DNA from: Chloroflexota bacterium
GTDB taxonomy: Bacteria > Chloroflexota > Limnocylindria > Limnocylindrales > CSP1-4
Assembly (NCBI GenBank): GCA_003141245.1
Contig: PLLE01000020.1
Location: 110,091-152,968, forward strand
DNA length: 42,878 nucleotides
Reading direction: 5' to 3'
Part shown: positions 1-42,878 of the stretch, in pieces
Layout: every line of letters starts with the position of its first letter
How positions within the stretch are numbered: the first letter of the stretch is position 1
Translations under genes and position numbers: made by a program
Notes under the pieces: model-generated
Told to the model about the DNA's origin: nothing
What the model saw: the letters and a program-made list of their open reading frames with translations, nothing else
Databases searched by the model: none

Positions 1-102
1 AGCTACGACGTCATGGCGGCGGCTAACGCGGTTTCCGAGCGCGGCCTTCCGGGCGACGTGTACAGGGCTGCCACCATCCGCACGGGGAAGCTTGTCCGAT
101 GA
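1..102 (+). CDS. 3' end of an unidentified upstream gene
   Basis: Frame 1 is open from the window edge and encodes 33 residues ending in ...TIRTGKLVR before TGA at 100-102. The stop overlaps the fabF ATG (99-101) in the ATGA arrangement that recurs through this operon, so it is a true gene end and not chance. The fragment is too short to name. The context suggests a lipid-metabolism gene at the head of the fab operon, but that is inference only. Confidence 0.7.
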   Translation, partial: SYDVMAAANAVSERGLPGDVYRAATIRTGKLVR

Positions 103-1361
103 GCCCCAACAGTCAGCCCCGCGTCGTCGTGACGGGCATGGGGGCCCTCACAGCGCTGGGTCTCGACGTCGCCACGACCTGGGAGGCCATGGTCGCGGGC
201 CGCTCCGGCGTGGGACCGATCAAGCAGTTCGATCCTTCGCGCCTCACTACTCGCATCGCCGCCGAGGTCAAGGGCTTCGACGCGTCCTCGGTTCTCGACC
301 GCAAGGATCAGCGGCGCAACGACCGCTACGTTCAGTTCGCGCTCGTGGCCGCCCGCCAGGCGATGGATCAGGCCGGGTTGCCGGCGCATCTGGACGGCGA
401 AGCGGCAGAGCGGACCGGCGTGATCGTCGGCACCGGCATCGGCGGTATCAGGACCCTGGCCGATCAGGTCCTGCTGATGGGCGAGCGCGGGCCGGCCCGC
501 ATGTCGCCGTTCCTCATTCCGATGGCGATCAGCAACCTCGCCGCAGGCGTCATCGCGATCGTCTTCGGCCCGCAGGGCCCCAACTTCGGCGTGGTCTCCG
601 CCTGCGCTACCGGCGGCCACGCCATCGGCGAGGCCTCCGAGGTGATCCGCCGCGGCGATGCCGACGTGATGCTGGCCGGCGGCTCCGAGGCCACGATGCA
701 TGAGTCTCTCATCGGCGGTTTCGCGGCGATGCGGGCGCTCTCCACTCGCAACGACGAGCCGGAGCGGGCCTCACGGCCATTCGACCGCGGTCGCGACGGC
801 TTCGTCATCGGTGAGGGTTGCGGCATCGTCGTACTGGAGTCGCTCGACCACGCGCGGGCGCGGGGCGCGGAACCGCTCGCCGAGGTCGTGGGCTACGGCG
901 CGACGGCCGACGCCTCGCACATCACTCTCCCGGCCGCCGGGGGAGCGGGCGCCGTGCGGGCCATCCGCCGTGCTCTCGAGAAGGCCCATCTGAGCGTGGA
1001 CGACGTTGCCATGGTCAACGCCCACGCCACCTCCACTCCCGAAGGCGACCCGCGCGAGTTGGAGGCTATGCACACTCTATTCGGCGAGCGTGCCGGCCAG
1101 GTCAGCATCACCGCCAACAAGAGCATGATCGGCCACACCCTTGGCGCCGCCGGCGCAATCGAGGCAATCGCCACGATCATGAGCATTCGGACCGGCATCG
1201 TGCCACCCACGATCAACCTCGAAGACCCCGACGCGGCCGCCACCGGTCTCGACCTGACGCCGGTCAAGTCTCGCCGGCGCGAGATCGAGGTCGCGGTCTC
1301 CAATTCCTTCGGTTTCGGCGGACAGAACAGCGCCGTTGTCTTCCGGCGCTGGAACGAATAG
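99..1361 (+). CDS. fabF: 3-oxoacyl-ACP synthase II (KAS II)
   Basis: This is the condensing enzyme for elongation of acyl-ACP with malonyl-ACP in type II fatty-acid synthesis, acting in the cytosol. The 420 aa match the usual FabF length. The Cys-His-His triad is visible: C169 in the SACATGGHAIGE motif, H309 in NAHATSTPEGD and H346 in NKSMIGHTLGAAGA. The C-terminal SNSFGFGGQNSAV motif closes the thiolase fold. The start ATG overlaps the upstream stop by 4 bp. It is followed after 11 bp by accB, so initiation, carboxyl-carrier and reduction functions are co-transcribed. No acpP is seen in the window. The family call is secure. KAS I (FabB) is less likely, given the length and the gene neighbourhood. 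Confidence 0.96.
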   Translation: MSPNSQPRVVVTGMGALTALGLDVATTWEAMVAGRSGVGPIKQFDPSRLTTRIAAEVKGFDASSVLDRKDQRRNDRYVQFALVAARQAMDQAGLPAHLDGEAAERTGVIVGTGIGGIRTLADQVLLMGERGPARMSPFLIPMAISNLAAGVIAIVFGPQGPNFGVVSACATGGHAIGEASEVIRRGDADVMLAGGSEATMHESLIGGFAAMRALSTRNDEPERASRPFDRGRDGFVIGEGCGIVVLESLDHARARGAEPLAEVVGYGATADASHITLPAAGGAGAVRAIRRALEKAHLSVDDVAMVNAHATSTPEGDPRELEAMHTLFGERAGQVSITANKSMIGHTLGAAGAIEAIATIMSIRTGIVPPTINLEDPDAAATGLDLTPVKSRRREIEVAVSNSFGFGGQNSAVVFRRWNE

Positions 1362-1372
1362 GGGGCGCGACA

Positions 1373-1930
1373 ATGGCTGAACGAGACACGACGCCGGATG
1401 CGCCCGGGGGCACGCCAGTGAAGGCTGCGCCCGGGGAAGGCGCTCCAGAGACCGGCGCGACCGAGGCGGCCGTGATCTTGCCCGAGACCGCTTCGCTGCT
1501 CGGACTCATCGACAAGCTGAGCTCGCTCCTGGAGCGAAGCGAGCTGGTCGAGCTGGAGGTCGAGGCCGGCGAGACGGGCATCGTCCTGCGCAAGCCCGCC
1601 GCCCTGGCGCCGGCGGCGGTGACCGTTGCCGCCGCCCCATACGGAGCCGCCGAGCCCGCCGCACCTGCCGAGCCCGCCGCTCCCATCTCCACGGCCAAGG
1701 CCGTGCGGGCGCCGCTGACCGGCATCTACTACGCTTCACCGTCGCCCAGCGCTCCGCCCTATGTCACCGTAGGCCAGCAGGTTGCGGTCGGCCAGATCAT
1801 CGGCCTCATCGAGGCCATGAAGCTCTTCAACGAGATCAAGTCCGACGCCTCCGGCAAGGTCGTCCGCATGGTGGCCGAATCCGGGAAGCTGGTGAGGGCG
1901 AAGCAGCCCCTCATCGAGGTCGAACCGTGA
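1373..1930 (+). CDS. accB: Biotin carboxyl carrier protein of acetyl-CoA carboxylase
   Basis: BCCP carries CO2 on biotin between biotin carboxylase and carboxyltransferase to make malonyl-CoA. The 185-aa protein has an N-terminal segment (1-45) rich in G, A and P, a helical part (about 45-75), an Ala/Pro linker (80-110) and a C-terminal biotinyl domain. The biotinylation motif EAMK has its lysine at K150, within GLIEAMKLFNEI. The frame is open upstream to 818, but that part lies inside fabF. The ATG at 1373, 11 bp after fabF, is the sensible start and gives a normal length. The stop overlaps the GTG of fabH by 4 bp. No accC or accD is nearby, so the other ACC subunits must lie elsewhere. Confidence 0.95.
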   Translation: MAERDTTPDAPGGTPVKAAPGEGAPETGATEAAVILPETASLLGLIDKLSSLLERSELVELEVEAGETGIVLRKPAALAPAAVTVAAAPYGAAEPAAPAEPAAPISTAKAVRAPLTGIYYASPSPSAPPYVTVGQQVAVGQIIGLIEAMKLFNEIKSDASGKVVRMVAESGKLVRAKQPLIEVEP

Positions 1931-3108
1931 TAGCCAAACTCACCCGAGGCGTCCACCTCACCGGCTGGGGGTCGTACGCCCCGAGCCTGGTCCTGAGCAA
2001 CGCCGATCTCGAGAAGATGGTCGAGACCTCCGATGAGTGGATCGTCACGCGGACCGGCATTCGCGAGCGCCGCATCGCCGGCCCGGGCGAGACGACGGCC
2101 AGCATGGCGGCGGTGGCCGGCCTGCGTGCCATCGCCGTGGCCGGGCTCCAGCCCGACGACATCGATCTGATATTGGTGGGGACGCTCACCGCCGACTACC
2201 CGATGCCCTCTGCGGCCGCCCTCGTCAAAGGCGCGATCGGCAACAAGCGGGCGGCTGCGATGGACCTGGCCGCTGCCTGCTCCGGGTTCATCTACGGCTA
2301 CGCCACCGGCCACGCCTACATCGCCAGCGGAATGGCGAAACACGTGCTGGTCATCGGCGCGGAGACGCTCAGCCGGTATACCGACTTCGCCGATCGAGGG
2401 ACGTGCCTCCTCTTCGGTGATGGTGCCGGTGCCGTAGTTCTCTCGGCCTCGGACGAGCCTGGCGGAACGCTCGGCATCGAGATGACAACCGAACCGTCGG
2501 GCGCCTACTTCATCTGGCTCCCCGCCGGCGGCGCCGCCAGACCGACCACCGACGCAACACTGAAAGCTCGCGAACACTACATGAAGATGAAGGGCAGCGA
2601 GACGTTCAAGATGGCCGTCCGAACCCTCGGCTCGACCTCGCTCAGAGCCCTCGAGAAGGCCGGTCTGAGCCGGGCCGACGTGGACCTCGTGATTCCGCAC
2701 CAGGCCAACATCCGGATCATCGAGGCTCTCGGCAAGTCGCTCGACTTCCCCATGGAGAGGGTCTTCGTCAACGTCGATCGCTACGGCAACACCTCGGCCG
2801 CTTCCGTGCCGCTCGCCCTCTCGGAGGCTGTCGCCGCGGGCAGGGTGAAGAAGGGCGACCGGCTGCTGCTGGTGGCTTTCGGCAGTGGGCTGACATCGGG
2901 CGCGATCGCCCTGCAGTGGACCGCCGATCCGGCGGCCTCCGCTCGGGCCGACGCCATCGGCCCCGACGACGTCGCGGTGCTGCCCGGCTATCTCGATCCG
3001 GTCAACCCGTTCCCGCCCGCTCTGGAGTGGCTGCGCGCCGAATCCGGCGCGTCGGCCGCAGGCTCGTCTCTCGCGCAGCCGACGCTCGAAGCAGGGAGTC
3101 CGAAATGA
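1927..3108 (+). CDS. fabH: 3-oxoacyl-ACP synthase III (KAS III), C-terminally extended
   Basis: FabH starts fatty-acid synthesis by condensing an acyl-CoA primer with malonyl-ACP. The 393-aa product has the catalytic triad C118 (AAACSGFIYGY), H258 (PHQANIRII) and N288 (YGNTSAAS), plus the substrate-loop motif DEWIVTRTGIRERR. The catalytic body ends near residue 331 (SGLTSGAIALQW). A further 62 residues, low in recognisable structure, follow; typical FabH is about 315-335 aa. The GTG start overlaps the accB stop (GTGA) and the stop overlaps fabG (ATGA), so translation is probably coupled. The role is secure. The function of the tail is unknown. Confidence 0.94.
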   Translation: MIAKLTRGVHLTGWGSYAPSLVLSNADLEKMVETSDEWIVTRTGIRERRIAGPGETTASMAAVAGLRAIAVAGLQPDDIDLILVGTLTADYPMPSAAALVKGAIGNKRAAAMDLAAACSGFIYGYATGHAYIASGMAKHVLVIGAETLSRYTDFADRGTCLLFGDGAGAVVLSASDEPGGTLGIEMTTEPSGAYFIWLPAGGAARPTTDATLKAREHYMKMKGSETFKMAVRTLGSTSLRALEKAGLSRADVDLVIPHQANIRIIEALGKSLDFPMERVFVNVDRYGNTSAASVPLALSEAVAAGRVKKGDRLLLVAFGSGLTSGAIALQWTADPAASARADAIGPDDVAVLPGYLDPVNPFPPALEWLRAESGASAAGSSLAQPTLEAGSPK

Positions 3109-3854
3109 TCGATCTGACAGGCAAGTCCGCTCTGGTCACGGGCGGTGCACGTGGTATCGGCAAGGCCATCTGCCTCAACCTGGCCCGCCAGGGCGCCGAC
3201 GTCGCCTTCGTCGACGTGGGACGGCCCGAAGTTGCCGAGGCCACCGTGGCCGAGATCGAGGCGCTGGGTCGCAAGGCTCTCTATATCCCCGCGGACGTCA
3301 CCGATCCCGAGGCCTGCGTCAAGGCCGTCGCGGTCGTCGTCGAAGCCTTCGGCAAGATCGACATCCTGGTCAACAACGCGGGCATCACGCGCGACGATCT
3401 GATCATGCGGATGCCGATCGAGGACTGGAAGAAGGTCCTCGAGGTCAATCTTTTCGGCGCCTTCTACATGATCAAGGCCGCCATCCGCCCGATGCTCAAG
3501 GCCCACGCCGGCCGGATCGTCAACATGTCGAGCGTCTCGGGCCAGGCCGGTCAGATGGGCCAGGCAAACTACTCGTCGTCGAAGGCCGGCCTCATCGGCC
3601 TGACCAAGGCCACGGCTCGCGAGGTCGCATCGCGCGGCATCACCTGCAACGCCGTCGCTCCCGGCTTCATCGTGACCGAGCTCACCAAGGACCTGCCGAC
3701 CACTCTGACCGATCAGATCAAGACCGCGACCCCGCTCGGGCGCTTCGGCACCGTCGAGGAGATCGCATCGGCGGTGACGTTCCTGGCCTCCGACGAAGCT
3801 GCGTACATCACCGGCCAGGTGCTCGCTGTCGACGGTGGCCTGGTGATGATGTAG
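3105..3854 (+). CDS. fabG: 3-oxoacyl-ACP reductase
   Basis: This is a short-chain dehydrogenase that reduces 3-ketoacyl-ACP with NADPH. At 249 aa it has the family length. Visible features are the N-terminal Rossmann motif TGGARGIGKA, NNAGITRD, and the catalytic S143, Y156 and K160 in MSSVSG...ANYSSSKAG. The C-terminal TGQVLAVDGGLVMM is the classic FabG ending. The frame is open further upstream, but that stretch lies inside fabH; ATG 3105 overlaps the fabH stop by 4 bp. It is the last gene of the operon: a 223-bp gap without coding signal follows. Confidence 0.96.
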   Translation: MIDLTGKSALVTGGARGIGKAICLNLARQGADVAFVDVGRPEVAEATVAEIEALGRKALYIPADVTDPEACVKAVAVVVEAFGKIDILVNNAGITRDDLIMRMPIEDWKKVLEVNLFGAFYMIKAAIRPMLKAHAGRIVNMSSVSGQAGQMGQANYSSSKAGLIGLTKATAREVASRGITCNAVAPGFIVTELTKDLPTTLTDQIKTATPLGRFGTVEEIASAVTFLASDEAAYITGQVLAVDGGLVMM

Positions 3855-3941
3855 CCGATCCGGCCCAAAGCAAACTCTCTGGGCGTCATATTGCCGGGCG
3901 GTCCGAGTCCGCATCGAGTCAGCGCGATTGCAGCGGAGTCA

Positions 3942-3979
3942 TATCATCGGGTTCTCAGCAGTCATAGGCGTGTCACGCC
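3942..3979 (+). promoter_or_regulatory. Possible promoter and palindrome upstream of the LCP gene
   Basis: In the 223-bp gap after fabG, TATCAT at 3942-3947 is a good -10 match without a convincing -35. Just downstream lies the perfect palindrome GGCGTG-T-CACGCC (3967-3979), placed where an operator would block a transcript starting near 3954. Both are inferred from sequence only. Confidence 0.35.
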
Positions 3980-4077
3980 GGGGCCCAACAGAGGGCCCGC
4001 GGCAGAGCGGCGAGGTCGGGCCTGCGACGCCGCGAATCTGACGGTGGCCAAGCCAGTCACGAAGGGTTTGGAGTCGG

Positions 4078-5679
4078 ATGAGGAAACCTAGAAGCCGTCG
4101 AGCCGCAGCGCTGGCCGCTGAGCCCTCCGTTCTGCCGCCAGCCGCTTCTGATTCGGGAATCACGTCGCCCGAAACCGTGGAATCCGCACAGCCGCCAGCC
4201 GCATCTGACTCGGGAGCCACGTCGGCCGAAACCACCGCATCCGCACAGTCGCCGACCCCGGAGGGCCGATCGCCCATCCGGGCGGCCCTGTTGTCGTTCG
4301 TCTGGCCTGGACTCGGACAGCTCTACGCTCGGCGCCGCATCGAAGCGGCCATCTTCGCGTTCCCGGCTGTCATTGTCGCCGTGTGGGTTCTGATCCAGCT
4401 CAGCCAGGGTGCCTTGATGTTCGGCGCCAGCCTGCTGGACGACTCCTTCGCCATCTCCATAGTCATCGTGGTCGTCTTCATCGGTGCCTGGCGACTCATC
4501 TCGGTGTTTCATGCATACGCCGTCGTCGCCCATCGCCGCCGCCCGCGAATCCTGGACTCGGGTCTGCTCGCTGTCCTGCTCGCCCTCGTGATGGTGACGC
4601 ACGGCGTGGTGGTCACGTATGCCCTGTCCTTCTACGATTTCGACCGTTCAGTCGCCTCCAACGATCTCATGGACAACTCGCCCACGGACAATCCGAGCAC
4701 GCATCCAGGCGAGCAGCTCACCGCGGCGCCCACGCCCAAGCCCACGCCCACACCCTCCCTGATGAGCTGGTATCCGGGCATCACGTATGCGCCCCCGGTT
4801 CCCACGCCAGTGATCACCGCCCCGCCGCTGTCCTCTCGTCGGGTCACCATCTTGTTAACCGGGATCGACTGGATGACCGGTCGTTCCCACGCCCTCATGG
4901 ACTCCCTACTGGTCGTGAGCTTGGACCCCAAGACCCGCAAGGTCGCGATCGTGAGCGTGCCCCGAGACACGGCCAACTACGAGTTCTACTGGGGCGGGAA
5001 CGCTGGCATCAACACCAAGATCAACAACTTCTACAACCTTGTGGCGTCGGGCAAGATCCAGGCCCCGGACCCCGCCCTGACCGCGCTGACCAAGGAGGTT
5101 GGTTGGCTGGTCGGGGTGAAGATCGATTACTACGCAATCGTCGACCTGCACGGGTTCCGCGTGATGGTGGATCTGATCGGCGGCGTGTGCGTAACCAACC
5201 CCAGGGCTATCAACGACCCCTCGACGGGTACGTTCATTCCTGCCGGCTATCAGTGCCTGGACGGCCCCACCACGCTGAAGTACGTCCGGTCTCGCGAGGG
5301 CGCGGGCGACAGCGACTACTCGCGTTCGCGCAGACAACAGGACGTCCTCGTCGCCCTTGAGCAGAAGCTGGCGACGCCCGAGGGTCTGGCGCACCTCCCG
5401 GGTCTTCTCGGCCTTGCGGGAACGTCGATCCAGACCAACTTCCCCCTCAAGACGGTCAAGAGCTACGTCTCGACCGCGCAGAAGCTGACTTCAAAGGACA
5501 TCTCCAAGTGCGTCCTCGGACCTCCCTACAACTTCCACCCGGCCACATCCACGACCAAGGGGACCTGGACCAGCCGCCTGAAGATGTCCCTGGTAGCGGG
5601 CCTCTCCGTGCAGCTGTTCGGCAGAGACAGTCGCTTCTACGGCATGGACGGCATCACGCCTCAGTACTGCGCCAGCTGA
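4078..5679 (+). CDS. LytR-CpsA-Psr (LCP) family glycopolymer transferase
   Basis: LCP proteins transfer undecaprenyl-linked glycopolymers to peptidoglycan or wall proteins on the outer face of the membrane. The 533-aa product has three parts. Residues 1-65 are a low-complexity cytoplasmic stretch containing a tandem repeat starting PPAASDSG. Residues 70-195 hold several membrane segments (one around SFVWPGLGQLYARRR). After a Pro/Thr-rich linker (about 205-250), the LCP domain runs from about 254 to 480. Its marks are the LLTGID strand, SVPRDT with R296, and YVRSREGAGDSDYSRSRRQQ, the Arg-rich pyrophosphate-lipid binding segment. Most LCP proteins have a single N-terminal helix, so the polytopic N-terminus is unusual. 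ATG 4078 has a GGAG at a short distance. The neighbouring sugar-nucleotide and lipid-carrier genes support a role in cell-surface glycan attachment. Confidence 0.9.
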   Translation: MRKPRSRRAAALAAEPSVLPPAASDSGITSPETVESAQPPAASDSGATSAETTASAQSPTPEGRSPIRAALLSFVWPGLGQLYARRRIEAAIFAFPAVIVAVWVLIQLSQGALMFGASLLDDSFAISIVIVVVFIGAWRLISVFHAYAVVAHRRRPRILDSGLLAVLLALVMVTHGVVVTYALSFYDFDRSVASNDLMDNSPTDNPSTHPGEQLTAAPTPKPTPTPSLMSWYPGITYAPPVPTPVITAPPLSSRRVTILLTGIDWMTGRSHALMDSLLVVSLDPKTRKVAIVSVPRDTANYEFYWGGNAGINTKINNFYNLVASGKIQAPDPALTALTKEVGWLVGVKIDYYAIVDLHGFRVMVDLIGGVCVTNPRAINDPSTGTFIPAGYQCLDGPTTLKYVRSREGAGDSDYSRSRRQQDVLVALEQKLATPEGLAHLPGLLGLAGTSIQTNFPLKTVKSYVSTAQKLTSKDISKCVLGPPYNFHPATSTTKGTWTSRLKMSLVAGLSVQLFGRDSRFYGMDGITPQYCAS

Positions 5680-5714
5680 TCGGCGCTCTTGCGGGGTCTT
5701 GAGCGGGCAGGATC

Positions 5715-5755
5715 CCCGTGAGCGGCTGATTCGCGGCAATCACGGGTCAGCCGCT
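5715..5755 (+). repeat. Interleaved inverted repeats (alternative hairpins)
   Basis: CCCGTGA at 5715-5721 is complementary to TCACGGG at 5740-5746, and GCGGCTGA at 5722-5729 is complementary to TCAGCCGC at 5747-5754. The arms occur in the order A-B-A'-B', so only one hairpin can form at a time unless a very tight pseudoknot exists. The site lies between the LCP stop and the sugar-dehydrogenase start and could terminate the first gene or control the second. Confidence 0.5.
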
Positions 5756-5825
5756 GGTGTGGGATACTCGGGACGACTCTGCGAGTCACCGCAGGAAGCT
5801 ACGTCGCGGTAGCCCGCTCGGCCTC

Positions 5826-7190
5826 ATGTCGGTGCGGGCGCCCGCCCCACCAGGACGGCTTGTCGAGGTTGCTTTGTTCGATTCCGAGATCGAGCGGCCG
5901 GCTTTGAACTCCGCTCCATCCAGGCGCGTTTGCGTCATCGGCCTTGGTTTCGCGGGGCTTCCCACCGCAACTGCCGTCGCATCCGCGGGGCACCAGACCA
6001 CGGGGCTCGACATCGACCCGGCGAAGGTCGCCAGCATCAACTCCGGCCGCGCCACCAGCGGCATCCCGGCCGAGGCCATCGCTCCGCTGATCGAGCAGGG
6101 GTCGCTCATAGCGACGACGGACGCCTCCGCGATCGCCCGGGCCGACGTGGTCCTCATCACGGTCCCGACGCCGATCGACACCGAGGGCCGCCCCTACGAG
6201 GTCCCGGTCGAGCGAGCCTGCGAAACGGTTCTCCGGCACGTTTCCGACGGCGCGCTGATCGTGATGCAGTGCACGGTAGTGCCCGGCACCACGCGCCGCC
6301 TGCTGGTCGATCCGCTCAACGCCGCAGGGCGCAAGGTCGGCGAGGACATATTCGTGGCATTCAGCCCGGAGCGCATCAACCCGGGAGACCCGGTCTTCAA
6401 CGTAAGCAACACTACCAAGCTGGTCGCCGGCGCGACCGAGGCCTGCCTGGAGCGCGGCCTCGAGTTCGTGGCTTCGTTCGTCTCGACCGCTCGGCCCGTG
6501 CCGTCGCTGGAAGCGGCCGAGCTTGCAAAGCTAGTCGAGAATACCTTCCGCTTCATCAATATCAGCTTCGTGAACGAGCTGGCCGTCCTGTGCGATCGTT
6601 TCGGGGTCAACGCCTGGGACGTGGTGGAAGCGGCCGCCTCCAAGCCGTTCGCTTTCATGGCCCATTTCCCCGGCCCCGGTATCGGCGGCGACTGCATTCC
6701 CGTCTCGCCCAGATATCTCATGGCGGCCGCAGAGCGAAACGGGCTTATCTCGGAAGTCATCCCGGCCTCGATCCGTGCCACGGCTCGTATGCCCGGTCAC
6801 GTCGCCGACCGCGTCGCGACCCTCATTGCCGAGCGTGGGCGACTCCTGACCGGGGCGCGGGTCATGGTCGTCGGTCTGGCCTACAAACCCGACATTGCCG
6901 ACACTCGTCATTCCCCGGCGGTCGCAGTCATCCGCGAGCTTGAGTCTCGCGGGGCCGAGGTCCTGGTGCACGACCCCCTGGCGACGGGGATCATCGTCGA
7001 CGGCGTGCTGCGCCCGTCCGTGCCACTCGACAGGGTCTGGCCGGCCGGCGCGGTCGGAGCCGACGCTGCCGTCGTGCTCACGCCTCACTCCAGCATCGAC
7101 TACGCTGCGCTGGCCGGTCAGGTCGGCGTCGTTCTCGACACGCGCAACGCGCTTGGCAAGTACGGCTCCGGCCGAATTGTCTCATTGTGA
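5826..7190 (+). CDS. Nucleotide-sugar dehydrogenase (UDP-ManNAc/UDP-Glc DH superfamily)
   Basis: The enzyme oxidises C6 of a UDP-sugar twice with NAD+ to give a uronic acid. The N-terminal Rossmann motif VIGLGFAGLP lies at about 37-46. The catalytic cysteine is C290 in GPGIGGDCIPVSPRYL. The GIGG(H/D)CIPV form resembles WecC/WbpA (UDP-N-acetyl-mannosaminuronate or -glucosaminuronate forming) more than UDP-glucose dehydrogenase. The C-terminal UDP-binding part contains VVGLAYKPDIADTRHSPA. I chose ATG 5826 (454 aa); the frame is open to a GTG at 5757, but those residues lie upstream of the fold. It feeds the glycan pathway made up with the WecA-like and epimerase genes. The exact sugar is not determinable. 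Confidence 0.9.
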   Translation: MSVRAPAPPGRLVEVALFDSEIERPALNSAPSRRVCVIGLGFAGLPTATAVASAGHQTTGLDIDPAKVASINSGRATSGIPAEAIAPLIEQGSLIATTDASAIARADVVLITVPTPIDTEGRPYEVPVERACETVLRHVSDGALIVMQCTVVPGTTRRLLVDPLNAAGRKVGEDIFVAFSPERINPGDPVFNVSNTTKLVAGATEACLERGLEFVASFVSTARPVPSLEAAELAKLVENTFRFINISFVNELAVLCDRFGVNAWDVVEAAASKPFAFMAHFPGPGIGGDCIPVSPRYLMAAAERNGLISEVIPASIRATARMPGHVADRVATLIAERGRLLTGARVMVVGLAYKPDIADTRHSPAVAVIRELESRGAEVLVHDPLATGIIVDGVLRPSVPLDRVWPAGAVGADAAVVLTPHSSIDYAALAGQVGVVLDTRNALGKYGSGRIVSL

Positions 7191-7412
7191 GATCGCGCGC
7201 AATCTAGCCTCGCGCTGGCGACTCCCAACGGCCAGCGTTCGAGTCGTCCTTTTGCCGCTCGGTGGCTCTCCCGAGGCCACGAGTGCATCGCAGTCGATTG
7301 GTCGGCCTCATCCGCCGGAACCTATGGCGATGGCAACGAATGACGACCAATCGGCACATGGACGAATCGACAGCTTGTATCGTCACGTGCCAGCAGAACG
7401 AGGAGTGAACCC

Positions 7413-8513
7413 GTGACCATCGGTCCGATGCTTCTGGGTGTGGCCGCGTTTGCAGTGGCCGTGCTCATGGTGCCGGTCACGAACAAGCTGGCCTTCCGCT
7501 ACGGCGCGGTGGTCCACCCTCGGGCGGATCGCTGGTCGCGCCAGGTAGTGCCGATCCTCGGCGGCCTGGCCGTGGCCATCGCGGTGGGGGTCGTCGCCTG
7601 GCTGGCCCTGGACGAGGGGACTACGCTGGCCGCCTGGCTCGCGGGCCTCGTCGGCTTGACTGCCATCGGGCTGATGGACGACCTGTTTGGGGTGCGCCCC
7701 CGCTACCGCTTGCTGGCCGAGGCGCTGTTAGGAGCCGGCTTTCTGATCGTCGTCTTCGACGACCTGCAGCCGCTGCCCCGACTCGCCGTCGGTCTTGCCG
7801 GAGCCATCGCCATCCCCGTCATGACCAACGCCACCAACCTGGTCGACAACTCGGATGGACTGGCCAGTTCCCTTTCCGCCGAGACGGCTCTGACCGTCGC
7901 CCTGACCGCGATCGTTGCGGGCATGAAAGGCAACGAGATCGGCCTGGGGTTGGTCATCACCGGCGCCTGCCTGGGCTTCCTGATCCACAATCGTCCGCCG
8001 GCCCGGGTCTTCTTGGGCGATGCCGGCAGCTTGATGCTCGGCTTCGCTTTGGCCGGCGCCGGGACGCTGCTGATTCACGACGCTGAGATCCACCCGGGCC
8101 CCCATGCCACGGCGGCCGCCCTGGCGATTCCACTCGCCGCTTTCGTCCAGTTCGGCGACGTGGCCATGGTCTCTGTGACACGGATGCGGCGAGGCGTCTC
8201 GCCGTTCATGGGCGGCACGGACCACACCTCGCACAGACTCGTCCGCGCGGGGCTGCAGCCATGGGAGATGCTCACGGTCGTGGGGCTGGCCAGCGGCGTC
8301 TGCGGCAGTCTCGCCGTGGTGCTGTCCTGGTTTGCGCCGGATCCGGTGATCGAGATTGTCATCGTGGCCGCGGCCGGAGTCCTGGTCCTCGGTTTCGAGA
8401 CGATCATCGCGCTGCGGATTCCTCATGAGACCCCGGCCGCCGGTGCGGTCCTCCAGCCGGTTGCCGTGCCTGACGAGGTCGCCGCATCCGAGAGCGCGGC
8501 CGGTCCGCGATGA
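7413..8513 (+). CDS. WecA/MraY-like polyprenyl-phosphate sugar-1-phosphate transferase
   Basis: This integral membrane enzyme (366 aa, about 10-11 helices) transfers a HexNAc-1-phosphate-type group from a UDP-sugar to undecaprenyl phosphate, the first step of lipid-linked glycan synthesis. Family motifs are the Mg-binding GLMDDLFG (D89, D90), the NATNLVDNSDGLA loop, FLGDAGSLMLGF, and HTSHRL at the place of the WecA H-rich loop. NSDG replaces the usual DG(L/V)DG, and HTSH the usual HxHH. The GTG start at 7413 is preceded by AGGAG at 7401-7405. The stop overlaps the next gene (ATGA at 8510). Peptidoglycan MraY is less likely because the context is glycan synthesis, not dcw genes. The 222-bp gap upstream shows nothing clear. 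Confidence 0.88.
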   Translation: MTIGPMLLGVAAFAVAVLMVPVTNKLAFRYGAVVHPRADRWSRQVVPILGGLAVAIAVGVVAWLALDEGTTLAAWLAGLVGLTAIGLMDDLFGVRPRYRLLAEALLGAGFLIVVFDDLQPLPRLAVGLAGAIAIPVMTNATNLVDNSDGLASSLSAETALTVALTAIVAGMKGNEIGLGLVITGACLGFLIHNRPPARVFLGDAGSLMLGFALAGAGTLLIHDAEIHPGPHATAAALAIPLAAFVQFGDVAMVSVTRMRRGVSPFMGGTDHTSHRLVRAGLQPWEMLTVVGLASGVCGSLAVVLSWFAPDPVIEIVIVAAAGVLVLGFETIIALRIPHETPAAGAVLQPVAVPDEVAASESAAGPR

Positions 8514-9475
8514 GAGTCCTGGTCACGGGTGGCGCTGGCTTCGTCGGCTCCCACCTGGTCGATGCGCATCTGGCCAGGGGCGATGAAGTCGTCGTCGTCG
8601 ACGACCTCTCCACCGGCCGCATCGAGAACATCGGCGCACATGTGAGCGCGGGACGAGTCCGCTTCCTTCAGGGCAGGGCAGAGGATCCGGCGATCATCGA
8701 CCCCGCCTTCGAAGGCGCGGAGCTCGTCTACCATCTCGCCGCGGCAGTGGGCGTCTTCCAGATCCTGCAGCACCCGCTGTCATCGATACGGACGAACCTC
8801 GACGCCTCCTCCGCGGTCTTCGAGCGGGCGGCGGCTGGCGGCATCCGGACGGTCTTCACTTCGACCAGCGAGGTCTACGGCAAGAACGCCACGGGCGGCC
8901 TCAAGGAGACCGACGACACGATCTACGGCCCCACCAAGGTCCATCGCTGGCTGTACGCCGTCTCCAAAGCCACGGACGAATTTCTGGCCCTGGCACACCA
9001 CCAGGAGACGGGCCTGCCGGTCACGATCGCCCGGCTCTTCAACACCACCGGCCCGCGCCAGACCGGCGCATACGGCATGGTCGTGCCGCGCTTTGTGCGC
9101 CAGGCGATGGAGGGCCGGCCGCTGACCGTGTACGGCGATGGCAGCCAGTTGCGCTGCTTCACCAACGTCCATGACGTCGTTGCGGTATTGATGGCGCTGG
9201 CCGCCACGCCGGCGGCGATCGGCGAGGTGGTCAACGTCGGCAACCCGCGAGAGATGTCGATTCGGGATCTGGCGGAACTGGTCCGCTCGATCTTGGGCTC
9301 GCAATCGCAGGTGGAGCTGATCGACTACGAAACGGCGTACGGGAAGGGTTTCGAAGACATGCGCCGCCGCGTCCCGGACGTGAGTCTGCTGCGCAGCCTG
9401 GTCGGGTTCACGCCGTCCACGCCGCTCGAAGAGACGATCCGGGAGATCGCGGACTGCGTCGTTTCGACGCGATAG
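8510..9475 (+). CDS. NAD-dependent epimerase/dehydratase (extended SDR)
   Basis: An extended short-chain dehydrogenase acting on a nucleotide sugar, 321 aa. It has the NAD-binding TGGAGFVGSH at residues 7-16, the TSEVYG motif, the catalytic YAVSK (Tyr-x3-Lys), and NTTGPRQTGAYGMVVPRFV, the substrate loop typical of UDP-glucose 4-epimerase, UDP-glucuronate decarboxylase and dTDP-glucose dehydratase relatives. It is translationally coupled to the WecA-like gene and may act on the product of the upstream dehydrogenase. Which reaction it performs cannot be settled from motifs alone. Confidence 0.88.
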   Translation: MRVLVTGGAGFVGSHLVDAHLARGDEVVVVDDLSTGRIENIGAHVSAGRVRFLQGRAEDPAIIDPAFEGAELVYHLAAAVGVFQILQHPLSSIRTNLDASSAVFERAAAGGIRTVFTSTSEVYGKNATGGLKETDDTIYGPTKVHRWLYAVSKATDEFLALAHHQETGLPVTIARLFNTTGPRQTGAYGMVVPRFVRQAMEGRPLTVYGDGSQLRCFTNVHDVVAVLMALAATPAAIGEVVNVGNPREMSIRDLAELVRSILGSQSQVELIDYETAYGKGFEDMRRRVPDVSLLRSLVGFTPSTPLEETIREIADCVVSTR

Positions 9476-9492
9476 GTACCGGCCGACACGCC

Positions 9493-9520
9493 GCAAGGAG
9501 CCGAGGCGGGGCAAGGAGCC
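9493..9520. repeat. Short direct repeat between convergent genes
   Basis: GCAAGGAGCC occurs at 9493-9502 and again at 9511-9520 in the 77-bp gap between two convergent epimerase genes. No hairpin with a T-run is seen here, so termination for either gene is unclear. Confidence 0.4.
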
Positions 9521-9552
9521 TGGGCGTGGAGCGTGTCAACCCGAGGTGAGAG

Positions 9553-10509
9553 TCAGCGCGCCTTGGCGGTCTCGAGTGACACCAGCGCCGTCAACCCTTC
9601 GGTGAGCGAGGTGCGCGCCTCCCAGTCGAGGAGACGAGCGGCCAGAGAGGGATCTCCGACCGAGCGGCGTATGTCGCCCTGTCGGGCTTCCTGGCGAACG
9701 ATCGCCGGGGTCGGCCGAAACTGGCGGGCGATCGTCGCGGCCAGCTCGTTGACGGAGGTGGGAAGCCCGGTGGCGATGTTCGCGACGGGGCCCGTTGCAT
9801 CGGCGGCGACTTCGGCCCGGAGGAGCGCATCCACCACGTCGTCGACATGGACGAAGTCACGGGTTTGCTCGCCGTCGCCGAAGACCGTGATAGGGCCGCC
9901 CGAACTGGCCTGCGCCACGAATCGGCTGATCACCCCCGAGTAGGGCGAGTCGGCGGCCTGGCCCGGGCCGAAGACGTTGAAGAATCGGAGGCCGAACGAC
10001 CGCAGCCCGAAGAGCGGACCGGCCACCCCGGCATGCATCTCGGTGGCCAGCTTGTCGATTCCATAGGGCGCCACCGGCCGAGTGCGGGCCGTCTCGGAAA
10101 TGCGCTCGCCCGGGGCGAGCGCCACGTCGCCGTAGACGGCAGCCGACGACGCGTAGACGAAGCCGGCTCCGGGCGCCTCGTCGCGGACGGCTTCCATGAC
10201 CGCCACGGATCCGCCGCTGTTGGTTGCGTGGCTGGCCAGCCAGCGCTCGTTGGATTGCACGACGGAGGCGATCGCTGCCAGGTGGAAGACGACGCTGGCA
10301 CCGGCCACTCCCGGCCGGATGAAGCGCGGATCGGCCACGTCGCCCTGGCGGAACTCCACTCCCTCGGGCAGGCGCGAGAGGTCGCCGTTCGAGAGGTCGT
10401 CGAGGACCCTCACGCGACGTCCCTCGCCTACCAGGCACCGGACCAGGTGGCTGCCGATGAAGCCGCAGCCGCCCGTGACGACGACGATCGGATCGTCCGA
10501 GAATGCCAA
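9553..10509 (-). CDS. NAD-dependent epimerase, UDP-glucose 4-epimerase-like
   Basis: A second extended SDR (318 aa) with TGGCGFIGSH, HLAAIASV, SSAAVYG, the catalytic YGIDK, and RFFNVFGPGQ followed by TVFGDGEQTRDFVHVDDVV. This set is characteristic of GalE/WbpP-type C4 epimerases of UDP-hexoses or UDP-HexNAc. The start appears to be TTG at 10507-10509 (residues 1-3 then read M-A-F), with GGAGG about 10-15 nt upstream; no ATG is suitably placed. It follows the minus-strand glycosyltransferase after 96 bp, probably in one transcript, and would supply that enzyme's donor sugar. The fold is certain. The substrate is inferred. Confidence 0.87.
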   Translation of the reverse strand: MAFSDDPIVVVTGGCGFIGSHLVRCLVGEGRRVRVLDDLSNGDLSRLPEGVEFRQGDVADPRFIRPGVAGASVVFHLAAIASVVQSNERWLASHATNSGGSVAVMEAVRDEAPGAGFVYASSAAVYGDVALAPGERISETARTRPVAPYGIDKLATEMHAGVAGPLFGLRSFGLRFFNVFGPGQAADSPYSGVISRFVAQASSGGPITVFGDGEQTRDFVHVDDVVDALLRAEVAADATGPVANIATGLPTSVNELAATIARQFRPTPAIVRQEARQGDIRRSVGDPSLAARLLDWEARTSLTEGLTALVSLETAKAR

Positions 10510-10605
10510 AAACCGTCCCTCCGAAGGCCCCGCCCGTCACGTCTTCGCGCGGGTATCCGAGGCTTCGTGAAGTCTACGGGCATCCTGAGGCGCGCGCTCG
10601 GGTGG

Positions 10606-11829
10606 TCAGGACTCCGTGGGGGTCGACTTCGGCATGGCCGTCTCCCGGCGTCGGGTCGAAAGCACCGAGATGTATACCGCGTGCAGCTGTGCGCCGACGG
10701 CTTCGAGACTGTACCGAGCCCGAGCACGTACGGCGATGTCGTCGCCGTCGAACGATGCGAGGTTCGAGAGGACGCGGTCGAGTGCCTCGGCGAGCGCCGA
10801 TGGATCGTCGGGCGGAACCAGGACGCCGTCGCGACCGGAGACCATTTCAGGGATGCCCCCAACCTGGGTCGAGACGACGGGCAGTCCGCAAGTCATCGCT
10901 TCGATCAGGACGCAGGGCAGATTCTCGAAGCGGCTGGGGAGCACGAAGAGGTCCGAGGATCGCATGATCTCGGCGATCTCCTCTTTGGCCCTCGCGCCCA
11001 GGAATGAGACTCTGTCCGACAGATCCGAATCCGCGACCAGACGTTCGCACTCGGCCCGCGACGGTCCCTCGCCAATCACGTCCAGGTGCCAGTCGCTCCG
11101 ACGCTCGCGCAGGCGCTTCAGCGCTTCGACCAGCGTCGGGAACCCCTTGTGCTGTGTGGGCTCGAGATTGCCCACGAAGATCATTCGCTTCGGGTCCGCC
11201 GTCGGGAGTTTCCGTTTCGTGGCGAAGAACAGCGAGGTGTCCACCGCGTTGGGCACGACCTCGAAACTGGCCCGGATGCCGCACGCCGATATCGCCTGTT
11301 GCAGGGTCACGCAAACGGGAAGAACGCGAGCCGCCCGCGGGAATGCGAACCGGGCGCTGTACGGGCCCTTGGCGGAGGTCCCTAGCGAGAATTCCGTCGA
11401 ATGCTCGGTGATCACGACCGGGATCCCGAACAACTTCCCGATCAGGATCGCCGGGACTCCGGCCCTGTGGACATGGGCGTGGATGACATCCGGCCGGAAC
11501 CCGCGCCTTCGGAGGCGCCGGGCCGCCCTGATGGCGGACCACAGGTAGAGCGAGTAGGAGATGCCACGGGAGATCGGCGACATTCCGGGCACGGACCTCC
11601 AGCGCCGGCGGCGGAAGACATGGAACGTCGGGATGCCTTCGGTCAGCTCGGGATCGAGCTCCTCGTTCATTCGCCACAGGCCGCGACCCTCATGGGAAAC
11701 CCCCGCGAGATGGAGGACGGCAACCTCGTCGCCGGCTGCGCGAACAGCCTTGGCGTGCTCGCGGATGAACACCCCGGAATATCGGCTGTCGCGGCTCGGA
11801 TACCAGAAAGCGAGGAAGAGGATTCTCAT
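10606..11829 (-). CDS. GT4-type glycosyltransferase
   Basis: A GT-B fold retaining glycosyltransferase (407 aa). The N-terminal domain has the loop WYPSRDSRYSGVFIREHA, which contacts the acceptor and donor phosphates. The C-terminal domain has FVGNLEPTQHKG and SRFENLPCVLIEAMTCGLPVV, the E-x7-E motif of family 4. A hydrophobic patch may bind the membrane, but there is no true transmembrane helix. The gene is divergent from the 12007 operon across a 177-bp gap and is followed by the epimerase. It probably adds a sugar to a surface glycan. Donor and acceptor are unknown. Confidence 0.88.
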   Translation of the reverse strand: MRILFLAFWYPSRDSRYSGVFIREHAKAVRAAGDEVAVLHLAGVSHEGRGLWRMNEELDPELTEGIPTFHVFRRRRWRSVPGMSPISRGISYSLYLWSAIRAARRLRRRGFRPDVIHAHVHRAGVPAILIGKLFGIPVVITEHSTEFSLGTSAKGPYSARFAFPRAARVLPVCVTLQQAISACGIRASFEVVPNAVDTSLFFATKRKLPTADPKRMIFVGNLEPTQHKGFPTLVEALKRLRERRSDWHLDVIGEGPSRAECERLVADSDLSDRVSFLGARAKEEIAEIMRSSDLFVLPSRFENLPCVLIEAMTCGLPVVSTQVGGIPEMVSGRDGVLVPPDDPSALAEALDRVLSNLASFDGDDIAVRARARYSLEAVGAQLHAVYISVLSTRRRETAMPKSTPTES

Positions 11830-11918
11830 GGGCCCGGCTAGTCTGCACAGGAGCGCTGGTGCTAGTCAAACCCGCCGACTGCGCCGGCTGTTGCCGCGTG
11901 GCTGCCCGCAGTCTCCTC

Positions 11919-11924
11919 TACAAT
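11919..11924 (+). promoter_or_regulatory. -10 element (TACAAT) of the glycosyltransferase/flippase operon
   Basis: TACAAT matches the -10 consensus at 5 of 6 positions and lies 8 nt before the ATG of a 25-codon ORF, so the transcript would be leaderless or nearly so. No -35 at standard spacing is evident. Confidence 0.45.
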
Positions 11925-11932
11925 CGCCCGCG

Positions 11933-12010
11933 ATGCCTAACCAATCGATCACGGCGGCCAGCCTGCGCCGCCGCCGGCTCTCGACGCGGCCGACCGAGGC
12001 GGTCTCGTGA
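11933..12010 (+). CDS. Possible 25-aa leader peptide
   Basis: A 25-codon ORF begins at ATG 11933, 8 nt after TACAAT, and its TGA (12008-12010) overlaps the GTG start of the downstream glycosyltransferase in the same GTGA arrangement used by true gene pairs in this window. The peptide is basic, with a run of four arginines near its middle. It resembles nothing I know. A role as a translational-coupling or attenuating leader is inference. It may also be non-coding. Confidence 0.4.
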   Translation: MPNQSITAASLRRRRLSTRPTEAVS

Positions 12011-13185
12011 CCGATGGCTCCACCTCCGCCATCGGCGCCGACGATCGGCTCAGCCTCGCGTTCCTGGGCGATCCGAACAGCATTCACCTGCGGCGCTGGG
12101 TGAGCTACTTTGCGGGTCGGGGTCACCGTGTGACGCTACTGGTACCACGGGCCAAAGTGGTCGAACCGGGCCTGCCGGCGACGGTTGCGGTCGAGCCGTT
12201 CACGCACTTCGCCACCGGCCGCCGCGTTACCCCGGCCAGCCTGCTGAGGGGACGCCGGTCCGTGCGGCGTGCCGTGGCGCGGGTTCACCCGGACATCCTC
12301 AACGCCCACTTCCTGACCGTTCACGGCTGGAACGCTTGGATGTCGGGATTCCATCCCTACGTTGTGACCTTGTGGGGATCGGACGTCTTGCTCCACCCGA
12401 AAGAGTCGCACGTGGCCGCCTTCCTTGCCCGTATCGCGTTGCGGGCGGCGGACATGGTCATGGTCAACTCCGGAATGCTCATGCGGGGAGCGCTCGCCGC
12501 AGGAGCCTCGCCCGAGCGGACTGAGATGTTCCAGTTCGGCGTCGACCTCACGCAGTTCACTCCCGGTCCCGACCCGGCGGCTCTGAGGGCGCGCCTCGGC
12601 CTCCAGGGGCGGCGTGTCATATTCTCGCCGCGCGGCATCACGCCCCTGTACCGTCACGGCGTCGTGATCGAGGCACTGCCACGGATGCCCTCCGATGTCG
12701 TGGTGCTGATGTCTCGGTTCCGCGCCCAGCCCGATGAGCTGACGAGGATCGAGCGCAAGGCCGAGGCTCTCGGCCTGTCCGATCGGGTGGTGATGGTGCC
12801 TGAGATCGAGCATGCTGAGATGCCCGACTTCTATCGGCTTGCGGATGTCGTCGTCTCGGTTCCGGCGTCCGACTCGACGGCTGTAACGAACCTCGAGGCG
12901 CTGGCCTGCGGGCGGCCGATCGTTGCCGCCGACCTGCCGAGCGTTCGGGAGTGGCTGGGGGAGCTCGACAACGCAGTCCTCGTTCCGGTCGACGACGTTG
13001 AGGCCACCGCGGCCGCACTCCGCCAAGTTCTCGACCAGCGCCCCGAGATCAAGGCCGAGCGAGGCTTGCGAGCCCGATCCATCGTCGTCGAGCGGGCCGA
13101 CCAGGCCCGCAGTCTGGCCCGAGTGGAGTCGCTCTATCTGGACCTGGTCCGACGTCGGGCTCGGAATGGCGGAGAGGTTCGATGA
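12007..13185 (+). CDS. GT4-type glycosyltransferase
   Basis: A 392-aa GT-B glycosyltransferase. Features are LAFLGDPNSIHLRRWVSYFA in the N-terminal domain, TLWGSDVL after the third strand, FQFGVDLTQF in the interdomain region and DSTAVTNLEALACGRPIVAAD, the family-4 nucleotide-sugar binding segment. The GTG start overlaps the stop of the preceding small ORF and has a GAGG 7 nt upstream. The stop overlaps the flippase start (ATGA at 13182). It is the first large gene of an operon of glycosyltransferase, flippase and glycosyltransferase, implying assembly of a lipid-linked glycan that the next gene exports. Confidence 0.88.
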   Translation: MTDGSTSAIGADDRLSLAFLGDPNSIHLRRWVSYFAGRGHRVTLLVPRAKVVEPGLPATVAVEPFTHFATGRRVTPASLLRGRRSVRRAVARVHPDILNAHFLTVHGWNAWMSGFHPYVVTLWGSDVLLHPKESHVAAFLARIALRAADMVMVNSGMLMRGALAAGASPERTEMFQFGVDLTQFTPGPDPAALRARLGLQGRRVIFSPRGITPLYRHGVVIEALPRMPSDVVVLMSRFRAQPDELTRIERKAEALGLSDRVVMVPEIEHAEMPDFYRLADVVVSVPASDSTAVTNLEALACGRPIVAADLPSVREWLGELDNAVLVPVDDVEATAAALRQVLDQRPEIKAERGLRARSIVVERADQARSLARVESLYLDLVRRRARNGGEVR

Positions 13186-14561
13186 GCGCCCCGGCTGAAC
13201 GGGGGGGCATCTTCGCCAGGCGGGTCACCGCGGTCTTCTCGACGAAGGTCGTCGCCTTCGCACTGTCGCTCACGACGACGATCGTCATCTCGCGCATCCT
13301 GGGCCCCGACGGCAAGGGCTCCTATGTCGCCGTGACCGCCCTGCCGGGTCTCCTCGGCGCCATCGGCGTCTTCGGCCTGCCCAACGCCGTCAACTACTTC
13401 AGCGCGCGGGGCACCTCGATCCGCGGTCTGCTGGGCGCCGGGATACTCCTCACGGCGATCCTCTCGACGATCCTGATCTCGTTGATCTGGGTCTCGCTGC
13501 CGTGGCTGGAGACCAACGTGCTGCGGGCGGCTCCCGACGACCTGCTGCACGCCATCCTGATTGTCGTTCCGGCCGCCCTCATGTCGACTTTCGGCATGGC
13601 CGTCCTGTACGGCCGCCAGCAGGTTAGGACCTACAGCACCATCCTGATCGGCCAGGGCGTAATCACGCTGACGCTCTCCACGCTCCTGGTCGCCGTCTTC
13701 CGCTTCGGAGTTCCGGGCGCCGTCGCTTCGAGCATCACCGTCACCTGGCTGCTGGCGCTGGTTGACGTCGTCGCGGTGGGGCGTCTGTCCAGGCGGGAGC
13801 CGAGCGGCAAGCCGGTCTCCTTTCGAGGCCTCGCGGGCTACGGTTTTCGCCTGTATCCGGCCAGCATCACCGGCTACTTCAACTACCGAATCGACACCTA
13901 CATCATTCAGGCGATCATGCTGGCGCCCAAGGGTCCCCTGGGCCTGTACAGCATGGCCGTGACGATGGCCGAGCTGATCTTCTACGTGCCCGACTCGGTG
14001 TCGATCATCTTCCTACCGCGCATCGCCGGCCTCTCGCAGAATGAGGCCGACGCGCTCCTGGGGCGAGTCTCCAGGTTGACGGTGTTGCTCACCTGCCTGG
14101 CGGCGGCGGCGCTGATCCCGACGGCGTGGATCGGGATCCACCTCGTCCTGCCGCGCTTCGTCGACTGCCTGCCGGCTTTCTACGTGCTCCTGCCGGCGGT
14201 CATCTCGCTGAGTTTGACCAAGGTCATGACGAGCTACATCGCCGGAAGGGGTCGGCCCGGGCCGATCTCCCTGGGCGCCACGATCACAGTGGTCGTGAAC
14301 ATCGTCGCCAATCTCGTTCTCATCCCGCACTTCGGGATCGTCGGCGCCGCGATGGCGTCGCTGATGTCGTATACGACTTCGGCGGCGATGCTGCTGTGGG
14401 TCGCCAGCCGCTTATCACACCGATCATTGCTGACGCTGGTGGTGCCGGGCCGCGAAGAGGCCCGGGTCGTGGTGGCGGGCGCGCGTCGGGGTCTCGCTCG
14501 CGCTCGCGGTCTGGCGTCGAGCGGCGGCCGGAAGCCCGGCGCACAGGCGGGGGAGCCATAG
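13182..14561 (+). CDS. Wzx-type oligosaccharide flippase
   Basis: A polytopic membrane protein (459 aa, about 12-14 helices) of the polysaccharide export/MVF superfamily. It opens with FSTKVVAFALSLTTTIVISR and ILGPDGKGSYVAV, the usual first-two-helix signature of O-antigen/teichuronic-acid flippases. GYFNYRIDTYII and GLYSMAVTMAE in the middle are further family marks. It would flip undecaprenyl-linked glycans from the inner to the outer leaflet. The C-terminal 35 residues are basic and likely cytoplasmic. It overlaps the preceding gene by 4 bp and ends exactly before the next ATG. Confidence 0.9.
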   Translation: MSAPAERGGIFARRVTAVFSTKVVAFALSLTTTIVISRILGPDGKGSYVAVTALPGLLGAIGVFGLPNAVNYFSARGTSIRGLLGAGILLTAILSTILISLIWVSLPWLETNVLRAAPDDLLHAILIVVPAALMSTFGMAVLYGRQQVRTYSTILIGQGVITLTLSTLLVAVFRFGVPGAVASSITVTWLLALVDVVAVGRLSRREPSGKPVSFRGLAGYGFRLYPASITGYFNYRIDTYIIQAIMLAPKGPLGLYSMAVTMAELIFYVPDSVSIIFLPRIAGLSQNEADALLGRVSRLTVLLTCLAAAALIPTAWIGIHLVLPRFVDCLPAFYVLLPAVISLSLTKVMTSYIAGRGRPGPISLGATITVVVNIVANLVLIPHFGIVGAAMASLMSYTTSAAMLLWVASRLSHRSLLTLVVPGREEARVVVAGARRGLARARGLASSGGRKPGAQAGEP

Positions 14562-15920
14562 ATGGGCAGGCGCGTGCTGGTCCTCACCTACTTCTTCCCG
14601 CCTGTGGGCGGGGTCGGAGTGCAGCGGACTCTGAAGTACGTCACATACCTGCCGCGCTGGGGCTGGGAGCCCGTCGTCGTGGCTCCTGGCGATCCGGCAT
14701 TTCCCGTTCGCGACCGGTCGCTGATGGCGACCCTGGCGCCGGATCTCGAAGTCCACCGAACCGCCAGTCTGGAGCCGGGACGACTGCCCAGCGTGGCGGC
14801 GCGACTGCTGAGTCGCCGTCGATCGAAGTCGTCCGGCGTCGAGATCGATCTGACCACGGCATCGGCGCGGGGCAGCCTCCCGCTGCGGGTTCTGCGAAAG
14901 CTGTCGATCCTGTGGAATCGGATCTGGGCGGTGCTGCTCTTCCCCGACGGCGTGATCGCCTGGATGCCGTTCGCCGTGCGATCGGGGCTGATGGCTCATC
15001 GGCGCCGCCCTGTGGACGTCATCTACTCGAGCGCGGCGCCGATCTCCACTCATCTGGCGGCCGGCCTGATCAAGCGCTACACCGGCCGGCCGTGGGTCGC
15101 CGACTTCCGCGATCCGTGGATCGGCAATCCCTTCGCCGCTCCGCTGTCGCGCCCCAAGCGCTGGATGCAGCGCCGCATGGAGCGCTGGATCGTGGAGCGG
15201 GCGGACCGGGTGATCGTGGCCGTGGACCTGATGCGGGTCCAGTTCGCCGAGCGCTACCCGGACCTGGCTGACAAGTTCGTGCACATCCCAAACGGCTACG
15301 ACCGCTCGGATCTGATCGGAATCGAGCCGGCTCCACCGCCGCGGCCGGGCGGGTTCCACCTCCTCTACGCCGGCAGCCTGTATCGGCCGAAGGAGCTCGA
15401 GGCGTTCCTGCTCGGGGTCGAACGACTGCTCGCGCGGAGGCCGGATCTCCGGCAGCGCCTGAAGGTCGACTTCGTCGGCCGCGTCAACGAGGCGAACGCG
15501 CGGGTAGCCGCGGAGTTCGACAGGCCCGAACGGCTGGCCGGGATCATCGGCTTCGAGGGCTTCATGCCGCGACCCATGGCCCTGGCCCGGATGGCCGGCG
15601 CCGACGCGCTGCTGCAGCTGATGCCGGAGATGGCCGGGGCGGAGATCTTCGTCGGCGGCAAGCTCGGCGAATACCTGGCCTTCGATCGGCCGATTCTGGC
15701 GGTCATGCCGCGCGGTGAGGGGCGCCAGCTCGTTGAAGGGTTGCCGACAGGGATCGTCGCGGACGTGGAGCCGGGCAGCGTTGCCGATGCCCTGGAGCGG
15801 TTGTTGGACCACACTCCCGTTCACTCGCCTGCCGATCCGACGGGCCAGTTCGATCGAGTCAATCTCGCCGGCGAACTTGCGCGAGAGCTGGACAGGGTCG
15901 TCGCCAAGACGGTCGGCTGA
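14562..15920 (+). CDS. Glycosyltransferase (GT4-like)
   Basis: A 452-aa GT-B protein starting LVLTYFFPPVGGVGVQRTLK, the N-terminal loop shared by a subset of family-4 glycosyltransferases of capsule clusters. It has WVADFRDPWIGNP and IPNGYDRSDL before the linker and HLLYAGSLYRPKELEAF at the start of the second Rossmann domain. The classic E-x7-E is replaced by GGKLGEYLAFDRPILAV, where the family acid is weakly kept. The ATG follows the flippase stop directly, with GGGGAG upstream. It ends 29 bp from the convergent Nramp gene, with no clear terminator between. Confidence 0.86.
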   Translation: MGRRVLVLTYFFPPVGGVGVQRTLKYVTYLPRWGWEPVVVAPGDPAFPVRDRSLMATLAPDLEVHRTASLEPGRLPSVAARLLSRRRSKSSGVEIDLTTASARGSLPLRVLRKLSILWNRIWAVLLFPDGVIAWMPFAVRSGLMAHRRRPVDVIYSSAAPISTHLAAGLIKRYTGRPWVADFRDPWIGNPFAAPLSRPKRWMQRRMERWIVERADRVIVAVDLMRVQFAERYPDLADKFVHIPNGYDRSDLIGIEPAPPPRPGGFHLLYAGSLYRPKELEAFLLGVERLLARRPDLRQRLKVDFVGRVNEANARVAAEFDRPERLAGIIGFEGFMPRPMALARMAGADALLQLMPEMAGAEIFVGGKLGEYLAFDRPILAVMPRGEGRQLVEGLPTGIVADVEPGSVADALERLLDHTPVHSPADPTGQFDRVNLAGELARELDRVVAKTVG

Positions 15921-15949
15921 CCCGCCCGGCCCCGCCTGCCGGCCGCGCC

Positions 15950-17233
15950 TCAGACCCCGAAGATCGAGGTCGCGACCAGGACCAGCGAGAGCAAGACCAG
16001 CAGCGCCGTTCCGGCCCATCCGATCGTCTGGAGGATCCGGCCGCTCACGAGCGGCCCCATGAGCTCCCGATCCGATGCCAGTCGCATGACGAAGACCAGA
16101 ACGAACGGCAGCAGCAGGCAGTTCACCACCTGGGCCGTGAACATCACCTGGACGAGCATGCGGGCCGGCACGAGCAGGATGAAGACGGCGGCGAACGCGA
16201 CGAAGAAGATCATCAGGCCGTAGAAGGCGGGTGCCTCACGCAGGCGCCAGTCCACCCCGGTCTCCCAGCCGAATGCCTCACAGGCCGCGTATGCGCTGGT
16301 CAACGGCACGACGCCGAGGCCCAGGAACGAGGCGGCGAGCAGACCCACGGCGAACAGCACCGTCGCGCCCGAGCCGGCCAGCGGCGTGAGCGCGCCGGCG
16401 ATCTTCTGGACGGCATCCGGGGAACTCGTGTCGATTTGGGTGCCGACCGAATAGACGGCGGCGGCGCAGGCAATGACGATGAACCCGCCAATCAGGTTCG
16501 TAAGGAACGCGCCCAGCCCCACGTCCAGCCGCTCGCCAACCAGGTCCTCCCGCCCCAACCTCTTGTCGGCAACGTAGGACTGGATGAACGCCTGGCCCCA
16601 GGGCGTGATGGTTGTGCCGACCGTGGCGACGACCGTGATCCAGTACACGGGCGAGGAAGCCAGGTGCGGCACGACCAGCGACTGCGCGGCCTGGCCCCAG
16701 TCGGGGTGGGCGAGCAACGCGGAAACGAAGTAGGCCAGCGAGACGCCGATCCCCACTGCCACGAAAAGATACTGGACGCGGCGGTACGACCCTCGGGTCA
16801 GGAGCACGACGACGACAGTGGCTGCGAGCAGCGCGCTGATCCAGGTCGGGACGCCGAAGAGCCCCAGGGCGGCGCCGCAGCCCGCGAACTCGGCCACGAT
16901 GGAGCCGATGTTGGCCACGAGCATGGCGCTGATCATGAAGGCGACCCAGCGCAGGCCGTATTTCTCGCGAACGAGCCCGGCGAGGCCCTGACCGGTGGCC
17001 AGCCCGAGCCGGGCGCCCACTTCCTGGGTGAAGAAGAGCACGATCTGGCTGGCAAGCAGCACCCACAACAGGTCGTAGCCGAACTTCACGCCGGCAACCG
17101 AATACGTCGAGATGCCGCCGGCGTCGTTGTCGGCGAAGCCGCTCACCAGCCCCGGGCCCAGGACGCCGAGGATCGCGGCCATGCGGACGCGGCTCACCGT
17201 CCGCGGGGTCATATTCAGGACCGGAGCCTTCAC
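15950..17233 (-). CDS. Divergent Nramp-family metal permease, probably Mg2+
   Basis: A LeuT-fold transporter of the SLC11/Nramp superfamily, 427 aa, about 11 helices. The first helix has GPGLVSGFADNDAGG, so the canonical DPGN metal motif is replaced by DNDAGG (D35, D37). Helix 6 reads VGTTITPWGQAF and lacks the A-x-x-M-P-H motif that selects Mn/Fe in MntH. These changes fit the Nramp-related subgroup that moves other ions such as Mg2+. That subgroup is known; applying it here is inference. The GTG start overlaps the stop of the MgtE-like gene (GTGA), so the two proteins are made in fixed ratio and probably form one regulated transporter. A Mn2+/H+ symporter is the alternative. Confidence 0.85.
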   Translation of the reverse strand: MKAPVLNMTPRTVSRVRMAAILGVLGPGLVSGFADNDAGGISTYSVAGVKFGYDLLWVLLASQIVLFFTQEVGARLGLATGQGLAGLVREKYGLRWVAFMISAMLVANIGSIVAEFAGCGAALGLFGVPTWISALLAATVVVVLLTRGSYRRVQYLFVAVGIGVSLAYFVSALLAHPDWGQAAQSLVVPHLASSPVYWITVVATVGTTITPWGQAFIQSYVADKRLGREDLVGERLDVGLGAFLTNLIGGFIVIACAAAVYSVGTQIDTSSPDAVQKIAGALTPLAGSGATVLFAVGLLAASFLGLGVVPLTSAYAACEAFGWETGVDWRLREAPAFYGLMIFFVAFAAVFILLVPARMLVQVMFTAQVVNCLLLPFVLVFVMRLASDRELMGPLVSGRILQTIGWAGTALLVLLSLVLVATSIFGV

Positions 17234-18507
17234 CGCTCCGATCCCGAGGAGCCGCGGCCGAAGATACGCGGCATCCGAAGCCTCGACGGGTGCGGCAGCA
17301 GCGTGTCGATGGCGTCGTCGACGGTGACGATGCCCTCAAGACGGCCCTCCCCGTCCACGACCGGCACGGCCAGCAGGTTGTAGCGGGCCACCATTTCGGT
17401 GACCTCCTCCTGGCTGGCGTCGGTCTTCACGGCCACGGGCTCGGCGTACATGAAGGTGGAGATGGGCTTGTCGGGCTTGGCGACGATCAGGTCGCGCAGC
17501 GACAGGACGCCGACGAGCCTGCCGGCCGCGTCGGTGACGTACACGTAGAAGATCGTTTCGGCGTTGGGCTCGAGCTCGCGCAGGCGGTCGATCGTCTGGG
17601 CAGCCGTCAGCTCGGCCGGAACCGCCACGAATTCGGTGGTCATGATTCCGCCGGCCGTGTCCTCGGCGTAGGTCATGAGCTCCTGGACTTCCTCGGCCTC
17701 GTCGCGCTCCATCAGGCCGAGTATCTCTTCGCGACTCTCCTCCGACAGGTCGGCCACCAGGTCGGCCGCCTCGTCGGGGTCCATCTCCTCGAGGATGTCG
17801 GCGGCTCGCGCCGGCTCGAGGTCTTCGAGGATGTCGACCTGCGTCTCGGGTTCCATCTCGCCGATCGCGTCGGCCGCGGCCTCGTCATCCAGGGATGCGA
17901 TGACGCCGGCGCGGTCGTTGCGACTCAGCTGGTCGATGATCGTTGCCAGGTCCGCCGGGTGGAGCTCGGCCAGACCCTTGTGCGGGACGCGCAGCTTGAC
18001 GCTGGCGATCGTCCGCTCGACCGGGTCGACGTCCTCCCAGTCGATGTAGCGCTCCGGCACGCCGCGATGCAAGCCCCGGGCGATGACCTGCCAGGGGCCC
18101 TCGATGCCGAGCCGCCGAAGCAGCCCGGAGGCCCCGACGTCCACGGCGACCAGATGCAGCGCGCCCTCGACCTCGTCGAGCCGGAGGTCGTTCACGCGGA
18201 CGACCTTGCGGCCGTCGATGTCCACGATCTGGCGATCCATCAGATCCAGCTTCAGGCGGATTTCATTGGGTCGCTGGTGGAACTTGCTGATGTCGATGGC
18301 GGTCGTCTGCAACGTCGCGCCGGTGGCGTCCAGGGAACTCACCGACTGCCAGTGCAGGAAGATCTCCCGGCCGTTCGTCTTGACCACGATGCCGGTCACG
18401 GGCGGATACCGATCGCCGATGGCGACGATAAGGTCGGCGACCGTACCGATCGGCTCGCCCAGCTTGTCGCGCACGGGCCGACCGATCGCCTGGCTCAGAT
18501 AGAGCAT
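17230..18507 (-). CDS. MgtE-like cytosolic Mg2+ sensor (PRC-barrel, MgtE_N, CBS pair), no membrane domain
   Basis: A 425-aa soluble protein. Residues 1 to about 75 resemble a PRC-barrel (GRPVRDKLGEPIGTVADLIV). About 165-285 is the acidic, repeated helical MgtE_N domain (LDDEAAADAIGEMEPE, LEEMDPDEAADLV), ending in the MgtE signature YAEDTAGGIMTTEF. About 285-405 is a CBS pair. The protein stops after CBS2, where true MgtE channels continue with five membrane helices. In MgtE these domains bind Mg2+ and close the pore. Here they are coupled to an Nramp permease. ATG 18505-18507 with GAGGTGG just upstream (18510-18516) is preferred over an in-frame GTG at 18696, which would add 63 Pro/Arg-rich residues. 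Confidence 0.88.
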   Translation of the reverse strand: MLYLSQAIGRPVRDKLGEPIGTVADLIVAIGDRYPPVTGIVVKTNGREIFLHWQSVSSLDATGATLQTTAIDISKFHQRPNEIRLKLDLMDRQIVDIDGRKVVRVNDLRLDEVEGALHLVAVDVGASGLLRRLGIEGPWQVIARGLHRGVPERYIDWEDVDPVERTIASVKLRVPHKGLAELHPADLATIIDQLSRNDRAGVIASLDDEAAADAIGEMEPETQVDILEDLEPARAADILEEMDPDEAADLVADLSEESREEILGLMERDEAEEVQELMTYAEDTAGGIMTTEFVAVPAELTAAQTIDRLRELEPNAETIFYVYVTDAAGRLVGVLSLRDLIVAKPDKPISTFMYAEPVAVKTDASQEEVTEMVARYNLLAVPVVDGEGRLEGIVTVDDAIDTLLPHPSRLRMPRIFGRGSSGSER

Positions 18508-18520
18508 GTGCCACCTCGAC

Positions 18521-18537
18521 GGCGGGTCCGGCCCGCC
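18521..18537 (-). promoter_or_regulatory. Hairpin next to the Shine-Dalgarno site of the metal operon
   Basis: GGCGGG (18521-18526) pairs with CCCGCC (18532-18537), with weaker extension outward. On the transcript it lies 4 nt before the GAGGTGG Shine-Dalgarno at 18516-18510. It could restrict ribosome access to the MgtE-like gene. Confidence 0.4.
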
Positions 18538-18675
18538 CGTCGGTGGCGCGCCCGGGTGGCGCGAACCGCTTAGGGGGCGAGGCGGACCAGGGAGTGGATG
18601 TCGGCGCGTTGGGCGCCGCAGGTACTGGGTCCGGTCTCCACTGAGGGAGAGATCCTCCGAAAGCGTGTTGGGGCT

Positions 18676-18707
18676 GGTCGGGAGGTACACGAACACTCCG
18701 TCCGACC
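18676..18707 (-). promoter_or_regulatory. 5'-end hairpin of the metal operon leader
   Basis: Read on the minus strand, GGTCG (18707-18703) and GGAG (18699-18696) pair with CTCC (18684-18681) and CGACC (18680-18676), with a 3-nt bulge: nine base pairs starting at about the first transcribed base. It opens a leader of about 200 nt (18708-18508). I recognise no known riboswitch consensus, including the M-box. Confidence 0.4.
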
Positions 18708-18714
18708 AACGTGG

Positions 18715-18744
18715 AGTCTAGTCCTCGGGGCGCGGCAGGGTCAA
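18715..18744 (-). promoter_or_regulatory. Sigma-70-type promoter of the MgtE-like/Nramp operon
   Basis: On the minus strand, TTGACC (18744-18739) and TAGACT (18720-18715) are separated by 18 bp, one of the best promoter matches in the window. The predicted transcript start is near 18708, about 200 nt ahead of the ATG at 18507. The divergent gap 18508-18874 (367 bp) also holds two GGTGGCGCG direct repeats (18542-18550, 18555-18563) and no other gene I can support. Confidence 0.6.
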
Positions 18745-18874
18745 CGACCTGCGGCAGCCAGTGTTCGGGATGGTTGCAGCGAGGCCGCACAATACGCGAA
18801 TAGCGGCCGCGGCAACCGCCCATACCCGCCGGAACGCCCAAAGTCTCGTCTCCGTTTGGGGCATCCTTGTAGCT

Positions 18875-20278
18875 GTGAGCTCGTTCCTTCCATCGTCTAC
18901 GGGTGACCGGCGACCCAGGGTCGGGCCGTTGTCCATCCCGCTGACCTGGGCGCTGCTCGCGGTTTCGATCGCTTTGCTTCTCGGGCAAGCGCTCTTTGGG
19001 TTCGCCCAGGGCCGGAACGGACCCGGCGATCTGGTCCTGGCGACAGCGACGGCTCTGCTCGTGAGTTCGGCGGTCCTGAACGCGCGGGCGTCGGGCATCC
19101 TGGTGGAACGGCGCCACTCCGAGGCGGAGAGCTTCAGCCGGCTCCTGCAGGCGCTCTCGCGTTCCGTCTCGCCGACCGCAGTGATCGAGGCCATCGTTCA
19201 CGAGCTGGGGGCCGCCACCGGCGCGGACCACGTGGCGGTGGTGCAGATGCGGCCCGGCGGCACCGTCCTGGACGTGACCTTCGTCTCGATGCTTCCCGGA
19301 AGCCAGACCTCCAACACGGTGATTCCGATCCAGCAACTCGAGCCGGGGACGACGCGCAGGCTGCTGGCCGCCCCGCAACGCTACGGCGGCGGACCCCTTA
19401 CGATCCACGGGTCACTGCGCGGCGAGGAGAACGGGCGAGTGGGCGCGCCGACGGTCTGGCACTCCAAGGGCGACCACGACGGCCATACCCCGCGGCGGGG
19501 TTCGTGGCGTCGCGAGCGCCCTCCGGTGATCGACGAACAGGCCCGGGAGAACGAGGGGAATGCCCGCAACGTCGCCAACCAGATCGCCTACAGGTTGCGC
19601 GACGCCTACGGCCTGCGCAACACCCTGGCGGCGCCGCTGGAGGAGGGCGAGTCCATCGTCGGGGCGATCGTGCTGTCGCGCCGTACCGGCGAGCCATGGA
19701 CGGAATCGGCGGTTCGACTCCTGAATGGCGCAGTCGGCGAGGTTTCCGCGGCGCTGGTGCGTGTGTATTCGCATCAGGCCGCCGAGACGGAGGCGCGCAC
19801 CGACCAGCTCACTCAGCTGCCGAACCGGCGCTATTTCGACGAGTACTGCACCCTTCTGGCCAGCCGGCGTCGAGCCACCGATCGGGTCGCCATCCTGGGC
19901 GTGGACGTTGATCACTTCAAGCGCGTAAACGACATGTACGGCCACCAGATCGGGGACGAGGTGCTGCGCGCGATCGGCAACGGGATCCAGCTGTCCGTTC
20001 GAGACGAAGACCTCCCGGCCCGCTCCGGCGGCGACGAGTTCATCGTCCTGCTTCGGAACCCCGCTCCTGGCGTGGCGCTGGAAATCGGCGAACGCATCCG
20101 CCAGACGGCGCGCGAACTCGATCTCGTGGATGTCGGCGTGACGGATCGAGTGACCGTCTCCGTGGGCGTGGCGTCGGAGCTCGAGGCAGGCGAGCCGATA
20201 TCCGAGATCGTGGCACGTGCCGACCGGGCCCTGTACGCGGCCAAGCGCGCCGGCCAGGACCGCGTCGCGGAGGTCTGA
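18875..20278 (+). CDS. Membrane-bound GAF-GGDEF diguanylate cyclase
   Basis: It would make cyclic di-GMP from two GTP. Numbering from GTG 18875 (467 aa): two membrane helices at about 21-41 and 50-68, then a GAF-like sensor domain (about 80-295) interrupted by a polar insertion, then a GGDEF domain from about 305. The active-site motif is intact (SGGDEF, GGDEF at 385-389). An RxxD inhibitory I-site (RDED, 376-379) lies the standard five residues before it, so product inhibition is expected. The start is uncertain: the frame is open to GTG 18761, but residues before 18875 look non-structural. No EAL or HD-GYP partner is in the window. Confidence 0.87.
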   Translation: MSSFLPSSTGDRRPRVGPLSIPLTWALLAVSIALLLGQALFGFAQGRNGPGDLVLATATALLVSSAVLNARASGILVERRHSEAESFSRLLQALSRSVSPTAVIEAIVHELGAATGADHVAVVQMRPGGTVLDVTFVSMLPGSQTSNTVIPIQQLEPGTTRRLLAAPQRYGGGPLTIHGSLRGEENGRVGAPTVWHSKGDHDGHTPRRGSWRRERPPVIDEQARENEGNARNVANQIAYRLRDAYGLRNTLAAPLEEGESIVGAIVLSRRTGEPWTESAVRLLNGAVGEVSAALVRVYSHQAAETEARTDQLTQLPNRRYFDEYCTLLASRRRATDRVAILGVDVDHFKRVNDMYGHQIGDEVLRAIGNGIQLSVRDEDLPARSGGDEFIVLLRNPAPGVALEIGERIRQTARELDLVDVGVTDRVTVSVGVASELEAGEPISEIVARADRALYAAKRAGQDRVAEV

Positions 20279-20309
20279 CCCGGCGACATCGGATCAGGCG
20301 GGCGCGGGC

Positions 20310-20315
20310 TACCAT
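20310..20315 (+). promoter_or_regulatory. -10 element (TACCAT), leaderless start of polX
   Basis: TACCAT ends 6 nt before ATG 20322, placing the expected transcript start on the start codon. There is no Shine-Dalgarno sequence. Confidence 0.5.
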
Positions 20316-20321
20316 TCGGTC

Positions 20322-22208
20322 ATGGAGCAGCCGTCGCCGCCCGTAGAGCCGCCCGTAGAGCCGCCCGCCGGCGAGTCGTCGCCGGCCCTGCCCTCGAACG
20401 GCGACCTAGCGCGTATCTTCCACGAGATCGGCGACATGCTCGAGGTCAAGGGCGAGCTCGTCTTCAAGACCGTGGCCTATCACAGAGCCGCCGACGCGAT
20501 CGCGCATTCCCCGGTAGAGGTTGCGCGCGCCTACCTGGACGGTCGTCCGCCGCGCATAGCCGGCATCGGTGAGGCGATCGCGAAGAAGATCGAGGAGCTG
20601 GCCCGCACCGGCCAGCTGGCCTTCTACGAGCGGCTACGCGAGGAGGTGCCGCCGAGCCTGGTGGCCCTGCTGGAGATCCCCGGCGTTGGGCCCCGGACGG
20701 TCAAGCAGTTCCACGAGGAGCTGGGCATCGAGACCCTGGAAGACCTCCGCCGGGCCGCCGAAGCGGGCACTCTGCGTGAGCTCAAGGGGATCTCCGAGAA
20801 GACCGAGCAGCAGGTCCTGGCCGGGATCGCGGCGCTGGAGACCCGCCAGGAGCGGATGCGTCTCGGACACGCGGAGACGCTCGTCGAGACGTTGCTGGCC
20901 GAGCTTTCGGACGTGCCGGGCCTGCGGTCGATCCAGCCGGCCGGCTCGTATCGGCGCCGGCGCGAGACGATCGGCGACCTGGATCTGCTGGCCGAGACGG
21001 ACCGACCGACGGAGCTTGTCGAGCGGTTCACCGCGCTGGGATCGGTCGAGTCGGTGCTGGCGAAGGGGCCGCACAAGGCTGCCGTCCGACTGCTGCGCGG
21101 GCCGCAGGTCGACCTCATGATCATGCCGCCGGGCGAGGCGGGCACATATCTGATCCACTTCACCGGCTCGAAGGAGCACAACGTGCGACTGCGGGGGATG
21201 GCCCGCGATCGCGGCTGGAGTCTCTCGGAGAAGGGCTATCTTCGGCTAGGGGGCGACGGCGAGCCCGCCGTGGAGGAGTCGGGCGAGGCGGCCGAGCTTC
21301 GCAGCTTCCCGACAGAAGAGGAGGCGTACGGCTTCCTGGGCCTGCCGTTCATCGAGCCCGAGCTGCGCGAGGACCGCGGCGAGATCGAGGCGGCGCTGGC
21401 TGGGACGCTGCCTGCGCTCGTGGCGCGCGCCGACCTGCGCGGCGATTGTCACTGCCACTCCGACTGGTCGGACGGGGTGCACACGATCGAGCAGATGGCC
21501 GAGGCCGCCCGGCAGCGCGGCCAGGCATACCTCGTCCTGACCGATCACACGGTCAGCCTGGCGATCGCACGAGGGCTCGACGTCGAGCGAGTGGAGCGGC
21601 AAAGGCGGATCGTGGCGATACTGAACGAGCGGTTCGAGCGCGAGGAGGCCGAAGGTACGGCTCCGCCAGAGACCTCGGCCGAAGGCTTCCGGCTGCTGCA
21701 CGGCTGCGAGCTGGAGGTCCGCGCCGACGCGACGTTGGACTACCCCGACGAGCTGCTGGCGCGCTACGACCTCGTCGTCGCCTCCGTCCACGTCTCGCGC
21801 CGGCAGACGCGCGAGCAGCTGACCGCCCGAACTCTCGCCGCGATCCGGAATCCGCATGTGGACGTCATCGCGCATCCAGCCGGCCGCTACATCGGCACCC
21901 GCGACGACCTCGATCTCGACTGGGGCGCGATATACCGGGAGGCTGCTCGGACAGGTACCGCCCTGGAGTTGAACGGCTCGGACGAACGGCTGGACCTCTC
22001 GGACGTTCGCGCTCGCCGGGCCGCCGAGTTCGGCTGCGTCTTTACGATCGACTCGGACGCCCACCGAGCCGAGGAGCTCGACAATCTCCGCTGGGGCACG
22101 GCCATGGCCCGCCGTGCCTGGCTCGGTCCCGAGCGAGTGATGAACACTCGATCGCGCGCCGAGCTGCTGGAATGGGTCGCCGGCAAGCCGGAGCGTGTCC
22201 GGGCGTAG
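20322..22208 (+). CDS. polX: PolX-type DNA polymerase/3'-5' exonuclease with PHP domain
   Basis: A bacterial family-X DNA polymerase acting in gap filling and repair, 628 aa. After a Pro-rich tail with a PPVE repeat, an HhH-containing 8-kDa-type domain (about 25-195: RIAGIGEAIAKKIEEL, IPGVGPRTVKQF) precedes the palm. All three catalytic aspartates are visible: D219 and D221 in GDLDLL and D264 in VDLMIM, followed by HFTGSKEHNVRLR. The C-terminal PHP domain (about 370-610) has H377 and H379 in DCHCHSDWSDG, LTDHT, and later HPAGRYIG and DSDAHR, metal ligands of the Mn-dependent exonuclease. Both activities therefore look intact. ATG 20322 is chosen because the open frame upstream overlaps the previous gene and a -10 element sits just before it. 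Confidence 0.93.
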   Translation: MEQPSPPVEPPVEPPAGESSPALPSNGDLARIFHEIGDMLEVKGELVFKTVAYHRAADAIAHSPVEVARAYLDGRPPRIAGIGEAIAKKIEELARTGQLAFYERLREEVPPSLVALLEIPGVGPRTVKQFHEELGIETLEDLRRAAEAGTLRELKGISEKTEQQVLAGIAALETRQERMRLGHAETLVETLLAELSDVPGLRSIQPAGSYRRRRETIGDLDLLAETDRPTELVERFTALGSVESVLAKGPHKAAVRLLRGPQVDLMIMPPGEAGTYLIHFTGSKEHNVRLRGMARDRGWSLSEKGYLRLGGDGEPAVEESGEAAELRSFPTEEEAYGFLGLPFIEPELREDRGEIEAALAGTLPALVARADLRGDCHCHSDWSDGVHTIEQMAEAARQRGQAYLVLTDHTVSLAIARGLDVERVERQRRIVAILNERFEREEAEGTAPPETSAEGFRLLHGCELEVRADATLDYPDELLARYDLVVASVHVSRRQTREQLTARTLAAIRNPHVDVIAHPAGRYIGTRDDLDLDWGAIYREAARTGTALELNGSDERLDLSDVRARRAAEFGCVFTIDSDAHRAEELDNLRWGTAMARRAWLGPERVMNTRSRAELLEWVAGKPERVRA

Positions 22209-22241
22209 CCGGGCGGCGCCCCGTAAGTTGCTCCGGTTGCG

Positions 22242-22247
22242 TACCAT
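22242..22247 (+). promoter_or_regulatory. -10 element (TACCAT), leaderless start
   Basis: The same hexamer as at polX, again exactly 6 nt before the ATG (22254). No Shine-Dalgarno sequence is present. Confidence 0.5.
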
Positions 22248-22253
22248 GCCGGA

Positions 22254-23033
22254 ATGCAGGATCGAAATGGAGCCCGCGAACTCGGGCTGATCGTGGCCAC
22301 GCTGGCGGTGCTCGGCCGTTTCGTGGCGGATATGCCGCTCTGGGTAGCGGCCACGCTGGCCGTGGTTGTAGCCGCGGCCGGAACCGCCGGTCTCCTGGGC
22401 GAGTTGCGGCCGTGGCGCTGGCCGCTCGACAGGGTCGTGCTCCCCGGACTGGCCGCGTTTGCCGCCATGGGGACCGCCCGCATGGTCGACCCGGTGCCCT
22501 GGCTCGCCTTCGCGTTCGTGGGCTCGTGGCTGGTGGTGGCCTGGGTCGTAGGCCTCGAGATCGCCGCGGGCGAGGTCGATGGCGTGCACGCTCGGTCCAC
22601 TTCCGCCCGCCTTGGCGCATTCGGTCTCGCATTCCTGGGCTTTGCCGCGATCGGCGGGCTCGTGCCGGCGGGACTCGCCGGCGACGGGCAGCCGCTTACG
22701 GTCGCCGCGTTCATGGCCACGGTTGCCCTGGACGTCGCGATCGGCGGCCTGGCGGGGTATCGGATCGCGGCCCTGCGGCCGCACACCCCGGGCGAGGCGG
22801 TCGTCACCTTCTACATGTATTCCATGGTTCTCGCCCCGGCTGGGGTTCTGGTGCGAGTCCTGGCATTGCCCAGACTCTTCGGGCCGGCCGTGCTTGCGCT
22901 GGCTACATACCTGGTCACTTCGCTGCGCGAATCCGAAGAGTCCCTCCCCTTCAACGTGCGTCTGCTCGAGGAGACGGCCGCGCTGGCGGCAGCCGGAGCG
23001 CTGGTCATCGTCGTGGGCCTGCTGGTGAAGTAG
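22254..23033 (+). CDS. Polytopic membrane protein of unknown function
   Basis: A 259-aa protein that is almost entirely hydrophobic, with about eight or nine helices and short loops. I recognise no family motif. The only polar stretches are ELRPWRWPLDR near residue 55, EVDGVHARSTSARLG near 105-120 and TSLRESEESLPFNVRLLEE near 225-240. The start is ATG 22254, directly after a -10 element. It follows polX by 45 bp but probably has its own promoter. A transporter or lipid-domain protein is possible. Nothing in the sequence decides this. Confidence 0.75.
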   Translation: MQDRNGARELGLIVATLAVLGRFVADMPLWVAATLAVVVAAAGTAGLLGELRPWRWPLDRVVLPGLAAFAAMGTARMVDPVPWLAFAFVGSWLVVAWVVGLEIAAGEVDGVHARSTSARLGAFGLAFLGFAAIGGLVPAGLAGDGQPLTVAAFMATVALDVAIGGLAGYRIAALRPHTPGEAVVTFYMYSMVLAPAGVLVRVLALPRLFGPAVLALATYLVTSLRESEESLPFNVRLLEETAALAAAGALVIVVGLLVK

Positions 23034-23128
23034 GGGAGGGCTGAGCCTCGGGGCGGCCCTGGAACCCTCGACCACCTCTTCCGGGCCCTCGTCGTGGCGT
23101 CGGACCCGACCTGAACGACGAGTTCGCG

Positions 23129-23157
23129 TTGACAGGGTGGCCGGCGGATGCTAGAAA
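23129..23157 (+). promoter_or_regulatory. Sigma-70 promoter with extended -10 before the TPR gene
   Basis: TTGACA (23129-23134), a 17-bp spacer and TAGAAA (23152-23157) preceded by TGC form a near-consensus promoter with extended -10. Transcription would start near 23164, leaving a leader of about 118 nt before the proposed TTG start at 23282. The 248-bp gap holds no other gene. Confidence 0.6.
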
Positions 23158-23281
23158 GCATGGTCCGGACGGGGCTCACCCGTCAGAATCTGCGTGCCTT
23201 CCGCGAGTCGGCGATATCCGCCGTCTCGCCGCACCACCGCCGTGGCTCGGCCCGGCGCAGTTGACGAAAGGGACCTCATCC

Positions 23282-24133
23282 TTGGCCTTCCCCGAGATCG
23301 AAAAGGGCACCGGCGGTAACGCAGTTCGGATCAAGCGCCAGCTGTCGGAGCTGGCGATAGCCCACGCAGCGGACGGGCGCTGGGCGGAGGCCGCGGAGAC
23401 CAACCGCAAGATCATCGAGATGGGCCCCGACGCCGAGGCCGAGAATCGCCTGGCCAAGGCCCTCTGGGAACTCGGGGAGTTGGGAGAGGCGCGTGAGCAT
23501 TACCAGATCGCCCTGGCCCTCGACCCCACGAACCGCATCGCAGAACGCAACATCGAGCGTCTGCGCGTACTGATGAGCGAGGCCGGCGAAAAGACCGTGA
23601 CAGCGGAGAAGGCCGGCAAAGCGCCCGTCGCGATCTTCGTCGAGGAGACCGGCAAGACCGGCTTCGCGATGCTCACGGACCTGGCCGCGCCGCGGACCCT
23701 CGCCCATGTCAATCCGGGCGACGCCGTGGAACTGGTTCCGGACGGGAACCGGCTCTACGCGCTGGCCAACGGAACGCGTATCGGGGTCGTCGAGCCGCGC
23801 GTCGCCGCCCGCCTCCTCAAGCTGCTCGCCGACGGCAACAAGTACTCGGCGGGCATCACCTCGCTCGGCGACCGCGACGTCCGGATCGTTATCCGCGAGA
23901 TCTTCCAGGACCCGCGCAACTACGGCAAGGTCAGCTTCCCCACCGCGGCCCGCTCGACGGACCTGCGCCCATACACCAAGGGCACGCTTCTGCGTGAGGA
24001 AGAGGCGATGGAAGAGGACCTCGAGGACGACGAGGAGGACGAAGGGATCGAGGACCTCGACCGCGTTCTGCCGACCCAGGTCACCGGCGACGAAGCCTTC
24101 GAAGAAGAGACCGACGAGCTCGAGGAGCCATAG
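23282..24133 (+). CDS. TPR protein with highly acidic C-terminus
   Basis: A 283-aa cytosolic protein. Residues about 15-90 form two TPR-like helical pairs (AHAADGRWAEAAETNRKII, LGEAREHYQIALALDPTN). About 115-215 is a small beta-rich module of unknown type (PVAIFVEETGKTGFAML, NGTRIGVVEP, ending DPRNYGKVSFP). The last 55 residues are mostly Glu and Asp (EEDLEDDEEDEGIEDLD). The frame is open to 23129, but that codon is part of the -35 box; TTG 23282 with AAGGGA upstream is the best start. TPRs imply protein binding and the acidic tail may bind basic partners. No specific function can be given. Confidence 0.75.
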   Translation: MAFPEIEKGTGGNAVRIKRQLSELAIAHAADGRWAEAAETNRKIIEMGPDAEAENRLAKALWELGELGEAREHYQIALALDPTNRIAERNIERLRVLMSEAGEKTVTAEKAGKAPVAIFVEETGKTGFAMLTDLAAPRTLAHVNPGDAVELVPDGNRLYALANGTRIGVVEPRVAARLLKLLADGNKYSAGITSLGDRDVRIVIREIFQDPRNYGKVSFPTAARSTDLRPYTKGTLLREEEAMEEDLEDDEEDEGIEDLDRVLPTQVTGDEAFEEETDELEEP

Positions 24134-24163
24134 GCCGGCGCGTCCGCGCGCTGCACCGCTGAC

Positions 24164-26497
24164 ATGACGAAGGCTCCAGCCCGAGCCGAAGGACTACTCC
24201 GTCCTGAGGCCTCGGCCTCGATGTCGGATTCCGCCCCGGGGCCGGCCACCGGCGAGTTGGACTCCCTCGAGTCGGCCGCCGCTTCGCCGCCCGCGGCACC
24301 TGAGTCGGCCGCCGCTTCGCCGCCCGCGGCACCTGAGTCGGCCGCCGCTTCGCCGCCCGCGGCACCTGAATCGGCTGCCGCTTCGCCGCCCGCGGCACCT
24401 GAGTCGGCTGCCGCTTCGCCGCCCGCGGCACCTGAGTCGGCTGCCGCGCCCCGATCGACGTCAGCCTACAGGCCGTTCCTCGACGGTCTTCGGGCGGTCG
24501 CGGTTCTGGGCGTCCTCGTCTACCACCTGAACCGCAGCTGGCTGCCGGGCGGGTTTCTCGGCGTCGACATTTTCTTCGTGCTGAGCGGCTATCTCATCAC
24601 GATGTTGTTGCTGACCGAGCATCGCGACACAGGGAGGATCCACCTCCCGACCTTCTGGGCCCGCCGAATCCGACGTCTCCTGCCGGCCCTGCTGGTGGTG
24701 CTCGTCGTCATGGTCGTCCTGATCGACATTGGCGGCGACCCGCTGGCTGTGGGCCAGGCCCGTGGCGACCTGCTGGCCACGCTCTTCTATGCCGCCAACT
24801 GGCACTTCATCACTGCGGGCCAGTCGTACTTCACCCAGTTCCTGGCCGTCTCACCGGACCGCCATACCTGGTCGCTCGCGATCGAGGAGCAGTTCTACCT
24901 GTTCTGGCCAATCGTCGTCGCCTTCATCCTGGCTCGCTTCCGCGAGCGGACCCTCGCGATCGTCGCCGCCACGGTGGCAGTCGCCTCGGCGCTGTGGATG
25001 GTGGCCATCTTCGATCCGAGCGATCCGTCACGGGCCTACTACGGCACCGACTCGCGTATCTTCCAGATTCTCATAGGGGCGCTGCTCGCGATCGCCCTGT
25101 CGGGCTCGCTGAGGGAGCGGGTGGCGATCTGGGGCCGCCGGCTTGCCCCCGTTGCCGTGCTCACGATCGCCGCCTCGTACTTGTGGCTGGCCGACGACAA
25201 CTCGATCTACTACCACGGTGGGGCGGTGGCCATCGCGGTTGCTGCGGCTGCGCTGATCGCCGGCCTGGAGGCGGGCAGTCCGATCGATCGGCTGCTCTCG
25301 GTGCGGCCTATGGTTCTCGTGGGTCTGGCCTCCTACGGCATGTACCTGTGGCACTTCCCGATCATCACCTTCACGAACCAGTGGGTCGGATCCACGACCA
25401 CACCGGCGATCGCGCTTCTTGCGGTGGCGTTGACGTTCGCGGCCACGGCGACCTCTTTCGTCGTCGTCGAGTCGCCCATCAGGCGGCGAGGCCTGCTCCT
25501 CGGCTACAAGCTCACGCCGGCCCGCCTGGCGCGGGTCGTGCCGCTCGCCTCCGGCGCGGTCGCGGTCGTGATCGTCGCGGCGACGGCGAACGGCGTCGTG
25601 GCGCCGAACTGGGACAACGCCAACAACTACCCAAACGGAATCGCCGTGTACACGCCCGCGCCGGTGGATTCGGGCGGCATGGCGAGCCAGACGCCGACCC
25701 CCAGCCAGGACGATCACCCCAGCGCAAGTGTCCCGGCGAGCCCGACTGCGGAGCCGATCGGCGGCCCGGGCTGGTCTGTGGGCGTGGTGGGCGACTCGGT
25801 CATGGCCTCGGCCGTGCCCGGTCTCCAGGTCGAGACGTCGCGGCGAGGCTGGCGCTTGATCGCCGCCGCAAGGCCCTCCTGCCCGGTCGGGTACGAGACG
25901 CTGTACGACACCGGCGGTAGCCCGTCGCCCGGCAATGGCCAGTGCGAGGTCGTCCGGACCCTCCACGACCAGCTCCTCGCCGCCAAACCCGACGTGGTCA
26001 TCTGGCACGACCTCCAGTCCGTGCTCGCCCGGAAGTCCCCGAACGGCACCCTCCTGAACCCCGGCTCGAGCGCATGGCAGGCGAGCCTGTACGCGGAGTG
26101 GACCCTGGTTCTGGATCGGTTTCTGGCCGATGGAGCCAGGGTGGTGGTCGTCCTTCCGCCGCTGCGCAGCGAGCAGGCTCGGGGCTGTCAGGGTGTGCCG
26201 AGTCAGGACCGCTGCCTCACGATCCAGCGTCAGGACACGATCATCCGGGGGGCGACCCGGGAATGGTTCGCAAGCCTGGGCGGACGAGCCGGGGTGTACC
26301 TGATCGAAGTCGACTCGCTGCTGTGCCCAAGCGGCTATCCCTGCCCCAGCCAGGTCGCCGGCATCGACGTGCGGCTCCCGGGCTACGATCAGACTCATTT
26401 CAGCGACGCCGGTTCCACGTGGTTCGCGCCGCGACTCCTCGATGAGGTCGTGGCCGCGCTGAAGGGGCCCGCGCCGGCCGCCACCGCCACGACCTAG
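24164..26497 (+). CDS. OafA-type acyltransferase-3/SGNH fusion
   Basis: A membrane O-acyltransferase (777 aa) that moves acyl groups from the cytoplasm to extracellular glycans. Residues about 36-96 are a low-complexity Ala/Pro/Ser repeat. About 105-455 is the acyltransferase-3 domain with ten or so helices, opening with RPFLDGLRAVAVLGVLVYH (H121 being the catalytic-type His) and GVDIFFVLSGYLIT, then HTWSLAIEEQFYLFWP. After a Pro/Ser linker, an extracellular SGNH domain carries GDSV (S545) and the D-x2-H pair D742/H745 in DQTHFSDAG. This matches OafA/OatA-like acetyltransferases. It starts 30 bp after the TPR gene, probably co-transcribed. The target polymer is likely the surface glycan made by the upstream clusters. 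Confidence 0.91.
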   Translation: MTKAPARAEGLLRPEASASMSDSAPGPATGELDSLESAAASPPAAPESAAASPPAAPESAAASPPAAPESAAASPPAAPESAAASPPAAPESAAAPRSTSAYRPFLDGLRAVAVLGVLVYHLNRSWLPGGFLGVDIFFVLSGYLITMLLLTEHRDTGRIHLPTFWARRIRRLLPALLVVLVVMVVLIDIGGDPLAVGQARGDLLATLFYAANWHFITAGQSYFTQFLAVSPDRHTWSLAIEEQFYLFWPIVVAFILARFRERTLAIVAATVAVASALWMVAIFDPSDPSRAYYGTDSRIFQILIGALLAIALSGSLRERVAIWGRRLAPVAVLTIAASYLWLADDNSIYYHGGAVAIAVAAAALIAGLEAGSPIDRLLSVRPMVLVGLASYGMYLWHFPIITFTNQWVGSTTTPAIALLAVALTFAATATSFVVVESPIRRRGLLLGYKLTPARLARVVPLASGAVAVVIVAATANGVVAPNWDNANNYPNGIAVYTPAPVDSGGMASQTPTPSQDDHPSASVPASPTAEPIGGPGWSVGVVGDSVMASAVPGLQVETSRRGWRLIAAARPSCPVGYETLYDTGGSPSPGNGQCEVVRTLHDQLLAAKPDVVIWHDLQSVLARKSPNGTLLNPGSSAWQASLYAEWTLVLDRFLADGARVVVVLPPLRSEQARGCQGVPSQDRCLTIQRQDTIIRGATREWFASLGGRAGVYLIEVDSLLCPSGYPCPSQVAGIDVRLPGYDQTHFSDAGSTWFAPRLLDEVVAALKGPAPAATATT
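24269..24451 (+). repeat. 33-bp in-frame tandem repeat, five copies plus a partial
   Basis: Five units of 33 bp (starts 24269, 24302, 24335, 24368, 24401) each encode ESAAASPPAAP, followed by a partial unit. Units 1-3 are almost identical at the DNA level and units 4-5 differ by a base or two, which indicates recent slippage or recombination. The repeat forms the cytoplasmic N-terminal linker of the acyltransferase. Confidence 0.9.
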
Positions 26498-26527
26498 CGG
26501 AGGGCCTTCTGCCGCATCCTCGCCGGT

Positions 26528-26543
26528 ACCCGCGAACGCGGGT
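26528..26543 (+). terminator. Hairpin after the acyltransferase gene
   Basis: ACCCGCG (26528-26534) and CGCGGGT (26537-26543) form a tight GC hairpin in the 62-bp gap. There is no T-run, and the -10 of the next gene starts 5 nt later, so terminator and promoter are packed together. Confidence 0.45.
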
Positions 26544-26547
26544 CTGT

Positions 26548-26553
26548 CACAAT
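26548..26553 (+). promoter_or_regulatory. -10-like element (CACAAT), leaderless start
   Basis: CACAAT ends exactly 6 nt before ATG 26560. It is weaker than TANNNT elements but has the same geometry, and no Shine-Dalgarno sequence is present. Confidence 0.4.
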
Positions 26554-26559
26554 TGGCCC

Positions 26560-29412
26560 ATGGTCGGGCGCGCCGTCACCACCCGCGCCGAACGGCGCAA
26601 CGAGGGCAGTTCATCGCTGCCGATCTTCGAGCGGCTGGCGCCCTCCGCTCCGATGGCCGACCTGGCCGCCGAGATCGAAGCCTGGACGAAGCCGGGCGAG
26701 GCTGTGCTCGATCTCAACGGCCGTGGCGGGTGGGTCGCCCGGGCGGCAATCGTCGGGCAGCGCCGCGCCGCGGACCTCGAGTCGCTGTCGCTGACGCGCC
26801 TGCTCGCGGAGGTCGTGCTCAGGCCGCCGGACGCGAGCCACATCGACGCGGCCGCTGAGGCGATCTCGCTGCGGCCCCTTGGCGAGGCCACCGTCCGCAA
26901 GACGATGGAAAGCCTCTTCGCCAGCACATGCGCGGCATGCGGCAGTCCGGTCGTCCTCGAATCGCTGGTCTGGGAGCCAGGCGACGCGCGCGGCCGCTCA
27001 CGATCGAAGGGACGCGCGACGCAGCCGCAGGCAGCCCCGCCGGAACGTGCCGCTCGCCGGGAGTATCGCTGCGATCGATGCGACTCGCAGCGGGGCGGCC
27101 CGGATGTGCACCACGCCGAGCCCGAACAGGGCGACCTTGCCCTGGCAGCCTTCGCGGATCTGCCGAGCGAGGTCCGCGAAGCCCTCCGGAGGCGTTTCCC
27201 GACGCCGCTTCCGGACGATCCGCTGCCGGATCAGCTGCTCGACCTTCACACCGCCCGCCAGCTGCTCGGCCTCAACGCGATCATCGAGGCGATCGAGCTC
27301 GAAACCAGGTCGACGCCGCTGACGGCCGCCCTGCGCATCGCTTTCCTGTACGCCGTCGAGTCGGCCGGCAGGCTCAATGTGTACCGCGGCAGGCCCCCGG
27401 CCGTGCGCATATCGAATGGATCGCTGCGGCTTCCGACACCCCACGCCTGGCGCGAGCGGAACCCCTGGCTCGCCTTCGAGGAAGGCCTGCGCGCGGTCCG
27501 AAGCCTTGTCGGGCGGCTGGAGTCCGACGAGAAGCGGTCCGTCGCGGCACGTTTCGCCTCGGACCTGGTGGAGCTCCAGGAGGGGATCTCGAACGTGATG
27601 ATCGCCGAGGCGACGCCCGGGTCCTTGAGGCGGATCGGTCTGGCCGGCGAACGCATCGCCCACTCCGGCACGCCGTCGCGAGTCCGGCTGGTACTGGGCC
27701 AGGCTCCGTTGCGATTGACCCGCGAGCGGCTGGCCGAGGCCTACCACGGAACTGCGTGGTGCCTGGGGGCGGGGGCGGTTTCGCTCCTGCCTTACGAGGC
27801 GCTGTTCCGGCCGGCCTCCCGGACCACCCGCCGAAACGCGGCCGATGAGCTTGCTCACTCGCTCGCCCGATCGCTGGCGATCGCCACCCCGGTTCTCGCC
27901 CTGAACGGCCGAGCCGTGGTGCTGCTGGACGACGCGGAACCCCGAACCCTGGTCGCGGCGGCTCTCGGAGGAGCGGCCGCCGGCTGCCGCCTCGTGGACG
28001 CCCGGCTGCACCGCAGCGACGACGAGAGTCCAGGCATGGCGGTCTTCGTGCCCTCGACGGGCGTTCTGGCGCCTGGGCCGCGGACGCGCGCAAATAGACC
28101 TCTTCCGCCGGTCGAAGGCGGTGCCGGCGACCCGGGCTCCATCCCCGGACAGGGCGTCTTCGCCGCTCCCGAGAAGCTGACCGAGGGGCCCTTCAAGCCT
28201 CAGGTTGCCGCCCAGGCGATCACCGACACCGCCACCGAGTTGCTCAAGGCTCGCGGTGAGCCGGCCTGCTTCGAGAACATGATCGGAGATCTGCTCGTCG
28301 GGCTGGACCGATCGGGCCAGCTTGCCCGACTGGCGCGGCAGCTGCGGCCGCTGCGCGCCGACCAGGGCTGGGATGCCTGGGTCGACGACACCGGCGAGTT
28401 CGGCGCCACGGAAACGTCGGCTGCCACCGGCACGCCGCCCCGGGCCACCGACACGCCGGCCCGGGCCACGGGCACGCCGTCCCGGGCCACGGACGAAGCG
28501 CCAGAGGATGAAGAGTCGCCCGAGCCGCCGGGCCCCGTGGACGATCTGCTGGCCCTGATCAGCGGCGAGTTGAACCGGACGACCAATCGCCGCGTCCGCC
28601 AGATCGAGCCTGGCCAATACTGGCTCGGCTCGGAGGAAGATCGTTCGGGCGCCGCCCAGCCCCTCGCCGACCGAGTGGAGTGGGCCATCTTCAGTCTGCT
28701 CTCGTCGTCGCGCCAGATGACCGAGGCCGCCGTCTTCGAGCGGACCATGAGCGTGTTCCGGGACCGCGACGCGCCAGACGCGACCCTGCTCCGGGCCTGC
28801 CTGGACAGCTACAGCGCCCCGGGCAGCACGCCCGAGGCGATAGTCACGGGCGATCAGCTGGAGCGGCGCTCCGCCGAGCACGACGCCATGATCGCGACCG
28901 TCGCCGAGGTCGGCCATCGTCTGGGGACGCGCGTCTGGATCGGCCGTCGCCAGCAGGTTCGGCGCGTTCGAGGCCGCCCCCTCTCGGACTGGCTCGAAAT
29001 GGAGGAGCGCGAGATCCATCCGACGATGATCGCCTGGGGTCCCGAGGCCGAGTTGGAGCGGGTCGACTGCGCCTGGTACGTTCGCCACAAGGCGACCTTC
29101 CTCTTCGAGGTCGAATGGACGGCCATGCTCGGCGATGCGGTCCTGGTCCGCCACAACCGCTTCCCGGCCGACGACAAGGTGGTCCGCTTCCTCGTCATCC
29201 CGCCCGAGCGAGCCGAGCTGGTGCGCCACAAGCTAGCCCGCTCGCCGCTGCTGCGCCGCGCCTTCGAGGAGCACAACTGGCACGTTCTCAAGTGGGACCA
29301 GCTCGCCGCCTTCGCCGCCCGCGAGGAGGTCTCCCTGGCAGAGATCGAGCCGTACCTCGGGCTTGACGCCGACGCGACTGCCGGGGAGCAACTCCCACTG
29401 TTCGAGGCCTGA
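26560..29412 (+). CDS. Degenerate DNA-methylase-like protein with C-terminal PD-(D/E)XK-like domain
   Basis: A 950-aa protein of no named family. Residues about 15-110 have the layout of class I DNA methyltransferases (WTKPGEAVLDLNGRGGW, then a second strand and an LRPPD loop). The SAM motif DPFxGxGT has become D51-L-N-G-R-G-G-W, and no N/D-P-P-Y motif is seen. C124/C127 and C171/C174 form a four-Cys zinc ribbon, as in some DNA methylases of the DUF1156 type. About 205-480 holds helical segments (RFPTPLPDDPLPDQLLDLHT, WRERNPWLAFEEGLR). A Thr/Pro/Ala linker near 620-655 joins a C-terminal domain whose D836 and E850-V-E852 (RVDCAWY, FLFEVEW) resemble a PD-(D/E)XK core with K replaced by E. It is monocistronic. 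A restriction-like or DNA-repair role is inference; methylase activity looks lost. Confidence 0.6.
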   Translation: MVGRAVTTRAERRNEGSSSLPIFERLAPSAPMADLAAEIEAWTKPGEAVLDLNGRGGWVARAAIVGQRRAADLESLSLTRLLAEVVLRPPDASHIDAAAEAISLRPLGEATVRKTMESLFASTCAACGSPVVLESLVWEPGDARGRSRSKGRATQPQAAPPERAARREYRCDRCDSQRGGPDVHHAEPEQGDLALAAFADLPSEVREALRRRFPTPLPDDPLPDQLLDLHTARQLLGLNAIIEAIELETRSTPLTAALRIAFLYAVESAGRLNVYRGRPPAVRISNGSLRLPTPHAWRERNPWLAFEEGLRAVRSLVGRLESDEKRSVAARFASDLVELQEGISNVMIAEATPGSLRRIGLAGERIAHSGTPSRVRLVLGQAPLRLTRERLAEAYHGTAWCLGAGAVSLLPYEALFRPASRTTRRNAADELAHSLARSLAIATPVLALNGRAVVLLDDAEPRTLVAAALGGAAAGCRLVDARLHRSDDESPGMAVFVPSTGVLAPGPRTRANRPLPPVEGGAGDPGSIPGQGVFAAPEKLTEGPFKPQVAAQAITDTATELLKARGEPACFENMIGDLLVGLDRSGQLARLARQLRPLRADQGWDAWVDDTGEFGATETSAATGTPPRATDTPARATGTPSRATDEAPEDEESPEPPGPVDDLLALISGELNRTTNRRVRQIEPGQYWLGSEEDRSGAAQPLADRVEWAIFSLLSSSRQMTEAAVFERTMSVFRDRDAPDATLLRACLDSYSAPGSTPEAIVTGDQLERRSAEHDAMIATVAEVGHRLGTRVWIGRRQQVRRVRGRPLSDWLEMEEREIHPTMIAWGPEAELERVDCAWYVRHKATFLFEVEWTAMLGDAVLVRHNRFPADDKVVRFLVIPPERAELVRHKLARSPLLRRAFEEHNWHVLKWDQLAAFAAREEVSLAEIEPYLGLDADATAGEQLPLFEA

Positions 29413-29445
29413 TCGGGTTGGGGGGCACGCCAGGGTCAATTGCTC

Positions 29446-29472
29446 GGCCGGGCGCCGCGTGCCACCCCGGCC
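29446..29472 (+). terminator. Weak hairpin before the DUF885 gene
   Basis: GGCCGGG (29446-29452) pairs with CCCGGCC (29466-29472) across a 13-nt loop in the 84-bp gap. There is no T-run. It may terminate the preceding gene. Confidence 0.3.
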
Positions 29473-29496
29473 GTCGCCAGGTAAGAGGAGGTTCCG

Positions 29497-31227
29497 GTGA
29501 GCGAGATCAGCCAGGCAGCCGACGCCGTCAACGCGCTGGCCGAACGGTTCTGGAACGGCCTCCTCGATCTCTCGCCGATCACCGCGACCGTGCTCGGATA
29601 CGAACAGGATCAGGATCGGCTCGACGACCCGGGTCCGGAGGGACGAGATCGGGCGCGGAGGCTATTCCGCGAGACGCTCCACGCGACCGATGCGATCGAG
29701 GCGCAGGCCGCCGCGGCCGCCGGCGCGGACTCCGGGTCGGACGGCGGCGCGGGCCTCCCGGTCGAGGAAGCGATCACGCTCGGCATCCTGACGATCGTCT
29801 GCCGGACCGAACTGGAGCAGCAGATTCAGCGCATCGATCGGCTCAGGGTCGTCGATCAGATGGATGGGCCGCAGACGATGCTGCCCCTGCTGGCTACCTT
29901 CCAGCGGACGGACACCCCGGAGCGCTTCGACCGCTTCCTCGCCCGTCTCGACGATTACCCGCGCTTTATGGCGGCCAACGCGGAGCTGACCCGCGAGGGC
30001 CTGGTGAGCGGGCTGACGGCGGCGCGGATCATCACGGAGCGGGTCATCGGCCAGCTGGAGCGGCTTCTTGCCGTGCCCGACGAGGAGTCGCCGATCGCCA
30101 TGGCGGTGACACCGCCCACCCCGTCCGACCGCGACAGGCTCGTGGCCGCGATCCGGAAGTCCGTCAGGCCGGCGGATCAGGCCTTCCTGGAGGCGCTCCA
30201 GGGCGCCTACCGCGAGGCTTCACGCGAGGAGCCGGGGTTGTGGTCGGCGCCCAACGGCGAGCAGCTCTACCGCACTCAGATACGGACCTTGACCTCCCTC
30301 GACCTGGACCCGGCCGATCTCCATCGTATCGGCCTGGAGGAGCTGGAGTCGATCGAGGCGGAGCGGCGCGAGATAAGCCGATCGCTCGGCTATGGCGACG
30401 ACACGAAGGCCGCTCGGGCCATCCTGCAGAGCGGGCCCGGAGCAATGCCCGAGTCGGCCGATGAGCTGCTGGACCACGCCCGCGGCCAGATAGAGCGGGC
30501 CCTGGCCCGGTCGCCCGAGTACTTCGGCCGACTGCCAAAGGCTCCGGTCGAGGTTCGCGCGGTTGAGCCGTTCAAGGAGGCCGACTCGCCTACGGCCTTC
30601 TACTTCCCGCCCGCGATCGATGGCAGCCGCCCCGGCGTCTACTACGTCAACACCTACGACCTGCCGAGTCGCAGCTATCTGAGCCTGGCCAGCACGAGCT
30701 TCCACGAGGCGGTTCCGGGCCACCACTTCCAGATGGCCCTGCAAACCGAGATGTCGAACCTGAGCGCCTTCCGCCGGATGGGCGCCCGAATGGCCGGCAT
30801 GGCCTACATCGAGGGCTGGGGGCTGTACTCGGAGCGCCTGGCGGACGAGATGGGGCTCTACCTCAACCCGGCCGAACGGTTCGGCATGCTCGACGGGCAG
30901 GCCCACCGCGCGGCCCGCTTGGTCGTCGATACCGGTATCCACGTCTTCCGCTGGCCGCAGGAGCGGTCGATAGCGCAACTGCTCGACGCGGGTCTGTCGG
31001 AGACCAACGCCCTGATCGAGACCGACCGTTACATCTCACTGCCGGCCCAGGCCCTGACCTACAAGGTCGGCCAGCGCGAGATCGAGCGGCTTCGAGCGGA
31101 GGCGGCGGCGCGCCTCGGCCCGGCCTTCGACCTGCGTGCATTCCACGACGCCGTGCTCGGTCACGGCACGCTGCCGCTGGCCACCCTCTCCCGCGAACTC
31201 CCCGGCTGGCTGGACGCGGGGCGCTAG
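29497..31227 (+). CDS. DUF885-family putative zinc metallopeptidase
   Basis: A 576-aa protein of the DUF885 family, which has an M2/M32-like all-helical peptidase fold. The family signature FHEAVPGHHFQ is present, with the H-E...H metal-binding arrangement, as is GWGLYSERLADEMGLY, which supplies the third ligand region. Upstream AFYFPPAIDGSRPGVYYVNT is another conserved block. There is no signal peptide, so a cytosolic peptidase or carboxypeptidase is expected. The substrate is unknown. The GTG start at 29497 has AGAGGAGG at good spacing, in contrast to the leaderless neighbours. The gene is convergent with the ankyrin gene, with 30 bp between. Confidence 0.88.
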   Translation: MSEISQAADAVNALAERFWNGLLDLSPITATVLGYEQDQDRLDDPGPEGRDRARRLFRETLHATDAIEAQAAAAAGADSGSDGGAGLPVEEAITLGILTIVCRTELEQQIQRIDRLRVVDQMDGPQTMLPLLATFQRTDTPERFDRFLARLDDYPRFMAANAELTREGLVSGLTAARIITERVIGQLERLLAVPDEESPIAMAVTPPTPSDRDRLVAAIRKSVRPADQAFLEALQGAYREASREEPGLWSAPNGEQLYRTQIRTLTSLDLDPADLHRIGLEELESIEAERREISRSLGYGDDTKAARAILQSGPGAMPESADELLDHARGQIERALARSPEYFGRLPKAPVEVRAVEPFKEADSPTAFYFPPAIDGSRPGVYYVNTYDLPSRSYLSLASTSFHEAVPGHHFQMALQTEMSNLSAFRRMGARMAGMAYIEGWGLYSERLADEMGLYLNPAERFGMLDGQAHRAARLVVDTGIHVFRWPQERSIAQLLDAGLSETNALIETDRYISLPAQALTYKVGQREIERLRAEAAARLGPAFDLRAFHDAVLGHGTLPLATLSRELPGWLDAGR

Positions 31228-31257
31228 GAGCGGTCCAGGGTCGGCACACACGGCCGA

Positions 31258-31926
31258 TCAATCACGCGTGGCCTCGCGCAGGAGGCCGGCCAGGGCTCCG
31301 TAACCGCCTTCCGTGGCTACGTCGATCGGCGTACGTCCGTCGTCGGCCGGACGCGTCGGGTCGGCCCCGCGGAGCAGCAGCAGGTCGACCGTAGCCTCGT
31401 CGCCGCCCTGCGCGGCCGAGTGGAGCGGCGTCCAGCCACCGTGCTGGACCACGTTGGCCGATGCCCCGAAGGCGAGCAACACGCCCGCCACGTCGCGGTG
31501 ACGCCTGGCGACGGCGCTGTGGAGGGGCGTGACGCGCGATTCGTTCCGGGCGACGGCGTTGGGATCGGCACCGCGCTCGAGCAGAAACCGCGCGACTTCG
31601 AGCCGGCCGAAGTACGCCGCCAGATGGAGTGGCGTGTAGCCGTCGTCGGTTCGATCCTCGACCTCGGCGCCTTCGCTCAGCTTGCGGCGGACGACCGCCA
31701 CGTCTCCGACGACGGCCGCCTCGAAGAGGCCCAGACCGTCCCGGGTCGCGGCGACCCTGGTTGCCAGGCGCTCCGCCAGGCGCGGATGGCCGCCGTAGGC
31801 GGCAGCCATCACCGGCGATCGCCCTGCCGGATCGCGCGTCGTCAGCAGGGCCGCGTCGCCTGCGATCGCGTCGTCGACCGCCGTCTGGTCGCCCAGTCGG
31901 ATCGCCTCGAAGAAATCAGCGGCCAT
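31258..31926 (-). CDS. Ankyrin-repeat protein
   Basis: A 222-aa protein consisting of ankyrin repeats. At least five are visible, for example DGYTPLHLAAYFGRLEVARF, ESRVTPLHSAVARRHRDVAG, GGWTPLHSAAQGGDEATVDL and DGRTPIDVATEGGYGALAG, plus a more degenerate one near residues 30-55. No catalytic domain is attached, so it acts by protein binding. Its ATG follows directly on the TGA of the aminotransferase (no spacer), which strongly suggests coupled translation and a functional link with that enzyme. Confidence 0.9.
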   Translation of the reverse strand: MAADFFEAIRLGDQTAVDDAIAGDAALLTTRDPAGRSPVMAAAYGGHPRLAERLATRVAATRDGLGLFEAAVVGDVAVVRRKLSEGAEVEDRTDDGYTPLHLAAYFGRLEVARFLLERGADPNAVARNESRVTPLHSAVARRHRDVAGVLLAFGASANVVQHGGWTPLHSAAQGGDEATVDLLLLRGADPTRPADDGRTPIDVATEGGYGALAGLLREATRD

Positions 31927-33294
31927 TCATTGCCCTCTGCCGGCGATTCCGCTAAGGGCCTCGATCAGCCGGTCGATCTCGGCGGCGGTGTTGTAGTGGA
32001 CGAACCCAACCCGGACCATGCCGCCCGATTCGGCCAGCCCGAGGGTTCTGATCAGCTCGTAGGCGTAGTAATCGCCGTCCCAGACGGCAATGCCGAGCCG
32101 GCCCAGCTCCGTGGCGATCTCTCGCGGTGAGCGGCCGCCAAGTGTGAAGGCAAACGTGGGAACTCGCTCGGCCATTCGGTTCGGATCGACGATCCCGCGC
32201 AGCCTCAGGCCCGGCACGGAACTCAACGCCGTCAGCGCGCGCCGGGCCAGGACTCGTTCCGTGGCGCCGACGACGGCCATGGCCGCTCGCAGACGCTCGC
32301 GCCGCGCTCCGCCGCTCTCCGCAGCCGCGCCACGCCCGTCACACACCCCAGCCGCGCCGAACGTCTCGCCCAGCCACTCCAGATACCCGAAGGTGGCCAG
32401 CAACCCCGCCAGTGACTCGCCCGCGAGAGTGCCCGTCTCCCATTTTCCGGGCGGCTCGTTGGCGGCCGGCCGGACCTTGTATGCGGCCAGGCCCTCGAGC
32501 AGCTCGCGTCGGCCGTACAGCATTCCGAGGTGTGGCCCGAAGAACTTGTACGGGGAGCAGACAAGGAAGTCGGTGCCGAGCGCCGCGACGTCGACGGCCA
32601 GGTGCGGCGCGGCATGGACCGCGTCCACGTACGTCAGCGCGCCGACGGAGTGGGCCATCTCCACGATCCGTCGGACGGGGTTGAGAGTGCCCACGGCGTT
32701 CGAGGCGAGGCCGACGGCCACCAGGCGCGTCCGCGGCCCAAGCGTCCGCTCCAGGCCCTCCAGATCGAGCGTGCAGTCATCCTGTCGGATCTCCACCCAT
32801 CGGACCCGGATGCCGCGCTCCTCCTCCAGAGCGAGCCACGGCGCTACGTTGGCGTCGTGGTCCAGGCGAGTCACGACGATCTCGTCGCCAGGCTTGAGCG
32901 TCCGTCCGAAGGCCCGGCTCATGGCGAATGTGAGGGTAGTCATGTTCTGCCCGAAGACGATCTCGGCCGGATCGGCCGCGCCGATGTAGTCGGCCGCCGC
33001 TGCGTGAACCTCGGACAGCATCGCGTCGCTCTCTTCGCTCGTGGCGAAGGCGCCCTCGTGGTTGGCGTTCGATCGCTCCAGGTAGGCCGTCATCGCCGCG
33101 ATCGTCGGGCGAGGCACCTGCGTGCCGCCCGGTCCGTCGAGGTAGACGAAGGGTCGGCCTGAGTGCTCGCGCGCCAGGGCCGGGAACTGCGACCTCACGA
33201 CTCCGAGGCCGGCCTCGCTCAAAGCCGTGGCGGCAGGGCCGTCGGCGAGCGCGGATGCAGGGTTACGCGGCAGGGCGAGGCGATCGAGGGGCAC
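31927..33294 (-). CDS. Class V aminotransferase, cysteine-desulfurase-like (VC1184 subfamily)
   Basis: A PLP enzyme of fold type I, 455 aa. It has YLDGPGGTQVPRPTIAAM at the start of the fold, TRLDHDANVAPW, YVDAVHAAPHLAVDV with the PLP-ring Asp, and SPYKFFGPHLG with the lysine that binds PLP. These match the cysteine-desulfurase-like subfamily typified by VC1184, whose true substrate is not settled; it differs from IscS/SufS, and no Fe-S scaffold gene is nearby. The start is taken as GTG 33292-33294 because GAGGAG (33306-33301) lies 6 nt upstream and TACTAT (33332-33327) forms a -10; the frame stays open to 33468 without support. The divergent IclR gene may control it. Confidence 0.87.
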   Translation of the reverse strand: MPLDRLALPRNPASALADGPAATALSEAGLGVVRSQFPALAREHSGRPFVYLDGPGGTQVPRPTIAAMTAYLERSNANHEGAFATSEESDAMLSEVHAAAADYIGAADPAEIVFGQNMTTLTFAMSRAFGRTLKPGDEIVVTRLDHDANVAPWLALEEERGIRVRWVEIRQDDCTLDLEGLERTLGPRTRLVAVGLASNAVGTLNPVRRIVEMAHSVGALTYVDAVHAAPHLAVDVAALGTDFLVCSPYKFFGPHLGMLYGRRELLEGLAAYKVRPAANEPPGKWETGTLAGESLAGLLATFGYLEWLGETFGAAGVCDGRGAAAESGGARRERLRAAMAVVGATERVLARRALTALSSVPGLRLRGIVDPNRMAERVPTFAFTLGGRSPREIATELGRLGIAVWDGDYYAYELIRTLGLAESGGMVRVGFVHYNTAAEIDRLIEALSGIAGRGQ

Positions 33295-33300
33295 GAAAAT

Positions 33301-33332
33301 CTCCTCGGTGAGGCGTGACGCCACCGATAGTA
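33301..33332 (-). promoter_or_regulatory. -10 element and Shine-Dalgarno of the aminotransferase
   Basis: On the minus strand TACTAT (33332-33327) is a -10 candidate. GAGGAG (33306-33301) lies 6 nt before GTG 33294 and decides the start. Confidence 0.5.
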
Positions 33333-33497
33333 CGACGCGCGGCCACGTGACGAAACCACCGCAGGCTGGCCAAGAGCCGCAGCCAGACCGCATCGTCCTG
33401 CGACTCCTTGAGACGCAGCCGCGACCGGGTATCGCCTTCGATCCTATGCGAAAGGGTAGCCATTGCAAGACGAACGGCAGGGGTCGGACCCTGCCCC

Positions 33498-33526
33498 TTG
33501 ACTAATCCCGAGTAACTATGTAAACA
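33498..33526 (+). promoter_or_regulatory. Probable promoter of the IclR gene in an AT-rich island
   Basis: TTGACT (33498-33503) and TAAACA (33521-33526) are 17 bp apart. The surrounding 33498-33540 is clearly AT-richer than the rest of the window. The divergent gap 33295-33713 (419 bp) contains this, the aminotransferase promoter and a hairpin at 33665-33681; I see no gene in it. Confidence 0.45.
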
Positions 33527-33664
33527 TTCAATCGTTCCGCTACGCGAGACGTACAGCAAGGCACCGAGTCGAGCGGCAAGCCGGGCTAGTGACGGAACAG
33601 GCCGCTCGATTGGACAAGGAAGGCGTCGCTCCGGTTCGGGCGCGGAGCGAAACACAGGCCTTTG

Positions 33665-33681
33665 GGCCGCTGAGAGCGGCC
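33665..33681 (+). promoter_or_regulatory. Hairpin or operator-like palindrome in the IclR leader
   Basis: GGCCGCT-GAG-AGCGGCC is a perfect 7-bp inverted repeat about 33 nt before the GTG start. It could be a transcript hairpin or an autoregulatory site. Confidence 0.4.
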
Positions 33682-33713
33682 AGACGTCCCTCGACAGCCC
33701 GGAGGAGTAGACA

Positions 33714-34484
33714 GTGGTGCTCGACGGGAATGCCGTGCGATCGGTCGATCGCGCGGCCTCACTCTTGATCGCTTTAGGGGAGTCGCAGGGGGAGGCAGGC
33801 GTAACGGAGCTCGCCAGGCGCCTCGGACTCCACAAGTCCACCGCGTCCCGTCTGCTCGCCACGCTGCAGAAGCGCGGCCTCGTGGAGCAGGACGATGACT
33901 CGGGCAAGTACCGGCTCGGGCTTGCCGTCGTTCGGCTCGGCGGACACGCCGAGAGGACCCTCGACCTGCGCTCGATTGCCATGCCGGAGCTAGAGAGCCT
34001 CGCCCGCACGGTGAAGGAGGCGACGACTATCGAGATCCTGGAGGGCGACACGGTCCTGACGATCGCCTACTCAGATGCCACGGGCATGAGCCGCGACCGA
34101 TCCGGCCACAACGCGCCGCTCCATGCGACGGCGCCGGGCAAGGTCCTCCTGGCCAACCAACCGGAACGCGAAGTCATCCGCCTCTCGAAGATCGGCTTCA
34201 CGCCGTACACCTCGCATACCATCGTACGGGTCGACCTCCTGCTCGAAGAGTTGGCCCGAGTCCGCAGGCGCGGCTTCGCCACCGCCTTCGGCGAGTTCGA
34301 GCCGACCGTTAACGCCATCGCCGTCCCCCTCTTCGATCAGCGAACGTCGGTCGTGGCGGCACTCGAGGTGCGAGCCTCGGGCAATCGGATCCTCCCGAGC
34401 CGCGTGCCGGAGCTGGTGGAGCGCGCACGCGAAGCGGCGGCGGTGATCACCGCTCGGATCGGCGGAATAGCCGCGACGATCTAG
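33714..34484 (+). CDS. IclR-family transcriptional regulator
   Basis: A DNA-binding regulator, 256 aa. Residues about 5-70 form a winged helix-turn-helix (SVDRAASLLIALGE, VTELARRLGLHKSTASRLLATL, KRGLVEQDDDSGKYRLG). About 80-250 is the IclR effector-binding domain with the conserved blocks HATAPGKVLLAN and RRRGFATAFGEFEPTVNAIA. GTG 33714 is preceded by GGAGGAG. It is divergent from the aminotransferase/ankyrin pair, the usual arrangement for a local regulator. The effector is unknown. Confidence 0.93.
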   Translation: MVLDGNAVRSVDRAASLLIALGESQGEAGVTELARRLGLHKSTASRLLATLQKRGLVEQDDDSGKYRLGLAVVRLGGHAERTLDLRSIAMPELESLARTVKEATTIEILEGDTVLTIAYSDATGMSRDRSGHNAPLHATAPGKVLLANQPEREVIRLSKIGFTPYTSHTIVRVDLLLEELARVRRRGFATAFGEFEPTVNAIAVPLFDQRTSVVAALEVRASGNRILPSRVPELVERAREAAAVITARIGGIAATI

Positions 34485-34489
34485 GCCAG

Positions 34490-34505
34490 ACCCGCGTGGG
34501 CGGGT
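34490..34505 (+). terminator. Short hairpin after the IclR gene
   Basis: ACCCGC (34490-34495) and GCGGGT (34500-34505) form a hairpin starting 6 bp after the stop codon, followed by TCTG rather than a T-run. Confidence 0.4.
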
Positions 34506-34545
34506 TCTGCCCCTAAGGCGGGCGCAACAACATCAGTCCACCCTT

Positions 34546-34579
34546 CGCGGCCCCTCGGTCCCCCTCCCGAGGGGCCGCG
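34546..34579 (+). terminator. Strong 13-bp hairpin
   Basis: CGCGGCCCCTCGG (34546-34558) is perfectly complementary to CCGAGGGGCCGCG (34567-34579) with an 8-nt loop, the strongest hairpin I found in the window. It lies between the IclR gene and the mscS promoter. It has no T-run, which is common in GC-rich genomes. Confidence 0.6.
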
Positions 34580-34612
34580 CCATCTCTGCCAGCCGCGGCG
34601 CCCGGGCGGCGC

Positions 34613-34618
34613 TAGGCT
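34613..34618 (+). promoter_or_regulatory. -10 element (TAGGCT), leaderless start of mscS homologue
   Basis: TAGGCT ends 6 nt before ATG 34625. There is no Shine-Dalgarno sequence. Confidence 0.5.
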
Positions 34619-34624
34619 ATCGCT

Positions 34625-35551
34625 ATGTCATCCTTCGACCCGATCGTGATGCTGCCCGGTCTCGGCGAAACCCACTTCGGCGAAGCCCTCAGAACCGGCG
34701 TGGCCATCCTGGCGATCCTCGTGGCCGCTGCCATCCTCGTCCGGCTGGCCCACGTCTTCGTCCGCGGCATCCTGCGCACTCTCCTCAACCGTGAGAACGT
34801 CGAGGGCACGGCGCGCGAGCTGACCGCCGCCGAGCTCAAGAAGCGCCAGGACACCATCGAAGCGCTGGCGGTCAACGTCATCCGATTCTTCGTCGTGGTG
34901 GTCGCGACCCTGATGATGCTGGAGACCGCCTTCCGGCTCGACATCGGCCCCGCCCTCGCCGGCCTGGGAATCGCCGGCATCGCCGTCGGCCTGGGCACGC
35001 AGTACCTGGTTCGCGACTACCTGAACGGCGCGTTGATCCTGATGGAGAACCAGTACGCCGTCGGCGATGTGGTCAGGATCGCCGGCGTCTCGGGCAAGGT
35101 CGAGGATTTCACGCTGCGCCGGACGACGCTGCGCGACCAGGACGGCACGGTCCACACCGTTCCCAACGGCCAGGTCACCGTGGCCTCCAACCTGACGCGC
35201 GAATGGGCCAGGGTCAACGAGGACGTTCGCGTCGTGTATGGCACGGACATGGAGCGGGCCACGGAGGTCGTGGATCAGGTGGGCCGGGACCTGGCCGCCG
35301 ATCCGGATTGGGGCCCGCGAATCCTGGAGGCGCCACGCGTGGAGCGGGTCTCGCAGCTTGGCGAGCTGGGCGTCACGCTCAAGGTTCTCGGCACTGTTCG
35401 TGCCTCGGAGCAGTGGGCGGTCAGCGGCGAGCTTCGCAAGCGGCTCCTGGCGGCGTTCGTGGAGCACGGCGTGGAGATGCCGCAGCCGCAGCGCGTCGCC
35501 ATCGCAGGACCGTCGCGCCCACGAGACAAAGGCCGGCCGCGCCCGGACTAG
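34625..35551 (+). CDS. MscS-family small-conductance mechanosensitive channel
   Basis: A membrane channel that opens under tension to protect against osmotic downshock, 308 aa. There are three helices: about 20-45, 80-100 and the pore helix about 103-130, which has the Gly/Ala-rich pattern ALAGLGIAGIAVGLGTQYLV. The beta domain follows with YAVGDVVRIAGVSGKVEDF, the most conserved MscS block, then LRDQDGTVHTVPNGQV. The C-terminal alpha/beta part ends with a short basic tail. The family assignment is secure. Confidence 0.93.
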   Translation: MSSFDPIVMLPGLGETHFGEALRTGVAILAILVAAAILVRLAHVFVRGILRTLLNRENVEGTARELTAAELKKRQDTIEALAVNVIRFFVVVVATLMMLETAFRLDIGPALAGLGIAGIAVGLGTQYLVRDYLNGALILMENQYAVGDVVRIAGVSGKVEDFTLRRTTLRDQDGTVHTVPNGQVTVASNLTREWARVNEDVRVVYGTDMERATEVVDQVGRDLAADPDWGPRILEAPRVERVSQLGELGVTLKVLGTVRASEQWAVSGELRKRLLAAFVEHGVEMPQPQRVAIAGPSRPRDKGRPRPD

Positions 35552-35581
35552 AGAGCGCCGGAACGGGGATCGGGAAAGGGT

Positions 35582-35604
35582 GCGGGGCGTTACGCGAACG
35601 CCGC
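35582..35604. terminator. Hairpin between convergent genes
   Basis: GGCGTT (35586-35591) and AACGCC (35597-35602) with a 5-nt loop, extended imperfectly by GCG and CGC outside, lie in the 56-bp gap between mscS and the ATPase gene. The hairpin is usable in both directions. Confidence 0.45.
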
Positions 35605-35607
35605 GGC

Positions 35608-36867
35608 CTAGGAGGCGCGGACCGAGGGGTTGGTGTTCCGTCCGCCGCCGAAGATGCCCATGAAGCCGCTGCCGGTCTTGGCCGCGCTCGGATCGCGGGT
35701 GGCGATCATGCGCTCGCACAGCTCTTCGATGTCCTCGATGACCTTCTCCTTCGGGAAGCGCTCGACGGCCGAACGGCCCTCGTTGGCGGCCCGAACGAAG
35801 AGCATGCCGGCCGATCGGACCTCGGCCAGGGCCGGCATCCCGACGATTCGCTCCATGTCGGAGACCGAGACGCCGCTGTTGGCGCGGTTGACGACCATCG
35901 CCAGTCGCTCGCGGATGTCCAGCTCGACGGCGACTTCGCGGAACTGCACGGCGGCCCGGATGGCGGGCACGTCCGGGGTGACCGGTACGATGATCTTGTC
36001 GGCCCGTTCGAAGATGACCTGGTTGAGCGGCCCGTAGTCCGGGTGCATGTCGACGATCACCCAGTCATAGACGCGACGAGCGGCGGTGATAGCCTCGGCA
36101 ACGCGCCGGGGTTCGAGGATCTCGGTGTGGAGCGGCGACTCCGCCATCACCAGCACGGAAACCCCGTTCTTGTGCACAACGGCGATATCTGCGAACGACT
36201 CGTCGGCGCCGGTCGTGAGGTCCTCCGTCCACGCGTCGGCGACGGTCCGGACGTTCTCCATTCCCAGCGAGGACGCGATGTGGCCGGTGACCGTGTCGCA
36301 GTCGACGAGGAGCACTCGCTGGCCTTTGCGGATCTGGAGCAGCGCAGCCATGTTGAGGGCGATCGTCGTCTTCCCGACGCCGCCCTTCGGGTTGAAGACG
36401 ATGACGATCTGGCCGCGGCGATAATCCCCGCTCACGTTCGGGGCTCCGGCAACCTCTCCCTCGATGATCCCGCCACGGACGCCGTCGGGCAGGACCTCGG
36501 CGCGGATCAGCATCGCCTCGACTCGCCAGCGCAGGGACTCGGCAGAGTAGGGGCGCGTGAAATACTCGTCGTTGATGTGGGCGCGACCGGCCAGACCCAT
36601 CCGGTCGAGGGCCCGAGCCGCCACGACCATGAGCGCGGGGACGTTGCGGCCTTCCTCGTGCAGGAGGGCGTACATCTCGAGCGTTCTGTCGAAGTCGTTC
36701 TCGCCGTCGAGGATCGCCACGCCGATATCGCGGCGCTGGTTCAGCAGGGCTTCCAGATCGTCGGCGGTCTCGACCTCGATGGCCTCGTAGCCGGCCTCAG
36801 CCAGCTGCGCACTGACGGCGACAAGCTCCGCGTGCGGTAGAGCGACTACTACTGCTGTCCGAGCCAC
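35608..36867 (-). CDS. CpaE/MinD-like ATPase with receiver-like N-terminus
   Basis: A ParA/MinD superfamily P-loop ATPase, 419 aa. Residues 1-125 resemble a response-regulator receiver (AVVVALPHAELVAVSAQL; D54 in VAILDGEN at the phospho-site position). About 150-390 is the ATPase with the deviant Walker A FNPKGGVGKTT (K161, K166), VLLVDCDTVTGH and WVIVDMHPDYGPLNQ. The last 25 residues are a Gly-rich tail (GSGFMGIFGGG). CpaE localises Tad pilus machinery, but no tad gene is in the window. Instead a coiled-coil gene sits 45 bp upstream in the same direction. A positioning function is inferred. Confidence 0.88.
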   Translation of the reverse strand: MARTAVVVALPHAELVAVSAQLAEAGYEAIEVETADDLEALLNQRRDIGVAILDGENDFDRTLEMYALLHEEGRNVPALMVVAARALDRMGLAGRAHINDEYFTRPYSAESLRWRVEAMLIRAEVLPDGVRGGIIEGEVAGAPNVSGDYRRGQIVIVFNPKGGVGKTTIALNMAALLQIRKGQRVLLVDCDTVTGHIASSLGMENVRTVADAWTEDLTTGADESFADIAVVHKNGVSVLVMAESPLHTEILEPRRVAEAITAARRVYDWVIVDMHPDYGPLNQVIFERADKIIVPVTPDVPAIRAAVQFREVAVELDIRERLAMVVNRANSGVSVSDMERIVGMPALAEVRSAGMLFVRAANEGRSAVERFPKEKVIEDIEELCERMIATRDPSAAKTGSGFMGIFGGGRNTNPSVRAS

Positions 36868-36912
36868 TGTCAGGGAGTCTCCATTTGGTGCGCTGGCGCC
36901 AGACCGCTAAGT

Positions 36913-37896
36913 CTAGCCCTCCGCCTCGGGGTCGCTCGCGGAGACATTGAGCACGCCCTCGCGCTCGCTGATGACCGTGGCCTGGAAAGCCGGGATCGTC
37001 GGAATGAGCGAACCCAGCGAGGTCTCGAGGCTATGGCTCACGGTGAAGACGAATTCGCCGTCGGGGCCGGAGGAGACGCCGACGCTCTTGACGCCGGGCA
37101 GACGGCTGAGCTGACGCTTGAAGGCGACGATGCTGGCCACGCTGACGAGGCCGACGACGACGACCTGCGTCGACTCCGGTCCGGCCGGCTGCCCGGCGGC
37201 TGCGGCGCCGCGCCTGTCAGTCCTGGGGGCGACCGCCTCCTCGACCTCGGGCTGCTCCTGCGCGACATCTTCGGGCGCCGCGGCGGCGCCAACGTCCTCG
37301 ACCTCGGGCTGCTCCTGCGCGACATCTTCGGGCGCCGCGGCGGCGCCAACGTCCTCGACCTCGGCCACTCCGCCGGACCGCATGATTTGTTCGCGGAGCG
37401 CCCGGATGTCGGTCGCCAGATGTCCGCGATCTACGTCGGTGAAGACGGGGGGTTCGGGCATCCGCGCGCCCATGCCGGCGAAAGTCGTCGGGTCGGCCTC
37501 CTGGAGGAGCTGCTCGAAGTATTGAGCGATTTCATCTTGGAACGACTGGACACGCTTCTGGACACGCTCGATCTCGAATTCGATGCCGGAGTTGTACTCC
37601 TGCAACTCTTGGTCGAGGAGTTCGCGGCGCCGGGAGATCCGCTGTTCGTTCTCGATGCGGATGCGCTCCACCTCGGCCTTCGACCAATCGCGAATGGCGA
37701 TCACGTCGGCCTCGGCGGTCTTGCGCAGAGAAGCGGTCTCGTCTTCCTTGCGAGCGCGCAGCTGCTCCGTGTACGCCTTCGCGTCTGCCTGGCACTGATC
37801 GATCGTCGCCTGCCGCGCCGTCTCGGCGGTCGAGTGCATAGCTAGCGTCAGGTCCGCCAGGAACCGGTTCGGGTGACGCGCGCCCGTGTCGTTCAC
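36913..37896 (-). CDS. Coiled-coil protein partnered with the CpaE-like ATPase
   Basis: A 327-aa protein without a known family. Residues about 25-140 are a long charged helix, very likely a coiled coil (EQLRARKEDETASLRKTAEA, KAEVERIRIENEQRISRRRE). About 175-215 contains a tandem repeat, VEDVGAAAAPEDVAQEQPE twice. About 240-320 is a compact alpha/beta module (VVVVGLVSVASIVAFKRQL, GVKSVGVSSGPDGEFVFTV) like a ferredoxin-type interaction domain. The GTG start has GGGGAG upstream and TAGCAT (37950-37945) as a possible -10. It precedes the ATPase, so it is probably the filament, scaffold or cargo that the ATPase positions. The coiled coil resembles V-ATPase/flagellar stator-type proteins only superficially. 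Confidence 0.75.
   Translation of the reverse strand: MNDTGARHPNRFLADLTLAMHSTAETARQATIDQCQADAKAYTEQLRARKEDETASLRKTAEADVIAIRDWSKAEVERIRIENEQRISRRRELLDQELQEYNSGIEFEIERVQKRVQSFQDEIAQYFEQLLQEADPTTFAGMGARMPEPPVFTDVDRGHLATDIRALREQIMRSGGVAEVEDVGAAAAPEDVAQEQPEVEDVGAAAAPEDVAQEQPEVEEAVAPRTDRRGAAAAGQPAGPESTQVVVVGLVSVASIVAFKRQLSRLPGVKSVGVSSGPDGEFVFTVSHSLETSLGSLIPTIPAFQATVISEREGVLNVSASDPEAEG
37238..37364 (-). repeat. 57-bp in-frame tandem repeat, two copies plus a partial
   Basis: Copies start at 37238 and 37295, with 13 bp of a third at 37352. They look identical at the DNA level, indicating recent duplication, and encode the acidic VEDVGAAAAPEDV... linker of the coiled-coil protein. Confidence 0.9.
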
Positions 37897-37944
37897 GCTG
37901 GTCTCCCCGTGTAATCGCTGTCTGGGCTCCGGCCGGAACGCCGG

Positions 37945-37983
37945 ATGCTACCCGTGTAGTTGCCTGAGTGAGTGTCTCGACAC
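37945..37983. promoter_or_regulatory. Possible promoter and palindrome before the coiled-coil gene
   Basis: TAGCAT on the minus strand (37950-37945) is a -10 candidate without a clear -35. GTGTC-TC-GACAC (37972-37983) is a perfect 5-bp inverted repeat upstream of it. I see nothing else in the 291-bp gap 37897-38187. Confidence 0.3.
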
Positions 37984-38187
37984 CGAGCGGTCTGCCGCCC
38001 GGCTGCTCGCCGGAACCACACACCATTATCGCGGGTCCCAGGACGAGGGTCGAGGGACCTTTGCCGTCAGGATCATGAGCTGGGTGTTGCTCGCACGCAC
38101 CCCGCCGGAGGTACCAGGACTGGCGGCCCTTCCGTACCGCTCGCGAGATCCCCGTGCGGCAGGGTAGGTGCGCCGGCAAGCACGTGC

Positions 38188-39072
38188 TTAGCCCGCGGAC
38201 GGCTCGCTGCCGGCCGGCCGACCGCGCTTGGCATTTTCGGCCCAGGCGGCGAGCACGTTGTCCTTATGCGGCCGGATCGGGCAATGCTCGTCCCGGTTGG
38301 CGGCCTCGTCGCAGTAGCCCAGGGGCACGCACTTGGGGGCGAGGAAGCTGCCCAGGAACGGGCTGACGGCGAAGACCTCGTGCCGAATGAGCTGGAAGAG
38401 CCGCCGGATCTCCCATTGGGCCATCGTGCACAACCGCAGACCGGACATGTGGATCAGCGCCCGCAGGTTCGCGGTCATCACGAGATTGGTGCGTGTGGCG
38501 TTGGGAAAGACGAAACGGGCGTCCTCGCCGGGGATCCCGGCCTCCAGCATCTCGGAGTAGAGCTCGAGGGCACCCTCGACCTGCTCCTCGTACTCGCGCC
38601 TCAACTCCGGGTCCGCGTCGGCGATCGTCGCCGGCAGCATCGTGGAGGCGCCCTTCTTGTAAGAGACGTAGCGCTGGCTCTGCTGGTCGAAGGCGACGCC
38701 GGCACGGTGGCGAACGAGCTGGTGGCTGAGGGCTCGGCTGACGCCGGTGATGGCGAAGGTGAAGACGACGTGCTCGATGGTCGAGCCGTGCCCGGATTCG
38801 ATCACCCGACCGATCAGCTCGCGCTGCTTCTCGGGCGTGATCCGGCCGTCGACCGCGCGCTCGAAGATGTCGTCGGGCGCCAGCTCGGAGTAGCACGTCC
38901 GGCACGCGGTGTAGATGAGCGGGACGTAGTAGCGCTCGACGATCTCGCGGTTGGGGAAGACGAGCGTGGCTCTCATCCCCAGATCGAGACGTCCCGGGTT
39001 GAGCGGGATCGACGGGGCGGTGGTGCCGACGGCAGGAATGGGGCTGCCCTTGGCGCGGGGTTCGACGGTCAC
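38188..39072 (-). CDS. thyX: Flavin-dependent thymidylate synthase
   Basis: ThyX makes dTMP from dUMP using FAD, NADPH and methylene-tetrahydrofolate; it replaces ThyA. The 294-aa protein has the fold marks GHGSTIEHVVFTFAITGVSR, the signature LVRHRAGVAFDQQSQRYVSY, and RALIHMSGLRLCTMAQWEIR near the C-terminus. In the signature the Ser follows RHR by eight residues, where the common RHRxxSxNxxSxRY form has seven. Two GTG codons (39075, 39072) could start it. The second lies exactly 6 nt after TATCCT, matching the leaderless pattern of the window. The C-terminus is longer than the shortest ThyX proteins by about 50 residues. Confidence 0.92.
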   Translation of the reverse strand: MTVEPRAKGSPIPAVGTTAPSIPLNPGRLDLGMRATLVFPNREIVERYYVPLIYTACRTCYSELAPDDIFERAVDGRITPEKQRELIGRVIESGHGSTIEHVVFTFAITGVSRALSHQLVRHRAGVAFDQQSQRYVSYKKGASTMLPATIADADPELRREYEEQVEGALELYSEMLEAGIPGEDARFVFPNATRTNLVMTANLRALIHMSGLRLCTMAQWEIRRLFQLIRHEVFAVSPFLGSFLAPKCVPLGYCDEAANRDEHCPIRPHKDNVLAAWAENAKRGRPAGSEPSAG

Positions 39073-39078
39073 CACGTC

Positions 39079-39084
39079 AGGATA
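39079..39084 (-). promoter_or_regulatory. -10 element (TATCCT), leaderless start of thyX
   Basis: On the minus strand TATCCT ends 3 nt before the first GTG and 6 nt before the second. The spacing favours the second as start. Confidence 0.5.
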
Positions 39085-39195
39085 GCGAGTCCGATCGGTC
39101 GCGGACCATTTCGGCCCCGATCACCCGCACGCCGCGACGGGCGCCGGGACCGATCCGCCGGACGCTCCACAACCACAGCCGTGGATGACGCCGCC

Positions 39196-39229
39196 GGCTA
39201 TTCACGCCTGTGATAGCCGCATATGGCTA
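39196..39229. promoter_or_regulatory. Overlapping inverted repeats upstream of the SatD-like gene
   Basis: GGCTATTCAC (39196-39205) pairs with GTGATAGCC (39210-39218) with one bulged T. TAGCC (39214-39218) also pairs with GGCTA (39225-39229). The last arm ends 13 bp before the TAGTCT -10 (39243-39248), so a bound protein would overlap the RNA polymerase site. Confidence 0.45.
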
Positions 39230-39242
39230 CTGCGACCGGTGT

Positions 39243-39248
39243 TAGTCT
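39243..39248 (+). promoter_or_regulatory. -10 element (TAGTCT), leaderless start of the SatD-like gene
   Basis: TAGTCT ends 7 nt before GTG 39256. A GGTGGAGGAG stretch begins at the start codon itself, so it cannot act as a Shine-Dalgarno sequence. Confidence 0.5.
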
Positions 39249-39255
39249 CCTATAG

Positions 39256-39963
39256 GTGGAGGAGTTGCCCGCTCTCGTCCTATTCGGTGACGTCATCGGC
39301 TCACGCAAAGATCGCGCTGGGTCCACTGCGTGGCTGAGAGACCTCGTCCCCGAGCTGGACGATGCCTACGGCGATCAGCATCTGGCACCCTTCGACTTCA
39401 CCCAGAGCGGCGAGCTGCGAGGGCTGCTGGTCGCCAAAGCGGATCCTCTCGTCGCCGTCCTGCATGCCGCCCTGAGCCAGGCAGCGCGACCTATGCGGTG
39501 GGTTTGCGTGAGGGGCGGAGTGGATCGGGGCGAAGGGCCGGCGACTCAGCGCACGGGGCAGGCATTCCTGGCCGCACGCGAGACGATCGAGGCCGCCCGC
39601 TCCGGCCACGAGCGGCTGGTCGTCAGGACCGGCCGCAGCGACGTGGACGAGCTGCTGGCCGACATGACGCCGGCTCTCGTTGACCTGCTCGAAGGGCTGA
39701 CGGCTCGACAGCGGGCCGTGGCTCGTCTGGCGCTCATCGAGGGGCTGCGACAGTCCGAGGTGGCCGAAAGGCTCGGTGTCCGTCGCGCCACGATCTCGGT
39801 CTCCTTCGGCCGGGCAAAGGTCCAATCGGTCCAGCGGCTCGTGGCCGCCATCTGGCGGATCTACGCGAGCGCCGGATCCGCGGACCCCAAAGGCGCGGTC
39901 GCCGGACCTTCGGGCCCGGTCGCCGGTCCCGTGGGCCTCGGCCCGGATGGGAGGAAGTCGTGA
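39256..39963 (+). CDS. SatD-family protein with sigma-70 region-4-like HTH
   Basis: A 235-aa protein. Residues about 5-60 match SatD proteins: LFGDVIGSRKDR, then TQSGELRGLL where relatives have GDE(F/L)QGLL. About 95-125 carries VRGGVDRGEGPATQRTGQAF, another family block. About 145-200 is a helix-turn-helix like sigma factor region 4 (LTARQRAVARLALIEGLRQS, VAERLGVRRATISVSFGRA). SatD was first linked to acid tolerance in Streptococcus. Its biochemical role is unknown, and the HTH suggests DNA binding. The C-terminal 30 residues are Gly/Pro/Ala-rich. It is divergent from thyX, and the inverted repeats upstream could be an autoregulatory site. Confidence 0.82.
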   Translation: MEELPALVLFGDVIGSRKDRAGSTAWLRDLVPELDDAYGDQHLAPFDFTQSGELRGLLVAKADPLVAVLHAALSQAARPMRWVCVRGGVDRGEGPATQRTGQAFLAARETIEAARSGHERLVVRTGRSDVDELLADMTPALVDLLEGLTARQRAVARLALIEGLRQSEVAERLGVRRATISVSFGRAKVQSVQRLVAAIWRIYASAGSADPKGAVAGPSGPVAGPVGLGPDGRKS

Positions 39964-40143
39964 ACGAGCCCCTGCTGTCGATCGGCCGGCCGCGAGCGTG
40001 GCCCGCTCGATCGGCCGAATGGGCCGGGCGCGACTCCGTGCCGAAGCGTGTAGGCTGAGTCGGCCGGCCGGCGTGAGCGCTGCGCTCGGCGAATCGGTGG
40101 TTCGAAGCCCGGCCGGTGTCGGGTCTCGAGGAGGAAATCAGAG

Positions 40144-40515
40144 ATGGTCGACGGTGCCGGCAACCCAGTCACGGTCCAGTACTTCTACAGGATCAGGTGG
40201 GGCTTCCAGGACGAGTTCGTGGAGCTCTTCGAGCGGAACCACTGGCCGCTCCTGCGGGCGCAGCTGGAGTCGGGCCGGCTTCTCGACGTGCGGGCCTACG
40301 AGCCTCGCTTCCACGGCGATGGCCGCGGCGACTGGACCTTCGAAGTCACGATCACATACCGCGACTGGGCCGCGATGGAGGAGCACACCGACCCGGCGAT
40401 CGTCGCCCGCCTCTACCCCGACGCCGAGAAGCTCAGGCGTGAAGAACAGCGCCGCTTCGAGCTGATCGAGGCCCACTGGGACACGCCCCTCGAGGAACGC
40501 GCGCTGCCGCGGTAG
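40144..40515 (+). CDS. Small conserved-looking protein, possible dimeric alpha/beta barrel
   Basis: A 123-aa cytosolic protein. The pattern VQYFYRIRWGFQDEFVELFE, helix, DVRAYEPRFHG, then WTFEVTITYRDWAAMEEHTD gives a strand-helix-strand-strand-helix order like ferredoxin-fold dimeric barrel proteins (EthD/NIPSNAP-like), but I recognise no exact family. Several Trp, Tyr, His and Arg residues in the strands could line a ligand pocket. ATG 40144 has GAGGAGG at 40127-40133, so it is Shine-Dalgarno-led. The 180-bp gap from the SatD-like gene shows no promoter I can support. Confidence 0.75.
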   Translation: MVDGAGNPVTVQYFYRIRWGFQDEFVELFERNHWPLLRAQLESGRLLDVRAYEPRFHGDGRGDWTFEVTITYRDWAAMEEHTDPAIVARLYPDAEKLRREEQRRFELIEAHWDTPLEERALPR

Positions 40516-40589
40516 GAGCGGCCTTGCGCGAGGTTGGTGCACTCGCGGGGCCACGAGCTCGATCGGGCTGAATGAGGCGGGCAAAACTA

Positions 40590-40765
40590 GCCACTTGCTA
40601 ACCCGGGTAGCAGGAGGCCGAATTCGGAGGCCGGCGTGGCCGTCGCCGGCGCTCGGAACGGTGCCGGAGCGGCCGTTGCCACGCTTGGGATCGCGCCGTC
40701 GGCCTCGTGCGGGCAGCTTGCCGGCCGCGATTCCTGGCCGCGTGCTATCCCGGTTAGCAGATGGC
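40590..40765. repeat. Intergenic element bounded by 30-bp imperfect inverted repeats
   Basis: Positions 40590-40619 and the complement of 40736-40765 agree at 24 of 30 positions. The core of each is itself palindromic (TGCTAACCCGGGTAGCA at 40596-40612; TGCTATCCCGGTTAGCA at 40743-40759). The 176-bp unit has no convincing ORF and no target-site duplication that I can see. It resembles a miniature transposable or REP-like element. It fills most of the 313-bp gap 40516-40828. Confidence 0.55.
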
Positions 40766-40791
40766 AAGAATGGTGCCGGCCGCTCGAAGGC

Positions 40792-40827
40792 GGGGCCAAG
40801 GTCGGGGCCAGGGACGGGGCCAGGGAC
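40792..40827. repeat. 12-bp tandem repeat, three copies, abutting the ldh stop
   Basis: GGGGCCAAGGTC (40792-40803) is followed by two copies of GGGGCCAGGGAC (40804-40827), ending one base before the LDH stop codon. In the LDH frame beyond the stop they would read (R-P-W-P)n. Confidence 0.8.
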
Positions 40828-40828
40828 G

Positions 40829-41905
40829 CTAGGCCGGCCCGGTCGACTTCGCCAGCGACTCGATCGTCTCGCGCAGGACCGCTGCGGATTTCCGGACGCC
40901 GCGCGCCTCGTGCGGGCTCAGGTCCAGGCGCAGAACCCGCTCGATGCCGCGCCGGCTCACGACCGTGGGCAGGCTCAGGCAGACGTCGTCGATGCCGTAG
41001 TAATCCGTGACCAGGCTGGAGATCGAAAGGACCGTGTTCTGGTCGCGCAGGATCGCCTCGGTGATCCGCATCAAGCCCGCGGCCACGGCGTAGTAACTGG
41101 CGCCCTTGCGGCTGATGATCTCGTACGCGGCGTCGCGGGTCTGGCGGAAGATTCGCTCCATCGTGTCGGGGCTGAGCGGGATCCCGTTCTCCGCGCAGAA
41201 GGACGGCAGGCGCATCCCCGCCACGTTGGCGAGCGACCAGACCGGTACCTCGCTGTCGCCGTGCTCGCCGATGATGTAAGCGTGGACGCTGCGCGGGTCC
41301 ACGCCCAGGTGCTCGCTGAGCATGTAGCGGAAGCGAGCCGTGTCCAGGATCGTGCCCGAACCGAAGACGCGGTGCGATGGTAGTCCGGCCAGCTCGAGAG
41401 TGATGTATGTCAGAACGTCGACCGGGTTGGTGGCGACGACGATGATCCCTTCCGGGTTGGCCTCGGCGACACGGGGCACGATCTGTCCGAAGATGGCCGC
41501 GTTGCGCTTCACCAGGTCCAGGCGCGTTTCGCCCGGCTTCTGACCGGCGCCCGCCGCGATGACGGTTATGGCCGCCCCCTCGCAGTCGGCGTAATCGCCG
41601 GTGCAGATCTTCGTCGGATGCGCGAATGGGACGGCGTGGTTGAGGTCCATCGCCTCGCCTTCCGCACGCTCGCGGTTGAGGTCGACGAGGACGATCTCCG
41701 ACGCGATTCCGGAGAGCAGCAGCGTGTAGGCGAAGGTCGAGCCGACCAAACCGACTCCTACGATGGCGATCTTCGTCGGCCGACTGGTCTGGTAGTCGGG
41801 CTCGCGGGCCATCGAAGGCTCGCCTGTGGGGCGACGCGTACGAGTGACGGGGCGCTTCTGGGAATCGGCGAGGTGGTCCGACGTGGGCTTTTCCGTGGCG
41901 CTCAT
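40829..41905 (-). CDS. ldh: L-lactate dehydrogenase
   Basis: It interconverts pyruvate and L-lactate with NADH in fermentation or lactate use. The 358-aa product has the Rossmann motif GVGLVG (50-55), NAD-specific VLVDLN with Asp75, the substrate loop GQKPGETR with Q122 (Gln at this place marks lactate, Arg would mark malate) and R128, R191 in LDTARFR and catalytic H215 in GEHGDSE. Residues 1-40 are an extra polar tail. Translation may start at ATG 41905, where CACGAT lies 6 nt upstream, or at the internal ATG 41812 (residue 32), which gives the usual LDH length. No other fermentation gene is adjacent. Confidence 0.92.
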   Translation of the reverse strand: MSATEKPTSDHLADSQKRPVTRTRRPTGEPSMAREPDYQTSRPTKIAIVGVGLVGSTFAYTLLLSGIASEIVLVDLNRERAEGEAMDLNHAVPFAHPTKICTGDYADCEGAAITVIAAGAGQKPGETRLDLVKRNAAIFGQIVPRVAEANPEGIIVVATNPVDVLTYITLELAGLPSHRVFGSGTILDTARFRYMLSEHLGVDPRSVHAYIIGEHGDSEVPVWSLANVAGMRLPSFCAENGIPLSPDTMERIFRQTRDAAYEIISRKGASYYAVAAGLMRITEAILRDQNTVLSISSLVTDYYGIDDVCLSLPTVVSRRGIERVLRLDLSPHEARGVRKSAAVLRETIESLAKSTGPA

Positions 41906-42111
41906 GGCGCCATCGTGACACGCCTGAGCCGATACGGCTCGCCGAGATTTGCGATTGATCGCTGAGCGCGACTGAGCGGCCGGGGCTGTTGTGGCGGTCG
42001 GCGCTAGCTAGCCGGCACCCCGACCGACCTACTTCATCGTCGGTGAGGGCCAGCGTCCCCCGCATGAGGTCGCCGAAACGCGCGTCGCAACCCGGAGGCC
42101 ACGACTACTCC

Positions 42112-42878
42112 CTATCCCGCCTCGTCCAGCAACTGACCATCCGGCCCCAGCAGCTGCAGGACCATCGGGACCACGCCCATGGCGTGACTGGCGCAGCTGA
42201 GGCAAGGGTCGTAGGCACGGATCACGGCAGAGACGCGGTTGAGGGCGCCTTCCTGGATACGGTTGCCGTCGACGAACCGCTTGGCCACCTGCAGGATGCC
42301 GCGGCTGATGGCGAGGTTGTTGTGGCCGGTGGCAACGATCAGGTTGGCCCAGGTGATAGCGCCGTTTTCGTCCACCTTGTAGTGGTGGATGAGCGTGCCG
42401 CGCGGGGCCTCGATGACGCCGGTGCCCTCGAGGTTGTTGACGCCCGCATAGGCGCGGACCTTGGTCCCGAGGATAGCCGGGTCGTCGAGCAGCTCCCGCA
42501 TGCGCTCGAGGCCGTACAGGGCCTCGATGAGACGCGCGTAGTGGTAGTGGAAGCCGCTTTGGACGATGCGGCCGAGACGCTGGCGATACTCTTCAAGCTC
42601 CGTGTCGGCCTCCGGCGTGCCGCAGCGGTCGGCGACATTGAGGCGCGCGAGCGGGCCGACGCGGTAGATGCCATCGGGGTAGCCGACGGGCTTGTAGTAC
42701 GGCGCCTTCATGTAGGAGTCCGGGAGCGTCGCCTCGCCGATGTAGGCCGCGTAGTCGTCGGGCTTGACCTGGTCGGCGACGATGCTGCCGTCAGGGCCGA
42801 CGAAGCGCAGGTTTCCGTCGTAAAGCCGCAGCGAGCCGCCCGGCCCGACGAGGCCGCAGTACATCGTGGGGAAGTTCG
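42112..42878 (-). CDS. [NiFe]-hydrogenase large subunit, 3' part (window edge)
   Basis: The frame is open to the window end, so only about the last 255 residues are present. They contain the second Ni-Fe ligand motif DPCLSCASHAMG near the C-terminus, followed by a 20-residue tail (VVPMVLQLLGPDGQLLDEAG) of the kind removed by a maturation endopeptidase after the His. GTLIHHYKVDENGAITWANL and VATGHNNLAISRGI are typical of cytosolic group 3 (MvhA/HoxH/sulfhydrogenase alpha-type) enzymes. The small subunit and diaphorase should lie further right, upstream in transcription. The exact subgroup cannot be fixed. The 206-bp gap to ldh shows nothing clear. Confidence 0.9.
   Translation of the reverse strand, partial: NFPTMYCGLVGPGGSLRLYDGNLRFVGPDGSIVADQVKPDDYAAYIGEATLPDSYMKAPYYKPVGYPDGIYRVGPLARLNVADRCGTPEADTELEEYRQRLGRIVQSGFHYHYARLIEALYGLERMRELLDDPAILGTKVRAYAGVNNLEGTGVIEAPRGTLIHHYKVDENGAITWANLIVATGHNNLAISRGILQVAKRFVDGNRIQEGALNRVSAVIRAYDPCLSCASHAMGVVPMVLQLLGPDGQLLDEAG

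Follow-up and report, generated by a model that had tools for sequence, protein, structure and literature searches.

A gene in the window, the 42,878-nucleotide stretch of Chloroflexota DNA analysed here, encodes a protein of 950 residues in which a complete methyltransferase domain with a zinc ribbon, its catalytic motifs gone, is followed in one fused chain by a low-complexity linker, a winged helix and a domain of the restriction-endonuclease type; the D/E/E nuclease site is intact in the window's own family (f1). We read it as a restriction-modification-derived fusion turned resident gene, which points to an ancient restriction enzyme having taken on a different role. To our knowledge, pseudo-enzymes derived from DNA methylases have rarely been traced in bacteria. 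Decay among the homologues is graded, with motif I surviving in one family alone, motif IV nowhere among the rows examined, and the nuclease residues depending on the branch; combined with the core, class-wide syntenic character of the gene, this makes the path from restriction enzyme to resident function testable by comparison of branches.

We consider the chances about even that this chromosomal gene descends by vertical inheritance from a restriction-modification enzyme, and that in its product the dead methylase half binds DNA and the C-terminal domain cuts or nicks it, probably together with a TPR protein. The dead half, along with the zinc ribbon and the helical block, would recognize its target by sequence, by structure or by a base that is modified or damaged, and the C-terminal domain tethered to it would nick or cut the DNA where the dead half is bound. 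Cooperation would probably be with the TPR protein encoded alongside in related families, and the protein probably serves to maintain the genome or as a built-in form of restriction, not in mobile defence. The features concerned are, in window coordinates:

23129..24133, + strand: TPR protein gene, upstream neighbour
26542..26553, + strand: GTCTGTCACAAT element, extended -10-like, 6 nt 5' of the ATG
26560..29412, + strand: dead-methylase/nuclease gene, whole, 950 aa (ORF translation and homologue search)
26581..26919, + strand: methyltransferase domain, first half, residues 8-120, with decayed motif I VLDLNGRGGW at 49-58 (alignment and fold comparison)
26920..27099, + strand: zinc ribbon, residues 121-180, with C124, C127, C171 and C174 (all four Cys in 88/88 rows)
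27112..27594, + strand: helical block, residues 185-345, between motif I and motif IV at the position of a target-recognition domain, with conserved R212, R233, E299 and W303 (alignment and model)
27595..28065, + strand: methyltransferase domain, second half, residues 346-502, with motif IV site RLVLGQAPLR at 376-385 (alignment and fold comparison)
28198..28395, + strand: helical block, residues 547-612, with conserved GEP at 566-568 (alignment and model)
28396..28530, + strand: low-complexity Thr/Pro/Ala linker, residues 613-657 (dN/dS and low model confidence)
28534..28851, + strand: winged-helix region, residues 659-764
28852..29385, + strand: PD-(D/E)XK-like nuclease domain, residues 765-942 (alignment and homology to restriction endonucleases)
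29065-29067, 29107-29109 and 29113-29115, + strand: D836, E850 and E852 (alignment)

The methyltransferase half

The protein has a Rossmann-like methyltransferase fold, so that the layout proposed in the original prediction stands, whereas its extent does not: the domain spans residues ∼8–502 rather than 1–200. VLDLNGRGGW was indeed found in place of the SAM-binding motif I, and the four cysteines assigned to a zinc ribbon are invariant throughout the alignment. Motif I (DPxxGxG) is present in 0/39 rows of f1 and in 9/88 rows overall, f4 being the sole family that keeps it (9/9 rows), and the catalytic motif IV ([DNS]PP[YFW]) is found at its site in none of the 88 rows; homologues retaining the first motif thus exist, but none of those aligned retains the second. 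The absence of N/D-P-P-Y had been foreseen, and the methyltransferase half seems, as judged from its sequence, modification-dead, as had also been proposed. All 13 rows of f10 and f40 show P-R-x-N at the motif IV site, followed by LWxGWxWG (L104-L116, aligned to residues 374–386 of the window protein), and in these rows the nuclease residues are gone. The predicted Thr/Pro/Ala linker was located at ∼613–657, where model confidence is low and the chain is probably disordered; its dN/dS of 0.38–1.87 lies above the 0.07–0.43 of the other blocks (rough Nei-Gojobori values, 8 pairs). For the motif I block dN/dS is 0.11–0.24 in 8 pairs, so that the dead methylase half remains under constraint.

The protein is collinear with zinc-ribbon amino-methyltransferases of the N6_N4_Mtase type (PADLOC MTase_II and PglXI, models matched by homologues of the 950-residue protein) over the whole fold from motif I onward, including the zinc ribbon, the helical block and the motif IV site. 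Unlike these kin, which possess DPFCGSG or DPFAGSG and DPPY or DPPF, the family is devoid of motif IV in 88/88 and of motif I in 79/88 rows, and it carries the additional C-terminal nuclease module. PDB sequence searches yielded nothing beyond weak matches to RsrI methylase around motif I (E 3.7e-4 for A1, 0.35 for an f1-only profile). Searches with the window protein itself gave no family match in Pfam (best E 0.24), none in NCBIfam at E ≤ 1 and none in PHROGs. The suggested DUF1156-type link is not supported, given that no DUF1156 match was obtained in Pfam scans of the window protein (E ≤ 1) or its relatives (E ≤ 1, ≤ 0.1 and ≤ 0.01), in which very weak matches could be hidden by HMMER filters.

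The predicted C-terminal nuclease domain

In a search run with a negative control, the C-terminal domain proved homologous to restriction endonucleases (probability 97.2, E 3.1e-11). D836 and E850 align with residues that do not vary among seven restriction-endonuclease relatives, and the Lys of the D/E-x-K signature is replaced by Glu (E852), which is likewise invariant in those seven rows. Foldseek matches of the C-terminal model are all weak, the list being headed by AF2093 (E 0.019) and containing many unrelated methyltransferases as well as FokI (E 0.14). The relationship of the C-terminus to restriction endonucleases, with D/E/E in place as predicted, is thus supported by sequence homology, structural support being modest.

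Conservation of the three residues among orthologues holds in the window's own family, but not in several others. In f1 all three are kept in 39/39 rows. For f4, D836 is found in 9/9 rows, with E7 D2 at position 850 and E8 D1 at 852; for f7, f15, f33 and f23, D836 and the Glu at 852 are found in 4/4 rows each, with E3 Q1 at 850. D836 is present in 9/10 rows of f2 (one E), along with E850 in 10/10 and E852 in 0/10, while f3 combines D836 (10/10) with Q9 H1 at 850 and D5 E5 at 852. The residues at 836/850/852 are D, K, E in f5 and D, I, S in f66, and none of the three occurs in the 14 rows of f10, f40 and f72.

Because some branches keep the protein although its nuclease site is gone, an alternative stays alive which we regard as possible, if less probable than DNA cutting: both catalytic halves may be silent in vivo, the protein binding DNA or RNA as a scaffold or as a regulator via zinc ribbon, helical block, winged helix and the TPR partner. 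Consistently, the residues invariant over 88 rows (D51, C124, C127, W138, C171, C174, R233, E299 and L887) all lie outside the nuclease site, and the protein endures although D836 is missing from 14/14 rows of f10/f40/f72 and E852 from 10/10 rows of f2. The strict invariance of the site in f1, the presence of D836 in 73/74 rows outside f10/f40/f72, and a nuclease-block dN/dS of 0.16–0.30 (8 pairs) argue, however, against a silent C-terminus. Returning to the preferred reading of a DNA-binding dead half with a tethered cutting domain, it is tempting to speculate further, even though we deem the full scenario rather unlikely, that domestication within Chloroflexota turned a restriction-modification enzyme into a housekeeping nuclease for genome surveillance, its pseudo-methylase acting as a sensor that flips bases or reads structures and so places the tethered nuclease, and the TPR protein acting as adaptor, and that the nuclease later decayed in some branches with the pseudo-methylase remaining as a binding protein.

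Distribution, neighbourhood and inheritance

Homologues of the protein were found in 97/101 genomes (protein search, E ≤ 0.001, own genome counted), and hence the open reading frame is not due to chance; among good-quality assemblies the count is 42/44. Three of the four genomes without a match belong to the window's own family and likewise lack a convincing match to the TPR gene (one has a best E of 4.8e-4, two have no match). This suggests either that these assemblies lack the locus or that it was lost in one piece; the remaining genome, G061, was matched by an alignment profile of the protein family. In a sample of the phylum, 112/301 genomes matched at E ≤ 0.001, many at the motif I region alone, as ordinary methylases do, and among the matches listed in the contig scan the best five (E 4e-65 to 8e-22) come from records with Chloroflexi or Anaerolineae in the title. 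No publication could be tied to the family, as judged largely by titles and abstract openings, and the residue names sought are absent from PMC8533099.

In 41/41 class-level loci (fetched with wide flanks) a TPR gene precedes the dead methylase gene in the same orientation, so that synteny, which the original prediction had proposed to check, is class-wide for this neighbour, while a monocistronic gene is poorly supported as the ancestral state. According to first-start ORF calls, the gap between the two genes is at most 143 bp in 28/41 loci (9/11 f1, 9/9 f4, 10/10 f2) and ranges from 0.8 to 2.3 kb in 11 f3/f5 loci; it measures 2.4 kb in the window, against 3.8 kb in L061; as judged from homologue lengths, the TPR gene probably starts nearer 23318. 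The middle domain of its product is conserved and the tail is strongly acidic, and in 3/6 searched genomes of other families its gene resides on a contig other than that of the dead methylase gene. A HIRAN-like domain in the TPR partner, suggested by resemblance, found no support: Pfam gave no such match, and a PDB search with the profile of the partner shows TPR-region matches among the best 60 of 150 rows. Between the two genes of the window lies an Acyltransferase-3/SGNH gene (24164–26497) with a repeated ESAAASPPAAP near the N-terminus of its product, and a gene for an ankyrin-repeat protein follows downstream (31258–31926, - strand). PolX (window 20217–22208) is located upstream in 7/11 f1 and 8/9 f4 loci and in 0/21 others, some loci being incomplete.

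In a quick LG+G4 tree of 88 rows, output with long-branch warnings, the 13 family labels require 12 changes, which is the minimum, and support for the six multi-row families is 95 (f1), 100 (f2, f3 and f4), 96 (f10) and 66 (f40). Neither 72,556 plasmid records nor 50,697 phage records contain a match to the window protein at E ≤ 1e-5. The spread across the genomes searched, the tree following the family labels, the lack of plasmid and phage matches and the conserved neighbourhood speak against a mobile origin or a mobile defence gene. The gene is core, as the original prediction had anticipated, and apparently vertically inherited.

A second, solitary and apparently intact methylase with DPFSGRG and SPPY, presumably of the m4C type, is encoded on another contig (G000:C46:61951-63474; L174:5949-7478). 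It occurs in 54/61 f1 genomes and in 0/40 f2–f5 genomes (E ≤ 1e-40); since nearly all of the latter hold the dead protein, it was dismissed as a general partner.

Known enzymes and an upstream element

The nuclease domain, with its D..E-x-E in register, is common to restriction endonucleases of the PADLOC PDLC03534 type, namely the EVE-domain proteins L181:5308-6435 and L182:5308-6426, which match the PDLC03534 model (those two were scanned), and the plasmid-borne relatives L183-L187, of which 4/5 examined are annotated as type II restriction endonuclease. In contrast to the 950-residue fusion encoded by a core gene, L181-L187 comprise 372–435 residues and are devoid of a methylase half. This kinship invites the view of a chromosomally fixed anti-phage restriction factor, perhaps modification-dependent in a type IV-like manner, with its target read by the dead methylase half, the more so as EVE-PD(D/E)XK proteins are called putative type IV enzymes in PMC7641849. 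The plasmid and phage searches, the neighbourhood conserved across the class and the tree tracking the family labels speak against it. Defence genes, moreover, usually turn over faster, and we regard such a factor as improbable.

Type IIG restriction-modification enzymes hold methylase and nuclease in one chain. The 950-residue protein likewise joins the two, but its methylase motifs are lost and its nuclease is placed at the C-terminus, so that the active methylase which type IIG calls for is missing. For the restriction endonuclease/nickase BspD6I, which is heterodimeric and site-specific, we know of no dead methylase half.

With tRNA methyltransferases as its nearest folds, the dead half might have tRNA or rRNA as its ligand, but likeness of a Rossmann core cannot tell RNA from DNA enzymes, Pfam N6_N4_Mtase is the top match for 5 of 6 same-architecture kin scanned (UPF0020 for the sixth), and DNA methyltransferases of PADLOC or PHROGs are matched by homologues, so that an RNA-directed factor appears highly improbable.

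Directly upstream of the gene, the 12-bp element GTCTGTCACAAT is situated 6–7 nt 5' of the homologous ATG in 18/18 same-genus rows tested (out of 21 same-genus genomes in the protein search), and similar forms occur in 5/21 rows from other genera (23/39 overall). A generic sigma-70 scan of 20100–33500 produced no promoter-like site. We infer that the element may be a dedicated extended -10 promoter giving rise to a leaderless transcript, in agreement with the leaderless gene originally proposed. The window's genome holds one exact copy of the element and one with a single mismatch.
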